A stretch of DNA of 64,000 nt from contig DAIDIP010000017.1 in assembly GCA_027451745.1 (NCBI GenBank), positions 21,883 to 85,882 of the forward strand. Direction: 5' to 3'. Both the position numbers and the translations under genes were made by a program. Source of the stretch: Candidatus Melainabacteria bacterium (lineage in GTDB: Bacteria > Cyanobacteriota > Vampirovibrionia > Obscuribacterales > Obscuribacteraceae). This document shows positions 1-64,000 of the stretch, in pieces. Numbering within the stretch: position 1 is the stretch's first letter; each line of letters opens with the position of its first letter. The notes beneath the pieces are model-generated. The model searched no databases. It was not told where the DNA came from and worked only from the letters and a program-made list of their open reading frames with translations.

Positions 1-288
1 GCTGATGATAATAAAGCTTATCCGCAGGCTCGCGAATATAGACATCATGCGATTCAAGCTTTCACTAAGTCTTTGCAAGATGTCTCTTGCCCGGTTAAAG
101 AAAGACCGACAGTGGAATATTTAATTGGCGAATTATCAAGACGAACTGGTGATTTTAGTGCTGCCCAAGCACATTTACAAGAGGTGTTGCCGCGATTGCC
201 TGGTAAACTAGCTTATATGGCTCGAAAAATTCTAAAATTATCTGCCGAAGGCAATATGGAAATTGATAAATTTGAGTCACCAGTTTAA
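1..288 (+). CDS. DUF2225-like protein, C-terminal end (partial)
   Basis: The reading frame is open from the first base of the window and ends with TAA at 286-288, so this is the last 95 residues of a longer protein. The tail has a helical TPR-like look, with the motif YLIGELSRRTGDFSAAQ and then a short helical end, which resembles the C-terminal part of DUF2225 proteins. The family has no established function. The next gene starts 26 bases downstream on the same strand. The family call rests only on this short tail and is moderate; that the frame is coding is likely. Confidence 0.6.
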   Translation, partial: ADDNKAYPQAREYRHHAIQAFTKSLQDVSCPVKERPTVEYLIGELSRRTGDFSAAQAHLQEVLPRLPGKLAYMARKILKLSAEGNMEIDKFESPV

Positions 289-314
289 AGCATCTGCTCC
301 AAGGGTAACGCTCA

Positions 315-695
315 ATGGCTATAGTGCATAAAGTAATTGTTTTAAATAAACCATTTAAGCTTTTTGGCTTCACTATTTTTCAAGGAATAGCTCTAGTTTT
401 TGCTGCTTTGCTTGGTCTATGGGTAGGCACCTCTATGCCAGCGATTAAAGTTAATGGTATTCCTATTGGTATCTGGTCTTTTATTCTGATTACCTCGGGT
501 GCTATCGTACCTATATACGCCTTGCAAATTAAACCGTGGGCTTGGTGGCGAAACCGCGTTCTATCGTTAGCAAAATTGCTTCCCAGTGAGATTTTGCCCA
601 AACCTGAGGCACCGACGACATATTTAGAGGGAGTGTCCAAAGAGAAAAGTAAATTGCCTAATCCGACAGGCAAGGATCCAAAATGGCAATTATAA
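315..695 (+). CDS. Small membrane protein of type IV secretion-like locus (PrgI/VirB3-like)
   Basis: A 126-residue protein with two closely spaced hydrophobic helices (about residues 17-40 and 49-71), followed by a basic, aromatic stretch (KPWAWWRNR) and a polar tail. This is the size and topology of VirB3 and PrgI proteins, small inner-membrane subunits usually encoded immediately before the VirB4 ATPase of type IV secretion systems. Here a VirB4-type gene follows 66 bases downstream. The assignment rests on topology and position, not on a diagnostic motif. Confidence 0.55.
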   Translation: MAIVHKVIVLNKPFKLFGFTIFQGIALVFAALLGLWVGTSMPAIKVNGIPIGIWSFILITSGAIVPIYALQIKPWAWWRNRVLSLAKLLPSEILPKPEAPTTYLEGVSKEKSKLPNPTGKDPKWQL

Positions 696-761
696 TACTT
701 ATACGACTTTGTTATTAACTATCAAAAATGTCAAAAATATCCGACTTATCGAGAACCAATT

Positions 762-3536
762 ATGACCGGTAGTATGAGATCTACTGAAACCGATAAATTA
801 CCTCTCACAGCCGAGCCGTCTTGGCAAAATATCGTTGCTGGCGTATACAACAGTTTGCCAGAGTCCCTACGCCGACAAATACCAGCACACCAGCTTGCCA
901 AAAAGTATTGGCCATCTAATTCTGGATTGGCGACTAAACCAACTAATTCAGACAATGGTTCTAACAATGAAGCGCCGCAAGAAGGACCACCGGCCGATAA
1001 AAGGGGCGATAGCGATTGGACCGATATTTGTTTTATTTATGATATCCCAGGTGATGATGAGGAGGAAGGAACAGTAGTTCTAGCTGATGGTAGTTTGCGC
1101 AAATACATTGCTTGTAAGGGTATTAACGCTTTACTGTTCGATGAGGCAGACTGTGAGTCATTAGCCCGAAATTTCAAAGAATTTGCCAATTCCTGTGAAT
1201 CGGATGTACAAATTATTGTCAAATCCCGTAATTTGCCGGTAGATGAGTATTTGTCTCGTTATCAAAATCAAGTCAGTTCTGAAAATGAATATTTAAAATG
1301 GTATGCCAGAAACACAGATCAATGGTTCAGGCGTGTACAAGATGTACATTTTGTTCCGCAACGAGATTTTTATGTGGTTATTAGTTATACGCCGCCAGAT
1401 ACAACAGATATTGCTAATGATATTTGGTCAACATTGTATAACCATATTTCTTCAACTAATTCATGGGCAGGCAAAAGAGCTCCAGAAAAACACGAAGAAT
1501 TTGTTGAAACTTTAAATCGCTATACTCGCACAGCTTTTGAGCAATTGAGACAATCCAATTTGCGCCCTCAAATACTGAAACGCAAAGAAGTAAGAGATCT
1601 GATATATGGAGATTTAAATCCAGGTTTAGTTAAAAAAGATCCAAAAGCACCCCCTAGCCGCTCGGATCTTTCCGAGGCATCCTGTTTAGCACAATCGGCT
1701 ATCAAAATAGAAAACGATTACCTTTGGATGGATGGACGTTATGTTGGCACTCATTATATGGCGCAGCCACCACATGAAACTTGGATGGGCTGGTTAGTTG
1801 ACCTGCTCTCGTTAAGCGTTGAATATACTTTGTCCATTTTTATCCACACTTGCAATCAAGACAAAGTGCGTAAATCTTTGACCAGTAAATATAGATACGG
1901 TGTTATGGCTAGCACTCAATTAGGCACAACTCCAGATCTTGAAGGCATAGAGTCAACACGCAGTGCCGCATCTGCTATTCAAGAATTTTTGCGCAGCTCA
2001 AATAAAGCTTTTGATCTAAGTATGTACATAAGCACGGTTGCTGAAACGGAAGAAAAACTCACTCAGCAAATGGATGAAATTAGACGTGTATTTAAAAATC
2101 GTGGTGCTATTATGGACCGTGGCCAGCTTTTACAGTTGGATGCCTGGCAATCAACTTTGCCAATTGGTGTAGATAAACTTGCTATAGTTCATCAAGTTAT
2201 GTCACCTATTGTTGGCACTTTCTGGCCTTTCTTTAGCGCTAGTTGTGGAACTCCAGATGGTGTACCATTTGGTTTTGCTCTTACTTCTCGTGAGCCAGTA
2301 CTGCTTAACCCATTTTATCGGGGAGCAGGAAAAGATGCTAATAATATGTTTGTTGTTGGTACAACCGGAGCTGGTAAATCATTTGCTATTTCAATGTTGA
2401 TCTTGCGCCTTTTACCAATTGGCACACGATTTGTTCTTATAGATAAAACAGTTGATAAATATGGAGCCTATAGATTCATAACGCAATTGTTAGGACCTGA
2501 ATTGAGTGCTTATATTGATCTTGGTCCTAATTCTGGATTTATTCTTAATCCATTTGATTTGGGTCCAGAAGATAAACCTGGCGAACCATCTGCCGATAAA
2601 ATAAGCACTTTACTTTCCTTGCTTGATCTTATGCTTGCTCCAGAAGGGCGTGAAGAATTAACTGTTGAAGAAAAATCATTGCTTGATGGCTTAATTCGTG
2701 TTGCCTATATGGATGCCAATTTCCGCAGCACTGTGCCAACAATGTCCGATTTGGCTAGAGTAACAGCCCAAGCTGCTTCGGATGAAGTAGATCCCTTGCA
2801 GCGTGATCGTTTACAGCAATTTGCTCGTGGTCTTTCACTATATACGCGTTCAGGAGCATTTGGTGGTCTAGTAGATGGTTATACAAACGTGGACGCCGAA
2901 AAATTATTCATTGTTTTTGATACAAGAGAAGTTAATGAACCACGTTTAGAGCGTATCAGTGTATTTATTCTTGCTGAATTTATAAGAAGACGAGCCGCTG
3001 AGTATAAAGAAAGACGTATCCGCTTTGCTGCTGTAATAGACGAAGCCGCGATGCTTATGCGCTTTAAAGCAGGGGCTCGGCTATTGGACGATCTTTCTAG
3101 ACGAGCTAGACATTACGGTATGATGCTTGTTTCGATTACTCAGCAGTTGAAAGACTTTTTTCGTCAAGCAGAACAAGCTGATTCTGTCGTGAAAAATTCG
3201 CATATGAAATTAATTTTGCGCCAAGATCCAAGTGATTTGAAAGTATTAAAAGAAACACTTAGACTTTCTGATGCTGAAGTATCAGCAATTGATAATTTTT
3301 CTAGAGACGAAGAAAAGCGAAAAGATAGCCAATGTTTGTTAATTGTCGGAGCAAGTCACGGCACTATTAGACTTGTGCCAAGTCCTATGGACTATTGGAT
3401 TTGTACATCAGAGCCAATCCATGATATTCCTCGCAGAATTGAAAAAATCAAGGAAGTGCAAGAAAAAAATCCGCAGCTGAATCAATGGGATGCGGCTCGA
3501 CAAGCTGTTTATTACTTAGGATTAAGTCACGAGTAA
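762..3536 (+). CDS. virB4: VirB4/TraC-type type IV secretion ATPase
   Basis: A 924-residue protein. The C-terminal half is a P-loop ATPase domain of the VirB4/TraC type: Walker A GTTGAGKS at residues 533-540, Walker B AAVIDEAAML around residue 760, then a conserved ITQQ segment. The roughly 450-residue N-terminal part matches the usual size of the VirB4 N-terminal domain. Such ATPases power substrate transfer and pilus assembly at the inner-membrane face of type IV secretion systems. The downstream small membrane gene starts 7 bases after the stop, so they are probably cotranscribed. No relaxase, coupling protein or channel gene is visible here; the rest may lie left of the window. Confidence 0.85.
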   Translation: MTGSMRSTETDKLPLTAEPSWQNIVAGVYNSLPESLRRQIPAHQLAKKYWPSNSGLATKPTNSDNGSNNEAPQEGPPADKRGDSDWTDICFIYDIPGDDEEEGTVVLADGSLRKYIACKGINALLFDEADCESLARNFKEFANSCESDVQIIVKSRNLPVDEYLSRYQNQVSSENEYLKWYARNTDQWFRRVQDVHFVPQRDFYVVISYTPPDTTDIANDIWSTLYNHISSTNSWAGKRAPEKHEEFVETLNRYTRTAFEQLRQSNLRPQILKRKEVRDLIYGDLNPGLVKKDPKAPPSRSDLSEASCLAQSAIKIENDYLWMDGRYVGTHYMAQPPHETWMGWLVDLLSLSVEYTLSIFIHTCNQDKVRKSLTSKYRYGVMASTQLGTTPDLEGIESTRSAASAIQEFLRSSNKAFDLSMYISTVAETEEKLTQQMDEIRRVFKNRGAIMDRGQLLQLDAWQSTLPIGVDKLAIVHQVMSPIVGTFWPFFSASCGTPDGVPFGFALTSREPVLLNPFYRGAGKDANNMFVVGTTGAGKSFAISMLILRLLPIGTRFVLIDKTVDKYGAYRFITQLLGPELSAYIDLGPNSGFILNPFDLGPEDKPGEPSADKISTLLSLLDLMLAPEGREELTVEEKSLLDGLIRVAYMDANFRSTVPTMSDLARVTAQAASDEVDPLQRDRLQQFARGLSLYTRSGAFGGLVDGYTNVDAEKLFIVFDTREVNEPRLERISVFILAEFIRRRAAEYKERRIRFAAVIDEAAMLMRFKAGARLLDDLSRRARHYGMMLVSITQQLKDFFRQAEQADSVVKNSHMKLILRQDPSDLKVLKETLRLSDAEVSAIDNFSRDEEKRKDSQCLLIVGASHGTIRLVPSPMDYWICTSEPIHDIPRRIEKIKEVQEKNPQLNQWDAARQAVYYLGLSHE

Positions 3537-3543
3537 CGCTACT

Positions 3544-3945
3544 ATGGAAAAGATATTTTCCTTTAACAAGTTTTTTCTGTTTTTTTGTGCGGTGTTTATT
3601 CTGGAGTGGATAGCTTTGCAAGTGGTAGGCTATATGCGTTTGACGAGTATGGCAAAGGTAGATGGGGAGAGAATCCTAGCTTGGCAATGGCCGTATAAAC
3701 AAATTAGATCTGTTGTTGAAATTCATGACACAAAAATTCTAAAGCGGGATGCCAATGACGCTACGGTAAAAGTATTAGCTAAACAATCAATTCAGCCCAT
3801 AACAGGTGGACCCATAGTTACCACAACACCAGATACTGTTTTGCTTTTCCCGCCTCAAACTAAAACAAATACACAATGTACTGCTACGTTGACTTATTAT
3901 CGAACAAATTCTCAGTGGTTTTTGGGTAAAGTAGAATGCCAATGA
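3544..3945 (+). CDS. Single-pass membrane protein of the VirB4 locus, unknown function
   Basis: A 133-residue protein with one N-terminal membrane helix (about residues 8-31) and an exported domain of about 100 residues that reads as alternating beta strands and ends in WFLGKVECQ. Topology and the strand-rich end would suit a small NTF2-like, VirB8-type accessory subunit, but there is no motif to prove it. It begins 7 bases after the VirB4 gene and is followed by another single-pass protein, so it is probably part of the same secretion-like operon. Confidence 0.6.
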   Translation: MEKIFSFNKFFLFFCAVFILEWIALQVVGYMRLTSMAKVDGERILAWQWPYKQIRSVVEIHDTKILKRDANDATVKVLAKQSIQPITGGPIVTTTPDTVLLFPPQTKTNTQCTATLTYYRTNSQWFLGKVECQ

Positions 3946-3991
3946 ACGATTATTTTGATAGACTACCAGTCGAGCTACCGGAGCAGTTCTA

Positions 3992-4564
3992 ATGTACTGG
4001 CGTATTCGCAAATATGGACCTCTTGATCTTTTGAAAAAATATGGCTTGCATATTTTTCTCATCTTCAGCGTTCTCTTCAATTTTTTGTTAATAGTAACAA
4101 GACCGAATTTAAAAAAAGTCATTACTACGGATGTAAAAAGTCAGCTTGAAACTTTCGCCAAACAAGTTGCTACTCACATTCTTGATACCAGCTATATTTC
4201 TTACGGGGCAGCAACTTCAGCACTTCTCGATACTACCAATGGCGAACTCGATCTACCGGTGATAGGCGAATTACGCCGCCAGCAACTTTTACCTACTAGT
4301 GCCGAAGAATTAAAAGCCAATATTCAAACTTACACTAGTCAAAAGCGCGTAGTGGCCATTCGAATAGATAATGTTAGCACAGGTGAAGCGGTTGTTGTAA
4401 ACGGAGCTAGCTTGATACCTATTGATGTTTCTGGGGTTGTAGCGGTACATTCAGCGGACGAAGCTGGACCACCAAGTCCTTTTCATTTTCAATTCCTTAT
4501 GGGCTACAGAGGTGGTAATACACAAACGCCACTTGTAGCAAGCTTTAAAGATTTATCGGGATAA
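3992..4564 (+). CDS. Single-pass membrane protein (TraE/VirB8-like topology)
   Basis: A 190-residue protein: short basic N-terminus, one membrane helix near residues 18-39, then about 150 residues predicted outside the membrane. Length and topology match TraE/VirB8 scaffold proteins of type IV secretion systems, which also sit close to VirB4, but I see no family-specific signature. It is the last gene of the secretion-like block; the promoter of the riboflavin operon begins about 60 bases after its stop codon. Confidence 0.55.
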   Translation: MYWRIRKYGPLDLLKKYGLHIFLIFSVLFNFLLIVTRPNLKKVITTDVKSQLETFAKQVATHILDTSYISYGAATSALLDTTNGELDLPVIGELRRQQLLPTSAEELKANIQTYTSQKRVVAIRIDNVSTGEAVVVNGASLIPIDVSGVVAVHSADEAGPPSPFHFQFLMGYRGGNTQTPLVASFKDLSG

Positions 4565-4621
4565 GTTAGAACAACCTAAGAAAATTCAGGTGAAGAATCA
4601 TTGAAGATAAAGAGATTCTCT

Positions 4622-4650
4622 TTGCAAGTTTTAATGCGCTTGGATACAAT
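4622..4650 (+). promoter_or_regulatory. Sigma70-like promoter of the riboflavin operon
   Basis: TTGCAA at 4622-4627 and TACAAT at 4645-4650 are separated by 17 bases, which is optimal for the housekeeping sigma factor. The site lies 74 bases upstream of the ribE start and after the stop of the preceding gene. No FMN riboswitch (RFN element) is recognisable between it and ribE. Confidence 0.6.
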
Positions 4651-4723
4651 ATATGCGAACGATACTCTGATTTAGTCTGTATTGTTGGTTAACTACTGTT
4701 TAGATTTGGGTATAGGCAATCCA

Positions 4724-5410
4724 ATGTATACAGGTATTATTGAACAAATGGGCACTATATCAGCACTAATAGATAGTGCTGAAGGTAGACGTCTAACCAT
4801 CACACCCATTAATTCTATAGAAGACCTTAAGCTAGGAGATTCGATCAATATAAGTGGTTGCTGTTTTACCGTAGTCGAATTTGCCGGAAATAGCTTTATT
4901 GTTCAAGCCTCTCATGAAACTTTGCGGCGCACAAAAATCGGTAATCTTTTATTAGAAGATAGAGTAAATCTTGAGCGTCCAGTAAAGCTCAACGATCGTT
5001 TAGGTGGGCACTTAGTAGCAGGACATGTTGACTGCACAGCAAAAATTATTTCTATACAAACTGAAGGCTTTTCCAAACTAGTCGCCTTTACTTTGCCGAT
5101 TGAATATGCGCCATTTTTTGTTGAAAAGGGTTCAGTAACTATTGATGGTGTTTCATTGACCATCGTAGATTGTTTTCTGAAAGCGTCTGATAACCAATTG
5201 CAGTTTAGTGTTGCTCTTATTCCGCACACTATGGAAATTACAACCCTTGGTGATTTGCAAATAGGTCAAACAGTAAATATTGAAACTGACTTAATTTCTA
5301 AATACCTGGCTCGTTGGTTGAGCTTGGGTAGCCAAATAGATATGACTAAAATTTTTGCATCTATAAATTCTCAAACTAGTGCTCTAAAAAAGGAACAAGT
5401 GTATAGCTAA
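4724..5410 (+). CDS. ribE: Riboflavin synthase, alpha subunit
   Basis: A 228-residue protein that dismutates two 6,7-dimethyl-8-ribityllumazine molecules to riboflavin plus the pyrimidinedione. It opens with the family hallmark MYTGIIEQMG, and two repeated lumazine-binding halves are visible (GDSINISGCCFTV in the first, GSVTIDGVSLTIV in the second, each followed by a P-HT or SHET segment). The frame is open upstream to a TTG at 4682, but the ATG at 4724 puts the conserved N-terminus exactly at the start. It lies 2 bases before ribBA, so the two are translationally close. Confidence 0.93.
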   Translation: MYTGIIEQMGTISALIDSAEGRRLTITPINSIEDLKLGDSINISGCCFTVVEFAGNSFIVQASHETLRRTKIGNLLLEDRVNLERPVKLNDRLGGHLVAGHVDCTAKIISIQTEGFSKLVAFTLPIEYAPFFVEKGSVTIDGVSLTIVDCFLKASDNQLQFSVALIPHTMEITTLGDLQIGQTVNIETDLISKYLARWLSLGSQIDMTKIFASINSQTSALKKEQVYS

Positions 5411-5412
5411 TC

Positions 5413-6723
5413 ATGACCAAACCTGTTGCAAATCAAAATATTACTTTTGCTAGCGTAGAAGAAGCCTTAGAAGATATTCGGGCTGGCAAATTTATTGTTG
5501 TAGCCGACGATGAAGACCGTGAAAACGAGGGCGATTTGATTTGTGCTGCTGAACTGATTACTCCTGAAATGATCAATTTTATGATTACAGAAGGCCGCGG
5601 CTCGGTTTGTTTATTGTTAACTCCTGAACGTGCTAAACAACTAGAATTGGCTAGTATGGTAGGGAACAATAACGCATTGCATGGAACGGCGTACACAGTT
5701 ACTATAGATGCCGATACCAAATACGGTGTTAGTACTGGAATTAGTGCCTCGGATCGGTCCACAACTATTCGTGTGGCAGTTGATGATAAGACCATGCCAT
5801 CTGATTTGAGACGCCCAGGTCACATCTCTCCTTTAATTGCTAGTCCTGGTGGTGTACTTCAGCGTGCCGGACATACAGAAGCTTCAGTTGATTTGGCTCG
5901 TTTGGCAGGACTCAAACCAGCTGGTGTTCTTTGTGAAATTTTGAATGCTGACGGTTCAATGGCTAGAGTTCCCCAACTGAAAGAATTTGCTCGCCAGCAC
6001 AATTTGAAATTTATCAATATTGCTCAGCTTATAGCCTATAGACTTCAGCGCGAACGTTTTGTTGTTAGGGAAGCAGCAGCAAGGTTCCCATCGGCCTATG
6101 GAGACTTCACTCTTTATGCTTACCGCAATCAATTGGATGGTACGGAGCATGTGGCCCTGGTTAAAGGTGATGTGACTAACAAAGCCAATGTTCTCATTCG
6201 TGTCCATAGCGAATGTTTAACTGGCGATGTATTTGCCGGATTGCGTTGCGATTGCGGACCACAGTTAGAAGCCGCTTTAGCAATGATTGCCAAAGAAGAA
6301 TATGGCGTACTTGTTTATTTAAGACAAGAAGGTCGGGGTATAGGCTTGCTCAACAAAATTAAAGCTTATGAAATTCAGGATTCAGGCAAAGATACTGTGC
6401 AAGCTAACGAAGCATTGGGCTTCAAACCTGATCTGCGCGATTATGGGGTTGGTGCCCAAATATTATGCGATCTTGGCTTAAGCTCAGTCAGGATAATCAC
6501 CAATAACCCAAGAAAAATTGTTGGTTTGGAAGGTTATGGATTAACAGTCTCAGATCGTGTAACAATGCCACCTGCATGCAATAGCCACAACTTGCATTAT
6601 CTTTTAACCAAGAAAGAAAAATTGGGGCATTGGCTCGATAACCTTAACGAGAACGAGGACATTATTAACATAGAAGTGCCAACCACAAGCCATCAATCAT
6701 TAGATCAAATCAAAACTAAATAA
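5413..6723 (+). CDS. ribBA: Bifunctional 3,4-dihydroxy-2-butanone 4-phosphate synthase / GTP cyclohydrolase II
   Basis: A 436-residue fusion that supplies both precursors of riboflavin. The N-terminal half (about residues 1-205) is the RibB domain with the acidic DDEDRENEGDL loop that holds the substrate and metal. The C-terminal half (about 210-400) is the RibA domain, with zinc ligands C268, C279 and C281 in SECLTG and RCDCG and the RQEGRGIGL motif. The last 30 or so residues are a polar tail. It sits between ribE and ribH in one operon; ribD and the flavokinase are not in the window. Confidence 0.95.
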   Translation: MTKPVANQNITFASVEEALEDIRAGKFIVVADDEDRENEGDLICAAELITPEMINFMITEGRGSVCLLLTPERAKQLELASMVGNNNALHGTAYTVTIDADTKYGVSTGISASDRSTTIRVAVDDKTMPSDLRRPGHISPLIASPGGVLQRAGHTEASVDLARLAGLKPAGVLCEILNADGSMARVPQLKEFARQHNLKFINIAQLIAYRLQRERFVVREAAARFPSAYGDFTLYAYRNQLDGTEHVALVKGDVTNKANVLIRVHSECLTGDVFAGLRCDCGPQLEAALAMIAKEEYGVLVYLRQEGRGIGLLNKIKAYEIQDSGKDTVQANEALGFKPDLRDYGVGAQILCDLGLSSVRIITNNPRKIVGLEGYGLTVSDRVTMPPACNSHNLHYLLTKKEKLGHWLDNLNENEDIINIEVPTTSHQSLDQIKTK

Positions 6724-6735
6724 AAGGGAGTTTTT

Positions 6736-7260
6736 ATGACAGAAGATCAACCACACGTCACACAAGGCAGGTTAATAGCTACAGGTCTACGTTTTGCTAT
6801 TATCGTTAGCAGATTTAATGACTTTATCACTAAGCAGCTTTTGGAAGGTTGTCTTGAAACTTTGCGACGCCATGGCGCCGATAACAGCCTCATTGAAGTT
6901 GTATGGTGCCCAGGCTCATTCGAAATCCCCATTACTGCTAAAGAACTTGCCCAAACTGGTAAATTTGATGCTGTTATATGCTTGGGAGCCATTATACGCG
7001 GCGCTACAAGTCATTACGACCATGTTGCTGGTCAAACAGCTAGCGGTATTGCTCAAGTGGGGCTGGAAACAGGCGTCCCGACAATATTCGGTGTTATAAC
7101 AACTGAGAGTATTGAACAGGCAATAGAAAGAGCTGGAACTAAGGCAGGCAATAAAGGTAGTGATGCTGCTTGTGCCGCTATTGAAATGGTGAATTTGTTC
7201 AGTGACTTGCGCCGTCGGCACGAAGTTGTGGCGAATACTGTAAAGGGTACTCGTTCATAA
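6736..7260 (+). CDS. ribH: 6,7-dimethyl-8-ribityllumazine synthase
   Basis: A 174-residue lumazine synthase that condenses the RibB and RibA/RibD products and hands lumazine to RibE. Visible family signatures are [19 protein letters not shown] at the N-terminus, WCPGSFEIP, and the [14 protein letters not shown] loop with the catalytic histidine. It starts 12 bases after ribBA behind a GGGAG Shine-Dalgarno. Its last 62 bases overlap the end of a convergent gene on the other strand; both ends look genuine. Confidence 0.94.
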
Positions 7261-8728
7261 ATTGCGATAGAACTTTGCTTGCTCTTAAAGTATCAAACAA
7301 AGAACCCTCAGCTTCTATTTCTTTTAAAAGTAAAGCTTGTTGAATAGAAACTTTGTTTTGCATTAGACGAATAAGACTTTTGCCAGACAAAATAAAGCAA
7401 ACCTTTGGTTTTTCACTTGTATCAGTATATCTTTCAATGAAAATATGCTCGGCTGCTGTTTTACCATTGCCTGGTTTAGTTGTTCGGAGGATCCATCCTG
7501 GCTCAGAAATATCTTTTAGTTTGAAGCCAATGCTTGTATTTGTTTGTGTCATTTTTTGTGCTAAGGCACCACTAAGATGAGCAGGCAAGAATTCTTCAAA
7601 ATAATAGGAAACAAGCTCAATTGAAAAATCTAGACAATTTTTGATCGTTGTCACATTATTCTTACCCCAATTTTTCTCTCGACCAATTTGAATCAGTTTT
7701 GCGAAATACTTGCTGTCTAGCTTCTCTGGGCGCAGTTGATAGCGTCCGGTGACTTCAAACAAATTGCGCTTATTGACTTGCACATTGTCTAATAGTAGTT
7801 TTTTTAGAACTAAAGGTAATTGAAGAGTGTCTTTAGCTGCCGGTATGATTTCACTTACACCCAGAGCCTGAGCTAGATATTGCAACCATTCACCATTAAG
7901 CATTGCTTGGGCGCTAACAAAATTACATATACGTGGACGTGTCTCATCTTCAAGATAGCGCCAGAACATATACACAGCCACATCTACCGGCAAAAACCAA
8001 AGAGTGGCATTTGGCTGATGCGCTAGCGTGACCGTTTCTTTAAGATGTGTTGTGGGTTGTGATTGCGCGTTATTTGTAACTTTAGAATTAAATTCTGGAT
8101 CTAGAGCAGCAAAAAGATTTGCTAAACCATTTGAAGCAAAAGAATAACCGTTGGCTGTAGACCCAGTAATCAGGGGCAAGCGGATAAAATACCAATTGGA
8201 TTCTATTTTAGGCAGCTCTTCAATGAGTTTTAATTCGTAGTTTTGACAGGTCTTTTCCCAGTGATGATTTGCTTTTCGTCTAGCGAATTCCAATTCCTCA
8301 GGTACAATACCGTCTGCTTGCACTGCTCCCCAGAGAGAAGAAACCATAAATAAAGGCACACCTTTAAAATGCTTTAGCACATTAGGCAATTCGGCGGCCG
8401 CCCAACAGGCTCTGGGCACTCTAGCGTCATCAAAATTTGGCGGCAGTCCGCAGAAGATAACTGCATCGTATTTGGTACCATGAGAAAAGTCGCCATTTTC
8501 AAAAAATTTCAATCTTTCATGAAAAGCCCTAAATTTATTTCTGGTGCCGAATACCTCCTCTAAGGCATCTTTTGCTGATGAGGTAATATCTAATGACGAG
8601 AGGGATAAAAGATTAAGAGCAGATTTTGTTGCCACGTGCACATGCCAGCCTTGAGCAACTAACCAAGCCGCAAGTGGCGCGGCAAATGTTGAAACGGGTC
8701 CCCAAAGATAGGCAGTTTTAGCTTTCAT
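7199..8728 (-). CDS. Rossmann-fold (extended SDR/epimerase-like) protein
   Basis: A 509-residue protein. The N-terminus ([25 protein letters not shown]) reads as a beta-alpha-beta nucleotide-binding unit with an altered glycine motif. Later segments such as VSSLWGA and [11 protein letters not shown] resemble the strands of NAD-dependent epimerase/dehydratase proteins. The C-terminal 200 or so residues are not recognised. It is downstream of the RDD membrane protein gene on the same strand (16 bases apart) and overlaps the end of ribH tail to tail. Substrate and role are unknown. Confidence 0.6.
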
Positions 8729-8744
8729 GACAATAAATATGTTA

Positions 8745-9344
8745 TCAATTTTTTTGTCCAGGCAAAAGCTGATCGAAATTAGTCTGTGACTGAATGATTT
8801 TTGTCTGCGCCAATACGTCTCCTACGCGTAAACTATCTTCACGACTATAAGCACGATAGCTTTCAAGCGGTAAAACTGTGAGCGCATAAATTGTTTCCAG
8901 GATCTTGAGCAAATCCCTAACTATCTCAGGCAAAAGAGCCCCTGGAAGCATGCCGACGATATCTAAAAGCAAAAGAGGCGCGGTTAATGTTATATTGCGC
9001 ATCCATGACTGTTTTAAGGTCGGAGCTAAGCCAGAAGATGCTTGAACCACCTGTAAACCCATTAAATTTTTTCCAATTCCTCGCCCGCCAAAAAAATAGT
9101 CCCTAGACATGAAAAGTAGGGTCAAAATTAATCCTTGGGGAAACAAATTAGGTAAATAAGGCACAATGGATATCAGTGCAGAACTTAATACAGAGATAAG
9201 GTAATAGACAATTAAATCTATGAGCAAGGCAATCAGTCTTTTATTAGGATCTATAGATTTTTTGCTAATAACGACATTTTCGGCTTCGCCTACCCGGGCT
9301 TGGACCTCTGGAAAATGAGTTTCTATATCGTCAAATCCTGGAAT
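8745..9344 (-). CDS. RDD family membrane protein with a probable ATT start
   Basis: An RDD-family integral membrane protein with about three hydrophobic segments and the family pattern: KRLIALLID before the first helix and RDYFFGGRGIGKNLMG in the middle. The first ordinary start in the frame (TTG at 9227) would cut off the family arginine and part of the first helix. The frame is open back to TAA at 9350-9348 and contains no ATG or GTG. A perfect AAGGAG (9357-9352) sits 7 bases upstream of the ATT at 9344-9342, giving a 199-residue protein. RDD proteins are poorly understood; some affect ion transport. Confidence 0.6.
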   Translation of the reverse strand: MPGFDDIETHFPEVQARVGEAENVVISKKSIDPNKRLIALLIDLIVYYLISVLSSALISIVPYLPNLFPQGLILTLLFMSRDYFFGGRGIGKNLMGLQVVQASSGLAPTLKQSWMRNITLTAPLLLLDIVGMLPGALLPEIVRDLLKILETIYALTVLPLESYRAYSREDSLRVGDVLAQTKIIQSQTNFDQLLPGQKN

Positions 9345-9421
9345 AATTTAGCTCCTTTGCTTCTAGTATTTTAGACTGCTTTTACCGACCGAACAAAATA
9401 AAAAGAAACAATGCTTATTGG

Positions 9422-9452
9422 TTCGAATTACCATTCGAAATGTACCATGGTA
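9422..9452. promoter_or_regulatory. Paired palindromes upstream of the thiolase gene (putative operator)
   Basis: A perfect inverted repeat TTCGAAT-TACC-ATTCGAA covers 9422-9439, and a second palindrome TACCATGGTA covers 9443-9452. They lie about 100 bases before the thiolase start, in the divergent region shared with the RDD gene. Size and symmetry suit a dimeric repressor such as a TetR-type regulator, but no regulator gene is next to it, so this is inference from symmetry only. Confidence 0.4.
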
Positions 9453-9546
9453 GTAAATGGATGAAAAGCTGTTTTAGTCTATAAAATATTATTGTGCAAA
9501 AATATTAGTTACTTACAAACCCAAGGAAATAAAATAGCGGGACAAA

Positions 9547-12893
<3,347 letters not shown>

Positions 12894-12953
12894 TTACATC
12901 TATTTAGATAGAAGAATAGACAACTGAGCAACGGTGCAACGCGAGGTCATTAC

Positions 12954-13208
12954 TTGTATAGTTTCCATTTAAATTCATTCGGTGCTGCTGTCTTGCTTTC
13001 TGCTTTGTTGATGGGAGCTTTAGGCGTTTTTGTGATTGCTCCTATCGCTTGTATAGAATTTGGTTGGAATTTTTTAGCTAAACATCTTGTTTTTTCTATG
13101 CCTTTGATTAGTCCTTGGCAAGCCCTTTTAGTCTATTTGGCCTTTGCAGCCACTATTTATTTAATGGGTTGGGTGCGAATTGAAATTAAAACTGGTAGCC
13201 TTGAATAA
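12954..13208 (+). CDS. Small two-helix membrane protein
   Basis: An 84-residue protein of unknown function with two hydrophobic segments (about residues 9-33 and 52-71) and a short polar tail. It starts with TTG, preceded by GAGGT at a workable distance. It lies between ligA and a TPR protein on the same strand. No family recognised. Confidence 0.5.
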   Translation: MYSFHLNSFGAAVLLSALLMGALGVFVIAPIACIEFGWNFLAKHLVFSMPLISPWQALLVYLAFAATIYLMGWVRIEIKTGSLE

Positions 13209-13279
13209 GTTAATAGTAAGGCTCTAAAATAATAGGAATAATCACTATATTTATTCATGTAATAGCGAAAATCGGGGTT

Positions 13280-14377
13280 TTGCGGCAAGCAAAATTCTTT
13301 TTGCTTTTAAGCGGCTGTTTTTTATTTTTGTTTGCCAATTTATTTAGTTATCAATTACCCTCTTTTGCTAAAATACGCAGCTCCGGCAAAAACACTGTTG
13401 AGCCTTCTAAAGAAAATTTTGATCTGGGTCTTAGAAAATACAAAGAACATGATCTGGATGGCGCCATAGACGCATTATTGCAAGCAGTTTATTTCAACCG
13501 TAGCTCATATAATCCAGAAGCATATTATTGGTTGGGTATTTGCTATCAAGAAAAAAATCTTGATGCTAAAGCTATTGAAGCTTTAAAAAAGAGTGTCGAA
13601 CAATCAATTAAACGAATACCGCTCACTCATTTGCATTTATCACAATTGTATTTGCGCAATAATCGTTTAGATGAAGCAGAGTGGGAAGCAAATAAAGCTT
13701 TGATAGATTTTTATGGACCTGCCCCTGAAGCACATAACCAGCTTGGTCTCATTTGTGAGAAACGTAATGAGCTAGAACGTGCCCAAGATCAATTTTTAGA
13801 TGCTTTGGGTAACCACCCGTGGCGCTATACAGATGCGTGGATGAACTATGCTGAAAATCTCATCAAACAGAAAAAATGGGGCTATGCAATAACTCAATTG
13901 CGCAATATGCTCAACCACGATAAAGCATTAAAGGGTCTTGATCCCGAACGTATCTATTTTGATATTGGTATTTGTCTTTTGGCAAAAGGTGATCATCAAG
14001 GCGCTATGGACAATTGGCACGAAACGCTAAATTACAATCCAGACAATGCCCAAGCTCATCTTCAGCTTGCTTTATTGCTGGATTCAGAAAGACACATTGC
14101 TTCGGCAATAAAAGAATATAAAGAGTATATCCGTTTATCGCCTGACAATTCCGAAGTAGCTAAGATCAAAAATCAAGTACTATTGCTCGAGCAAAAACTG
14201 CGAGCTACTCCTGTGGAATCGGTCGGACCCTATGTTGCTCCTAATCTAGATAGCCTGTACAAAAAAGAGCCAAACACAAGCTCTGAAATCCAGGAACAAA
14301 ACAATTCTGATGCATTAAAGCCATCGAGCAAAAAGGATGTTCTAGTGCCCCATAGTGGTAAAGAGTCAGGATTTTAA
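13280..14377 (+). CDS. Exported TPR-repeat protein
   Basis: A 365-residue protein with an N-terminal signal peptide (hydrophobic core around residues 6-22), followed by about six to seven tetratricopeptide repeats, for example YWLGICYQEKNLDAKAIEALKK and HNQLGLICEKRNELERAQDQF. A charged, low-complexity tail ends the protein. TPRs act as protein-protein interaction scaffolds; here it would work in the periplasm or on the envelope. The start is TTG; no ATG lies close upstream in frame. Partner unknown. Confidence 0.7.
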   Translation: MRQAKFFLLLSGCFLFLFANLFSYQLPSFAKIRSSGKNTVEPSKENFDLGLRKYKEHDLDGAIDALLQAVYFNRSSYNPEAYYWLGICYQEKNLDAKAIEALKKSVEQSIKRIPLTHLHLSQLYLRNNRLDEAEWEANKALIDFYGPAPEAHNQLGLICEKRNELERAQDQFLDALGNHPWRYTDAWMNYAENLIKQKKWGYAITQLRNMLNHDKALKGLDPERIYFDIGICLLAKGDHQGAMDNWHETLNYNPDNAQAHLQLALLLDSERHIASAIKEYKEYIRLSPDNSEVAKIKNQVLLLEQKLRATPVESVGPYVAPNLDSLYKKEPNTSSEIQEQNNSDALKPSSKKDVLVPHSGKESGF

Positions 14378-14436
14378 TTTAATTACGTCCCAAATCACAA
14401 TAGAATAGCTATTAGTTAAATCAAGAACGATAGACC

Positions 14437-14844
14437 ATGCTCGAAGACTATAAAGATTTTATTCTTAGGACAAATACACTGGCTTTGGCAATTGGTGTCA
14501 TTATTGGCGCGGCAACCAGCAAACTTGTTACCTCCATTGTAGATGATCTTATAATGCCATTCTTTTCTTCAATACTTCCTGCTGGCAATTGGACGTCTGC
14601 GCAATTTATTTTGTCTAAAAGTACTGATATAACTGGGGCAACTATAGTCAATGCCATCAAATATGGCCATTTTATTGGTTCGATAATTGATTTTTTGGTT
14701 ATCTCTTTTGTTGCTTTTATTCTGACTAGATTTTTAGGTGTCAGACCGGCATCTCTAAGCAGAACCAAACAGTGCCCCGAATGTCTAGAAGATATTCCTC
14801 GCGCGGCAAAAAAATGTCGGGCTTGTTGTTCTCCAGTCTCATGA
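14437..14844 (+). CDS. mscL: Large-conductance mechanosensitive channel with C-terminal zinc ribbon
   Basis: A 135-residue MscL, the pentameric inner-membrane channel that opens on hypo-osmotic shock. The N-terminal helix and first membrane segment are typical (LRTNTLALAIGVIIGAATSKLVTSIVDDLIMP), and a second helix lies near residues 75-99. The end carries a zinc ribbon with C113, C116, C127 and C130 (CPEC ... CRAC) in place of the usual amphipathic helix bundle. Comparable cysteine tails are known in some actinobacterial and cyanobacterial MscL proteins. Confidence 0.92.
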   Translation: MLEDYKDFILRTNTLALAIGVIIGAATSKLVTSIVDDLIMPFFSSILPAGNWTSAQFILSKSTDITGATIVNAIKYGHFIGSIIDFLVISFVAFILTRFLGVRPASLSRTKQCPECLEDIPRAAKKCRACCSPVS

Positions 14845-14881
14845 AATCAGATATCATCAATTTGTTTTTTTTAGTAAGTCT

Positions 14882-16354
14882 GTGCGAGTAATGGCGTTAA
14901 CAACTAAATTGCTATCTAAAGTCGCTAACATAACGTTAATTGTCTTGATGCTAATAGAATCTAATAGCATTGCCTTTGCAAAGACTAGTTTACATCCAAT
15001 ACTAACACCAACAATAGCGAATATTGCCCTTCAGAAAGATGATGCTGACGATTGTGCAAACCGTATTGATTTACTCACAAGACAAATTATTATCAAAGAA
15101 ATAGAACTCAAGAAATTCAATATACATTACAAGATGGAAGTGGGTGAAAAAGGACGCTGGTCTGGTTGGCGTTATGCGGCGTTTCAAGAAGGCAACTATT
15201 GTGCAAATCTTGCTGCAGGTATTGCCGGTGCAGGAGAAAGAACAAGTCATTTGAGGACTCCCGATCATTTGTCACCACATAAATTAGGCGTGGCAAACAT
15301 CACTAGCATGATTGGCTATATTATTGGTGCAGGTTCTGCGGCATTGGAATTAGCTATAACTGAATATCACGACCATCAAGCTAGCAAATTAGGATTTTCT
15401 CCTAATATGGCGATGAAACACGTTTTAACACTAAAAAATGAAATTGATGGACTATTGCTTGAGCGCGATGCGTTGATAAAAATCGAACAAGCTGCACCCT
15501 TGCTTCATGACCATGCCGAAATTGATACGATTGAAGGGAAAGTTTTAAGAGATCTTAGTGATCTTACATTACTGGAATATGAGAGATACCATATCAAAGC
15601 CAGAAGATTTGTTGCCTTTCAAAAATCTTTGTATTTGTTTGATATGACTAAATACACAATTGCTTCAGTAGGTGCTTATTTCACTTATATGGCTCAGCAT
15701 AAACATGATCGTAAGTGGAATCTCAAAGCAGGTATTATGTATGATATTTCTGGAGCGCTAATTATTGCTACACCTTATGCAAGTAGGGGCATAGGCATAA
15801 TCGCGGAGAAACTACAAAAACATTTAATGCATCCTGTTATTGCTGAAGTTAGAACCAGGGAATTAGCGACTCTACAGACGGACGAGGAGATCTTACAAAA
15901 AGCCTATAAAGTAGAGATAAATGGAGCAGTATCTGGAAGTCCCCAATTAAAACGAATGGTAGTTTATCATAAAGAAAGTGATAATTTTCATAGCAGTCTA
16001 TTACAAGCTCTCGATCAAGAACGAGCTGGTAAGCTTACAGCCACACAAAACATGATAGCTGGTACTTTTACAGGGGGTACTCATTTAGCTAACGGTATTC
16101 TGTATACGGTTGTCGGCGATATAGCTAGCGGCAATAGCCGACGAGACGCCAGAGTGACTAATTGCAATTTGGCTGCTGGCGCTATTACTAGTTTGCCAGG
16201 CAATACGGTTGCTATACTTGATACATTGCGCATACAGGTACAAGCAGAAATCCTTCGTCATAAATATGCTAAAGAAGGAAAGCTTCCTCAACAATTGTTA
16301 AAAGGACGACTTACTCAATTGAATCAAATGGAGCAACAACTAAACAAGCCTTAA
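14882..16354 (+). CDS. Exported protein of unknown function
   Basis: A 490-residue protein with a signal peptide (hydrophobic stretch ending near IAFAKTS, about residue 33). The rest is mixed helical sequence with several moderately hydrophobic stretches (for example GYIIGAGSAALELAI and GVSGA-type Gly/Ala-rich parts) and paired helices such as ELATLQTDEEILQKAYK. No known domain recognised. The frame begins with GTG at 14882; an ATG at 14891 is equally possible. Its end overlaps the convergent nagZ gene by 4 bases. Confidence 0.6.
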   Translation: MRVMALTTKLLSKVANITLIVLMLIESNSIAFAKTSLHPILTPTIANIALQKDDADDCANRIDLLTRQIIIKEIELKKFNIHYKMEVGEKGRWSGWRYAAFQEGNYCANLAAGIAGAGERTSHLRTPDHLSPHKLGVANITSMIGYIIGAGSAALELAITEYHDHQASKLGFSPNMAMKHVLTLKNEIDGLLLERDALIKIEQAAPLLHDHAEIDTIEGKVLRDLSDLTLLEYERYHIKARRFVAFQKSLYLFDMTKYTIASVGAYFTYMAQHKHDRKWNLKAGIMYDISGALIIATPYASRGIGIIAEKLQKHLMHPVIAEVRTRELATLQTDEEILQKAYKVEINGAVSGSPQLKRMVVYHKESDNFHSSLLQALDQERAGKLTATQNMIAGTFTGGTHLANGILYTVVGDIASGNSRRDARVTNCNLAAGAITSLPGNTVAILDTLRIQVQAEILRHKYAKEGKLPQQLLKGRLTQLNQMEQQLNKP

Positions 16355-17469
16355 TCAAAACCAGGCACATTCAATTCGAATTTTTGAGTGACTTGCTCAC
16401 TCAACTTTTCTGCCAGTTTTTTATTTTGCTCAAAAATATTATCATCTAATTTTGACACAGTATACTGTGGTAATGACGACACTAGCTTATTGATTCTTTG
16501 TTCTGATGCTTCAAGTTGGGCTTCTTTGATTTCACCATCGACAACAGCTCCTTCTAGTATCTTGGCCATACTAACCGCGCTTTCGATTGTTACCGCATCT
16601 CCAACAATTGAAAAAATATCTAGACCAGCTTCAACCGCTTTTATCACCGTTGCTTTATCTCTTATCCTGCCGGATATTGCTGCCATACCCATAGCGTCAG
16701 CGATCACCACACCTTTGAAGCCCATTTCTTTTCGCAATAAATCATTCAAAATCTTTTTTGATAAAGTTGCACTATTATCAGCATCTATTTGCGGAAATAA
16801 TATATGGGCTGTCATTATTAGTTGTATATTTTCGTTGATTAATGCCTGAAAAGGAATTAGTTCCCTATCTTTCAGTTCGTTTAAACTCAAATTGAGTGTT
16901 GGCAAACAAAAATGCGAATCGACCATGGTATCGCCATGACCAGGAAAATGTTTGGCACATGGAGTAATTCCATTTGCCTTTATAGTGCGAGCAAATTCAC
17001 ATACTGATTTAGTCACAGACAATGCTGTACTGCCAAATGCCCGTTCACCTATAACAGGGTTTTTAGAATTGCTGTGAATATCAGCTACAGGGGCATAGTT
17101 GACGTTTATTGCCAAAGATTTCAATTCTATCGCCATAGCTTTGGCAACATCTTTTATTGCATTGCCCCAATGAGCTGCATAGGGAAATTTTGTAATCGGC
17201 AAAGGAGGTCGAATCACTCTGCCGCCTTCATGATCGATAGATACAATGATCTTTTCTTGCCTCAATATTTGTTTTATTTGTGAAAAAAGTAATTTATATT
17301 GTTCTAGCCAAACACTATATTCTTTATTTTGTAAAAAATTTCTTGAACGCAAAATAATTCCTACCGGTTGCAAGCGCTCCAAGAGAAACTTTTCATTGTC
17401 AGTTAAAGTAGTACCAGCTGCTTCTACTATAAATTTTTTGCCAAATCTAGATAAGTCTGTTTGAGTCAA
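16351..17469 (-). CDS. nagZ: Beta-N-acetylhexosaminidase, glycoside hydrolase family 3
   Basis: A 372-residue GH3 enzyme of the NagZ type that removes N-acetylglucosamine from muropeptides in cell-wall recycling. Visible motifs are IVSIDHEGGRVIR near the N-terminus, the KHFPGHGDTMVDSH loop containing the catalytic histidine/aspartate pair, and VVIADAMGMAAI with the nucleophile aspartate. It starts with TTG only 4 bases after the PaaG-like gene, so it appears to be the last gene of the aromatic acyl-CoA operon, an unexpected partner. No signal peptide is seen, in line with a cytoplasmic NagZ. Confidence 0.88.
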   Translation of the reverse strand: MTQTDLSRFGKKFIVEAAGTTLTDNEKFLLERLQPVGIILRSRNFLQNKEYSVWLEQYKLLFSQIKQILRQEKIIVSIDHEGGRVIRPPLPITKFPYAAHWGNAIKDVAKAMAIELKSLAINVNYAPVADIHSNSKNPVIGERAFGSTALSVTKSVCEFARTIKANGITPCAKHFPGHGDTMVDSHFCLPTLNLSLNELKDRELIPFQALINENIQLIMTAHILFPQIDADNSATLSKKILNDLLRKEMGFKGVVIADAMGMAAISGRIRDKATVIKAVEAGLDIFSIVGDAVTIESAVSMAKILEGAVVDGEIKEAQLEASEQRINKLVSSLPQYTVSKLDDNIFEQNKKLAEKLSEQVTQKFELNVPGFD

Positions 17470-17473
17470 CTTT

Positions 17474-18277
17474 CTATTTGCCTTTATAAATCGGTGAGCG
17501 TTTTTCTATGAAGGCCTTTACTCCCTCACTAAAATCTTTGCTGCACCCAGCTATTTCTTGTAAATTTGCTTCATTCTCTAACAATTCTTCAATATCATTG
17601 AATATAGCTTTATTCACAGCTCGCTTAGTCAAAGCAAAAGCAAGTGAAGGTCCTAAAGCTAATCGTTTGGCCCATTCCTGAGTTGTATTATTTAGCTGTT
17701 CTGCTGATACTACAGTATTTAAAAGACCCAAGTTCAATGCTTCTTCTGCGGTTAATTTTTCAGCAAATAACATTAGCTCCAAAGCTTTTGTTAAGCCAAT
17801 CAAACGAGGTAATAAAAAAGTTGATCCTGAATCTGGTATTAGTCCTACTTTGCTAAATGATTGAATAAATGAAGCATCTTTACTGGCAATTCTAAAGTCG
17901 CAGGCAAAAGCTAAACTTGCGCCAGCTCCGGCAGCAACACCATTAATTGAAGCAATAATTGGTTTTTCGATACGACGCAATTTTAGTACCATAGGATTGT
18001 ATCTTCGTCTTAAAGAATCTCCTAATGAAGTTTGTTTACTATCTTGCCCTTTTTCTAAGCGTGCTTGCAAATCTTGTCCCGAACAAAAGCCACGCCCCGC
18101 ACCTGTCAAAACAATAGCTCTTACATTCTTATCGGCTTCCACCTCTGTTAACGCATCTTGTAGAGCAAAAGACAAATCATCATTGAAAGCATTAAGCTTA
18201 TCTGGACGATTCAAAGTTACAGTAGCGACGCCCTCTTTCTTCTCTAGAAGTAGAACACTTTCATTGACTATCGCCAT
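17474..18277 (-). CDS. PaaG-like enoyl-CoA isomerase (crotonase family)
   Basis: A 267-residue crotonase-fold enzyme. It resembles PaaG, the isomerase that converts ring-1,2-epoxyphenylacetyl-CoA to the oxepin: GRGFCSGQDL, YNPMVLKLRRIEKPIIASINGVAAGAGASLA (oxyanion-hole region), and SFIQSFSKVGLIPDSGSTFLLPR, where the aspartate of PDSG takes the catalytic acid position used by PaaG-type isomerases. It lies 5 bases after another crotonase gene. Other enoyl-CoA isomerase activities are possible. Confidence 0.8.
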   Translation of the reverse strand: MAIVNESVLLLEKKEGVATVTLNRPDKLNAFNDDLSFALQDALTEVEADKNVRAIVLTGAGRGFCSGQDLQARLEKGQDSKQTSLGDSLRRRYNPMVLKLRRIEKPIIASINGVAAGAGASLAFACDFRIASKDASFIQSFSKVGLIPDSGSTFLLPRLIGLTKALELMLFAEKLTAEEALNLGLLNTVVSAEQLNNTTQEWAKRLALGPSLAFALTKRAVNKAIFNDIEELLENEANLQEIAGCSKDFSEGVKAFIEKRSPIYKGK

Positions 18278-18282
18278 ATAAT

Positions 18283-19074
18283 CTAGCGCCCTTTGAAAAT
18301 CGGATTACGCTTTTCTGTAAAGGCAGACATTCCTTCTTTTTGATCTTCGGTAGAAAATAACATATAGAAGTTTTTGCGCTCGTGTAATAATCCTTCTGCT
18401 AAGGATGTTTCATATGTCTTAAGAATGGCATCTTTGGCTAATTGCAAAGCTATCGGAGATTTTTTCGCTATCTCTTTTGCCATTTTTTTTGCTTCTTCCA
18501 AATAAGTCTCAGCTGGGGCAACTTTATTGACTAAGCCAAGCTCCAAAGCTTCTTCAGCTGTAATCATCTCGCCAGTTAAAATCATCTCCATCGCTTTGTA
18601 TTTGCCCACAACTCTAGTTAAGCGTTGTGTGCCACCAGCACCCGGAATAATGCCAAGATTTATTTCTGGTTGACCCAGTTTTGCATTCTCGGAAGCAATA
18701 ATGATATCGCAATTCATCATTAATTCTAGCCCGCCACCTAGAGCGAATCCACTTACTGCAGCAATAATTGGTTTCTTTGTTTGGCGGATCTTATCCCAAG
18801 TGGCAAATTGATCTTTTAATAAAATAGACACAGAGCTTTCTTTCGACATTTCACTAATATCAGCACCAGCAGCAAAAGCTCGCTCATTCCCGGTCAGAAT
18901 AATTACTCTTATTGCTTCATCTTTATCCAGGGCGAACAAAGCATCGGTTAATTCAGTTATTAGTGCATGGCTCAAGGCATTATAAACTTTCGGTCTATTG
19001 AGGCGAATTATGGCAATTGTTTCTTCTGCCTCTACCAAAATATTTTCATAGCTTGCTTTGACTGTGCTGCTCAT
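18283..19074 (-). CDS. Enoyl-CoA hydratase (crotonase, PaaF/Ech type)
   Basis: A 263-residue enoyl-CoA hydratase. It keeps the classic signature FALGGGLELMMNCDIIIASE (oxyanion hole), KLGQPEINLGIIPGAGGTQRL with the first catalytic glutamate in GQPE, and the C-terminal EGMSAFTEKRNPIFKG seen in mitochondrial-type hydratases. In a phenylacetate-like route it would hydrate 2,3-dehydroadipyl-CoA as PaaF does, but straight-chain enoyl-CoAs are equally likely. It overlaps nothing and sits 3 bases from the upstream crotonase gene. Confidence 0.85.
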   Translation of the reverse strand: MSSTVKASYENILVEAEETIAIIRLNRPKVYNALSHALITELTDALFALDKDEAIRVIILTGNERAFAAGADISEMSKESSVSILLKDQFATWDKIRQTKKPIIAAVSGFALGGGLELMMNCDIIIASENAKLGQPEINLGIIPGAGGTQRLTRVVGKYKAMEMILTGEMITAEEALELGLVNKVAPAETYLEEAKKMAKEIAKKSPIALQLAKDAILKTYETSLAEGLLHERKNFYMLFSTEDQKEGMSAFTEKRNPIFKGR

Positions 19075-19077
19075 GGT

Positions 19078-19956
19078 TTATCTCCGAGTTTTGCTTTTAA
19101 CGGATTTTGCTTTGTTCTTTTTTGTTTTCGCTAGTGGATTTTTCACCGTTGGTGTTTTGGTTGCCTCACGAATGGATTCGTAGTCCATTTCTGCTTTATT
19201 GCTAAAAGATTCAAGTCCTGCTCTTACTTCTGGCATTCCAGAGTGCAGAGTAAGCCAGTCTCGTGCATGACCAATAGTCATTGCCCAGGATAAATCGCGC
19301 CAAAAATTGAGCTGTTGTTTTGTATAGCGAGTACACTCCGGCAATTTCTTATATAGCTTATTTGCCATTTCCAAAACAGCTTCATCTAATTGGGCATATG
19401 GAACTACTCTATTAACTAATCCCCACTCCAAAGCTCGTTTAGCACTAATATTTTCGCAAAGAAATAACATCTCTCTGGCGCGTCTATCTCCGACTATCAA
19501 TGGCAACCATTGTGTAGCACCACCGGCAGCAACTGAGCCGCGGGCAGCCCCTACTTGTTTGATAGTTACATGATCAGCAGCAATGGCTAAATCACAAGCC
19601 ATATTCAGCTCATTTCCACCACCAACAACCATGCCATTTAGGCGGGCTATAGTTACTTTGCCAATATTGCGTAAGCGATCATGCATTTCTATGAATGCAT
19701 ACATCCATTTGTAATATTCATTAGGCTTGGGCAGAATGTCTCGTTCTTGTTCTTTTAGATCGGCGCCTGTACAAAAGGCTTGTTTGCCAGCTCCTGTAAT
19801 TACTGCTACTGCAATATCATCGTCATTGCTTGCTTTTAGAAAAGCATTTCCTAATTCATGCAAAGTTTCCAGGTCAAAACAATTCAGAACCTCTGGGCGA
19901 TTAATGGTTATTTGGGCAATGAAATCCCTTTTTTCGTAGATGATTTTTTTTGTCAT
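19078..19956 (-). CDS. Crotonase-family hydratase/hydrolase, divergent
   Basis: A 292-residue crotonase-fold protein, longer than its two neighbours because of a basic Lys-rich tail (about the last 25 residues). The oxyanion-hole region reads ARLNGMVVGGGNELNMACDLAIAA, and the GQPE/IPGAGG segment is replaced by KQVGAARGSVAAGGATQWLP. This pattern recalls ring-acting members of the family such as 6-oxocyclohex-1-ene-1-carbonyl-CoA hydrolases (Oah/BamA) and DHNA-CoA synthase more than fatty-acid hydratases. It is third in the aromatic operon after EthD. The exact reaction is not established. Confidence 0.7.
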   Translation of the reverse strand: MTKKIIYEKRDFIAQITINRPEVLNCFDLETLHELGNAFLKASNDDDIAVAVITGAGKQAFCTGADLKEQERDILPKPNEYYKWMYAFIEMHDRLRNIGKVTIARLNGMVVGGGNELNMACDLAIAADHVTIKQVGAARGSVAAGGATQWLPLIVGDRRAREMLFLCENISAKRALEWGLVNRVVPYAQLDEAVLEMANKLYKKLPECTRYTKQQLNFWRDLSWAMTIGHARDWLTLHSGMPEVRAGLESFSNKAEMDYESIREATKTPTVKNPLAKTKKNKAKSVKSKTRR

Positions 19957-19961
19957 TGAAT

Positions 19962-20264
19962 CTATTCTTGAATTTCACAAATAAGCATTTGTACTAAACC
20001 ATTGGCAAAATTTTTCAAATCTTTTGCTGCTGCTTTGCCTTCGTCTGAACTCATGGCGCTTTTGAGACTATCTATATTGTCAAAATACATATTAGCTATC
20101 AAGTGATATTCGGATTCGCCAAAGGGAGTACCTAAAACTTTAGACACTTCTGTTTTTCTCAGTCCTGGCATTTTGTTAGCTAAAGGCGAATGAGTTTCTT
20201 TATAGTATCGATCAAACTCTTTTGGGTCAGCAGGCTTTTTATAAAGGGCTGTAAGTTTAACCAT
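19962..20264 (-). CDS. EthD-type dimeric alpha/beta-barrel protein
   Basis: A 100-residue protein with the EthD-domain pattern: MVKLTALYKKPADPKEFDRYYKETHSPLANKMPGL at the start (beta strand, then the conserved YY..TH.PL.. segment) and a second half ending in VQMLICEIQE. EthD proteins are small dimeric ferredoxin-like barrels found near oxygenases and CoA ligases of degradative operons; their role is unclear. It lies between paaK (24 bases upstream) and a crotonase gene (5 bases downstream) in the operon. Confidence 0.8.
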   Translation of the reverse strand: MVKLTALYKKPADPKEFDRYYKETHSPLANKMPGLRKTEVSKVLGTPFGESEYHLIANMYFDNIDSLKSAMSSDEGKAAAKDLKNFANGLVQMLICEIQE

Positions 20265-20288
20265 GGAAACTCCTTTGCTTTGAACTTG

Positions 20289-21665
20289 TTATTTTTTGGC
20301 TCGTTTGTCTATAACGCGAACCGCTTTGACTTCACTATGGGGTAAAGAACCAGGCATCATCAATTCTACTTCTGCAGTTATGGCTAGCAAATCTTTAAGT
20401 AGATTTTTAATTTCAGCTTTTAGTCTGTCATGTAGAGGGTTAGCTTCCGTGCCTTTATAGGCTTCGCCCCATTTGTGAGCAGTTTGTCTATCGAGTTCTA
20501 CTTGTAGAGAAAGAGTATCAAGAGCCTTTTCTCTATCTATAACAAGCAAAAATCTTGCCGATAATTCAGGATGCGAAAGTAAAATTTGTTCAACTGAGCT
20601 CGGATAAAAATTAACGCCTCGAATAATCAACATATCATCCAAACGTGCTTTAACGCGCGACATTCTCACCATTGACCTTCCGCAGGCACAGGGTGTTCTA
20701 TGCAAGCTAGAAATATCACCAGTGCGATAACGTAAAATAGGAATGGCTTCTTTTGTTAAAGTCGTAAAAACTAGTTCTCCTTCCTCACCTTCTGGTAATG
20801 GCATACCTGTCTTGGGGTCAATTATTTCTGGTAAAAATTGATCTTCCCAAATATGTAAACCACCATTTTCAGCCTGTGAATACTGACATTCCATTGAAAC
20901 ACCAGGACCAATAATTTCACTTAAGCCATAGATGTCCAATGCTTTTATAGAAAGCTTTGTTTCTATTTGCTTCCGCATTTGTTCGCTCCAAGGCTCTGCC
21001 CCAAAAATACCTATTTGCAAACTTATTGTTTCTAATGGAATCTCCAGCTCAAGCATTAAGTCGGCAATATTTAGCGCGTATGTAGGAGTGCAACATAAAA
21101 CTTGAGATTTTAAATCTTGCATTAGGGTAATCTGACGTCTAGTCATGCCGCCAGAAGCCGGTATTACAGTGGCTCCCAACAGTTCAGCGCCATAATGAAT
21201 CCCTAAACCGCCAGTAAATAAGCCATAACCATAGCTGTTCTGAATAATATTGCCTCGACTTACCCCTGCACAAGCTAGAGAACGAGCACAAACTTCTGAC
21301 CATGTGGCAATATCTTGGGTAGTATAGCCAACCACGATTGGTTTACCTTTGCTGCCCGATGAGCAATGAAAACGAGAAACTTCAGATGCTGGTTTACTAA
21401 AAAGACCCGTCGGATAATTGTCTTGTAAATCTGACTTAACTGTGAATGGAAGATTTTTTAAATCGGCTAACGAGGTTATTTTGCCTATGTCACCATTTGC
21501 AATACCATGCCCTTTTAATTTATCTCGATAGAAATCATTGTTTTGCAATTTGGTAAGCAAAGCTTTCAAGCGAGACAATTGCAAGTCCTTCAGCTCAACC
21601 TCTGAAAGGCGCTCTATCTTAGGATTCCAAATTGAAGTTGAAGAATTATTTGCTACTTTGGCCAT
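20289..21665 (-). CDS. paaK: Phenylacetate-CoA ligase (PaaK family)
   Basis: A 458-residue adenylate-forming enzyme that activates phenylacetate or a related aryl acid to its CoA thioester. Family features are visible: FHCSSGSKGKPIVVGYT (P-loop-like AMP motif), DIYGLSEIIGPGVSMEC, the acidic YRTGDIS motif and a C-terminal lid with DDMLIIRGVNFYPSSVEQ. ATG at 21665 is preferred over TTG at 21677, though neither has a strong ribosome site. It follows the PaaA-like gene by 35 bases. Substrate within the aryl acids is not fixed by the sequence. Confidence 0.88.
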   Translation of the reverse strand: MAKVANNSSTSIWNPKIERLSEVELKDLQLSRLKALLTKLQNNDFYRDKLKGHGIANGDIGKITSLADLKNLPFTVKSDLQDNYPTGLFSKPASEVSRFHCSSGSKGKPIVVGYTTQDIATWSEVCARSLACAGVSRGNIIQNSYGYGLFTGGLGIHYGAELLGATVIPASGGMTRRQITLMQDLKSQVLCCTPTYALNIADLMLELEIPLETISLQIGIFGAEPWSEQMRKQIETKLSIKALDIYGLSEIIGPGVSMECQYSQAENGGLHIWEDQFLPEIIDPKTGMPLPEGEEGELVFTTLTKEAIPILRYRTGDISSLHRTPCACGRSMVRMSRVKARLDDMLIIRGVNFYPSSVEQILLSHPELSARFLLVIDREKALDTLSLQVELDRQTAHKWGEAYKGTEANPLHDRLKAEIKNLLKDLLAITAEVELMMPGSLPHSEVKAVRVIDKRAKK

Positions 21666-21700
21666 TATGCCAACCAATTAATTTGCGAGATTGAATGTAG

Positions 21701-22447
21701 CTATTCTACAACGTTTATGTCTGGTGCTTTCAATCCATAAGATTCAAGTAAGGGTTTAATCTCATCGTACCAAGATACCCTGACTTCTTGATTATCTCTT
21801 TGCTTCAACTTGAAATGGCGATAGCGCTGATTGCTTTGGGTGCCGCCTTTGCCAAATACTTTATTTACTTTAGGAAACCAGAAATCAAGAGCTTTTTGGA
21901 TATTTGCTTTTTGTTCTGGATCTTTAGCTAATTTGCTTACCCATGTTTCACCATGTTTGACGTGCATCAGCTCTTCTTTTTCAATTTCTGTCATTATGCG
22001 AGACCAGGGACCCCAACTGCACTCTGCCGCATCATGTAATTGATGCCCAGCGGCTCTATCCATAAGAAAATTGAACATTACTAAATCTGCCCAAGTTCTA
22101 ATAGGTTCATAAAATACTTTCATGCGGTTTTTCATTTTGTCTTCAAAAACCAGCTTGTTAACGTTAATGCCTAATTTGGCAAGAAGATCATAAATGGCTT
22201 TTGCATGACGGCATTCATCTTTAACAATGTTCGCCATTGCTAATTTCTCAGCAATGGTTGGAGCGCCTTCTATCCAGGGCACATATCCGTAAGCTCCAGC
22301 CAATTCTGAGTCTGCTTGCGCAATCATCAAAGTAAGAAGATGTTCTTTATATTCATCAGTTATTTCATCTGCAGATTCAAGCTTAATGCCTGCCTGAATC
22401 TTGTCCATCATAGTGTTTTCTGTAGCTGTACTGCCTTTTGGAACCAT
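21701..22447 (-). CDS. PaaA-like diiron oxygenase subunit
   Basis: A 248-residue ferritin-fold protein resembling PaaA, the catalytic subunit of phenylacetyl-CoA 1,2-epoxidase. The carboxylate/histidine ligand set is intact: E48, E78xxH81 in DECRHAKAI, D130 and E159xxH162 in EELMHVKHGE. The following ALDFWFPKVNKVFG and the end LLESYGLKAPD also match PaaA. It is about 60 residues shorter than E. coli PaaA, mainly at the ends. GAGGTAAGG precedes the ATG. It leads an operon with paaK, EthD and crotonases, but no PaaB, PaaC, PaaD or PaaE gene is in the window. Confidence 0.82.
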   Translation of the reverse strand: MVPKGSTATENTMMDKIQAGIKLESADEITDEYKEHLLTLMIAQADSELAGAYGYVPWIEGAPTIAEKLAMANIVKDECRHAKAIYDLLAKLGINVNKLVFEDKMKNRMKVFYEPIRTWADLVMFNFLMDRAAGHQLHDAAECSWGPWSRIMTEIEKEELMHVKHGETWVSKLAKDPEQKANIQKALDFWFPKVNKVFGKGGTQSNQRYRHFKLKQRDNQEVRVSWYDEIKPLLESYGLKAPDINVVE

Positions 22448-22578
22448 ATCCCTTACCTCGTTTATCTATGTTAAATGAATTCAGTTTTCTGGGATTTTGC
22501 CTTATTAACGGCACGCTAGTGCGTATATATCTTAGTCTTAAATATACACGATATCTATTAGCTTAGCCAGTTGCAAGA

Positions 22579-23424
22579 CTACCTATCAACCTTGTTTAGT
22601 TTAATTAAAGTCTGTCCGTCATTTGTTTCTAATACCGAGTCAATAAATTCAAATTCAGCTATAGTCCATGGCTGCAATTTACCTAGACGTACCACTTTTA
22701 GTTCTATAGTTATGGCACTTAGTCGCGGAAGCAGAGTGAGCATTTTATCCTGAGCAAGCGGTTTGCCATCGGGCATTATTACCTGTCCTGGTTTTTTTGG
22801 AGTTAAATACCAGCTTGTTTCTTTGTTTTGACTTGGCAGTAGCGCAAATTTAAACTCGCCACGTACATCGCCCTCTATGGTAGTGGTATTAAACTTGATG
22901 GCATTTTCATCAAGGCCGCTTCGCAATCTTAAAGTGTAACTTTTCCAGTATTCAAATGCAGGATTTTTGATAAAGTCTTCAAATTCTTGCCAAGGCATAG
23001 TCTTCCCATAAGCTAATGGCAAAGGCAAAAAAACAGGTCTATAACTGTTCTTGTTAAATATAATTGGTACTTTAACCAGACGATCTTCAGGCTGTTCCCA
23101 TGGTACGCCGTGGCTAGCTTGGGGCGGACTAATTATCACTTTCGTATCTGTTGGTCCAAGGTCAAATGGATGGCCAAGCAAAAAAGCCAAATTAGGTTCT
23201 TCATCAGTTTGATAGGCTAAGTATGCTCCCCAACCCTTTTTCTTTGGGCAATGACAAACATTGGTGCCAAAATGTCTCACTATTTTGCTCGAATTTCCAG
23301 ATTGAATATCTGTTAAAAACGCAATAGCTTCTTTCTGCGGACTGGCCTGCAGAATATTACTGAACCAGCTTTGCAACACAAGCAAAGCTAAAATTAGAAA
23401 TAAAGTTGGGATAGCATAGCGCAC
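22579..23424 (-). CDS. Exported or membrane-anchored protein of unknown function
   Basis: A 281-residue protein with one N-terminal hydrophobic helix (residues 4-22), then a soluble domain. A small CHCPKKKGWG motif with two cysteines is near residues 57-66, and the C-terminal half reads as beta-rich, with two LPRLSAITIELKVV-type strands. No family recognised. It is divergent from the aminotransferase gene, 80 bases apart, and lies upstream of the PaaA-like operon on the same strand, separated from it by 131 bases. Confidence 0.6.
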   Translation of the reverse strand: MRYAIPTLFLILALLVLQSWFSNILQASPQKEAIAFLTDIQSGNSSKIVRHFGTNVCHCPKKKGWGAYLAYQTDEEPNLAFLLGHPFDLGPTDTKVIISPPQASHGVPWEQPEDRLVKVPIIFNKNSYRPVFLPLPLAYGKTMPWQEFEDFIKNPAFEYWKSYTLRLRSGLDENAIKFNTTTIEGDVRGEFKFALLPSQNKETSWYLTPKKPGQVIMPDGKPLAQDKMLTLLPRLSAITIELKVVRLGKLQPWTIAEFEFIDSVLETNDGQTLIKLNKVDR

Positions 23425-23504
23425 GGTACAATAGACTTTTATTTAAAAACAGGGACACAAATAAAACTAGCTTTACAGGAAAGCGATCATAGAGTTTATT
23501 ATAT

Positions 23505-24680
23505 ATGACTAATCAGTTGCGGCAACTCAGTTCAAAAAAGGCTGCTCAATTTCAAGAATCTGTTATTCGTGAAATGAGTAGATTAGCTATTAAACATAAG
23601 GCTGTTAACCTGGGACAAGGCGTGCCTGATTTTCCTTGTCCACCTGAATTGAAAGAAGCAGCCTCTAAAGCTATATTCGATGACATCAATCAATATGCGA
23701 TCACTTTTGGCGACAAACTTTTACGTGATGCATTGGCTGAGAAATATTCTCCTGCTCTAGGTTTTACTATCGATCCTGAAACCGAAATTACCGTAACTTG
23801 TGGCGCCACGGAAGCTTTGATGGCAACTTTAATAGCCGTAGTTGACCCCGGTGAAGAAGTGATTATTTTTGAACCATTTTATGAAAACTATCTTCCTCAA
23901 TCTATCATAGGTGAAACAACTGTTCGTTACGTCAGCCTCAAAGCACCACGCTGGCAATTTGATCCCCAAGAATTAGAACAAGCCTTTAATAACAAAACAA
24001 GAGCAATTATAATTAATACCCCGCATAATCCAACCGGCAGAGTTTTTACAGCTAACGAATTGAAAATCATTGCTGAGCTATGTCAAAAATGGGGTGTCTT
24101 TATAATTACTGATGAAATCTATGAGCATATTCTCTATAATGGTGCCCACCATGTTTATCCGGCTAGTTTACCTGATATGCGTGATTTAACTATTACGATT
24201 ACTGGTCTTTCTAAAACTTATAGTCTAACCGGTTGGCGTATTGGCTGGACAATCGCCAATCCAGAAACTACCACTGCCATTCGCAAAGTGCATGATTTCC
24301 TAACTATTGGTGCGCCTGCTCCATTGCAAAGAGCCTCGGTGGCAGGCGTACAATTGCCTGCTCATTTTTATCTTGAATTGGCGCAAGAGTATGCCAAAAA
24401 GCGTCAATACATGATGGAGACTTTGGATAAAATCGGCATGCCGTATTTCAAACCGGAAGGCTCTTATTATATTTTTTCAGACGTATCTAAATATAATTAT
24501 GTGAGTGATATAGAATTTTCACGACACTTATTAACTGACGTAGGAGTAGCTACTGTACCGGGGGCAAGTTTTTTTTCAAGCAAATCGCGGCCAGCCCATT
24601 CTTTCATTCGCTTCTGTTTTAGTCGCAAGCAAGAAACACTTGAAGCTGCTCGAGAACGTCTATGGAAAGCTAAGTTTTAG
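23505..24680 (+). CDS. PLP-dependent aminotransferase, class I/II (kynurenine/methionine aminotransferase-like)
   Basis: A 391-residue fold-type I aminotransferase. Key motifs are VNLGQGVPDFPCPPELKEAA at the start, NTPHNPTGRVF, ITDEIYEHILY and the pyridoxal lysine in LSKTYSLTGWRIGW, ending with FIRFCFSRKQETLEAARERL. The VNLGQG-P-F opening and YEHI segment are typical of the kynurenine-oxoglutarate/YbdL methionine aminotransferase group. Substrate is not determined by sequence. It is a lone gene, divergent from an unknown envelope protein and convergent with the TMEM14-like gene. Confidence 0.87.
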   Translation: MTNQLRQLSSKKAAQFQESVIREMSRLAIKHKAVNLGQGVPDFPCPPELKEAASKAIFDDINQYAITFGDKLLRDALAEKYSPALGFTIDPETEITVTCGATEALMATLIAVVDPGEEVIIFEPFYENYLPQSIIGETTVRYVSLKAPRWQFDPQELEQAFNNKTRAIIINTPHNPTGRVFTANELKIIAELCQKWGVFIITDEIYEHILYNGAHHVYPASLPDMRDLTITITGLSKTYSLTGWRIGWTIANPETTTAIRKVHDFLTIGAPAPLQRASVAGVQLPAHFYLELAQEYAKKRQYMMETLDKIGMPYFKPEGSYYIFSDVSKYNYVSDIEFSRHLLTDVGVATVPGASFFSSKSRPAHSFIRFCFSRKQETLEAARERLWKAKF

Positions 24681-24688
24681 ACCTTTCC

Positions 24689-25012
24689 CTATTTGAACAT
24701 CGTCACAAGAAGAACTAGTTGTTCTAACACACAAAGAACAAGCATCATTCCAGATGGCATAAATTTTTTGGTTTTTATTAGCCTTGCTATAAAAATGCCT
24801 TCCAATACTCCTGCTAATAAAAAAGCTGTTTTTGCACCTTGCTGCGGATGGTTAAGTGTATAACAAAAACATGCAACCAATGCCAGCGCGCTCACTGTGC
24901 CAGCTATCAGTGATGCTTTACTCTTAGCTTTTTTAAAGCCTATGAAGCCGCCCAATAACACTAGAAAAGCTAAAACTAAAATACTATTCGTGCCGATCAT
25001 TATTAAATCCAT
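24689..25012 (-). CDS. TMEM14/UPF0136-like membrane protein
   Basis: A 107-residue protein with about four short hydrophobic helices and the family-like pattern LLGGFIGFKKAKSKASLIAGTVSALALV near the N-terminus. UPF0136/TMEM14 proteins are small membrane proteins found in cyanobacteria and eukaryotes; the eukaryotic members act in mitochondrial or plastid transport. A good AGGGGG site precedes the ATG. Whether it is cotranscribed with the upstream phosphatase gene on the same strand (45-base gap) is unclear. Confidence 0.7.
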   Translation of the reverse strand: MDLIMIGTNSILVLAFLVLLGGFIGFKKAKSKASLIAGTVSALALVACFCYTLNHPQQGAKTAFLLAGVLEGIFIARLIKTKKFMPSGMMLVLCVLEQLVLLVTMFK

Positions 25013-25057
25013 TGTCTTAAACCCCCTATTTCTTTAAAAGACTATTTGTTTGCCGGT

Positions 25058-26515
25058 CTATTTTTCGATCTTAAAAGAATCCAAAACTTTTCCATCTTCT
25101 GAAATCTGGCTATAAATTAGCTTGTTTTGATTTATATCTAAATATGTCAATGAATGTGTGGAAGAAACAAATTCGTTTGTAAAACCAGCGCGATCCGGAT
25201 TTTCCATCGAACCATAAAGAGCGGCACCACCGGCGCCAGAAACAACATAGATTATGCCAGTAGGATGAGTATTAGACTTACCATCATATTTTTTGTCAAA
25301 TATAAAGCTGCCACTGACGGTGCCATCTGCATTTATGACTGGAATTCCATTTTTACTTTGAGGGTGAAAAATTAAAGGATAAGACTTTTGATAATTATGA
25401 GCATGCCCAGAAAATACTATATCGACACCGCAATCTTGAAAAATATCGCTCAGTAAACGCATACGTTGTTCAGTGTTGTGTACTTTATCTATGCTAAATC
25501 CGGGCTGATGAAAACAAACGAATTTCCAGGTTTTTGATTTGTTGGTTTGTAAGTCTTTGCGCACCCAGTCGCGAAGTTTTGCATTAGTCCAGCTCATATA
25601 AGGATTGGCGTCCAATATAAGCCAGTGGCTATTGCCATAATCAAATGAATAATTAGACATGGTTGGATAACGATTACCAGTTGTCTCCAGATATCTACTT
25701 ATATATTCTTCATTACCCATTAATCTAGGTATATGAAGTTCACTTCTGCTTTTGATAGGACCATTTAAAGGTGCAGACCACAATTCATAAAAAGCCAAAG
25801 CATCTCTAAGTTTGTCAAAGTTTATGCCTGCTTTGTTGTCACCATAGGCGATATCATGGTTGCCGATAACAGGTAATGCGACCGTGGATTGTAATAAAGG
25901 TGCACCTGTTTGTTCGGAAGCTTTAGCGTTCTCAAATATAGGAAAAAATTTTTGAATATATTCTGATAGGCGTCCATAGGAGTAAACAATGTCACCCAAA
26001 ATAACAAGAAAATCTGGTTTCTTTAGATATGTTTGGTAAACAATCTTCCTTTCTGATAAAGTATCGGCCCCGGTGTCTCCAAAAAGTACACAGCGAAATG
26101 CTTGCCCCTCAGTCTTACGAGCAGTCCCACTTCCGCGAAAAACATCTTTGCCATTTTTGACTAATTTGTATTGAAAAGATTGTCCAGGAACTAGCCCTTC
26201 AATTTGATTGTCCCAAAGATATAATTTGTCTGGTACAGAATAAGAAAGAATGACTCTTTGGGGTGTTTTTTGTTGTATCCACTGCGATTTATTATGCTCT
26301 TTGATATAGAGCTCAAAATTGTCTTGATTACTATTGCTTATCCACAATAAATCCAAATTTTCTTCAGCTGCCAATGTTGGGTGATTGCCAAGCTGCAAAT
26401 AAGGTTTGACAATAAATGTTTGTTCGCTGTCAGCTAAACAGTCCAAACTTGGAAAAAGTTCTGCTACTAAGAACATCAACAAAATGATGGATAGATAATG
26501 CCAGTACTTTTTCAT
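25058..26515 (-). CDS. Exported metallophosphoesterase (purple acid phosphatase-like)
   Basis: A 485-residue secreted phosphoesterase. A signal peptide (MKKYWHYLSIILLMFLVAEL) is followed by a fibronectin-like beta domain, then the binuclear-metal core with its full motif set: VLFGDTGAD, ILGDIVYSYGR, VIGNHDIAYGD, VCFHQPGF and FSGHAHNYQ. This order is that of purple acid phosphatases. The frame is open to 26572, but that would run into tRNA-Phe, so the ATG at 26515, which opens a proper signal peptide, is the start. It probably releases phosphate from organic esters outside the cytoplasm. Confidence 0.87.
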   Translation of the reverse strand: MKKYWHYLSIILLMFLVAELFPSLDCLADSEQTFIVKPYLQLGNHPTLAAEENLDLLWISNSNQDNFELYIKEHNKSQWIQQKTPQRVILSYSVPDKLYLWDNQIEGLVPGQSFQYKLVKNGKDVFRGSGTARKTEGQAFRCVLFGDTGADTLSERKIVYQTYLKKPDFLVILGDIVYSYGRLSEYIQKFFPIFENAKASEQTGAPLLQSTVALPVIGNHDIAYGDNKAGINFDKLRDALAFYELWSAPLNGPIKSRSELHIPRLMGNEEYISRYLETTGNRYPTMSNYSFDYGNSHWLILDANPYMSWTNAKLRDWVRKDLQTNKSKTWKFVCFHQPGFSIDKVHNTEQRMRLLSDIFQDCGVDIVFSGHAHNYQKSYPLIFHPQSKNGIPVINADGTVSGSFIFDKKYDGKSNTHPTGIIYVVSGAGGAALYGSMENPDRAGFTNEFVSSTHSLTYLDINQNKLIYSQISEDGKVLDSFKIEK

Positions 26516-26540
26516 AGCAAATAAAATGCAAATAATAATA

Positions 26541-26613
<73 letters not shown>

Positions 26614-26732
26614 ATAATGCGCCCGGTAAAGCTTCTATGAGCACCCATAGCTTGCCAAATATATCACATTAGTGTGGTCAAGTAGCAGGCTGCGAAACGG
26701 AGCGGAACGAAATGAAATATAGCTTGGCCAAA

Positions 26733-26954
26733 GCAGCGCTAAAGAATGACAGAAGGAGATATGGCGGAACGAAGGGCGGCTATGCCGTCCGAAGTAAAGC
26801 GTCTGTACGCGCGTCTGGGCAAGCGGAGCGCAGACCAGGCAGTGCTAAAAGTTTAGATGGATGAAGTGAAGCGAACGGCGACGGTGAGGCGGCGGAAGCT
26901 GAACGAAGTAAAGTACGCGCGTCTGGGCAAGCGGAGCGCAGACCAGGCAGCGCT
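26733..26954. repeat. Tandem intergenic repeat, about 107-base units
   Basis: Two consecutive units are bounded by the motif GCAGYGCT at 26733, 26839 and 26947 (spacings 106 and 108). An identical 37-base block occurs at 26806-26842 and 26914-26950, and each copy contains an inverted GTCTG/CAGAC pair. The block is preceded in both units by CGAAGTAAAG; the second unit lacks six bases there. The stretch 26690-26732 looks like a third, decayed unit (it also has GCGGAACGAA). The repeat is more GC-rich than its surroundings, fills the gap between tRNA-Phe and the next gene, and ends at the stop codon of that gene. The rest of this 340-base gap has no gene that I can see. Confidence 0.85.
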
Positions 26955-27607
26955 TAATATATAGACGAGCTTTGTGTGGATATTTGATTGTTTATCCCAA
27001 CGATGCGCAAACCTGTATCGCCTTTGCGAACTAATAAATTCATTTGAACTTGATTTGCTGCCGGTCTAGCATTTGCTGATTGCATTACCAAAGTTCCATT
27101 CAAGCTCACGACGATTGAATGGTCAGGGTTAATTGCCACTGCCCTTATCGAAATTGGTTGGAAAGCGCCTACTGACGCTCCAGAGCATACTTGTTGAGAT
27201 ATTTCGGGTGTCCAAAAAGCTTCATTGAAAGCTTTTAAGGTTTCAGGTGACATCCAATTAGCGGCTGCTTCATGACTTTGAGCAGCAGATTTAGGGGTAA
27301 AATCCATTGCTGCTTTCATCCACCATTTAACAAAATCCACTGCCAGAGCAGGATCTAATTGTACTTTTTTTGCATAATCATTTGCTGGCACACTAGCGTC
27401 TGTTGACTCAGAATTATTTTTAGAAGGCATACTCTGGCTTTGAGCGAGCTTACTTACAGGTGGTTCATCTTTATTACCGTTGTTGAAGCCGCCAACAAAA
27501 AAGCCAAGTAAACAGACAATAAGAAGCCCTAGGAGAATCTTATCGTTAAATATTCTTTGTATCGTTGTCCTGACAATATCCTGAAACATAAAACGGTTCC
27601 CAAACAC
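26954..27607 (-). CDS. Single-pass membrane protein of unknown function
   Basis: A 217-residue protein with one membrane helix near residues 24-41 (ILLGLLIVCLLGFFVGGF), a Ser/Asn/Pro-rich linker and a C-terminal domain of about 130 residues. That domain contains VDFVKWWMKAAMDFTPKSA and then several beta strands (RAVAINPDHSIVVSLNGTLVM), a layout that would suit an NTF2-like or VirB8-like periplasmic fold, though nothing diagnostic is present. The tandem repeat abuts its stop codon. Confidence 0.55.
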   Translation of the reverse strand: MFGNRFMFQDIVRTTIQRIFNDKILLGLLIVCLLGFFVGGFNNGNKDEPPVSKLAQSQSMPSKNNSESTDASVPANDYAKKVQLDPALAVDFVKWWMKAAMDFTPKSAAQSHEAAANWMSPETLKAFNEAFWTPEISQQVCSGASVGAFQPISIRAVAINPDHSIVVSLNGTLVMQSANARPAANQVQMNLLVRKGDTGLRIVGINNQISTQSSSIY

Positions 27608-27809
27608 AATTAGCGGCTACCAGTCCATAGATTATGAATTTCCTAAAATAAATATGGACTATTTGCTAATTTAGTGCCCATTTTATCAATTTGCTTAACT
27701 TGTCTGGCGATTTATTCTAAAATCTAGCTCTTATAATATCTCTTATGGAAAACTAGTCTTCTGGGAATTCAGAACTTGAGGAAAGCATAAGCTTTAAGGA
27801 CAGCACTCA

Positions 27810-28196
27810 ATGAGCGAAGAACACGATTTTAATGCCACTTGGGCTACTTCTGATCCCAGCAGCTCAAAAATGGTCTCTATGGACGCGGAGCAGGAAGAGA
27901 GTGAACATTCGGATGATAGTACTCAGCTAAGCATTCCGCAAAGATCATTTGTCCAGGATAAATATATAGCTTATACAATTAAACTCCCTGCTTATCAGTT
28001 GGCCGCCTTGCAATCTATATGGCTTGAGCTTAAGCGTTTATATGGCGCTCATTCTCCTGATAAAAGTGGCATGATCCAATTAGCCATCGAAGAATGGTTG
28101 AAAAGGTGGGATGGTCCTGAAAAACATGAATTGCTAGACAGTCTTTTGCAAATTAGAGCAGACACGCGTCGGCGACAGTATAAAAAACCAGACTAG
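27810..28196 (+). CDS. Possible ribbon-helix-helix DNA-binding protein
   Basis: A 128-residue protein. The acidic, Ser-rich first 45 residues look disordered. Residues about 52-105 read as strand-helix-helix (YIAYTIKLPAYQLAALQ, then KSGMIQLAIEEWLKRW), the usual layout of ribbon-helix-helix regulators, with a basic tail. If right, it would be a small DNA-binding protein; the helix spacing is longer than in classic members. It overlaps the convergent DedA gene by 4 bases. Not linked to a toxin gene. Confidence 0.45.
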   Translation: MSEEHDFNATWATSDPSSSKMVSMDAEQEESEHSDDSTQLSIPQRSFVQDKYIAYTIKLPAYQLAALQSIWLELKRLYGAHSPDKSGMIQLAIEEWLKRWDGPEKHELLDSLLQIRADTRRRQYKKPD

Positions 28197-28804
28197 TCTT
28201 TCTTGAAATGGTGGACTAAGTAATAAATAAATCCAGCTCCCAATACTGCCACAATTGCAACGTCAAATTTGTGCCAAATGCTGATAAAGGTTTCTAAATT
28301 TTCACCGAACTTAATACCAACCCAAGCAAGAAAATAACACCAAATTAGTGAGCCAATAAAAGTAAACAAGCTAAACATAGCAAAGTGAGCTTTCAATACC
28401 CCAGCTGGAAACGAAATAAATGTTCTTACCACTGGCAGCATCCGGCAAACGAAAAAAGCAATGTCACCGTGCTTATCAACCCAGCGATCGGCTATTTCAA
28501 GATCTTTATGTCTAAGTAAAAAATATTTTCCGTATTTTTCTAAAAATGGTCTGCCGCCCCATAGTCCCAAAAAATACGAAGGCAGCGATCCAAGCAAGCA
28601 ACCAAAAGCACCAGCTAATGCAGCAAGATGAAAATTTAACTTGCCCTGTTGAACCAACAAGCCAGCTGTAGGCATGATTGCTTCACTAGGTAGTGGAATA
28701 TTAGCTGACTCAATAGCCATCATAAGCACAATGCCTGTATAGCCCCAGCTAGCAATCGTGTCTTTAACTATTTGTAGCAAGGGATCAATCAATTGATGTA
28801 ACAA
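28193..28804 (-). CDS. DedA family membrane protein
   Basis: A 203-residue inner-membrane protein of the DedA (SNARE-associated) family. Signatures are ESANIPLPSEAIMPTAGLLVQQG near the N-terminus and FFVCRMLPVVRTFISFPAGVLKAHFAMF in the middle, with four to five hydrophobic segments. Family members include undecaprenyl phosphate and phospholipid flippases needed for envelope integrity. It starts with ATG after a GGAGGAA site. The adjoining genes upstream on this strand are sugar-modifying enzymes, in keeping with an envelope role. Confidence 0.9.
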   Translation of the reverse strand: MLHQLIDPLLQIVKDTIASWGYTGIVLMMAIESANIPLPSEAIMPTAGLLVQQGKLNFHLAALAGAFGCLLGSLPSYFLGLWGGRPFLEKYGKYFLLRHKDLEIADRWVDKHGDIAFFVCRMLPVVRTFISFPAGVLKAHFAMFSLFTFIGSLIWCYFLAWVGIKFGENLETFISIWHKFDVAIVAVLGAGFIYYLVHHFKKD

Positions 28805-28836
28805 AATAATATTCCTCCGATTCGGTCCTAATGATT

Positions 28837-29610
28837 TTAGCTTTTCAAAGTCTCAAAAGCTACTTCATACGCAGGTCTGTCTTCAACATGACAGCGCACT
28901 TCAGATCGTTCCTTTACCACTCGTGCCGGTGCGCCTACTAGCACTGAATTTGGTGGCGAAGATTGAGTTACTATTGATCCCCCGGCAATTACAGACGATG
29001 CACCAATTCTAACTCGGGGTAATATAAGTGCTTTTGCGCCTACTATAACGCCCTTTTCAAAATAGGGACCTTCTCTACCTTTTTGACAAGGGGGGTGCAA
29101 GCTGTCTACCGTACAAGACATTGGATAAAAATGTACATCATCTTCTATCGTTGTATAAGTAGCAATAAAAACATTGTTATGGAAGCGACAATTATTTCCT
29201 GCTTTGACATAGCCATCTGATTGGGAGAGCGCTCCAAAGCTGCAATTATTACCAAAGACACTGTATTCGCGAATAAGTGCCCTGTTCCCAGTCTGAAAAT
29301 TCTCACCTGTCAATGTACTAGCGTAAATGATTGTTCCTGATCTAATTACACTTCCTTTGCCTACAGTCAAAACAGGATTGCTGTAATTATCATTTTTTAA
29401 ATAGTCTGCTAGTCGTTCGCCAAGAATGCATTGAGCCCCAATAAATGAATTAGCACCAATATGAACATTCTCGTAAATAATTGCGCCAGGCTCTATTTTT
29501 ACATTTTCTTCTATTACAACACCATCTGCAATAAATACAGACGGTGCTATACGAACATTTTTGGCTATTTGTGCTTTTGGACTAATATGACAATTCGCGT
29601 AATCGCTCAT
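28837..29610 (-). CDS. Hexapeptide-repeat acyltransferase
   Basis: A 257-residue protein with a left-handed beta-helix of hexapeptide repeats from about residue 10 (VRIAPSVFIADGVVIEENVKIEPG) through residue 220 (VIVGAKALILPRVRIGASSVIAGGSIV). A short loop holds YPMSCTVDSLHPP. Such enzymes acetylate or acylate sugars using acetyl-CoA or acyl-ACP. The gene starts one base after the DegT-type aminotransferase gene, so the pair very likely makes an N-acylated amino sugar for a surface glycan. Confidence 0.85.
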   Translation of the reverse strand: MSDYANCHISPKAQIAKNVRIAPSVFIADGVVIEENVKIEPGAIIYENVHIGANSFIGAQCILGERLADYLKNDNYSNPVLTVGKGSVIRSGTIIYASTLTGENFQTGNRALIREYSVFGNNCSFGALSQSDGYVKAGNNCRFHNNVFIATYTTIEDDVHFYPMSCTVDSLHPPCQKGREGPYFEKGVIVGAKALILPRVRIGASSVIAGGSIVTQSSPPNSVLVGAPARVVKERSEVRCHVEDRPAYEVAFETLKS

Positions 29611-29611
29611 T

Positions 29612-30859
29612 CTATAGTCCTGCGTTTGTATAAACTTGGTTCGCTCCTAAAGGAACTGTCATCATTTCTTGTCCGACTTTTTCTAGCGCTATAGCAACTC
29701 GTTTAACCTGTTCATCACTAAGTTCGGGATACATAGGCAAAGATATTACTCTCTCTGCTAATTTCTCTGTAATTGGAAAATCACCTTTTTTATAGCTGTA
29801 ACGAGCAAAGGCATCTTGTAAATGTATAGGAATTGGGTAATAACACATACTGCCAATGCCATGTTCGGCTAATTTGGACATTACGGTATCACGCATGGTG
29901 CTATCACTTGCAGCAACTACTGAAGAGCCTGCTCCTAAATTCTTTTCACCAAAATTGACTGCTACAGTATATTGATGCCACACATGCGAAGTCTTATCAT
30001 CTTTACTCGCATCTAAATCATCTGTCAAAACAGGCAAAGTTAGCCAATTAATAGACTTGAGTGCTTGATCATAGCTTTTAGCTAATTGTGCTCGTCTTTC
30101 ATTCCATTGTTCTAAATAAGGCAATTTAGCCAGCAATATTGCGGCTTGCAATTCATCTAAACGACTATTTATACCTAATTCTTCATGGTAGTAACGTTTT
30201 TTCATACCATGAGCACGCAATTTGCGCAGGCGTTCGGCTAGCTGTGCATCATTAGTGACAATCATTCCAGCATCCCCACAAGCACCTAGATTTTTAGTTG
30301 GATAAAAACTAATACAAGCAGCATTTCCAAATGAACCAGTTGCTTTGCCTTTGTAAAGTGCACCGATAGCTTGAGCATTATCCTCAATTACTTTTAAAGA
30401 ATATTTGTTTGCTATATCCATAATTGCTTGCATATCGGCAGGCATGCCATACAAATGTACCGGCATGATGGCTTTAGTATTTTTTGTGATTGCAGCTTTT
30501 ATAAGACTTGGATTTATATTGAAAGTTTTTGGATCAACTTCTACAAAAACTGGCGTGGCGCCCACCAGTGCTATTGCTTCAGCAGTTGCTGCAAAAGTAA
30601 AAGATGGTGTTATGACCTCATCCCCAGGTCCTATATCTAAAGCCCAAAGAGTTAGTTCTAATGCATCGGTTCCATTGGCCACACCAATGCCGTATTGGCA
30701 ACCACATATTTTGGCTACAGCTTCTTCAAGCTGTGCCCCTTTTTCTCCCAATATATAATTGCCGCTGCGCAAAACAGACATTACTGCTTGCTCTAGTTCT
30801 GGGGCAAGAGCCAAAAACTGCTCTTTAAGATTGAGTACAGGAACTTTAACGTCTTTCAT
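29612..30859 (-). CDS. DegT/DnrJ/EryC1-type sugar aminotransferase
   Basis: A 415-residue PLP-dependent enzyme that aminates keto sugar nucleotides. The start ATG at 30859 gives the family opening KVPVLNLKEQF; the frame extends upstream to 30910, but those codons have no family match. Motifs are GVANGTDALELTLWAL, VITPSFTFAATAEA, VIEDNAQAIGA and the cofactor lysine in ISFYPTKNLGACGDAGM. No good Shine-Dalgarno precedes the chosen ATG. The acyltransferase gene follows after one base. Confidence 0.9.
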   Translation of the reverse strand: MKDVKVPVLNLKEQFLALAPELEQAVMSVLRSGNYILGEKGAQLEEAVAKICGCQYGIGVANGTDALELTLWALDIGPGDEVITPSFTFAATAEAIALVGATPVFVEVDPKTFNINPSLIKAAITKNTKAIMPVHLYGMPADMQAIMDIANKYSLKVIEDNAQAIGALYKGKATGSFGNAACISFYPTKNLGACGDAGMIVTNDAQLAERLRKLRAHGMKKRYYHEELGINSRLDELQAAILLAKLPYLEQWNERRAQLAKSYDQALKSINWLTLPVLTDDLDASKDDKTSHVWHQYTVAVNFGEKNLGAGSSVVAASDSTMRDTVMSKLAEHGIGSMCYYPIPIHLQDAFARYSYKKGDFPITEKLAERVISLPMYPELSDEQVKRVAIALEKVGQEMMTVPLGANQVYTNAGL

Positions 30860-30995
30860 ATGCCAGAAAACTTGTGCCACTGAATTTAAAAAAGAGTCTA
30901 TCCTTTTCAAGCAGCAGCGTCAAACTTTATCGACATAATTTTAAATAACACTTTGCCCAACAAAATCGCTGTATTAAATGTAATAAATCAAACAA

Positions 30996-31036
30996 AAAAA
31001 TAGCGGCAGTGACCAAATGTCATTGCCGCTATTTTT
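30996..31036. terminator. Strong, near-symmetrical hairpin terminator
   Basis: An 18-base-pair stem: the left arm at 30996-31013 starts with AAAAATAGCGGCA, the right arm at 31019-31036 ends with TGCCGCTATTTTT, with one G-T wobble and the loop CAAAT. The A-run on one side and T-run on the other would let it act in both directions. It lies just downstream of the small RHH gene and upstream of the sugar aminotransferase gene, both on the minus strand. Confidence 0.9.
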
Positions 31037-31057
31037 AATAAGGTGATCTACTGCTAC

Positions 31058-31363
31058 TTAGCGCTTTTTACCAGGCATTGCTACTGTTCTTGAAAGAGCG
31101 TTTGTGACGAAAAGGTTAAGACTTACGCCTTCTTTTTCTGCTCTGTCTACAAGTGCTTGGTGAAGTGATTTAGGCAAACGTACAGTGAATTTGCCACTGA
31201 AGCTTAGATAGTGCTCGTCACCACGTACGGAGGCAGCAGCTCTATTAGCTCTTACTGAGTGCGAGGACTTACGGACCAATTTACGTAGTCCTTTATGGGA
31301 TACCTTGGCAGGCTTTGCCGAAGCACCTTTTGGCCTAGATAGCTTTCTAGAACTTCTTTTCAT
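31058..31363 (-). CDS. Small basic ribbon-helix-helix (HicB C-terminal-like) protein
   Basis: A 101-residue protein. The first 50 residues are very basic and rich in Lys, Arg, Ser and Ala. Residues about 56-95 (GKFTVRLPKSLHQALVDRAEKEGVSLNLFVTNALSR) match the ribbon-helix-helix module seen at the C-terminus of HicB antitoxins and in stand-alone repressors. A strong AAAGGAG precedes the ATG, and a strong terminator follows, so it is a single-gene unit. No HicA-like toxin is next to it, so a chromosomal regulator is more likely than an antitoxin. Confidence 0.75.
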   Translation of the reverse strand: MKRSSRKLSRPKGASAKPAKVSHKGLRKLVRKSSHSVRANRAAASVRGDEHYLSFSGKFTVRLPKSLHQALVDRAEKEGVSLNLFVTNALSRTVAMPGKKR

Positions 31364-31730
31364 GTTATTATCTCTCCTTTGTCAACATACATGTAGAAAG
31401 GCATGACAATAGATTCCGTTGTAGCGGAAGTTTGCATGCTTGCTAAAGCTAAAGGCAGTTCAGCAATTAGTTTCCTAAGACATCTGGTATTACAGATGAC
31501 GCCGGACCAGTTATGCTAAATACCACCACTTGAAGTGGCATATTCATCTTATCAAAAAGTCTATAAATTGGAAGTCATTTATATATCCTTTTTCAATATG
31601 TTCGTAAAATTGCCACCACTAAATGATTCGAAAAGCTGCCCCACAGTTGGTGCGGCACCATTTTTAATGGCTGGTATCAAAAATTACAATCGTTAATGAA
31701 ATTTGCAATATAAGGAGAAAATCGAAGAAA
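31364..31730. other. Divergent intergenic region with palindromes, no gene seen
   Basis: This 367-base gap separates the divergent RHH and glycosyltransferase genes. It holds two odd palindromes, CCACTT-G-AAGTGG at 31526-31538 and GGTGC-G-GCACC at 31649-31659, and an AT-rich stretch between them. No open frame of note and no known RNA is recognisable. The palindromes could be operator sites for the RHH protein; that is inference. Confidence 0.4.
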
Positions 31731-32930
31731 GTGAGTCTGGAAATCCTAATTATCAGACTATCTGCCCTGGGTGATGTGGTGCATACACTACCGGTGGCGG
31801 CAGCTATAAAACGTTATTTACCCGACGCAAAAGTAACTTGGGTGGTGCAAGATTTAGCTGCTCCCCTGCTGAAAGACAATCCAGCTGTGGATAATGTCAT
31901 CATATTCCCAGGAAAAGCTATGCTACCAGGATCGGTGGCTTCACCGCCCGCGGTTAGTTCTATACGTGAGCGCTGCCTCGCCTTCGTGCCTTGGCTCAAC
32001 GCGCGTAAAGACGCTTGCCAAACTGACGGCTCTTCGCCGCCAGTGGCTCGCTCTATTTCGTCTTTAGCCCTCCTAAACCAGTTCTGGGGGGGATTTAAGT
32101 CTAGACGTTATGACATCGCCATTGATGCCCAAGGACTTCTTAAAAGCGCTCTTTTATGTTGGTTATCAGGTGCCAAAACCCGTATAGGCTTTGCCAATAC
32201 CCGTGAATGGGCAGACAAATTCCTCACCCATCCGGTTGATGTAGGTGATTATTTTGGACCTGATATACATATAGTAGATTTAAATCTTAAGCTTGTTGTT
32301 AAATTGTTCGATGTTCTTGGTAATAATGTGCCAGCTAACTGGGTAAATGCTCAATTCTCATTACCGGTGGTGCCTCAGCTTATAAAAGAACGGGTACAAT
32401 CCTGGCTGCCTAGTTCAAAGCAGCGTCTAGAAAACATCATTCTAATACCAGGCACCACGTGGGACACTAAAATATGGCCGCTAGAAAAATGGGAAGAATT
32501 AGGAAAACGGTTATTAGACAACAATTATTACCGCATCATTATATGTGGTGGCAGATCTGATTTAGCTATCAACAAAAAACTGGAAAAACGTCTTTCTAGT
32601 TGTGATAATCAAAAGATCATTAATCTCACGGGTCGGACAAACCTTATCGATCTAATAGCCTTATTTGAACAATCTCAACTTGTAATAGGCGCTGATAGTG
32701 GACCAATACATTTAGCTAGTGCGGTAAGCAAACCAAAAGTGGTGGCTATTCATGGCGCTACACCGTGGAAACGAAACGGACCTTATGGAAAACTTGGACA
32801 TGCTATTGCACTCAATCTAGAATGCCAGCCATGTTTTGAAAAACAATGCCCACTTCATACATTAGCCTGCTTGAAAGACCTTAGCGCTGAACAAGCCTTT
32901 CACGAAGTAAATGCATTCGTGGAAAAATAA
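31731..32930 (+). CDS. Glycosyltransferase family 9 (heptosyltransferase-like) with an internal repeat-derived insert
   Basis: A 399-residue GT9 enzyme that adds heptose or a similar sugar to the inner lipopolysaccharide core. The N-terminus ILIIRLSALGDVVHTLPVAAAI, the motif IPGTTWDTKIWPLEKWEEL and the C-terminal VIGADSGPIHLASA..KVVAIHGAT are typical. Between residues about 64 and 113 there is an insert rich in Ser, Pro, Ala and Arg, more GC-rich at DNA level, lying just before the conserved RRYDIAIDAQGLLKSA. It matches the intergenic repeat at 26.7 kb. Start is GTG; AAGGAG lies unusually far upstream (13 bases). Confidence 0.87.
   Translation: MSLEILIIRLSALGDVVHTLPVAAAIKRYLPDAKVTWVVQDLAAPLLKDNPAVDNVIIFPGKAMLPGSVASPPAVSSIRERCLAFVPWLNARKDACQTDGSSPPVARSISSLALLNQFWGGFKSRRYDIAIDAQGLLKSALLCWLSGAKTRIGFANTREWADKFLTHPVDVGDYFGPDIHIVDLNLKLVVKLFDVLGNNVPANWVNAQFSLPVVPQLIKERVQSWLPSSKQRLENIILIPGTTWDTKIWPLEKWEELGKRLLDNNYYRIIICGGRSDLAINKKLEKRLSSCDNQKIINLTGRTNLIDLIALFEQSQLVIGADSGPIHLASAVSKPKVVAIHGATPWKRNGPYGKLGHAIALNLECQPCFEKQCPLHTLACLKDLSAEQAFHEVNAFVEK
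31969..32041 (+). repeat. Coding copy of the dispersed repeat inside the glycosyltransferase gene
   Basis: Three blocks occur in the same order and nearly the same spacing as in the reverse complement of the 26.7-27.0 kb repeat: AGCGCTGCCT (31969-31978, identical), ACGCGCGTA.AGACGCTT (31999-32016, 17 of 18 bases) and GACGGC followed by GCCGCC (32025-32041). The spacers are 20 and 8 bases here against 22 and 7 in the intergenic copy. The reading frame stays open through it. Confidence 0.7.
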
Positions 32931-33055
32931 AATGCCTTATAGTTTGGACAACCTATTTTAGCTCTTAGAGCCATCGTTTTTGTTGTTAAAGGCAAGAAAA
33001 TTCTAAGCATCATTTTCGGCACAGTTGAAAAAAGAGTCTGCCGTAAGATTCAGAA

Positions 33056-33238
33056 TTATCGATGCCCTGTCTTTCTAACTGAATTTGACTTGAAGTTTTT
33101 ATTCTGAGATTGTTTATTGCGCAAATGTTTGGTTTGTGTTGTTAGGGGATTATGGTTACCATATGAGGTATTACCAAATTCTCCAGGCTTGGAACCTTTA
33201 TTCAATTTCCCTTGTTGAGATGGCCTTTTTGTTGACAT
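33056..33238 (-). CDS. Small polar, basic protein of unknown function
   Basis: A 60-residue protein rich in Asn, Lys, Gln and Ser, with no hydrophobic stretch and no recognised domain; probably disordered. GAGGA precedes the ATG at 33238 at a good distance; the frame extends further upstream but without start signals. It lies between ndk and the glycosyltransferase gene. It could be a nucleic-acid-binding small protein or a chance frame. Confidence 0.4.
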   Translation of the reverse strand: MSTKRPSQQGKLNKGSKPGEFGNTSYGNHNPLTTQTKHLRNKQSQNKNFKSNSVRKTGHR

Positions 33239-33340
33239 TGTAAGTATCCTCAAATCTGTATTAATGAGATTATACGTCGACTGAACACGCACTGGTATAT
33301 AATCCATCAGTAACTGCAGCGGAGTACTAATTATTGTTTT

Positions 33341-33799
33341 TTATTCGTAAACCCAGCAGTCAACGGTTTTAGCCCAACCGTGCAGAAGTTCTTCTGATTT
33401 GAAGAATATTTCAATTTCGCGTTTTGCACTGGTTGGACTATCTGAGCGGTGTACAACATTGCGCCCCATATCTACGCATAGATCTGCTCTGATTGTTCCA
33501 GGTTGAGCATTAACAGGATTAGTAGCACCAACTGTTTGACTAACAGCAGCAATCGCATTTTTACCTTCAAGTACCATAGCTACAATTGGTCCAGAGGTAA
33601 TGTGTTTGATCAGTCCGTCGTAAAAGGCTTTGCCTTTGTGTTCGCCGTAATGTGTTTCAGCTAATTCTGGATGGACTACCATTAGTTTGAGACCAACAAC
33701 TTTAAGTCCGCGTTGTTCGAAACGTTTGATAATTTCGCCTATCAAATTACGCTCTACGCCATCAGGCTTTATGGCTACGAAAGTCCTTTCTACTGTCAA
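33341..33799 (-). CDS. ndk: Nucleoside diphosphate kinase
   Basis: A 152-residue NDK that passes the gamma phosphate of ATP to nucleoside diphosphates through a phosphohistidine. The opening ERTFVAIKPDGVERNLIGEII and the active-site NVVHRSDSPTSAKREI are intact, and the length is typical. It starts with TTG, supported by a very good GAGGAGG seven bases upstream. It lies 58 bases downstream of the helicase gene on the same strand. Confidence 0.96.
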   Translation of the reverse strand: MTVERTFVAIKPDGVERNLIGEIIKRFEQRGLKVVGLKLMVVHPELAETHYGEHKGKAFYDGLIKHITSGPIVAMVLEGKNAIAAVSQTVGATNPVNAQPGTIRADLCVDMGRNVVHRSDSPTSAKREIEIFFKSEELLHGWAKTVDCWVYE

Positions 33800-33857
33800 A
33801 ACGAGTCCTCCTCAAATGCAATTGCGTGAAATAACTAGATTACCAAATACAGTTTGT

Positions 33858-36317
33858 TCAAGAGAGCTTAGTTAGTTTAGCAAAGCGGGGATCGAGCAAA
33901 CGCTTGCCAGCGTCCTGAAATTCGATGTTGTAAAGTTCTTTGCCGGGGTCGCCAATTATTTGAGCAACCTTGCCCATACCGAATTTATTGTGCTGAACTA
34001 GATCACCAACTTTTAATGATTCATATGCCTCATTGGTAACATTACTTTCATTGCCACCACTGGTAGAGCTTGACATGCGTGGTGCATTGTTGTTTTGACG
34101 TGACCCTGAGTAATTACTTGTACTGCTTGAATAAACATTTGGCTTTTCAGTAATTTGACCGTATCGAGCAAAGCGGGGCTTAGAAGTGCCGAAATTTGAA
34201 TTGTTTGCTGAGCCAAAACCAGGCGAAGCAAAGTTGGGAGAACTGTCTCTTTCAATTGGTTCTCTTTCTTCTTGTGGATAGAAGCCTATCATTAGTGCTG
34301 GATCAATTTCTTTGAGAAAACGGCTCGGTATAGTGAAATTGCTTGTGAAGCCACCAGAATTACCAAATCGTCCTCCAGCAAACATTCTTCGTCTAGCTAA
34401 AGTCATGTATAAAAGATCGGCTGCGCGCGTGACGCCAACGTACATAAGACGTCTTTCTTCTTCAAGAGCAGGTGGCGAATTTAAAGAGCGACTATGAGGG
34501 AAAAGACCTTCTTCCAAGCCCATAAGAAAAACAATCGGAAATTCAAGACCTTTTGCTGAGTGCAGAGTCATCAATGTTATTGACTCCCCTTCTTCTTTAA
34601 TTGCATCAAGATCGCTCACCAATGAGATTCTAGTTAGAAAAGATTCTAGATTTGTTTCATCAGCAATTGCTTCAAATTCAGCTGCTACTGCTCTAAGTTC
34701 TTGCAGGTTTTCTAGTCTGCCGATTACTAATTCGTCTTTGCTAGAACTAGCTTCTTCTTCCAGTTTTTCCACATAAAGACTTTCTTTTAATACTAAAGCA
34801 AGAAGCTCAGATACTGGGCCATTAGCTGCTGTAGCTTGCCAACGCTTAACTAGTAAAGCAAAATCTTTAAGAGCTTGGCGGGCTTTATTAGGAATACTAT
34901 CGCAATTATCTAAATTGAGAGAAGCTTCAACCAGGCTCATGCCATTTTCATCAGCATACTCATATAGTCGTTCTAATGATGTTTTGCCGATACCGCGTCT
35001 TGGTACATTTACTACCCGTAAAAACGCCTGACTATCTTTATCGTTATAAATAAGCTTTAAATATGCCAGTACATCTTTGATCTCTTGTCTTTCATAAAAT
35101 CGTGTGGCGCCAACTAGTTTATACGGAATATGATTGCGTATAAGAATTTCTTCTATGGCTCGGCTTTGAGCATTAGTTCTATAAAGAATTACTGTTTGCG
35201 AAAGATTTCTGCCGCGCGCTTGTAAGCGTTTTATTTCTTCAACAACATAATAAGCTTCATCTATTTCATCAGTAGCTTCGTAAGCTTGTACTTTGGACCC
35301 TTCGCCACGATTACAGCGTAAGACTTTTTCTAATCTTTCAGTGTTATTAGCAATAATGCTATTAGCAACTTCTAAAATAGTAGAAGTGGAGCGATAATTT
35401 TCTTCTAGTTTGACAAGTCTGGAATTTGGAAAATCATTTTGAAAACCAAGAATTATGCGAAAATCTGCTTTGCGCCATGAATAAATTGATTGATCTACGT
35501 CTCCAACTACCATCAAACTGCGTTCTTCTTCGTTAAACTGTTGAGTACCTTCGCGGCTTGTACCAGTGGCTAACATGCGAATGAGATCATATTGTGCTTT
35601 ATTAGTATCTTGAAACTCGTCTACAAGAATATGGCGATAGCGGTCATGTTCTCGAGCTAATACTTCTTGGTTTGAACGCAGTAATTCATTGAAAATCAAA
35701 ATCAAATCGTCAAAATCCAAAGCATTATTACTAGCTAAAGCACCTTGATAATTTGCATAAATTTGAGCTATGCGACTCTCTCTATGTGTCTTAGCCATAT
35801 GTGCATAACGTCCGGCTGTAAGCCCATCATTTTTTACTGCCGAAATAGCATGTTTAATTTCTTTGGCTGGATAAACTTTGTCATCCAAATTGAGTTTAGC
35901 AATTTCTGACTTAACCACATTTACACTGTCTGTCTCATCATAAATAACGAAATTGGAACCCCAGGACCAGCCCTCGGGCGCTCTATAAAACTCTATTTCG
36001 CGACGCAATATACGAGCGCAAATACTGTGAAATGTACCAATAGCTAAACTGCGAACTTTTTGTTCGCCAAGCAAAAACTCTATACGTTGCTTCATTTCGG
36101 CAGCTGCTTTATTGGTAAAAGTGACAGCCAAAATAGAATGAGGATCTTGCTTCATTTCAGATAATAAATAAGCAATCCTGCGTGTCAGGACTGTTGTTTT
36201 ACCGCTGCCAGCACCAGCTATCACAAGAGAAGGACCAAAACCCTGTGTTACTGCCTCTATTTGCTCTTTATTTAGTCGAGCAAGTAAATTTTTTCCTGTT
36301 TCTATGCTTGTGTTCAT
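33858..36317 (-). CDS. pcrA: UvrD/PcrA-type DNA helicase
   Basis: An 819-residue superfamily 1A helicase for repair and replication-fork maintenance. The helicase motifs are complete: Q motif LNKEQIEAVTQ, Walker A AGAGSGKTT, LAVTFTNKAAAEMK, motif II LVDEFQDTN, GDVDQSIYSWRKA, and near the end LMTLHSAKGLEFPIVF and EERRLMYVGVTRA. The C-terminus ends in a PcrA-type Tudor-like domain (LKVGDLVQHNKFGMGKVAQIIGD) after an Asn/Ser-rich linker. ATG at 36317 (AAGG eight bases ahead) is preferred over TTG at 36335. Confidence 0.93.
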   Translation of the reverse strand: MNTSIETGKNLLARLNKEQIEAVTQGFGPSLVIAGAGSGKTTVLTRRIAYLLSEMKQDPHSILAVTFTNKAAAEMKQRIEFLLGEQKVRSLAIGTFHSICARILRREIEFYRAPEGWSWGSNFVIYDETDSVNVVKSEIAKLNLDDKVYPAKEIKHAISAVKNDGLTAGRYAHMAKTHRESRIAQIYANYQGALASNNALDFDDLILIFNELLRSNQEVLAREHDRYRHILVDEFQDTNKAQYDLIRMLATGTSREGTQQFNEEERSLMVVGDVDQSIYSWRKADFRIILGFQNDFPNSRLVKLEENYRSTSTILEVANSIIANNTERLEKVLRCNRGEGSKVQAYEATDEIDEAYYVVEEIKRLQARGRNLSQTVILYRTNAQSRAIEEILIRNHIPYKLVGATRFYERQEIKDVLAYLKLIYNDKDSQAFLRVVNVPRRGIGKTSLERLYEYADENGMSLVEASLNLDNCDSIPNKARQALKDFALLVKRWQATAANGPVSELLALVLKESLYVEKLEEEASSSKDELVIGRLENLQELRAVAAEFEAIADETNLESFLTRISLVSDLDAIKEEGESITLMTLHSAKGLEFPIVFLMGLEEGLFPHSRSLNSPPALEEERRLMYVGVTRAADLLYMTLARRRMFAGGRFGNSGGFTSNFTIPSRFLKEIDPALMIGFYPQEEREPIERDSSPNFASPGFGSANNSNFGTSKPRFARYGQITEKPNVYSSSTSNYSGSRQNNNAPRMSSSTSGGNESNVTNEAYESLKVGDLVQHNKFGMGKVAQIIGDPGKELYNIEFQDAGKRLLDPRFAKLTKLS

Positions 36318-36550
36318 ATGCGCTGCCTTGGGCAAAGGTGAAATTCATGTTATTATTCTTTGCAGAAGATAACAGCAATTACTACTGAACAGTATTGCAC
36401 AAAAGCAGTTTTCAATAGCAATCAAAAGTACAAGTTCTGTTACTTTTAGGAGCATTTTGTCTAAGTAAACTGTAGACTGCTTCTAAAGATAATTAAATCT
36501 ATATTTAGTGTATAAGCATCGGAAAAGTAAACTAATTAAGTCGGTCAAAT

Positions 36551-37069
36551 ATGGCATCTATTGAATCTACCTCAGCTACAATCCCCAGCGTTGATGAATT
36601 AGCGCAAGAACTTTTGCTAATTCAACAATCTGGGCCTAGACGAGTTGCGATTATAGGAACGCGTAATTTACCATTAACCCATCAACAATTAGTGGAGATG
36701 CTAAGTTATGCCTTGGTGCTATCTGGCAACCAGGTGGTCACTAGTGGTGGTGCAAACGGTACTAATATGGCGGTTATTCGCGGTGCCCAAAGAGCCAATC
36801 CTGACAGATTAGAAGTTATTTTGCCCCAGACAATCAGTCAACAGCCAAGTGAAGTCCAGGATCTATTAATTGGTATAAAAAATATTACTGAATATCCTGA
36901 ACGCCGCACCATGACATTGTCCGACGCAAGCCGTATCTGCAATCACGAAATCATTGATCGCTCTCAGCAAATTATTTGTTTTCTTTACCACACAAGCCAT
37001 ACGCTATTGGAATCTGTCAATTACTCCAAAGATAAGCGCAAAATCGTCACTAGTTTCTATCTAGATTAG
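36551..37069 (+). CDS. DprA/Smf-like Rossmann protein
   Basis: A 172-residue protein. Residues 28-95 read as the DprA/Smf or LOG-type Rossmann fold: RRVAIIGTRNLPLTHQQLVEML, then VVTSGGANGTNMAVIRGAQRA, with the phosphate-binding GG-NG-loop. Only the core domain is present, so it is shorter than real DprA (about 370 residues). Lone DprA-like proteins are associated with nucleotide sensing or DNA processing; no function can be fixed. Its stop is 5 bases before the MraY frame. Confidence 0.65.
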   Translation: MASIESTSATIPSVDELAQELLLIQQSGPRRVAIIGTRNLPLTHQQLVEMLSYALVLSGNQVVTSGGANGTNMAVIRGAQRANPDRLEVILPQTISQQPSEVQDLLIGIKNITEYPERRTMTLSDASRICNHEIIDRSQQIICFLYHTSHTLLESVNYSKDKRKIVTSFYLD

Positions 37070-37074
37070 CCAAT

Positions 37075-38199
37075 TTGTTTTTTAATCTATCTAACCTCAG
37101 TCAAAAACCCGTGCCGTACATGTTGTTGCCTTTGGTTTTTGCTTTTCTTTTAACAGTTATACTTCTACCCCTTTATATAAAATGGCTCAAACGTTTGCAG
37201 CTTGGACAATTCATTCGTGAAGAAGGACCCCAAAGCCATGCTGTTAAAGCTAAAACACCAACTGCAGGCGGGGTTATATTTGTTATTGCTATCATGCTCA
37301 CCTGGTTTGTTTTTAGCGCCCTAAGCAAAACCTGGAATATGGTTTCTCTGATGGTAATATTTTTATCTTCGCTTTGTGCTTTGCTTGGGCTAAGCGATGA
37401 CACAGCCAAATTTACCAATAAGGCCAATCGCGGTCTTTCGGCTAAAGAAAGGTTGATCTGGGAAAGCATTTTTGGTGTGGGTTTTGCTTTTGTATTATTG
37501 ACTTTGTTACCACACGTAAGACAAATAATTCTATCCACTCATGTGGCCGCCCATATTGCCGGGCATTACCCTACTTATGTTTTGCCAGCTATAGTCTTTG
37601 TATTTTTGAGTGTTTTCTTAGTGGCTGCAACAACAAATGCCATTAACCTTCACGACGGAATGGATGGTTTAGCCTCTGGCACTCTTTTTTCAGTTTTTCT
37701 GACTTTGTCTTTTATGCTATTGAAAATTGGTAATCCATCTTTGGCGTTACTGAGCCTTGCCTGCGCTGGCACCCTTGCTGGCTTTTTACTTTTTAATTGT
37801 TATCCAGCCAAAATTTTTATGGGAGATGTAGGCAGCCTCTTTTTAGGAGGAATACTGGCTGCAATAGTATTATCAAGTGGATTGATACTTTGGTTTATAC
37901 CTTTATCCTTGCTCTATATTTTGGAGACTTTGTCTGTAATGCTGCAGGTCTCTTACTTTAAATTGACCAAGCCTTATGTACCAGAAATACCAATGAGCAA
38001 GCCTAAACTAGCTATTTATAAGCTCACTCATAGACTGCCAGGCGAGGGGAAGCGTATCTTTAGAATGGCACCTTTGCATCATCATTTCGAGGCTGTTTGG
38101 GCTGAAAAGGGCATTGGCGAGTGGCAAGCCGTGTTGGCTTTTTGGCTAGTTCAGCTTGTTATTTGCGCTATTGTAGTAGCAGCATTTTTCAGCTTTTGA
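37075..38199 (+). CDS. mraY: Phospho-N-acetylmuramoyl-pentapeptide-transferase
   Basis: A 374-residue polytopic membrane enzyme that makes lipid I from UDP-MurNAc-pentapeptide and undecaprenyl phosphate. Signatures include KAKTPTAGGVIF, TTNAINLHDGMDGLASG with the catalytic aspartates, KIFMGDVGSLFLGG and the C-terminal RMAPLHHHFEAVWAEKGI. About ten hydrophobic segments are visible. TTG at 37075 is the given start; a start at the internal ATG 37120 would also keep the first helix. It is followed 11 bases later by a TPR gene. Confidence 0.93.
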   Translation: MFFNLSNLSQKPVPYMLLPLVFAFLLTVILLPLYIKWLKRLQLGQFIREEGPQSHAVKAKTPTAGGVIFVIAIMLTWFVFSALSKTWNMVSLMVIFLSSLCALLGLSDDTAKFTNKANRGLSAKERLIWESIFGVGFAFVLLTLLPHVRQIILSTHVAAHIAGHYPTYVLPAIVFVFLSVFLVAATTNAINLHDGMDGLASGTLFSVFLTLSFMLLKIGNPSLALLSLACAGTLAGFLLFNCYPAKIFMGDVGSLFLGGILAAIVLSSGLILWFIPLSLLYILETLSVMLQVSYFKLTKPYVPEIPMSKPKLAIYKLTHRLPGEGKRIFRMAPLHHHFEAVWAEKGIGEWQAVLAFWLVQLVICAIVVAAFFSF

Positions 38200-38210
38200 C
38201 AAAATAGTCG

Positions 38211-40142
38211 TTGAAGGCAATATACTTTCAAGTGGGAAATTTGATTGAGGGTAAAGATCTGTCTGCTCAAATTATCAAACAAATAGCTACTTTAATCCAA
38301 GAAAATCACTTTGATGAGGCTCGTGGCGTTATTAGTCGAGTTGCGGCTGTGCAGGCTGCCGATCCAGCAGTTTTGTCTGAAGTGGGGAAATTATCTTTAC
38401 TCATAGGTGATTTAGATGATGCAGAAAAATATTTGCGTGCTTCTTTGGCGCTTGATGCATCCAAATCTGATACACATTATCAATTAGGTTTGATATTGCT
38501 AAAAAAAGGCAAGAATGATTTGGCTATGCCTGAATTTAGAGAGGCATGCGAATTAAAGACCGATTTTGCATTGGGACATTTTTATTGGGGGCTAACTCTT
38601 TATGGTATGGGTAACGTACAAGGAGCTTTGGGTCAATTTAAACAAGCGAGCAAAATAGACGGAACTTTATTTGTTGCCATGTATTATTCCGGCTTGGCTT
38701 ATCAACGTCTCAATCAAGATATAGAAGCTCGCCAATGTTTTGAGCAAGTAGTTAATAAAGAGCCAGATTTTGCTGCTGCTTATAATGCTTTAGGAGTCAC
38801 TTGCCTAAAACAAAACAAAATAGAAGAAGCGGCTAATTGCTTTGAGAAAGCTTGCAAAATTCGTCCTGATTTTGCCAATGCTCATTTTAATTTGGCAAAT
38901 TTATTAGCCAAATTGGGAAAATACGAATCTGCCCAACTGCACTATCGCGAAGTACTCGATAGCCCGGATTTCGGAGCAACCGAAAGAGCAATTGCTTACA
39001 ACAATTTAGCAGTAACCTTTGGTCAGTTGAAAAACTGGGAATTTGCTTCAGAATATTTATTCCAGGGACAAAGTATTGCACCGTATATGGTGGAACTCCA
39101 GATAAATCTTGGTTTGGTCCTTATTGCTTTGCATGAATACGATTTGGCCATTAGCACTTTTGAACGCGTACTAATAAATTTCCCAGATCAATTTGAAGCT
39201 AATTTTTATGGGGGCATGGCATTGTTATGTTTGGCACACTATGCCCCAGCACAAATATTATTTGATAGAGCTGCGAACTTTATTGCAAGTACAAATCAGC
39301 AAGATAGCCTAATGGCTCAACAATTATATTTGTGGCATGGTTATGCTTCTTTGGCAAATAAACAGTACGATTTGGCAAAGATACAGCTCGACAAAATTAT
39401 TAGCTTAAACAACACTGTGGATAAAAAATTATTGTTCATGGCTTTTGATGGTTTGGGAATTCTAAATGCTCTTTCAGGTGACCAGTCTGGGGCTATAGAA
39501 TATTTTGGTAAATGCTTGAACATAGATAATAAATTTGCTTTGGCTTATTTGCACCGTGCCCGCAGCTACGAAGCATCTAATCAACCAGATTTAGCTAAAA
39601 GTGACTACGCTGAGGCCTTAAGATTAGATCCTAATTTCTTAGATGATGACAAAAGTTATGTCTCTCAATTATTAGACGAAGCACAAATTGAAGAAGCTGT
39701 AACACAAGTGATAAAAATGGTTGATATAAGCCCACAAGATCTTGATTCAAAGCTCCTTTTGGCAAAGGCTCTGCAAAAAAAAGGAGATTATTCTCAAGCA
39801 CAACAATTGCTCAATGATGTTATTAAAGAGATCCCTGATAGTGTAGCGGCCTACACAATGCTTGGACAAATTTATATGTCGCAAGGAAACTTTGCTCAAG
39901 CCGACGAAACTTTTCTGCAAGCTAGTAAATTAGAAAATGTTGACTCTGACTTATTTCTTTTCTGGGCAAAGGCTCTTTCTTATCTGGGTTTTCACGAATT
40001 AGCCCTGGAAAAATTCAAAGAGGCTGCAGAAATTAATCCTTATGATGGTGATATTTATGAAAATTGGGCACAAGTCCTAAAGTCGATTGGCCGTTTCAAT
40101 GAGGCAAGTGAAGTATATCGTCTGGCTTCTTCTTATCTGTAA
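38211..40142 (+). CDS. Large TPR-repeat protein
   Basis: A 643-residue protein made almost wholly of tetratricopeptide repeats (about 15), such as HYQLGLILLKKGKNDLAMPEF and YNALGVTCLKQNKIEEAANCFEKA. No signal peptide or membrane helix is evident, so it is probably cytoplasmic. Start is TTG. It is followed 28 bases later by a histidine kinase gene, and may scaffold that signalling system or a cell-wall complex with MraY; both are inference. Confidence 0.8.
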   Translation: MKAIYFQVGNLIEGKDLSAQIIKQIATLIQENHFDEARGVISRVAAVQAADPAVLSEVGKLSLLIGDLDDAEKYLRASLALDASKSDTHYQLGLILLKKGKNDLAMPEFREACELKTDFALGHFYWGLTLYGMGNVQGALGQFKQASKIDGTLFVAMYYSGLAYQRLNQDIEARQCFEQVVNKEPDFAAAYNALGVTCLKQNKIEEAANCFEKACKIRPDFANAHFNLANLLAKLGKYESAQLHYREVLDSPDFGATERAIAYNNLAVTFGQLKNWEFASEYLFQGQSIAPYMVELQINLGLVLIALHEYDLAISTFERVLINFPDQFEANFYGGMALLCLAHYAPAQILFDRAANFIASTNQQDSLMAQQLYLWHGYASLANKQYDLAKIQLDKIISLNNTVDKKLLFMAFDGLGILNALSGDQSGAIEYFGKCLNIDNKFALAYLHRARSYEASNQPDLAKSDYAEALRLDPNFLDDDKSYVSQLLDEAQIEEAVTQVIKMVDISPQDLDSKLLLAKALQKKGDYSQAQQLLNDVIKEIPDSVAAYTMLGQIYMSQGNFAQADETFLQASKLENVDSDLFLFWAKALSYLGFHELALEKFKEAAEINPYDGDIYENWAQVLKSIGRFNEASEVYRLASSYL

Positions 40143-40170
40143 ATCTTAGCGGTAAATAGACCAAAGACCT

Positions 40171-41736
40171 ATGAATACTTTTGAGCAGTCACTAAGCGAT
40201 ATTAGCGAACTGGAAATATTGTCTAAAACTAGACAGTTACTCAAGTTTCGCTTGGCTTTTGCTTCAGTTTGCTTGTTATTAGATTTTATATTTGCTGTTT
40301 TGATTTTTGCTGATAAAGGTACTATAACCGAATTTGATTTTCCATCAGTGACAGGAGTTATAACTGCTGTCATTGCCTATTCACTTATTGCAGCAGGATT
40401 TATTCGACGCAATTTATTACCTGTTCTGGGAGCTGCTTCTTCTGGCAAAAATGAGGTAATCTCTAACGAACGTCAGAACCTCAAAAAGTTTTGGATACTA
40501 AATGCGGTACTACTCAATTTGGACATATTGGCGCTCACTATTCTTGTGCATGCCACCAAAGGTATAGAATCTGATCTGTACATTCTCTACCTATTGCCCA
40601 TTTTATTGTCTAGTTATGTATTTACCAGACTAGGTATATATGCCACGTGTCTGCTCGTTTCTTTGTCTTACATTGGGCTACTTTTGCTTGAGCATCAAAG
40701 TTCAATACTGATGCTTATCGAGTCAATTCGCTCGCAAGGACTGGGCAATGGACTTGTACAGGCCTATGTTGAGAATATATGGCGTCGTATTTTATTGCGC
40801 AGTTTGATTTTCACTAGTGTTGCATTTATTTGGGGCGGCTTTTGTAGTTATATGGCACGCTTTGCCCAATCTATGACTAATAGGTTACGTTCACAGCTAA
40901 AACATAATCAGTTTCTGATGCAAGAAATGAAATCTGTAGAAGCACAGCTGGTTCATCATGAAAAAATGGCATCACTAGGGCGTCTTGTAGCAGGTATAGC
41001 GCATGAAATAAATAATCCAATAAATTTTGTCCACGGCAATTTGCCTTATCTTAAAAGATATTGTCAGGATATGAAAAAGCTTATTGCGGCTTGTGATGAT
41101 CTACCTGAGCAAGAAAGAATTGTAATTCAGGAATTAAAAGCAAAATCGAAATACGATTTTCTTGTCACTGATTTAGATAATATTTTGGCTGACATGGAAG
41201 AAGGTGTAGAGCGTATTCGTCAAATCGTGAAAAATCTGCGCAGTTTTGGTCGAGTAGACGAAGCAGAATTGAAAGAAGCTTCAGTCAACGAAGGCATAGA
41301 ATCAACACTAAAACTTCTTGGTCAGTATTATGGCAAAGACAAAATACCAGTTGAATTGGATTTACAAGAAATTCCATCTGTACTTTGTTATCCGGGACAA
41401 TTGAATCAAGTATGGATGAATTTACTTTCAAACGCCGCCCAAGCATTGGAACAAGTTAATGAACCCAAAGTACAAATAAAAGCAGAAATTGATGAAGATC
41501 GTATTTTGGTGAGCATTTATGACAACGGCCCAGGTATAAAAGAAGATAATCAAAACAAAATTTTTGACCCGTTTTTTACCACAAAACCTGTCGGAAAAGG
41601 CACTGGATTGGGTTTATCAATATGTCATTCCATTGTGGAGCGCCATCAAGGCAAAATATGGTTTGAAAGCATTAATGGCAAAGGAACTGTTTTTAAGGTC
41701 ACTATTCCACTGCAAATGCAGGTAAATAAGGCGTAA
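40171..41736 (+). CDS. Membrane sensor histidine kinase
   Basis: A 521-residue kinase. Six hydrophobic helices (within residues about 20-225) form the sensor, followed by a short coiled linker and the kinase core: H box LGRLVAGIAHEINNPINF with phospho-acceptor H278, N box NQVWMNLLSNAAQAL, G1 YDNGPGIKED, F box FDPFFTTKPVGKGTGLGL. The gap between H and N boxes contains an extra helical insert, common in this HisKA group. The next gene, 69 bases downstream, is an HD-GYP response regulator, the likely partner. Confidence 0.9.
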   Translation: MNTFEQSLSDISELEILSKTRQLLKFRLAFASVCLLLDFIFAVLIFADKGTITEFDFPSVTGVITAVIAYSLIAAGFIRRNLLPVLGAASSGKNEVISNERQNLKKFWILNAVLLNLDILALTILVHATKGIESDLYILYLLPILLSSYVFTRLGIYATCLLVSLSYIGLLLLEHQSSILMLIESIRSQGLGNGLVQAYVENIWRRILLRSLIFTSVAFIWGGFCSYMARFAQSMTNRLRSQLKHNQFLMQEMKSVEAQLVHHEKMASLGRLVAGIAHEINNPINFVHGNLPYLKRYCQDMKKLIAACDDLPEQERIVIQELKAKSKYDFLVTDLDNILADMEEGVERIRQIVKNLRSFGRVDEAELKEASVNEGIESTLKLLGQYYGKDKIPVELDLQEIPSVLCYPGQLNQVWMNLLSNAAQALEQVNEPKVQIKAEIDEDRILVSIYDNGPGIKEDNQNKIFDPFFTTKPVGKGTGLGLSICHSIVERHQGKIWFESINGKGTVFKVTIPLQMQVNKA

Positions 41737-41805
41737 TGTAGCAAAAAATATTTTTTCCCATAATATAAACTACTTATTTAGTGGATATTACCTTGAGGGG
41801 TTTAG

Positions 41806-42897
41806 ATGGGACGGCATAAGATTCTGGTTGTTGATGACGAAGCAGCCAATCTACGCTTATTGAAAAGAGTACTTTCAGATGAGTACGATGTAATCGAGGC
41901 TCAAAATGGTGCTGAAGGAATCGAGGTCTTAAAACACCAGGATATTAGCTTGATTGTCACCGATCAGCGCATGCCTGGTATTACGGGTGTACAGCTTTTA
42001 GAGCAATCATTAGACTTTCGTCCTCACGCTATAAAAATACTATTGACAGGTTATACAGATGTCCAAGCTTTGATTGATGCTATTAATTCGGGCAAAGTGT
42101 ATAAATATATTCCTAAGCCATGGGATGCCGACGAATTAAAGCTGACAGTACGCCGTGCCTTAGAAGCATACGAATTGAAAGAGAAAAATGAAGGGTTGCT
42201 TATCGAATTACGTAAAACCCTTGCTCAGCTCGAAGAAGTTTCAATGGGTACAATAAGGGCCCTAGCGGATGCGTTAGATGCAAAATGTGACTACACCTCA
42301 GGACATAGTTTGAGAGTAAGTCGCTATGCTGTTGGCATAGGCAAAACAATGGGATTACCACCGGATGAACTTAGAGATATTGAATTGGCTGGTATTTTGC
42401 ATGATATTGGCAAAATTGGTGTCCCAGAAACAATCCTTTGGAAGCCAGATAGACTGAACTCTGATGAACAGTCAATAATGTCCAATCATCCAGTTCGTAG
42501 CGCTCAAATTATAGGTGATTTGCAAGGACTTGGTAGAGCAAGAAAATATGTTTTACACCATCATGAATTTATGGATGGCAGTGGTTATCCAGACCATTTA
42601 ATTGGCGAACAAATTCCCTTAGGTGCCCGCATCATTCTTGTTGCCGATGCTTATGATGCTATGACCACTGATCGTCCTTATAGAAAATCTATTGGTCATG
42701 AAAAAGCCGCTTCCGAACTACGCAAACATGCTGGTAAACAGTTTGATCCAAAAGTGGTAGACGCACTTTTGTCTATGGTGGGCGAACAAGGCGAGCTAAT
42801 AAAAGATAAAATGCCTGAAAGTATTATCGGACTTTCTATCGACGCAATAAACTTAAAGCAGACCGGTAAACAATATCTGGCTGCAAATCAACACTAA
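41806..42897 (+). CDS. Response regulator with HD-GYP c-di-GMP phosphodiesterase domain (RpfG-like)
   Basis: A 363-residue two-domain regulator. The receiver (residues 1-120) has the acidic pair at DDE and phospho-acceptor D53, and the conserved lysine in YKYIPKPWD. The HD-GYP domain follows (about 150-345), with H199-D200 in HDIGKIG and G260-Y261-P262 in GSGYP, the metal- and substrate-binding signature for cyclic di-GMP hydrolysis. A GAGGGG site precedes the ATG. Its last 62 bases overlap the convergent glycosyltransferase gene. Confidence 0.93.
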   Translation: MGRHKILVVDDEAANLRLLKRVLSDEYDVIEAQNGAEGIEVLKHQDISLIVTDQRMPGITGVQLLEQSLDFRPHAIKILLTGYTDVQALIDAINSGKVYKYIPKPWDADELKLTVRRALEAYELKEKNEGLLIELRKTLAQLEEVSMGTIRALADALDAKCDYTSGHSLRVSRYAVGIGKTMGLPPDELRDIELAGILHDIGKIGVPETILWKPDRLNSDEQSIMSNHPVRSAQIIGDLQGLGRARKYVLHHHEFMDGSGYPDHLIGEQIPLGARIILVADAYDAMTTDRPYRKSIGHEKAASELRKHAGKQFDPKVVDALLSMVGEQGELIKDKMPESIIGLSIDAINLKQTGKQYLAANQH

Positions 42898-43894
42898 TTG
42901 CTTTCTGCGGCTGATGAATTTTTGTTGATAACGTATCCATACCGCCATGCAGAAATTTAAATTGCGATGCTTTCGGTAACAAATGCGCTGGATGGGTTGG
43001 ACCAAATAACGCTAAAACAGGCTTATTCAATGCCACGCCTATATGCATGGGTGCTGAGTCCACACAGATCAATAAATCACTTTTGTCTATTAAAGCAGCT
43101 AAATCAGCAAGACTCTTAGTTTCTCCGTAGGCTGATAAAAACAAATTTCTATTGACAGAGGACTGGTCATTATTGAGCTTTTTGACTATTTCAAAAACGA
43201 CTTCCCTATCGTCAGGTCCACCAGCAAGAATCACTTCTACGTCGTCTAAGATCAATTGCTTTATCAAAAATGCCCAATTCTCTGCTGACCAAGTTTTAAT
43301 AATTCCCTTTTTTATTGCCAGCTTACTAGTGCCTGGATGAATAACTACTCTTACAGGGTGTCCCTGCCGAGCTTTGGTAGAAACACGCTCTAAGAAACTT
43401 TGCATATTGGACGCATGTTTTTCCGAAACTTTTATCTTTGGAATCACATTTTTTTGTTTTAGTCCTAGACCTTGGACAAGATCATGGTACATATTGCTTG
43501 CGTATTGGTTTTTGTTTAGTTTGATAGCGCGAGTAAGGAGTATGCGACTGAGCGCCCCTGAATCAAAGCCTATTCGTTCCGGTATGCCAGAAGCAAATAA
43601 CAAACAGGCAACCAAGGGTGTGCTTCCAGAAGAAATAACTGTTTCGTAGTCACCGCTGCGTAAAATTTGCAAAAGCTCCAAATAATCTTTAATAATAAGA
43701 GGACGCTTTTTTATATCAAATAGCTTTATCTCATCAGTGAGATTACTAATTTCGCCTATAGACTTCGATCTTGGTTCAAGAAGCAAAGTTATGTGTTTCT
43801 CGGGAAAAGCTTCTTTTATACTGGCAAGCACCGGTAAAAAAAGTATTTCGTCCCCAATGCCACCAAAATTTATTGCTAGCAATTTATTCTTCAT
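42836..43894 (-). CDS. Glycosyltransferase family 9 (heptosyltransferase-like)
   Basis: A 352-residue GT9 enzyme. The N-terminus LLAINFGGIGDEILFLPVLASIKEAFP, the motif VVIHPGTSKLAIKK and the C-terminal ICVDSAPMHIGVALNKPVLALFGPTHP are characteristic. It lacks the insert seen in the other GT9 gene at 31.7 kb, and so serves as an internal comparison. It would add heptose or a related sugar in lipopolysaccharide core synthesis. It converges on the HD-GYP gene with a 62-base overlap. Confidence 0.87.
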   Translation of the reverse strand: MKNKLLAINFGGIGDEILFLPVLASIKEAFPEKHITLLLEPRSKSIGEISNLTDEIKLFDIKKRPLIIKDYLELLQILRSGDYETVISSGSTPLVACLLFASGIPERIGFDSGALSRILLTRAIKLNKNQYASNMYHDLVQGLGLKQKNVIPKIKVSEKHASNMQSFLERVSTKARQGHPVRVVIHPGTSKLAIKKGIIKTWSAENWAFLIKQLILDDVEVILAGGPDDREVVFEIVKKLNNDQSSVNRNLFLSAYGETKSLADLAALIDKSDLLICVDSAPMHIGVALNKPVLALFGPTHPAHLLPKASQFKFLHGGMDTLSTKIHQPQKAISVDLQPDIVYRSALSLLRR

Positions 43895-44076
43895 TATTTA
43901 GCCAATATCTCCAGAGTCGACACGATTAATTATAGCGAGCGAGTTGGCGAATTGTATAAAGAGTGAAGGAAAGATGAAGACTGTAGGCAGGTATGACGCA
44001 TTTCAGAGGGGCAGAGAAACAGTTTGCCTTATTATGCTTGTACTATAATATCTGCAGCAGCTAGAGGAACCCATAT

Positions 44077-45318
44077 TTGTATCAGTCTGATTGGAACCGT
44101 GTTTATATCTTGACCGCTTTGGCGGGAATTTTAGCGGGCTACCTAATTGCACTTGTATTTCGTCCTTCGCTTTTGCCACCCATGATACGGTTGGGTGGGT
44201 TGCACGAACCTATAACTGTATTGTTCCTAGGATCAGACGTTGTTTATAGCGAACGTGAAGGTATTAAGAAGGCACAAAAAGGGGCTTTTAATGGTCGTTC
44301 TGACACCATAATGTTGGCGCGCCTTGATCCTTATCGCAATAGCCTTGATGTACTTTCCATCCCCAGAGACACCCAAGCAAATATTCCCGGCTATGGTGTG
44401 CAAAAAATAAATGCAGCCAATGCTCTAGGTGGACCAGATCTCACTATGCGCACAGTCAGTTCTTTATTGGGTTTATCCGTCGACAATTATCTCATTCTCA
44501 ATGTGCAAGGTCTTGTGAATATGATCAACGAGTTGGGTGGTGTCACAGTTGAGATTCCTAAACCAATGCATTACATGGACTGGACAGCTAAACTGCGTAT
44601 TGATCTGTCTCCTGGTCCACATACTCTCACAGGCAATCAAGCCATGGGTTTTGTACGTTTTCGGCATGATGCCTTAGGTGATATTGGTCGGGTGCAAAGA
44701 CAGCAAATATTCATAAAAGCTCTTCTAGATCGAGCTATAAAGCCAGATGCATGGTTGCACATACCTAAATTGATTTTGATTGCCCAAACGTACATAGATA
44801 CCAATATGAGCATGAGCACAGTACTTAAAGTGGCAAATTTTATGCGAGGAGTTCCAAAAAAAAATCAACACATGGTTATGTTACCTGGGCGCTTTTCTGG
44901 CACAGGTGACTGGGCGACTGATCCTGATGATGTGCAAAGAATCGTGGCGAAATTTTTAGGTTCGTCTTTTGTTGGTTCAGAGCGTCAGCGAATCAGGTTA
45001 GTTGTTGTTAATGCGAGTTCTACTGCCAATTTAGGCTTTAGTCTTGCCAGATATTTACGTGCCAGAGGGTACAGCTGGGTGGTAGTAAAAAACCCTGAAA
45101 CCCCACCCATTCAAGGACAGCGCACCAAAATAATCGCTCAACGAGCCAATCCCGAAGATGCTGAACAAGTAAAAAGTGATCTCAATAATACTGGCGAACT
45201 TATTTGTGCTTCAGTAGGTGATATTGAAAGTACTGTGACCGTTATTGCCGGTGAGGATATTGTTTCTCTTGTTGCCAGCCAGACAGAGAGTAAACCAAGA
45301 TCTCGTGGGCGAAAATGA
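44077..45318 (+). CDS. LytR-CpsA-Psr (LCP) family protein with LytR C-terminal domain
   Basis: A 413-residue membrane-anchored protein. After one N-terminal helix (residues 8-28) comes the LCP domain: VLFLGSD, SDTIMLARLDPYRNSLDVLSIPRDT with the pyrophosphate-binding arginines, YLILNVQGLVNMINELGGVTVEIP and GFVRFRHDALGDIGRVQRQQ. The last 120 residues form a LytR_C domain (IRLVVVNASSTANLG). LCP proteins transfer glycopolymers from lipid carriers to peptidoglycan. Start TTG has AGAGGAA upstream; a TATAAT -10 box is at 44044-44049 without a well-placed -35. Confidence 0.92.
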   Translation: MYQSDWNRVYILTALAGILAGYLIALVFRPSLLPPMIRLGGLHEPITVLFLGSDVVYSEREGIKKAQKGAFNGRSDTIMLARLDPYRNSLDVLSIPRDTQANIPGYGVQKINAANALGGPDLTMRTVSSLLGLSVDNYLILNVQGLVNMINELGGVTVEIPKPMHYMDWTAKLRIDLSPGPHTLTGNQAMGFVRFRHDALGDIGRVQRQQIFIKALLDRAIKPDAWLHIPKLILIAQTYIDTNMSMSTVLKVANFMRGVPKKNQHMVMLPGRFSGTGDWATDPDDVQRIVAKFLGSSFVGSERQRIRLVVVNASSTANLGFSLARYLRARGYSWVVVKNPETPPIQGQRTKIIAQRANPEDAEQVKSDLNNTGELICASVGDIESTVTVIAGEDIVSLVASQTESKPRSRGRK

Positions 45319-45567
45319 TCCGCTAGAACCCTAGCCCCAGCTTTGTAATTATGTTTTGTTTTTATGTTTTGTTTTAGAGATTGCTGATAAAGCTTGCTTT
45401 AGACATTTCCCCAGGCTTTATTGCCTCTCCATAACGAAATGTATAGCAATTCTTCAATTTTCCCAAGAATAGTTTGTCTATTTAACCTTAACCGTAGTAG
45501 ATTTAGGTTGGCATGAGGGAAATATCCCTGGCAAGTTATAGACAGTATAAAGTGAGGGCACTAAAGG

Positions 45568-45816
45568 ATGGCAGGAAATATGATTCATTACGTTTATGCA
45601 ACTCGCGGTGGTTATTTATACATGGTGGGAAAATATGGCTTTAAACCAACAGCCAGTAAATCAGGTGAATTTGTCGTTTCTGTTCCAGACAAGACCTCTC
45701 AAATTTCAATTGATAGTCTTGCCCACAAACGTTTCATGGAACATCTTCGTCGTCCTCGTAAAGTAGTACACGACAGACACCGCTCCAACCAAGAAAAAGA
45801 ATTGGTCACTGTATAG
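45568..45816 (+). CDS. Small protein of unknown function, single-gene unit
   Basis: An 82-residue protein: a first half with aromatic residues (YVYATRGGYLYMVGKYGFKP) that may form beta strands, and a very basic end (HLRRPRKVVHDRHRSNQEKE). No family recognised. GAGGG lies nine bases before the ATG, and a strong terminator follows 31 bases after the stop, so the gene is transcribed by itself. A 249-base gap before it has no gene and only a short inverted repeat (AGGGAAATATCCCT near 45517). Confidence 0.6.
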   Translation: MAGNMIHYVYATRGGYLYMVGKYGFKPTASKSGEFVVSVPDKTSQISIDSLAHKRFMEHLRRPRKVVHDRHRSNQEKELVTV

Positions 45817-45846
45817 AAGCAGCATCTAAAATACTGTAAGTTTAGA

Positions 45847-45879
45847 GAAGTGCCCCTTGACTCGTTCAGGGGGCACTTC
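45847..45879 (+). terminator. Intrinsic terminator after the 82-residue gene
   Basis: GAAGTGCCCC at 45847-45856 pairs with GGGGCACTTC at 45870-45879, and TTGA/TCAG extends the stem to about 14 pairs with a five-base loop CTCGT. A short T-containing stretch (TTGTACT) follows instead of a clean T-run. Confidence 0.8.
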
Positions 45880-45960
45880 TTGTACTCGTTCATTTTCTCG
45901 ATACATATAAGTGCTATCCTATTTGCACAAAGCCGTCTACTATAACTTTGGTCTTGTTTT

Positions 45961-46503
45961 ATGATGCTTAGGCGTTTCCTTGCTAAAAATACTGGGCTAA
46001 CAATTATTGAGGCCATTGTAATGGGCATAATTGTGATAATTCTTGCTGCTGTAATCATGCCACGTTTTCTTGATGCCGAAAATCGCCTGCGTCAGTCTAC
46101 TGTTGAAGAAAACATGAAAATAGTGCAAATGGCTGTACGGGCTTATGCTTTGAACAATAATGACACTTATCCTTTAACGCCTGACGACCATGGGCTTAAA
46201 AGTTTTTTCCCAGGTGGAAATTGTAGTAGCCAAAATCCAGTGGGCGGTAATTATCCAGAAAATCCATTCACCCATATCGCCGAAGCCCCAGCAGCGGGAA
46301 ATGTTGCTGATGTTAAACAAGCAAGAAAGCTATCAGCTATCGACTTAGGTGGTCCACGTATGGCAGGAAAAATCTTTTATAATGCAATAGTTCCGGCAGG
46401 ACAAAAAGAAGCCATTGGCTATGCTATCGAAGGCGCAGATAGAGAGGGTAAGGCGGTAATTGATCCCCGTTCTGGCACTGTATACATCCTCTCCAATTTA
46501 TAG
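45961..46503 (+). CDS. Type IV pilin-like / type II pseudopilin protein
   Basis: A 180-residue protein with a short basic leader and a prepilin-peptidase site, G-LTIIEAIVMG, where the glutamate is at mature position 5. A hydrophobic stem follows (IVIILAAVIMPRF). The soluble part has the sequence DAENRLRQSTVEENMKIVQMAVRAYALNN typical of pseudopilin stems, then a Gly-rich region and beta strands. It would be processed and assembled into a type IV pilus or type II-like pseudopilus; no pilus ATPase or secretin is in the window. Confidence 0.83.
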   Translation: MMLRRFLAKNTGLTIIEAIVMGIIVIILAAVIMPRFLDAENRLRQSTVEENMKIVQMAVRAYALNNNDTYPLTPDDHGLKSFFPGGNCSSQNPVGGNYPENPFTHIAEAPAAGNVADVKQARKLSAIDLGGPRMAGKIFYNAIVPAGQKEAIGYAIEGADREGKAVIDPRSGTVYILSNL

Positions 46504-46556
46504 TTTAGTCTCCTGCTCAGTGCAACAAAGCCGTTATTCTTCACTAGGAAATAATC

Positions 46557-47081
46557 ATGGCAGAATATTCCATTCGCTTAGCAAATAAACACGACCTTCT
46601 TAAGCTCGCCCAAATTGAAAAAGAAGCGGGAAAAAGATTTTCTGGCATGGGACTTGTTGACCATTTACTTGGTCAAACATTGCCTCCAGCCAAACTTATT
46701 GAACTAATTGAAAAAAAACAAGTATTAATTGCTTGTGTAAAAAATGTGCCGGTAGGCTTTGCCGCTGTTTCAGTTATAGGCAAAAATGCTTATTTGGAAG
46801 AAATAGATGTTTTGCCAGAACACGGTCGGCAAGGACATGGTGCTCGACTAATTCAGTTAATTATAGAATGGGCGACATTGAATGAATTGAACGCGCTTAT
46901 ATTATCCACTTTTCTAGACGTACAATGGAACGCACCCTATTATCAGAAGTTTGGTTTTAGGGTCTTAGATGTGCATGAATGGAATGATGATCTGAAGCAA
47001 AAGCGTCGTGAAGAAAAAGAGCATGGCATGCCCATAGATAAACGTGTCTTTATGCAATTGGATTTGCACAAGTCGATTTAA
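46557..47081 (+). CDS. GNAT family N-acetyltransferase
   Basis: A 174-residue acetyltransferase. The GNAT core is visible: YSIRLANKHDLLKLAQIEKEA at the start, AYLEEIDVLPEHGRQGHGARLIQL with the acetyl-CoA-binding R-Q-G-H-G motif, and WNAPYYQKFGFRVLD toward the end. Substrate unknown. Good spacing from the pilin-like gene (53 bases). Confidence 0.88.
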   Translation: MAEYSIRLANKHDLLKLAQIEKEAGKRFSGMGLVDHLLGQTLPPAKLIELIEKKQVLIACVKNVPVGFAAVSVIGKNAYLEEIDVLPEHGRQGHGARLIQLIIEWATLNELNALILSTFLDVQWNAPYYQKFGFRVLDVHEWNDDLKQKRREEKEHGMPIDKRVFMQLDLHKSI

Positions 47082-47235
47082 ATATATTTTCTGAGCATCA
47101 AAAATATATGCCAGATTTTATACACTCTTTGGTGAAGGTTTACAATCTAAAATCGCTATATCGAGGACAATATAATAAAGGAAGCTATTCTGCGTAAAGT
47201 CCAAAATAACTACTAGTAAAAAATAGGACAATATT

Positions 47236-47808
47236 ATGAACCCAGTGATATCAAATGGAATTTTGTTATTTTTCTTGGTCTGTGTCCTCGTTTATTTATT
47301 TTCTTTATTTAGAACAAGCAAACCTAAATTAGAAAAGTTTGCTATAACGGGCGAAGAATTAAAGGGCTTTCTTATTTCTCTTGCAGTGCTGTGTGCTGTT
47401 TATGCTAGCCAAGCATTTTTTGCTACTGAATCTATTTGGCTCAATCTGGGCTTGCTAGCTGCATCTTTTACTTTTCCATTTATATTGAAACGTTTTGCTG
47501 TACCAAGCCAGTTAATGCAAGTCATCCTGCTGCTCTTGGTTGTACTTCCAGTCTTATTTGGAACGACAGCTGCTGTTTCAATGACTATTCTATTGGGCTT
47601 ATTAGCTTACAAATTATTGGACAATCTTGCTTTTAGTCAGAAAAATCGTTTTGATGACATTCTTCCAGCTTGTATTTGGTTGGCAGTATGTCGAAGGGGT
47701 AGTTGCATCGGAAGCACCAATTCAAGCACCGCTAGAAATGCTCAAAGCTCAGGCTGTACTTGTTCAAACCCTAATATCTCAAGGGAGACAGGCAGATATA
47801 ATAGGTGA
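47236..47808 (+). CDS. Polytopic membrane protein, interrupted by frame switch into SpoIID-like frame
   Basis: The first 150 or so residues contain four to five hydrophobic segments (for example NGILLFFLVCVLVYLF and LMQVILLLLVVLPVLFG) and end with LAYKLLDNLAFSQKNRFDDILPACIWLA, which still reads like membrane protein. The last 40 residues (Cys/Ser/Asn-rich) are clearly the wrong-frame reading of the SpoIID-like sequence, so the true coding part stops near 47690. It may be one gene split by a single-base frameshift, a truncated gene fused by deletion, or a frame-shifted product. Function unknown. Confidence 0.5.
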   Translation: MNPVISNGILLFFLVCVLVYLFSLFRTSKPKLEKFAITGEELKGFLISLAVLCAVYASQAFFATESIWLNLGLLAASFTFPFILKRFAVPSQLMQVILLLLVVLPVLFGTTAAVSMTILLGLLAYKLLDNLAFSQKNRFDDILPACIWLAVCRRGSCIGSTNSSTARNAQSSGCTCSNPNISRETGRYNR

Positions 47809-48403
47809 TTCTACTCAGAGTCAATGTTATTTGGGTGCCAGCTTAGTAAATGAGAATATTACCCAAGCTGTAAGGTCAGTTTTTGGTAAGCAACTATATT
47901 ACAAAAATAAGCCGATCGAAGTTTATTATCATTCAACTTGTGCTGGTGGTACTGGTCATGGTGCTAGATTTTTTAATTTGTCAGGCGGATCATACCCATA
48001 CCTAAATGGAGTGGTCTGTAAAAATTGTCAAAGCTCCCCATTTTGGAAAACAACATCTAGCCATATCCCGCACTATTTATTTACCCAAAAATTTGGTGAT
48101 GGGATTCCGAATATTGTAGAGAGCGACGCAACTAACCGACCTCAAACTCTGGAATTGAAGAATGGCAAAAGAATAAGTGCCTATAATTTTTGGATGCTAT
48201 TTGGCCAAAAATTTGGTTGGGACAAATGCCCAGGCACTCGCTTCAATTTCAGTAAAGATTCAAGCGGGGACTTTGTAATTAAAAGTATAGGTGCAGGGCA
48301 TGGGGTTGGTCTTTGTCAATGGGGCGCTTGTGGATTGGCTAAACAAGACAAGTCTTATCTGGAAATATTGCAATATTATTTCCCAAATACCTATGTGCGG
48401 TAA
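47654..48403 (+). CDS. SpoIID/LytB domain protein
   Basis: A protein of about 249 residues with a SpoIID domain: YVEGVVASEAPIQAPLEMLKAQAVLVQTLI at its start, YYHSTCAGGTG in the middle and GAGHGVGLCQWGACGLA near the end. SpoIID-type enzymes are lytic transglycosylases acting on peptidoglycan. It lacks a signal peptide and a ribosome site in its own frame; ATG at 47654 is the best start if independent. The upstream membrane-protein frame (ending near 47690) runs straight into it in a different frame, so the two may form one membrane-anchored SpoIID. Confidence 0.75.
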   Translation: MTFFQLVFGWQYVEGVVASEAPIQAPLEMLKAQAVLVQTLISQGRQADIIGDSTQSQCYLGASLVNENITQAVRSVFGKQLYYKNKPIEVYYHSTCAGGTGHGARFFNLSGGSYPYLNGVVCKNCQSSPFWKTTSSHIPHYLFTQKFGDGIPNIVESDATNRPQTLELKNGKRISAYNFWMLFGQKFGWDKCPGTRFNFSKDSSGDFVIKSIGAGHGVGLCQWGACGLAKQDKSYLEILQYYFPNTYVR

Positions 48404-48459
48404 CATGTGCAGTAAAAAGAATGCATTAATATATTGAGAGTATTTCTACGGAGAAGAAA

Positions 48460-48813
48460 ATGGCAGGTATAGATTGGTCTTATCATCGCAATGGTTGTAA
48501 AACATGTGGCAAAACTCAAGACTTTATTTTGAAACATAAGCTGGCGCAACCAAAGATAACAGTTGATGCCAGAAAGAATCGAATGAGCAATACGGAAGCT
48601 CTTCAATTAGCTCACAGCGTTGATAAGATTTTTGCGACCAAAGGAACCAAAGTATTATCTTTCGATATGAAAAAGGACAAACCGGATGACAAGATCCTGC
48701 TCTCTATTCTGATTGGACCAAGTGGTAATCTACGTGCTCCTACCCTAAAGGTGGGCAAGACTTTGCTTGTCGGCTTTGACAAAGAGGTCTATACTCAAAC
48801 TTTATGTCCCTAA
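48460..48813 (+). CDS. ArsC-related thioredoxin-fold protein
   Basis: A 117-residue protein with an active-site like RNGCKTCGKTQDFILKH near the N-terminus and VGKTLLVGFDKEVYTQTL near the C-terminus. The order (C..C motif, VDARK, cis-Pro-like APTLKVG, VGFD) is that of ArsC-related arsenate reductase family proteins. Substrate is not clear; it may be an oxidoreductase of unknown target. The next gene overlaps by 10 bases. Confidence 0.75.
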   Translation: MAGIDWSYHRNGCKTCGKTQDFILKHKLAQPKITVDARKNRMSNTEALQLAHSVDKIFATKGTKVLSFDMKKDKPDDKILLSILIGPSGNLRAPTLKVGKTLLVGFDKEVYTQTLCP

Positions 48814-49013
48814 AGTTTAAAAAGAATGGGATCGTGCAGATATTAAAACCTCATCAACTCATAGCTGTTTTTTTAGCCGGCACGGTTGGTACCTTAATTG
48901 CTTACTTAATATGTAATATCTATCAGGCTATTTGTTTTGGTATTATTGTTGGTCTATTTGCTTATAGTTTCCTACTTAGCCTGGAAGAAAAACCACCTTC
49001 CGACAGAAATTAG
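48804..49013 (+). CDS. Small two-helix membrane protein
   Basis: A 69-residue protein with two adjacent hydrophobic segments (about residues 17-34 and 38-55) and a polar end. Its ATG overlaps the last codons of the ArsC-like gene (ATG within the Cys-Pro end), which suggests translational coupling. No family recognised. Confidence 0.55.
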   Translation: MSLKFKKNGIVQILKPHQLIAVFLAGTVGTLIAYLICNIYQAICFGIIVGLFAYSFLLSLEEKPPSDRN

Positions 49014-49017
49014 CAAA

Positions 49018-50082
49018 CTAGTTTTTATTTAGCATCTTGTTGTGCAGCTGTCCGCAAGCAGCATCAATATCAGTGCCGCGTTCGAGTCTGATTGTTACAG
49101 TACGTCCGCTACGTTCTACTATGCTTTTAAATTTCTCCTGAGATTGACGACTTGGCCTTTCATAGATTTGTTTGCCAGTACTATCTTCTATAGGATTGAA
49201 TGGGATCAGATTTACATTGCAATGTAAATCGCGAACAAGATCACATAGTGCTTTTGCTTGTTCAACAGTGTCTGTGACGCCAGCTAGCATCACGTATTCA
49301 ATGGTCAATCTGCGCTTCGTTACGCTTTCATAATTGCGCAAAGCCGGTATTAGCTCATGTAAAGGAAATTTTTTGGTTATGGGCACAATTTGTTCGCGTG
49401 TTTGTGGATCTGGCGCATGCAAAGATAAAGCCAAAGTAATGGGCAGATGTTCTTTGGCTAGACGGTTGATACCAGGGATAATACCGGAGGTCGAAATGGT
49501 AATATGTCTGCCGCCTATTTTGACTGAGTCAATGATTGTATGAACAGATTTGATTACTTCGTCACAGTTAAGCAACGGCTCGCCTTGTCCCATAAAAACT
49601 ATATTGGCTATTCTGAGCTCTGATTCTCTTTGCATAGACATTATTTGATCAACAATTTCTTGGCTTGTTAGGTTACGCTTGAAACCAAGATAACCGGTGG
49701 CGCAAAAAGTACAGCCAACAGCACATCCAACTTGACTCGAAACGCAGGCGCTAATAGTTTTACGATCCGCAAATCGCATCAATACTGATTCTACTAATTG
49801 ACCATCAGGCAAGGCAAAAAGATATTTGCGAGTGCCATCCTTACTTACTTGTAGGTGTTTGAGTTCGAGCAAAGGGACTTTAGCCTTCTCTTTTAGTAGC
49901 TCTCTAGCAGCGGCAGGCAAATCAGTCATTTCGTCGAAGCTGCCGGCATATTTTTCGTAAATCCAACTATGGATTTGGCGTCCCCGAAACGCAGGCATCT
50001 CAAGCGAGTGGGCAAAATCTTCGAGTTCAGCTAGATTGAGCCCAGATAAACAGTTTATTTCGTTTTCTTGCTGCCTTTTCAT
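49018..50082 (-). CDS. rlmN: 23S rRNA (adenine-2503-C2)-methyltransferase
   Basis: A 354-residue radical SAM methyltransferase that methylates A2503 of 23S rRNA and a tRNA position. Cluster-binding cysteines are C120, C124 and C127 (GCAVGCTFCATG), and the methyl-carrying C343 lies in DAACGQL. The N-terminal accessory segment (FRGRQIHSWIYEKYAGSFDEMTDLP) is also typical. It converges on the small membrane gene and is divergent from secA with a 279-base gap. Confidence 0.95.
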   Translation of the reverse strand: MKRQQENEINCLSGLNLAELEDFAHSLEMPAFRGRQIHSWIYEKYAGSFDEMTDLPAAARELLKEKAKVPLLELKHLQVSKDGTRKYLFALPDGQLVESVLMRFADRKTISACVSSQVGCAVGCTFCATGYLGFKRNLTSQEIVDQIMSMQRESELRIANIVFMGQGEPLLNCDEVIKSVHTIIDSVKIGGRHITISTSGIIPGINRLAKEHLPITLALSLHAPDPQTREQIVPITKKFPLHELIPALRNYESVTKRRLTIEYVMLAGVTDTVEQAKALCDLVRDLHCNVNLIPFNPIEDSTGKQIYERPSRQSQEKFKSIVERSGRTVTIRLERGTDIDAACGQLHNKMLNKN

Positions 50083-50361
50083 AATCTCCAGGACTCCCGC
50101 TATAAGATAATTTACAGATTTTCACCTGCATCTCTTTGCTTGTCATCATATCAAGATCTAGGCTTTGCTTGCGCATAGTATTTTAAAAATGAGCAAAGTA
50201 TGGATATTTGCCTAGAAGTATGAATGGGCTGATAGAATTGTTTCACAGAGGCACTTAGCAGGATGTCAACATTGCACGTGCTAAAATATTGCTGTTGATC
50301 TAAGGCTATTATTCTAGGCAATTAAGCTATTGCCGCAGATGGATATGGAGAACATAATTGG

Positions 50362-53286
50362 ATGACTGAATCGTGGGATGAGAGACTTCGGAACGGACTA
50401 AAGGTCCTCTTCGGCGATACAAATGAAAAACGAGTTAAGGCATTAGAGCAATATGTTGTTTCTGCCAATGCGTTCGAGCCCCAAACTCAGGCTTTAAGCG
50501 ATGAGGAACTGAAAGGAAAAACAGCGGCTTTTAAACAGCTAATTGATAATGCTTTAAGTTCTGTATCGGATATCAAATTAATTCCAGATGATGCTCCTAA
50601 AATGCCTGGGCAGTTTAGGACCCAGAAAGACAAAGTGCTGGCAGAAGTATTAGAAGATATTTTGCCAGAGTCTTTTGCTGTGGTAAGAGAAGCCTCAAAG
50701 CGCGTTTTGAATATGCGCCATTTTGATGTGCAATTAATGGGCGGAGCAGCCTTGCACTTCAATAAAATTGCCGAAATGCGTACAGGTGAAGGTAAGACTT
50801 TAGTTGCCACTTTGCCCGCTTATTTAAATGCTCTTACTGGACGGGGTGTCCATGTTGTTACTGTCAACGATTATTTGGCCCGCCGCGACGCTGAGTGGAT
50901 GGGGCATATTTATAAATTTTTAGGTCTAAATGTAGGACTTATTTATTCTCAGCAGCCTGATGAAGAAAAATGGGCAGCTTATAGAGCTGATATTGCCTAT
51001 GGTACTAATCATGAATTTGGTTTTGATTATTTACGAGACAATATGCGCACTGCACTAGATAGACTCGTTCAACGTCCTTATTACTATGCCATTGTTGACG
51101 AAGTAGACAATATTCTTATTGACGAAGCCCGTACTCCATTAATTATTTCTGGTTTTCCGTCTGAATCATTTATTGAAATCTATCAAAGAATGGCCCAAAT
51201 TGCTCCACATTTAGAAAAGGGCAAAGACAAAGACGATGAAGACTGTGACTATTGGGTAGATGAAAAATCACGCAATGTTCTTATGACAGAGCGCGGAATT
51301 ATAAATGGCGAAAAAATGCTGGGCGTCAAAGAGCTTTTTGATGTTCACTTCAATTTCCATCATCACCTAGTGCAAGCTTTGCGAGCCAAAGAGCTCTATA
51401 GAAAAGACACCGACTACATGATTCGTCAAAATGAAGAAGGCAAACCGGAAATTTGCATTGTCGATGAATTTACTGGACGCATGATGGTTGGACGTCGTTG
51501 GAGTGATGGTTTACATCAAGCCATAGAAGCCAAAGAAGGCGTACCGATTCAAGAAGAAACTCTAACTTATGCCTCTATTACTTATCAAAATTTATTCAGA
51601 CTTTATCCAAAATTATCTGGTATGACCGGTACAGCTATGACTGAAGCTGCCGAATTTAACAAGATATATAACTTGGATGTAGTCACTATTCCAACCAATA
51701 AAACTAGTGTTCGTCAAGATTCCCCTGACGTTATATACAAAACCGAGCAACAAAAGTTCCATTCAGTGGTTGAAGAAATTGTCGAAATGCATGAATTGGG
51801 ACGACCAGTTTTGGTTGGTACAACTAGCATTGAAAAATCAGAAGCGATTGCAGATTTATTGAGCAAGCCACAAAAAGTAAACGAATTTTTGATGGTCAAA
51901 ATCAACAAATGTCTTGACCAAATTAAGAAGCGCAATCTGGCTGGACCATCAATTGACGCGTTGAAAAAGGCTTTTGAAAGACCGGGGCTGATTGAAACTG
52001 CTAAATTTGAAGAAATATGTGAGCAGGTAGAAAAAGAATTCGCCAAAGGGCAAGAAGAGTTTTTGGATCGCTGCTACTCCATTCTTAGAACTGTAGGCGT
52101 CGTAAATGCTATTCGCAAAGGTATTCCGCATCATGTTTTAAATGCAAAACATCATGAAAAGGAAGCCTTGATTGTCGCCCAGGCTGGACGTAAAGGCGCA
52201 GTAACTATTGCTACTAATATGGCTGGTCGTGGTACCGATATTTTATTAGGTGGTAACCCTGAATTTTCAGCAAAAGAAAAATTGATGAAAGAAAAGGACA
52301 TTGATGAAGCAGAATTTGAAGCCAAACTCAAAGAATTGACTCAAAAAATGAAAGTTGAGACCGATACTGCACATGATGAAGTAGTTAAGCTCGGTGGATT
52401 ACATATTATTGGTACTGAACGTCACGAATCTCGCCGTATTGATAATCAATTACGTGGACGAGCTGGACGACAAGGCGATCCCGGGACAACTAGATTTTTC
52501 CTCTCTTTAGAAGATAGTCTCATGCGTATTTTTGGTGGAGACAAAATCGCCTGGCTAATGGAATTTTTGCGTGCTGACGAGGAAATACCAATTGAACATA
52601 ACATGGTCAGTAAATCAATTGAAGGCGCACAAAAGAAAGTTGAAGCCCATCACTTCGATACACGTAAACATGTTCTTCAATACGATGATGTTTTAAATAC
52701 ACAAAGAGAAGTCATTTATAGGGAACGTAGACGCATTCTTGAACATGCTGACTTAAAAGAAAATATTCAAAGCATGCTTGAAGAGCATTTAGACATTGCT
52801 TTGGCTAATCATATTGATCCTACTTTGCCTCCAGAGGCATGGCAAGAATCTGGCTTACCTGAACTTATTGCTTCCTTAGCTGCTGATGTTCCTATGTTGG
52901 CTGAAGTAAAAATAGAAGAGTTATCCGATCTGTCATACGACGATCTGCGTCAGAAGCTGCTAGACGATATCCTGTTGGCTTATAAAGTAAGAGAAGAACA
53001 TTTAACCGAGCCAGTAATGCGTGAATTAGAGCGTCAAGTTCTTTTGCAAACCATTGATAGCAAATGGGTTGATTACTTGCACAATATAGATATTTTAAGA
53101 GAAGGTATCCATTTAAGAAGTTATGGTCAGCGAGATCCGCTGCAAGAATATAAACGCGAAGCCTTCGAAATGTTCAATCAACTCTTGCGCAGTGTGCAAC
53201 AAGAATCGATTGGTATCATTTTCAGAGCTCAGCCAATGTTTATGCCCCCGCCGGAGCTCGAAGAAAGTGCTACGGGTGCGGCATAA
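50362..53286 (+). CDS. secA: Preprotein translocase ATPase SecA
   Basis: A 974-residue SecA motor of the Sec pathway. Walker A MRTGEGKTLVATLPAYLNAL, DEVDNILIDEARTPLIISG, the preprotein-binding region and GRGTDILLGGNPEF, IDNQLRGRAGRQGDPG are all present. It is long because of an insert of about 80 residues in the second nucleotide-binding domain, between SIEKSEAIADLLS and RKGIPHHVLNAKHHEKEA (about residues 505-586). The zinc-binding C-tail of E. coli SecA is absent; the protein ends in a Pro/Glu/Ala tail. Good GGAGAA site before ATG. Confidence 0.95.
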   Translation: MTESWDERLRNGLKVLFGDTNEKRVKALEQYVVSANAFEPQTQALSDEELKGKTAAFKQLIDNALSSVSDIKLIPDDAPKMPGQFRTQKDKVLAEVLEDILPESFAVVREASKRVLNMRHFDVQLMGGAALHFNKIAEMRTGEGKTLVATLPAYLNALTGRGVHVVTVNDYLARRDAEWMGHIYKFLGLNVGLIYSQQPDEEKWAAYRADIAYGTNHEFGFDYLRDNMRTALDRLVQRPYYYAIVDEVDNILIDEARTPLIISGFPSESFIEIYQRMAQIAPHLEKGKDKDDEDCDYWVDEKSRNVLMTERGIINGEKMLGVKELFDVHFNFHHHLVQALRAKELYRKDTDYMIRQNEEGKPEICIVDEFTGRMMVGRRWSDGLHQAIEAKEGVPIQEETLTYASITYQNLFRLYPKLSGMTGTAMTEAAEFNKIYNLDVVTIPTNKTSVRQDSPDVIYKTEQQKFHSVVEEIVEMHELGRPVLVGTTSIEKSEAIADLLSKPQKVNEFLMVKINKCLDQIKKRNLAGPSIDALKKAFERPGLIETAKFEEICEQVEKEFAKGQEEFLDRCYSILRTVGVVNAIRKGIPHHVLNAKHHEKEALIVAQAGRKGAVTIATNMAGRGTDILLGGNPEFSAKEKLMKEKDIDEAEFEAKLKELTQKMKVETDTAHDEVVKLGGLHIIGTERHESRRIDNQLRGRAGRQGDPGTTRFFLSLEDSLMRIFGGDKIAWLMEFLRADEEIPIEHNMVSKSIEGAQKKVEAHHFDTRKHVLQYDDVLNTQREVIYRERRRILEHADLKENIQSMLEEHLDIALANHIDPTLPPEAWQESGLPELIASLAADVPMLAEVKIEELSDLSYDDLRQKLLDDILLAYKVREEHLTEPVMRELERQVLLQTIDSKWVDYLHNIDILREGIHLRSYGQRDPLQEYKREAFEMFNQLLRSVQQESIGIIFRAQPMFMPPPELEESATGAA

Positions 53287-53333
53287 AACTGGGGCCCTCA
53301 GTATTAGTCTCTTAAATCCAGAGTCTGCAAACT

Positions 53334-54062
53334 ATGCGTATATTGTCATTTAATTCCAGCACAGCTGACCTACATGTCTGTCTTGCCGAGAATGACCGGA
53401 TAATAGCCGAACAAATCATCGTATGTAATGCAAACAATGCTTCAGAACTTAAAAGGAACAAAAGCAGACAATTTGCTGCCTCACTGATAATTCCAACAGT
53501 AACCAACCTTCTTAGTAACAACAATTGGTCCAAGTCTACTATTGGTGCAATTGCAGTTGGAATAGGTCCAGGCAGCTTTACAGGTATTAGAATTGCCGTT
53601 GTCACGGCTCGTACTTTGGCTCAGGCATTATCCCTACCGCTGCTTGGCATCAATGAATTTGAATGCTACGCTTTTGACAAACAACTGAAAAATTCTCCCC
53701 AGGCAATAGCTTTAGATGCTGGAAAAAAACAATATTATTGTGCCCACATAGAAAATATAGCAAGTCTGGAAAATCAGCCTCAAATAATGTGGAACATGAC
53801 TGTTCATCATATATCTGAACAAAATTTGCAATCTCATCTGCAAGGCTTTAAGCATACTAATGTGATACCAGAGAGCTTTTCTACTGATAAAACCTATAAT
53901 CAGGCTACAATTCAAGCTATTCTTGCTCACCGAAGACTTGAGCAAACTGACAATCTGACTAAAGAATTACATAAAATCTTTCCTTATCACCTTGTGAAAC
54001 CGCTCTATGTGCGAGATGCTTCAATTACAATCAGTTCTTTAGATAGAACTACTAAATCTTAA
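53334..54062 (+). CDS. tsaB: tRNA threonylcarbamoyladenosine biosynthesis protein TsaB
   Basis: A 242-residue TsaB, the inactive ASKHA-fold partner of TsaD in t6A37 synthesis. N-terminal MRILSFNSSTADLHVCL and the diagnostic GIGPGSFTGIRIAVVTARTLAQAL are visible. The C-terminal half is more diverged. It starts 48 bases after secA and is followed by rimI, the usual neighbour of tsaB. Confidence 0.9.
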   Translation: MRILSFNSSTADLHVCLAENDRIIAEQIIVCNANNASELKRNKSRQFAASLIIPTVTNLLSNNNWSKSTIGAIAVGIGPGSFTGIRIAVVTARTLAQALSLPLLGINEFECYAFDKQLKNSPQAIALDAGKKQYYCAHIENIASLENQPQIMWNMTVHHISEQNLQSHLQGFKHTNVIPESFSTDKTYNQATIQAILAHRRLEQTDNLTKELHKIFPYHLVKPLYVRDASITISSLDRTTKS

Positions 54063-54075
54063 ATCCCCTCTAATC

Positions 54076-54636
54076 ATGTCAGCGCAGAAAATCCCAACAA
54101 AAATTGTAATACGCCCTTTCAGACTCGATGATCTGGAAGCAGTAATGGCTATAGAACCAAGTGCTTTTGGAGAACATCATTGGTCCAGACAATCTTTTGT
54201 CTCTGAATTGAATAAACCCGAAGGCGTGTATTTTGTTGCTTGCGAAGGCTCGCACAATAAACTCATTGGTTATTCGGGCTTTTGGATTATTGGCGATGAG
54301 GGGCACATAACTACACTAGCTGTGCATCCTGATTACAGAGGACAATATGTTGGCGAAAGACTTCTGGTTAACAATATTACCGAGGCAAAAATTTGCGGTG
54401 CCAATTGGCTGACCTTGGAAGTGCGAGCATCTAATGAGCCTGCTCAAAACCTGTATTCAAAATACGGTTTTAAAACAGTAAATATTCGCCCTCATTATTA
54501 TCAAGACAATTTTGAGGATGCTCTCATTCTTTGGAGTGAAAACATAACCACAGAGGGTTTTGATACGCTCTTTAAAAACAGAATCGCCGAGCTGAAGAGA
54601 AAGGAGGAAGAATTTGCCGATTTTTCTCGCTCGTAA
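54076..54636 (+). CDS. rimI: Ribosomal-protein-S18-alanine N-acetyltransferase-like protein
   Basis: A 186-residue GNAT enzyme of the RimI type: IVIRPFRLDDLEAVMAIEPSAFG, the acetyl-CoA loop VHPDYRGQYVGERLL and LTLEVRASNEPAQNLYSKYGFKTV. RimI acetylates the N-terminus of ribosomal protein S18; the position next to tsaB is the common arrangement in bacteria. Its last 23 bases overlap the bioY start. Confidence 0.88.
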   Translation: MSAQKIPTKIVIRPFRLDDLEAVMAIEPSAFGEHHWSRQSFVSELNKPEGVYFVACEGSHNKLIGYSGFWIIGDEGHITTLAVHPDYRGQYVGERLLVNNITEAKICGANWLTLEVRASNEPAQNLYSKYGFKTVNIRPHYYQDNFEDALILWSENITTEGFDTLFKNRIAELKRKEEEFADFSRS

Positions 54637-55462
54637 AAAAAAATCCAATATCAGTCGGCTGAAGCGTAAATCTATTGTGGCGCAATCGATCTTGATTTTG
54701 CTTGGTATGGAAATTTTATTTTTGGCTGGCTTTACTGCTTTCGATTTTCCGACAGCTACTGCCCGTAATTTGCGAATTTACATGACGGCAAAGCCTTATC
54801 CCTTATATTCTAGATTGCCGCAAACTATAAGAGATGGGTGGGAAGCGCACGCACCATATTTAGTGCCTGTTGATGAAAAACGTCTGCCTGCCATACGCTA
54901 TTCATTATACGTTCCACAAGCACCAGCAGCAATTTTTATTGGTTATGTTCTTGGTTGGCCTATGGCTCTAATAGCTGCTGGGTTATATCTGCTTCTTGGA
55001 CTTCTAGGACCATTGGTTAATTTGTATCCTTTTGCCGCCGGAGCTGGCATAAATTATTATTTGCAGCCCGGATTTGGTTATTTGCTTGGTACAGTAGCAG
55101 CCGCGGCTCTGGTTGGCTGGCTTAGTCGTGGTGAACGCAAAAGTACTAGACAATTACTATCACTTTTTGTGGGTTTACTTTTTATACACGGGATTGGACT
55201 TACTTATTTATTGGGCATCTGTCTTGTAGGGGCAGTAAATGAAGCGACTGGCGAATTGTTGTCTTGGTCAGGATGGTTATTTGAAGAGGCTCGTAACCTA
55301 AGTTGGTACGCTTTGCCTTACGACCTTATTTTTTCTTTCTTTGCTATTGGCATAGCTTTTCCTGCTCGTTGGTTAATAGGCATTCTTACCGCACCTGATA
55401 TCGGGCTAAATAGCGGGCCTAATGACGAAGAAAAGCTTATTAAATTTAGAGCGAGCAGATAA
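54614..55462 (+). CDS. bioY: BioY family biotin transporter substrate-binding subunit
   Basis: A 282-residue membrane protein of the BioY family, the biotin-binding S-component of ECF transporters. Signatures: YVPQAPAAIFIGYVLGWPMAL, LGLLGPLVNLYPFAAGAGINYYLQPGFGYLLG and the C-terminal helices, with about six hydrophobic segments. It starts with TTG, supported by AAGGAGG six bases upstream, inside the end of rimI. No ECF ATPase or biotin synthesis gene is nearby. The N-terminal 45 residues are longer than in most BioY proteins. Confidence 0.85.
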   Translation: MPIFLARKKKSNISRLKRKSIVAQSILILLGMEILFLAGFTAFDFPTATARNLRIYMTAKPYPLYSRLPQTIRDGWEAHAPYLVPVDEKRLPAIRYSLYVPQAPAAIFIGYVLGWPMALIAAGLYLLLGLLGPLVNLYPFAAGAGINYYLQPGFGYLLGTVAAAALVGWLSRGERKSTRQLLSLFVGLLFIHGIGLTYLLGICLVGAVNEATGELLSWSGWLFEEARNLSWYALPYDLIFSFFAIGIAFPARWLIGILTAPDIGLNSGPNDEEKLIKFRASR

Positions 55463-55463
55463 T

Positions 55464-56297
55464 CTAAGGCACCAAATCTGGTGTTAGATGATATAAGTGA
55501 CGAACAGTAGCAGCATCGCTGGGTGAAATTACTCCTCGCCCATAGTACAAACTCATTAAATCTTGAGGATCATTGCTGTGTCCTTCAATACCCAGGACAT
55601 GCCCAAACTCGTGCGCAGCCGCCGCTTTCATTTGTTCAATAGTCCTTGGCTCACCTCTTTGATTTGTAGTGCGCAAAAGTGTAATTACTGGTTTGAATTG
55701 AGCTTGAGCGCCAGCTAGTATTTGCTTATACCAAAAACTACGTTTTGCCGTATAACCTCGATAGTCATTAGCAAAAAGACCTAAACCAAGTTTATCCACA
55801 AAATGATTTACCCAGAATACATAAATATCTGCATCCCCTGGATCATCGGTAAGTACAAAAGAAAAAATTCCCTCTCTTTCAAAAACTTTCCATTCGTTTA
55901 TTCCAGCAATAGCTGCTTGATAATATTCGGGGAAATACCCTTGAGCAATGGGTAATTGCGCCAGCTTTTCAGGTTGTTCTAAGAGATTAGCAATGCAATC
56001 AGGCCAATTGTCCAGATTGTTGACATTAAATGCCAATTCTCCAGAATTGGGATCGACAATATTTTCTATACTTTGTCCACGAGAGACATACACCTTAAGT
56101 GGCATTTGTTCAGGCAGCCAATGTATAACACCATGATTGCTGCGAAATTGGGGATAAACTACTCCGCCGTTACTAGCTGCTGATACATGTCGTTTTGACT
56201 GTGCCTGAGCATCTTTATCAAAAAAACAAAAGAATAAACAGTAAGCAAAAATTAGCCAAACAATACATGAAGAATATTGTCGACTTAATTTTTTCAA
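55464..56297 (-). CDS. Exported matrixin-like zinc metalloprotease
   Basis: A 277-residue protein with a signal peptide (hydrophobic stretch near residues 10-26) and a metzincin zinc site HEFGHVLGIEGHSNDPQDLM, where the three histidines and the Met-turn follow the HExxHxxGxxH pattern of matrixins. It would cleave proteins outside the cytoplasm; substrate unknown. Its end is one base past the BioY stop on the opposite strand. Confidence 0.85.
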   Translation of the reverse strand: MKKLSRQYSSCIVWLIFAYCLFFCFFDKDAQAQSKRHVSAASNGGVVYPQFRSNHGVIHWLPEQMPLKVYVSRGQSIENIVDPNSGELAFNVNNLDNWPDCIANLLEQPEKLAQLPIAQGYFPEYYQAAIAGINEWKVFEREGIFSFVLTDDPGDADIYVFWVNHFVDKLGLGLFANDYRGYTAKRSFWYKQILAGAQAQFKPVITLLRTTNQRGEPRTIEQMKAAAAHEFGHVLGIEGHSNDPQDLMSLYYGRGVISPSDAATVRHLYHLTPDLVP

Positions 56298-56417
56298 GAT
56301 CTTAACCCCATTTTTTATATGAAATAGATCTAGCCATGAGACTCGTTATATAAGACCAAAATAGCAATATACAATTAACTAGTAGGCTATGATAAAAGCT
56401 ATTATAGAGCTAAATAA

Positions 56418-57272
56418 ATGAGACACTATCTACTATCTTTTATTTGTACATTGATTGCGTTTGAAAGCGCTACTTTGTCCTGCTTAGCGGCAACTGAAGT
56501 CACTGGAACAGACAAAACCGAAAGCAGTCAAATAGGTACACATGGGACAATTACTAGAAAGCTCGATCGAATAACTGCTTCGACCAGCCCCTCCAAAGGC
56601 AGTCAAGATGTCGATGCGGCGTATCCAGGTACGACCCCCCTGCGCGGCATTAATGGCAACAACGAAAATGTATCGGCAGCCCCAGGCGCTGATGCCATGA
56701 TGACACAAGATTTGCTTTTAGTTAATCCCAATAAAAGTGGCGGACCGCCTAAACCTTTACAATCTTTTGTCGGTAATAGTTTAACTTTAACTGTAGATAG
56801 TAAGAGTATTCCTTTTCACGGATTGCACGGATTGAGAATTACTGTTAGCAATGACACAAGCCGTCCCATATTTATAGATGGTGATAAGGCCAAAGCTATA
56901 GTGCAAGGGCAATCTATTACAGCGGTATCTGTCGCCGTTTTACAAAAATGCGTGCTCCCTAAGCACGGTATTATTCCAGATACCGAACGTTTTGTTGTTC
57001 AGGTTGCCCCGGCTGCTGCAACGATTGGTGTTACCCCTACAGCAGAAGACTACATTAAAATGAAAAAGCCGGTACGTAAGCGTTATGGCTCAGATTCGCA
57101 ACGCAGACAAGCTGAAGCCTCACGCTTTGGTACCCGTATTTTATGGCCGCATCAAAAAACAGAAGGCATCCTTTATTTTAAGACTGACAATGCACTCGAT
57201 GCAGCAAAAATAGAAGTTCCTATACACACACTGTTTGATGTTTCGGACAGCGCACTACTTGCAAGTCCCTAA
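56418..57272 (+). CDS. Exported protein of unknown function
   Basis: A 284-residue protein with a signal peptide (cleavage likely after SCLAA near residue 26), then a Ser/Thr/Gly-rich, probably disordered segment and a beta-rich part from about residue 110 (SLTLTVDSKSIPFHG). No family recognised. It converges on the second TolC-like gene with a 4-base overlap. Confidence 0.6.
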   Translation: MRHYLLSFICTLIAFESATLSCLAATEVTGTDKTESSQIGTHGTITRKLDRITASTSPSKGSQDVDAAYPGTTPLRGINGNNENVSAAPGADAMMTQDLLLVNPNKSGGPPKPLQSFVGNSLTLTVDSKSIPFHGLHGLRITVSNDTSRPIFIDGDKAKAIVQGQSITAVSVAVLQKCVLPKHGIIPDTERFVVQVAPAAATIGVTPTAEDYIKMKKPVRKRYGSDSQRRQAEASRFGTRILWPHQKTEGILYFKTDNALDAAKIEVPIHTLFDVSDSALLASP

Positions 57273-59101
57273 TTGAGCTGTTTGCTGGGGTCAATAAATA
57301 TTCCAGCTTTGTAGCCGTCAGTGAGTGTATCTACTGAAATCATTCCCATGTCATGCAAAAGTTGTGCTTGAGCGATATTTGAATTTGCAATTGCTTGTGC
57401 TTGATTGGTAAGAGCACTTACATAATCACGCTGGGCTTGAATTTCTTCTACTCCAGTACCAACACCTTCTTTCAATCGCACTCTTGATAGTCTCCATGCT
57501 TCTCTTGAAGAAGAAACCGCATAGGCAGCGCTATCTATAACAGCCCTAGCATTTAACATCGCCAAATAGTCTCCTCGCACTGTTCGTAAAACTAAACCTA
57601 CTTCTTGATTGGCTTGCATAAGAGCTTCTCTTGCTAATGTTCTTGCTGTATAAATATTAGCTGCGCTGCCAAGTAACATATTGGGTAAACTCCAACTTAA
57701 AGAAAAACCAGCCTGAAAGCTTCTAAATACGCCAGGGAATATACCGGCTGGAGCCTGTAAACTGCCATTCGTATTTGGACTAGTACCTGGTCCGGCGCCA
57801 CCGCCAAATATTGAAGGCGCAACAGCTCCTGAGCTAACAAGAGATCCTGATTGCACTGTGGCAATGGGATCACCTCCTGAAGCAGCTGGCATTGCTGAAG
57901 GTCCTGTATTCGCTCCTTGTGTGGATGTGGAACCACCTGTGGGGCTAAAACTGTATTGTTGTCCCAAAGCATTGTTGGTTACTCGCCCAGCAAAAGTCGA
58001 GTTTAAAAACGATGTAATAGTAGAAGTAGCAATACCGCCAACATCTGATGCATTTACGGGCGGAGTGACTTGAGTATCGTTCTGTTGATAAAGTGTGAAA
58101 AAAGAAACTTGTGGATAAAAGGCTGAAGCTGCTATTTGGATATTACGTCGAGCAGTAAGCCAGAACATTTCGTATTGATGCAACGAAGGATTGAATTTCA
58201 AAGCATCTTTTATAAGCGTGCTTACATTTACATCGTCATGAAAAAGCGGCGCTTCGCTAATAGTTTCTTCTACAGGAACAAGATTGACAGACATAGGGAA
58301 ATTCATCGATAGATTTAAAGCTAATGCCGCTCTGCGCACCGCAACTTGTTGTTGCAATAGCAATTGCTTATCAGAAGCTAGTAAAGTTTCTGATTGCAAC
58401 ACCGCAAAATTAGTACCTGTCCCAGACTTTAACTGTACTTGCGTTACTTTTAATAATTCATGATCTACTTCAACTGTCTTTGCCGCTATTTGTAGCAAAA
58501 CACGATTCACTAAAAGATTAGTGTATTTTTGATATACATCTAAAAATACATCGCTTAAAGTTGCTTTGTAAGCATACAGCCAGCCCTTTTCTCTATAACG
58601 CTGAGCTAATATGGGATAAACAATGCCACCACCTTGAAAAACAGGATAAGTAACACCAGCTATAAATGTTCTGCCAATTGAGGTGGTGCCTTTATTAAAA
58701 ACATTAGCTCTAGAAAGGGTATATGAAGTAGAAAATGTCGGTAAGGCGGTAGCTATATTCGATAAAGTTAACCAGTGCTGATAATTCAAACTTTCTCTGG
58801 AAATCTTTAATGGCAGACCATGTTTTAAAACATAACTTAGCGCCTCTGGCAAAGTTATAGATTGATCGTAACTAGGCTCTGCTGCAATATCACTAGCAGA
58901 AGCGGTTTTTACAATTGTGCTCAAATATAGTGGTTTTAAATCGAGCGTTTTATTAGCAGTATGATTTAGGGTTATTTCTGGAAGATGAGGTGTTTCACTA
59001 TCGGCGTAAACTTTGCTACTAAATATGGAGCTGCAAATAAATGCAGAGCTTAAGAAACAAGCTAAATAACGCGATTTTACTCTGTTTCGCTTCCAAAACA
59101 T
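57269..59101 (-). CDS. TolC-type outer membrane channel/efflux protein (paralog 2)
   Basis: A 610-residue exported protein. A signal peptide (YLACFLSSAFICSSIFSSKVYA) precedes the outer-membrane efflux repeats: YDQSITLPEALSYVLKHGLPLKISRE at the start and ARVIDSAAYAV..SREAWRLSRVRLKEGVGTGVEEIQAQRDYVSALTNQAQAIANSNIAQAQLLHDMG near the end, typical of TolC helical barrels. It has an unusual Gly/Ser/Pro-rich insert of about 90 residues in the middle. The frame starts with ATG 59101, two bases after the stop of paralog 1, so translation is coupled. No pump or adaptor gene nearby. Confidence 0.88.
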   Translation of the reverse strand: MFWKRNRVKSRYLACFLSSAFICSSIFSSKVYADSETPHLPEITLNHTANKTLDLKPLYLSTIVKTASASDIAAEPSYDQSITLPEALSYVLKHGLPLKISRESLNYQHWLTLSNIATALPTFSTSYTLSRANVFNKGTTSIGRTFIAGVTYPVFQGGGIVYPILAQRYREKGWLYAYKATLSDVFLDVYQKYTNLLVNRVLLQIAAKTVEVDHELLKVTQVQLKSGTGTNFAVLQSETLLASDKQLLLQQQVAVRRAALALNLSMNFPMSVNLVPVEETISEAPLFHDDVNVSTLIKDALKFNPSLHQYEMFWLTARRNIQIAASAFYPQVSFFTLYQQNDTQVTPPVNASDVGGIATSTITSFLNSTFAGRVTNNALGQQYSFSPTGGSTSTQGANTGPSAMPAASGGDPIATVQSGSLVSSGAVAPSIFGGGAGPGTSPNTNGSLQAPAGIFPGVFRSFQAGFSLSWSLPNMLLGSAANIYTARTLAREALMQANQEVGLVLRTVRGDYLAMLNARAVIDSAAYAVSSSREAWRLSRVRLKEGVGTGVEEIQAQRDYVSALTNQAQAIANSNIAQAQLLHDMGMISVDTLTDGYKAGIFIDPSKQLN

Positions 59102-59102
59102 T

Positions 59103-60713
59103 TCAGTGGGCACCGCCTTGGTATCCGTGCAGTAACGTTTCAAAAGAAATAACCCCTGTATCATGAAGCAGTTGCGCTTGGGCTAAATTTGAGCCAACAA
59201 TTGCTTGTGCTTGCGATGTTAAAGCATTTATATAATCACGCTGTGCTTGAATAAGCTCCAAATTTGTACCAACGCCCTGGCGCAAACGTAATTCTGCTAA
59301 ACGTAATTCTTCAGTAGAAGAATCTACAGCTGTGGCCGCATTATCAATTTGCTCTCTTGCTACTCGCCAGCCTAAGTAACTTGAACGTACTTGTTGAAAT
59401 ATCATTTGTAATTCTTGATTGGCTTGAATTCCTGATTGACGAGCCAGTGATTGAGCGGCAGCAATATTAGCCACGCTAGTTAACCCCATACCATTTAAAT
59501 TCCATACCAATGCCATGCCTTCTTGATTGGTTTTAAACAAGCCACCGAAGACCCCAGCCCCAGCTGTACCACCACCAGCAGAAACTGTTAGTGGTGAAGT
59601 AACAGTATTGGTGTACGAATATTGCGTATAAAATGCCACTGTAGGATAAAGAGGTGCAGCAGCAACCTGGACGTTCCGCCCGGCAGCAAAGCGAAATAAT
59701 TCATATTCACGCAAATCAGGACGCTGCTTTAATGATAAATTTACTAATTCGTTAACTGTGGCATGGGCGCGAAATAAAGATTGTTCAGTAATTGTTTCTT
59801 CTGCTGGTACTAGATTTACGGCCATCGGATAATTCAAAGAAAAATTCAAAGCAAGGGCAGATTGCCTTACCATTACTTGCTGTTGTAAAAGTGCTTGTCT
59901 ATCATTTGCTAATTGTGTCTCAGATTGCATTACGGCAAAACGTGTACCAGTGCCAGCTTTTTCCAATTGCTGATTTACTTTGAGTTGTTCTTGAGAAACT
60001 TCAACGGACTTAGCTCTGATTTGTAATAACACTCGATTTAACAACAAATTATTGTATTTTTGATAAATATCGAGCATGGCGTCATTAATTGAAGCTTGAT
60101 ACGCTTTGTTCCAACCTTTTTCTCTGGCATATTGTCCCAAAATTGAATAAACAACGCTCCCGCCTTGAAAAACAGGATAAGTAACACGCGGCAAAAACAC
60201 ATGAGCTAAAGAAGATACTTTTTCATTTAAAATTCGAGTATGCGTTATGTTGTAAGACATCGAAAAGTTTGGGACTAAATTTGCCAATTGGCTATAAAGT
60301 ACATAACGCTGATAATTTCTATTTTCTCTTGAAATTTTTATAGGAAGATTATTTTCGATAGCATAATTGAGTGCTTCCTCCAGAGTGATTGGCTGATCAT
60401 ATTGCACTTCAATACGTATTGGCTGAAACGAATAAAGATGCATAGCTGAATGCAAACGCAGTTTTTCTACATTTAGACTTTTATTTATGTCATGCTTGGC
60501 ATCAGAAACAGGTAAATCAACATTGTCATTTTCTGTAGTAAGAATCGGAGTGGGCGAAATATTTGCAGTTAAAGGATTTGCAGGAACCTCACGTGCCAAA
60601 GATTGTGGAACAGCAAGTAGCCAGCAAAAAAGCGTGCACATAACAAACATTTCCTTCAATAATTGAAAGAAAGGTCGACGAAGGCAGCATTCTTTGCGCG
60701 GCCGCTTTTTCAC
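59103..60713 (-). CDS. TolC-type outer membrane channel/efflux protein (paralog 1)
   Basis: A 536-residue TolC-like protein with a signal peptide (MCTLFCWLLAVPQSLA within the first 45 residues). It shares with paralog 2 the blocks YDQPITLEEALNYAIENNLPIKISRE, TRVTYPVFQGGSVVY-type segment and LRLRQGVGTNLELIQAQRDYINALTSQAQAIVGSNLAQAQLLHDTG. The two are a tandem duplication in one operon. TolC proteins form trimeric outer-membrane ducts for efflux or type I secretion. Start is GTG at 60713 or an ATG about 20 codons later. Confidence 0.88.
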   Translation of the reverse strand: MKKRPRKECCLRRPFFQLLKEMFVMCTLFCWLLAVPQSLAREVPANPLTANISPTPILTTENDNVDLPVSDAKHDINKSLNVEKLRLHSAMHLYSFQPIRIEVQYDQPITLEEALNYAIENNLPIKISRENRNYQRYVLYSQLANLVPNFSMSYNITHTRILNEKVSSLAHVFLPRVTYPVFQGGSVVYSILGQYAREKGWNKAYQASINDAMLDIYQKYNNLLLNRVLLQIRAKSVEVSQEQLKVNQQLEKAGTGTRFAVMQSETQLANDRQALLQQQVMVRQSALALNFSLNYPMAVNLVPAEETITEQSLFRAHATVNELVNLSLKQRPDLREYELFRFAAGRNVQVAAAPLYPTVAFYTQYSYTNTVTSPLTVSAGGGTAGAGVFGGLFKTNQEGMALVWNLNGMGLTSVANIAAAQSLARQSGIQANQELQMIFQQVRSSYLGWRVAREQIDNAATAVDSSTEELRLAELRLRQGVGTNLELIQAQRDYINALTSQAQAIVGSNLAQAQLLHDTGVISFETLLHGYQGGAH

Positions 60714-60802
60714 TTGGGATGCCTCTTTGAACCAGCAATAATGCCGGAGGTCAATTCGAAATTACACGAAGAATCTTAGTTTAACACTGACAGCAATTGC
60801 TT

Positions 60803-61372
60803 TCATTTAAAGAGACTTTGAATATATTTGAAATCATTAGCACTAGAAGTCTCCAAAAGCTCGAATGTAGCCATTTCTGTGCTGCTAATGATTGCACCGC
60901 TATCTAGCATTTTCTTAATGCCAATTTTTTTATTTACATTTTTTCTACTAGAAATTGCATCGGCAATGATATGAGTTTGATAACCTCGAGCTAGTAAGTC
61001 ATGTACAGTTTGATTCATACAGACATGACTCTCAATACCAGTTGCCAATATTTGCGGGCGTCTCAATTCTTCTAGATGCTTTACAAAACTTTCCGCTTGA
61101 CAGCAGCTAAAGGCAGTCTTAGCGAAGGTTTTGTGATTCTCCAAAACAAGCAAAAATTCTTTTATCGTTGGACCGAGGCCTTCAGGGTATTGTTCGCTTA
61201 AAATGACAGGTAGCCCAAGTCTATTGGCTACCTTTATCAGAATGACAATATTCTTTGTCATTAGTTCGAAGTTTTCGATATGCTCTCGAAATCTTTCCTG
61301 TACATCAACTATGAGCAAACAAGCCTTTTGTTGTTCTAAAAGATTTGGGTGACGCATATTGCTTAGAGACAT
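60803..61372 (-). CDS. Isochorismatase-family cysteine hydrolase
   Basis: A 189-residue hydrolase with the family triad: D23 in LLIVDVQERF, a lysine in the AKTAFSCC segment, and the nucleophile cysteine in TGIESHVCMNQTVHDLL. This small form resembles the YcaC group. Substrate unknown; family members hydrolyse amides or vinyl ethers. It is divergent from a radical SAM gene; the published-looking long frame of that gene would overlap it, but the likely starts do not. Confidence 0.85.
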   Translation of the reverse strand: MSLSNMRHPNLLEQQKACLLIVDVQERFREHIENFELMTKNIVILIKVANRLGLPVILSEQYPEGLGPTIKEFLLVLENHKTFAKTAFSCCQAESFVKHLEELRRPQILATGIESHVCMNQTVHDLLARGYQTHIIADAISSRKNVNKKIGIKKMLDSGAIISSTEMATFELLETSSANDFKYIQSLFK

Positions 61373-61410
61373 TCGAATACCTTATTAATAAGAAAAGGGG
61401 AGATCATCAG

Positions 61411-62673
61411 TTGCCGCCAATTTTAGCTAACTATTATCTGACCTACAAATGCAATTCACGTTGCACTTATTGTGACATACCTACTAAACCAGAAAATATT
61501 CCAATAAGAGAAACAAAGCCTGAACTCATTATTGAAAATCTTGCTGCTTTAAAACGTCTAGGTGTGAAAGTAATAGATTTTACTGGCGGTGAACCTTTAA
61601 TTTATCCCCATTTGCCTAAAGTTATGCGAGCAGCAAAAGAAATGGGCTTCTTTACTAGTTTAGCCAATACTGGAATTCTGTATCCCCGCATGGCTAAAGA
61701 ATTGCGTGGACTTGTTGACGATCTTAAGTTCTCTCTTTCGACTACAGATCCCGAATTCTATAATAAAGAACGCGGTATTGATGGTTATCATCGAGCAGTT
61801 GAGGGCATCAAATTAGCTCTTAGTTTAGGGGAGCGTCCATCTATTGTTACCACTGCAACCCCAGAATCCATTGGCGAAGCCGAAAAAGTAATAAAGCTCG
61901 CTCAAGAATTAGGTGTGGTTGTATTACTAGGACCTGTATTTGATTTTTGTGGCAATGAACTCTTGCACAATGAAGGACTAGAGAAATTCAAGCATTTAGC
62001 CGCAATGGATAATGTTTGTGTAAACTGGGCCTTTGTAGAATTCTATAAAAAAGGCGGTAATCAAATTGATAAACCGCGATGCCGCGCCATATCTTCTACT
62101 ATTGTTGTCTCTCCAGATGACCATATGCTTTTACCTTGTTATCACATGCATGATGAAAGGATTCCTATCAAGCATGAAAATGGCCGATCTAATTTAGACG
62201 AAATGTGGCACAGCGGACATGTACAAACAAGACGCAAGGAGGAAGGCGCTTGGAAGTTTTGCCAAGGTTGCACTATTTGGTGTTATTTTGAAACTTCATT
62301 CCTATGGCCCCCTGATCGCTATTTCTTCCTCAATGTGAAAAGCAAATTGCGTTGGGGTAAAGAGAAGCTTAAACAGCGCTTCAAAATTGGCTATCCTATA
62401 AAACGCCGTCTTCCAGGAGCTTCAGACAAACCTTTAAAAGAAGTTGCAGCTAATCCAATGACGGGTACACCAGTTCCTGAATTGGCAGTTAAATCTTGTG
62501 GCTCTTTTTCAGCTGATCCAGAACTTGTGCCGGTTCAAATTACTCGCTCCTTAGAATCTGTAAATTCTCAGGAAATGTCATTTGCGGTCACCACTCTTTC
62601 AGCAAGTGAAAATACCTTAGCTTCGGCAGGCGCTGCTTCAGAAGTCAAAAATGATGCAGTATTAACCAAGTAA
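61411..62673 (+). CDS. Radical SAM protein with SPASM-like C-terminus
   Basis: A 420-residue radical SAM enzyme. C14, C18 and C21 (YKCNSRCTYCD) bind the 4Fe-4S cluster, and VIDFTGGEPLIYPHLPKVM is the following GGE motif. A second cysteine cluster (CRAI, CYHMH, CQGCTIWCYF) in the C-terminal half resembles a SPASM/twitch domain. The last 75 residues are a polar tail. TTG at 61411 has GGGGAG eight bases ahead and begins LPPILANYYLTYKC. The frame is open to 61345, but that start would overlap the isochorismatase gene. Substrate unknown. Confidence 0.82.
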   Translation: MPPILANYYLTYKCNSRCTYCDIPTKPENIPIRETKPELIIENLAALKRLGVKVIDFTGGEPLIYPHLPKVMRAAKEMGFFTSLANTGILYPRMAKELRGLVDDLKFSLSTTDPEFYNKERGIDGYHRAVEGIKLALSLGERPSIVTTATPESIGEAEKVIKLAQELGVVVLLGPVFDFCGNELLHNEGLEKFKHLAAMDNVCVNWAFVEFYKKGGNQIDKPRCRAISSTIVVSPDDHMLLPCYHMHDERIPIKHENGRSNLDEMWHSGHVQTRRKEEGAWKFCQGCTIWCYFETSFLWPPDRYFFLNVKSKLRWGKEKLKQRFKIGYPIKRRLPGASDKPLKEVAANPMTGTPVPELAVKSCGSFSADPELVPVQITRSLESVNSQEMSFAVTTLSASENTLASAGAASEVKNDAVLTK

Positions 62674-62745
62674 AATGCTACATAAACATTTGCTATAGAA
62701 TTACTGAATATGGAATAATTACAGGTATAGTTAAAGTCTAATTAA

Positions 62746-62821
62746 GGGGCGTTAGCGCAGTTGGTAGCGCGCTTCAATGGCATTGAAGAGGTCACGAGTT
62801 CGAATCTCGTACGCTCCACCA
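62746..62821 (+). tRNA. tRNA-Ala (GGC)
   Basis: A 76-base gene including an encoded CCA end. The acceptor stem GGGGCGT pairs with ACGCTCC and contains the G3-U70 pair that identifies alanine tRNAs. The anticodon arm is CTTCA-ATGGCAT-TGAAG, so the anticodon is GGC. The T arm is ACGAG-TTCGAAT-CTCGT. Confidence 0.96.
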
Positions 62822-62903
62822 ATTATGGTGTGTCCGGCCGCTCAATGGAATCCGGATAATTATAGTTATATTGGTTAGGTTTGGGAACAATCATAGCTAT
62901 CAG

Positions 62904-63404
62904 CTAAAGATGAAGTTCATAGAACATATTTTCATCGTGTATCCCATCAGTCCAGACCTTATTTACTGTATGCGTAAATAAAAAACCGTGCTTTTGGGCC
63001 GCTCTTTTTGAACGTAAGTTTGAGGCACGATGAGAAACGACAATTCTTTCAATGGTCGGGTGCTTCTTAGCCCATGCTATTCGCTCTCGATACATTATTT
63101 TAGATAATCCTTTTCCCCTAGCATGTGGCTCTAGCCAGGAGCCCCATAAAATTGCTGTTTTCTTTGTGGGATCGTCCCTATCCACATTGATGCCTGTCAT
63201 ACCCAGGGGTGTTGTATTCTCATAAAGTATAAATATGGCCGCATCCTCAGATTGAAGCCAGTTTTTCCACTCGGACTCAGTCATAGTGGATTCTTTCTGA
63301 TAATTTGAGCCGAAGACAGCTGGGTCTGATTGAAGCGCCTTGAGTCGCAATGCTCGCAACTCCTGCCAATCATTTTCGTTTAATCGCTTAATTAGTGTGA
63401 TCAT
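62904..63404 (-). CDS. GNAT family N-acetyltransferase
   Basis: A 166-residue GNAT enzyme: ITLIKRLNENDWQELRALRLKALQSDP at the start, WLEPHARGKGLSKIMYRERIAWA with the acetyl-CoA loop R-G-K-G and SKRAAQKHGFLFTHTV near the end. Substrate unknown. It lies just downstream of tRNA-Ala on the opposite strand, in the accessory-looking right edge. Confidence 0.85.
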   Translation of the reverse strand: MITLIKRLNENDWQELRALRLKALQSDPAVFGSNYQKESTMTESEWKNWLQSEDAAIFILYENTTPLGMTGINVDRDDPTKKTAILWGSWLEPHARGKGLSKIMYRERIAWAKKHPTIERIVVSHRASNLRSKRAAQKHGFLFTHTVNKVWTDGIHDENMFYELHL

Positions 63405-63456
63405 CTTTGGTCCGAGATAAGTTAACCAAGTAATTGAGGACGCCTCACTCTAGGCA

Positions 63457-63720
63457 TTAGCCATCATATAACAAATCAACGCTCTTTCCATAAATTTGAT
63501 CTACGTTTTCGCAATAGTCCAAACTTGTCGCTAAGCGATAATCGTCGTCTGACAGACATTCTGTGACACGATGAGCCACTTTCGAAGCGTGTAAAAGATA
63601 AGCTGTTATTAGAGTATGAGTTTGAATTTTTCCACTTCTTTGCGCGCGACTTATAATGTCGTTGAAGTTTTTTGGGTCAATGCATTTTGACATGTCATAG
63701 TCAGAGATTACCCCCCCCAA
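63457..63720 (-). pseudogene. C-terminal part of a probably frameshifted gene, unknown function
   Basis: An 87-residue frame from TTG at 63720, but the protein-like sequence continues upstream without a start (THGWHLDDSNFALVILLQ) until a TAG near 63795, where it meets the frame of the partial gene at the right edge. Both read as parts of one protein, so a single-base frameshift is likely. A run of eight G (minus strand, 63711-63718) lies at the TTG and is prone to slippage. No family recognised. Confidence 0.5.
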
Positions 63721-63784
63721 TTTAGCAGCTTGTAGAAGTATGACTAAAGCAAAATTGGAATCGTCTAAATGCCAACCGTGGGTT

Positions 63785-64000
63785 TTAAGTAAGTAAATCT
63801 AGCTTTGATATTACTTCTTTAAGGGCATTAAAAGTTATGTCATTGAAAAATTTAGATAGATGGAGATAACTATCACTTTTAAATTTATCCTGTCCATACA
63901 AAATGTATGGATCATAATTTAAATAGTTCGCCCTGCAAAACGGGTGGAAATTAATTGAATAAATGATGGGCCAGAGAGATCTTTTTATAGGAAAATTTTG
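63785..64000 (-). CDS. Partial protein entering from the right edge, unknown function
   Basis: A minus-strand frame open from base 64000 to TAA at 63785-63787 (71 residues). It reads as a real protein, with an aromatic, Cys/His-containing stretch (SINFHPFCRANYLNYDPY) and a helical end (FFNDITFNALKEVISKLDLL). Its last codons lead in another frame directly into the 87-residue frame, which suggests one gene broken by a frameshift. Family unknown. Confidence 0.5.
   Translation of the reverse strand, partial: QNFPIKRSLWPIIYSINFHPFCRANYLNYDPYILYGQDKFKSDSYLHLSKFFNDITFNALKEVISKLDLLT

Follow-up and report, generated by a model that had tools for sequence, protein, structure and literature searches.

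A predicted two-hairpin dispersed repeat, likely mobile, inserted in frame in a GT9 glycosyltransferase gene of a Melainabacteria genome

REP sequences and REPINs, which are mobilised by RAYT/Y1 enzymes, occur as many short structured copies at mostly intergenic positions. In heterocyst-forming cyanobacteria, STRR sequences, composed of short tandem units (heptamers), are found in rnpB, where they are located in P12. Short repeats that colonise genes in frame are best known from Rickettsia. Passages of PMC4316617 state that the Rickettsia palindromic elements (RPEs) insert between genes, into functional RNAs and into coding sequences; the RNA-gene sites named in a section of PMC2229807 include tmRNA and RNase P RNA, and an excerpt of PMC3767692 describes RPE-1 to RPE-3 as frequent in ORFs. 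Bacterial MITEs (ERIC, RUP, Correia, CIR) are presented in parts of PMC10969869 and PMC2229807 as small non-autonomous repeats with occasional in-frame fusions, and a table note in these sources has the 5′ and 3′ sections of CIR forming stem-loops independently.

The window, which is the whole 64,000-nucleotide stretch of DNA analysed here, holds a GT9 gene of Candidatus Melainabacteria with an extra segment. We put the probability at roughly three in four that this segment is an in-frame copy of a dispersed repeat of about 110 bp, predicted to form two hairpins, that the repeat is likely a non-autonomous mobile element, and that the protein tolerates the copy as a predicted disordered loop. 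A search confined to the open-licence literature found no earlier description of the repeat in this lineage. The features are as follows.

31731..32930, plus strand: GT9 (heptosyltransferase-like) gene of 399 aa, host of the insert; ORF, Pfam PF01075 Glyco_transf_9, E 9e-42
31959..32060, plus strand: whole in-frame insert, residues 77-110, 34 codons; from the protein alignment against the element-free homologs P0012-P0016
31969..32052, plus strand: copy of the dispersed repeat within the GT9 insert; from model R1, built without the GT9 copy, and blastn
32017..32047, plus strand: predicted 3′ hairpin of the GT9 copy (GCC AA ACTG A CGGC TCTTC GCCG C CAGT GGC); both strands folded
26760..26846, minus strand: intergenic repeat copy, first of a tandem pair; R1, C17:48642-48728, 68 bits
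26862..26955, minus strand: intergenic repeat copy, second of the tandem pair; R1, C17:48744-48837, 73.6 bits

The solved structures nearest to the GT9 protein are those of heptosyltransferase I (6dfe, 2gt1; E 1.1e-26). With its bounds taken from the protein alignment, the insert measures 102 bp, a multiple of 3. The preliminary description had placed a copy of a dispersed repeat in frame inside this gene, which is borne out, and had estimated the extra segment at about 50 residues, where we measure 34. The coding strand of GT9 is the pyrimidine-rich strand of the repeat. The intergenic pair forms a direct repeat with a spacing of 108.

Searching the genome by blastn with window positions 31930-32100 returned 21 other places at E<=0.003 (best E 9.3e-13, 85% over 62 bp). 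The intergenic repeat (26790-26960) returned 20 other places at E<=0.01, several of them common to the GT9-region search. R1 is a sequence model from 21 copies that excludes the GT9 copy, six of its rows (L036, L041, L046 twice, L048, L051) having first been found by the GT9-query search; it scores the GT9 copy (C17:53851-53934, equal to window 31969-32052) at 50.1 bits with an E of 6e-13, collinear over model positions 2-87 of 92. The motif ACGCGCGT occurs three times in the 64-kb window against 0.23 expected. The match noticed earlier between the DNA of the GT9 insert and the intergenic repeat near 26.8 kb is thus confirmed, and it is commoner than chance would give. Alternatively, the insert could be an ordinary expansion of the loop that resembles the repeat by chance or low complexity. 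The GT9 gene of a congener does bear a different insert at the same place, single-copy in the two genomes searched, and the loop therefore tolerates unrelated expansions. Nevertheless, a control segment of 126 bp, taken from the corresponding part of the congener's gene, finds no repeat family, having no other match below E 0.16 in two genomes, and a model built without the GT9 copy still recovers that copy along nearly the whole length of the model. Given the blastn matches, the R1 score and this control, chance likeness is rejected as extremely improbable.

In the genome of 3.0 Mb, R1 finds at least 56 copies at E<=0.01, that in GT9 included, with 150 of 371 first-look candidates scored, as the preliminary description had anticipated of a dispersed family; the congener G010 has 80. 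The repeat comprises a 92-position core and a tandem unit of about 110 bp. Many copies of the congener lie in arrays with about 106-112 bp from one copy to the next; members of one array are nearly identical, and those of separate arrays differ. A structure-aware model, R2, matches 17 of 60 genomes at E<=0.001, all of them among the 36 genomes of the host's family, and matches none of the 24 genomes of the same order or class outside that family, under strict filters and with at most 73 candidates scored per genome, so that a zero is no proof of absence. Nine family genomes have from at least 7 to at least 73 matches each (at least 50 in the genome of the window), and the other eight matching genomes have 1 to 6 each; in a large genome, a lone weak match may be due to chance. 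A 36-letter core pattern, too strict for distant kin, matches only contigs of the congener among 84,980 species genomes. Carriage by phages or plasmids was considered and rejected: blastn with one repeat query gave no match in phage and plasmid collections, and the exact repeat pattern gave none in viral contigs.

Of 85 copies, 68 have their nearest neighbour within their own genome, against a permuted mean of 47.5, and one of 2000 permutations reached as high a count. This excess would reflect lineage-specific amplification, in which each genome multiplies its own copies. Variants were also observed. In a subtype represented by the copies at L206 and L057, the loop of the first hairpin contains an additional hairpin, which reads GGCATAACTCATATGCC in L206. 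At L043:1500-1550, L047:1500-1551, L017:1502-1546, L198:1093-1139 and L210:1141-1189, the match covers about 45-52 bp and breaks off behind the ACGCGCGTA core, copies of both genomes being cut short on the 3′ side near the same point.

ORFs of at least 100 aa make up 89% of the window, yet only 8 of the 56 copies overlap one; genes are therefore strongly avoided by the repeat. The GT9 copy is the only one of the eight seen deep within a Pfam-supported gene. Five lie at ORF ends, including the guaA stop and the secF start, and two overlap 103-aa ORFs that were outside the Pfam scan. Copies at gene ends include a truncated one at the start of a lipoprotein-like ORF (L017:1470-3047), one across the secF start (L126:549-1520) and one that touches the guaA stop (L108:1-1503). 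A role of the repeat as a regulator in untranslated regions was rejected. Among 45 of the 56 copies, namely those that overlap no ORF and have a called gene on either side, the neighbours are arranged ++ in 13 cases, -- in 11, convergently in 12 and divergently in 9, and the lack of orientation bias argues against a leader or terminator function.

Three further genes of the two genomes contain the repeat. The rnpB gene of the genome analysed holds one copy; the Rfam model RNaseP_bact_a aligns to it along the entire length, and the insert caps a helix that we take to be P12. The P12 segment is 139 nt long, compared with 40 nt in the congener. This copy scores 21 bits with R1, over positions 2-57 only, and the insert is, by sequence and by fold, a single two-hairpin unit. 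In the host's family, P12 looks like a recurrent landing place. A second copy (L110:1501-1589) lies about 0.6 kb from this rnpB gene. The rnpB genes at L156, L224 and L225 (G047, G002 and G020) and that of G048, the last judged by length only, are 428-467 nt long; in G047, G002 and G020 the P12 tip is large and differs in sequence. In the congener, the linker of PrmC contains one copy and part of a second. It is 55 residues long with the repeat and 25 in the genome of the window, which lacks it there; of the 8 further proteins aligned, six have a linker of about 6. Similarly, the N-terminal linker of the congener's YceI is filled by the repeat and is unfilled in the other 7 aligned. The copies in prmC and yceI are read on the purine strand.

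Alignment of 27 GT9 homologs shows the site to be filled in P0001, P0002 and P0011 and empty in P0012-P0016; the P0012 alignment passes directly from PPVVNP to VKQLTDFW. In all, 16 of the 27 are without any insert at the site and 8 have a different one. These eight, P0003-P0010 (including the congener, L062), carry another, unrelated-looking insert of about 36 residues at the same loop; that of the congener is the single-copy segment mentioned above. This other insert might be an eroded early copy of the repeat. P0002 (76% identity) and P0011 (60%) have the repeat at the same position and in the same frame (SIFKRCLG ... NARQDARL.DGSSP). The loop of P0011 is longer (PGITQMPLG) and may correspond to the extended hairpin of some congener copies, such as L206. 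The preliminary description had taken presence of the segment in this gene alone as favouring insertion, and the same segment in distant orthologs as speaking against it. P0002 and P0011 go halfway against this expectation, and P0012-P0016 together with the more distant homologs, which lack the segment, agree with it. An ancient GT9 domain was ruled out, since the segment is missing from these homologs and its DNA occurs at dozens of loci elsewhere.

In the GT9 tree, P0011 clusters with the element-free P0014-P0016 (support 100/98). A clade of the carriers P0001, P0002 and P0011, named for testing after the first tree had been viewed, is rejected with a p-AU of 3.7e-53, and so is a single origin of the insert by simple descent. 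The site was therefore subject either to repeated insertion or exchange, or to one old insertion followed by several precise losses.

Covariation among 60 copies less than 85% alike, computed with no structure given, yields strongest column pairs of which many are nested. Hairpin A is marked by pairs 13-28, 18-24 and 19-23, and hairpin B by pairs 51-89, 52-88, 56-84, 57-83, 61-79, 62-78, 66-74 and 67-73, two pairs per five positions; the remaining top pairs in this set are between neighbouring columns or non-Watson-Crick. RNAalifold, applied to the first alignment of 21 copies, gave only 4 pairs; this step supplied the outer GCGC stem of hairpin A, which hardly varies. In the 17-pair structure 89.5% of 1391 cells are paired, against 78.0% in shuffles and at most 51.6% in slid versions of the structure. 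It has 201 double changes, versus 77 in shuffles, and a covariation score of 0.290 versus 0.152. Two of the five measures do not exceed the shuffles: pairs with a double change number 13 against 11.4 shuffled (57 of 500 shuffles as high), and further pair types number 29 against 30.9. The innermost helix is paired in only 72.7% of cells. All these counts were made on an alignment from a sequence-only model, the structure was derived partly from the same copies and relatedness inflates the counts; an independent set of copies is therefore of importance. In 22 copies from 8 other genera, the top five covarying pairs are nested and belong to the inner part of hairpin B, with 19 to 22 of 22 copies Watson-Crick, and hairpin A and outer hairpin B do not stand out. 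The paired changes thus support two hairpins, the core of one kept across genera.

The preliminary description had likened the element to palindromic ones. As aligned here, it consists of two predicted hairpins and not of one palindrome, and no inverted repeat of 14 bp or more was found in window positions 26600-27000. The 3′ hairpin of the GT9 copy falls in the region of covarying hairpin B, with 2 of the 8 pairs broken. Folding, which had been proposed as a way to reveal a hairpin in the GT9 block, gave this hairpin at 32017..32047; across 10 single-strand folds, made for 5 copies, the GT9 minus strand alone departs from shuffled sequences (z -2.4). The purine-rich strand has unpaired triplets such as GAA opposite GAA, which suggests sheared G-A pairs. 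When 60 copies are folded to minimum energy with RNA parameters, 43-48% of the covarying pairs are recovered for the purine strand and 20% for the other; DNA parameters recover 15-30% on either strand, and G.U and A.C counts are balanced (39 and 31), favouring neither strand. These results therefore single out neither a strand nor RNA over DNA. Among 60 copies an average of 3.2 of the 6 frames are open; the total of 192 compares with 175 +/- 7 for shuffled sequences, a mild excess with no single fixed peptide.

How the GT9 protein accommodates the copy was approached by modelling. AlphaFold2 assigns pLDDT below 50 to residues 66-108, with the rest largely confident (mean pLDDT 81, pTM 0.81), and GT9 is predicted to tolerate the insert because it would form a disordered surface loop. 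The segment might instead be a selected, functional part of GT9, a domesticated element that alters acceptor binding or localisation. Three homologs keep it, and NAR(K/Q)DA and DGSSP recur in two separate lineages, as such a role would lead one to expect; however, the conserved letters coincide with conserved DNA of the element itself, most homologs have an empty site or a different insert, and the segment is disordered in the model. We judge domestication quite unlikely.

A search for two enzyme domains yielded no mobilising enzyme for the repeat. The Y1 transposase domain (PF01797) was found in neither of the two genomes (96% and 71% complete), while 5 of 14 control genomes were positive, and REP/RAYT was rejected on this ground. 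The reverse transcriptase domain PF00078 exceeds the cut-off in 4 of 7 genomes and has no match in G018, which has at least 46 copies of the repeat; reverse transcriptase is therefore not required, and retro-mobility as a requirement was dismissed. The genome of the window encodes one reverse transcriptase domain (L296, G000:C14:11510-12121, E 1.7e-47). The failure to find a mobilising enzyme, like the homogenised tandem arrays of about 110 bp in the congener, also fits an immobile structural or regulatory DNA or RNA motif, multiplied by recombination, gene conversion and replication slippage, that reached GT9 by exchange and not by transposition. SIFKRCLG and NARQDARL are common to P0002 and P0011, yet their hosts belong to different clades, which likewise fits exchange. 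Such a motif would not readily explain single copies at unrelated genes whose counterparts in relatives are element-free, nor does a regulatory one agree with the absence of orientation bias towards neighbouring genes, and we consider it unlikely.

A mobile repeat, which the pattern of presence and absence and the lineage-specific amplification would argue for, could proceed in the following way. Each genome would amplify its own copies, placed in trans by an enzyme that works on the purine-rich strand in its folded form, be it RNA or single-stranded DNA, and the repeat would be kept structured because the machinery handles this folded strand. Tandem arrays would then expand by unequal recombination or slippage. 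Selection would purge nearly all genic insertions, with the exception of those that keep the frame in loops or linkers, or sit at the tip of an RNA helix. A bolder proposal, doubtful but worth entertaining, is a new class of mobile element in this family of non-photosynthetic cyanobacterial relatives. Its folded purine-rich strand, two hairpins with Watson-Crick pairs spaced by GA- or GAA-type mismatch loops, would itself serve as the substrate for copying and insertion. The element, for which no transposase is known, would be under structural selection across genera and would have re-inserted in frame at the same GT9 codon position in separate lineages. The numbers of matches in the nine family genomes make insertion, loss and structural constraint countable, and covariation, by pointing to a folded strand, offers a concrete handle for finding the mobilising enzyme.

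Among the known systems, the STRR sequences share the rnpB site; unlike them, the insert here is one two-hairpin unit of about 100 nt and not a series of short tandem units. The repeat is akin to REP/REPIN in its many short structured, mostly intergenic copies, and departs from them in its unit of about 110 bp with two hairpins and in the two genomes without a Y1 transposase. Like bacterial MITEs, it would be a small non-autonomous repeat with occasional in-frame fusions; a search of window positions 26600-27000 found no inverted repeat of 14 bp or more, and no parent transposon is known. The closest likeness proposed in the preliminary description was to the Rickettsia palindromic elements, and it holds for the choice of sites, which are intergenic, coding (GT9, prmC, yceI) and in an RNA gene (rnpB), and not for a single palindrome. 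As far as portrayed in parts of PMC4316617, PMC2229807 and PMC3767692, the Rickettsia and Wolbachia elements are likewise dispersed, 100-150 bp long, inserted between genes, in frame and in RNA genes including that of RNase P RNA, and present at the same place in orthologs. The 92-position core and the spacing of about 106-112 bp agree with that length. The long stem-loop with terminal inverted repeats of RPEs is replaced here by two separate covarying hairpins; the repeat forms tandem arrays of about 110 bp, and it is mostly intergenic, where an excerpt of PMC3767692 has RPE-1 to RPE-3 frequent in ORFs. The phylum is also different, and the comparison is one by description. The available analogy supports a repeat that works like RPEs, and it is not classed as one because the long-palindrome feature fails. 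A different-looking element thus does in another phylum what RPEs do in Rickettsia, entering protein genes and the same RNA enzyme, RNase P RNA.
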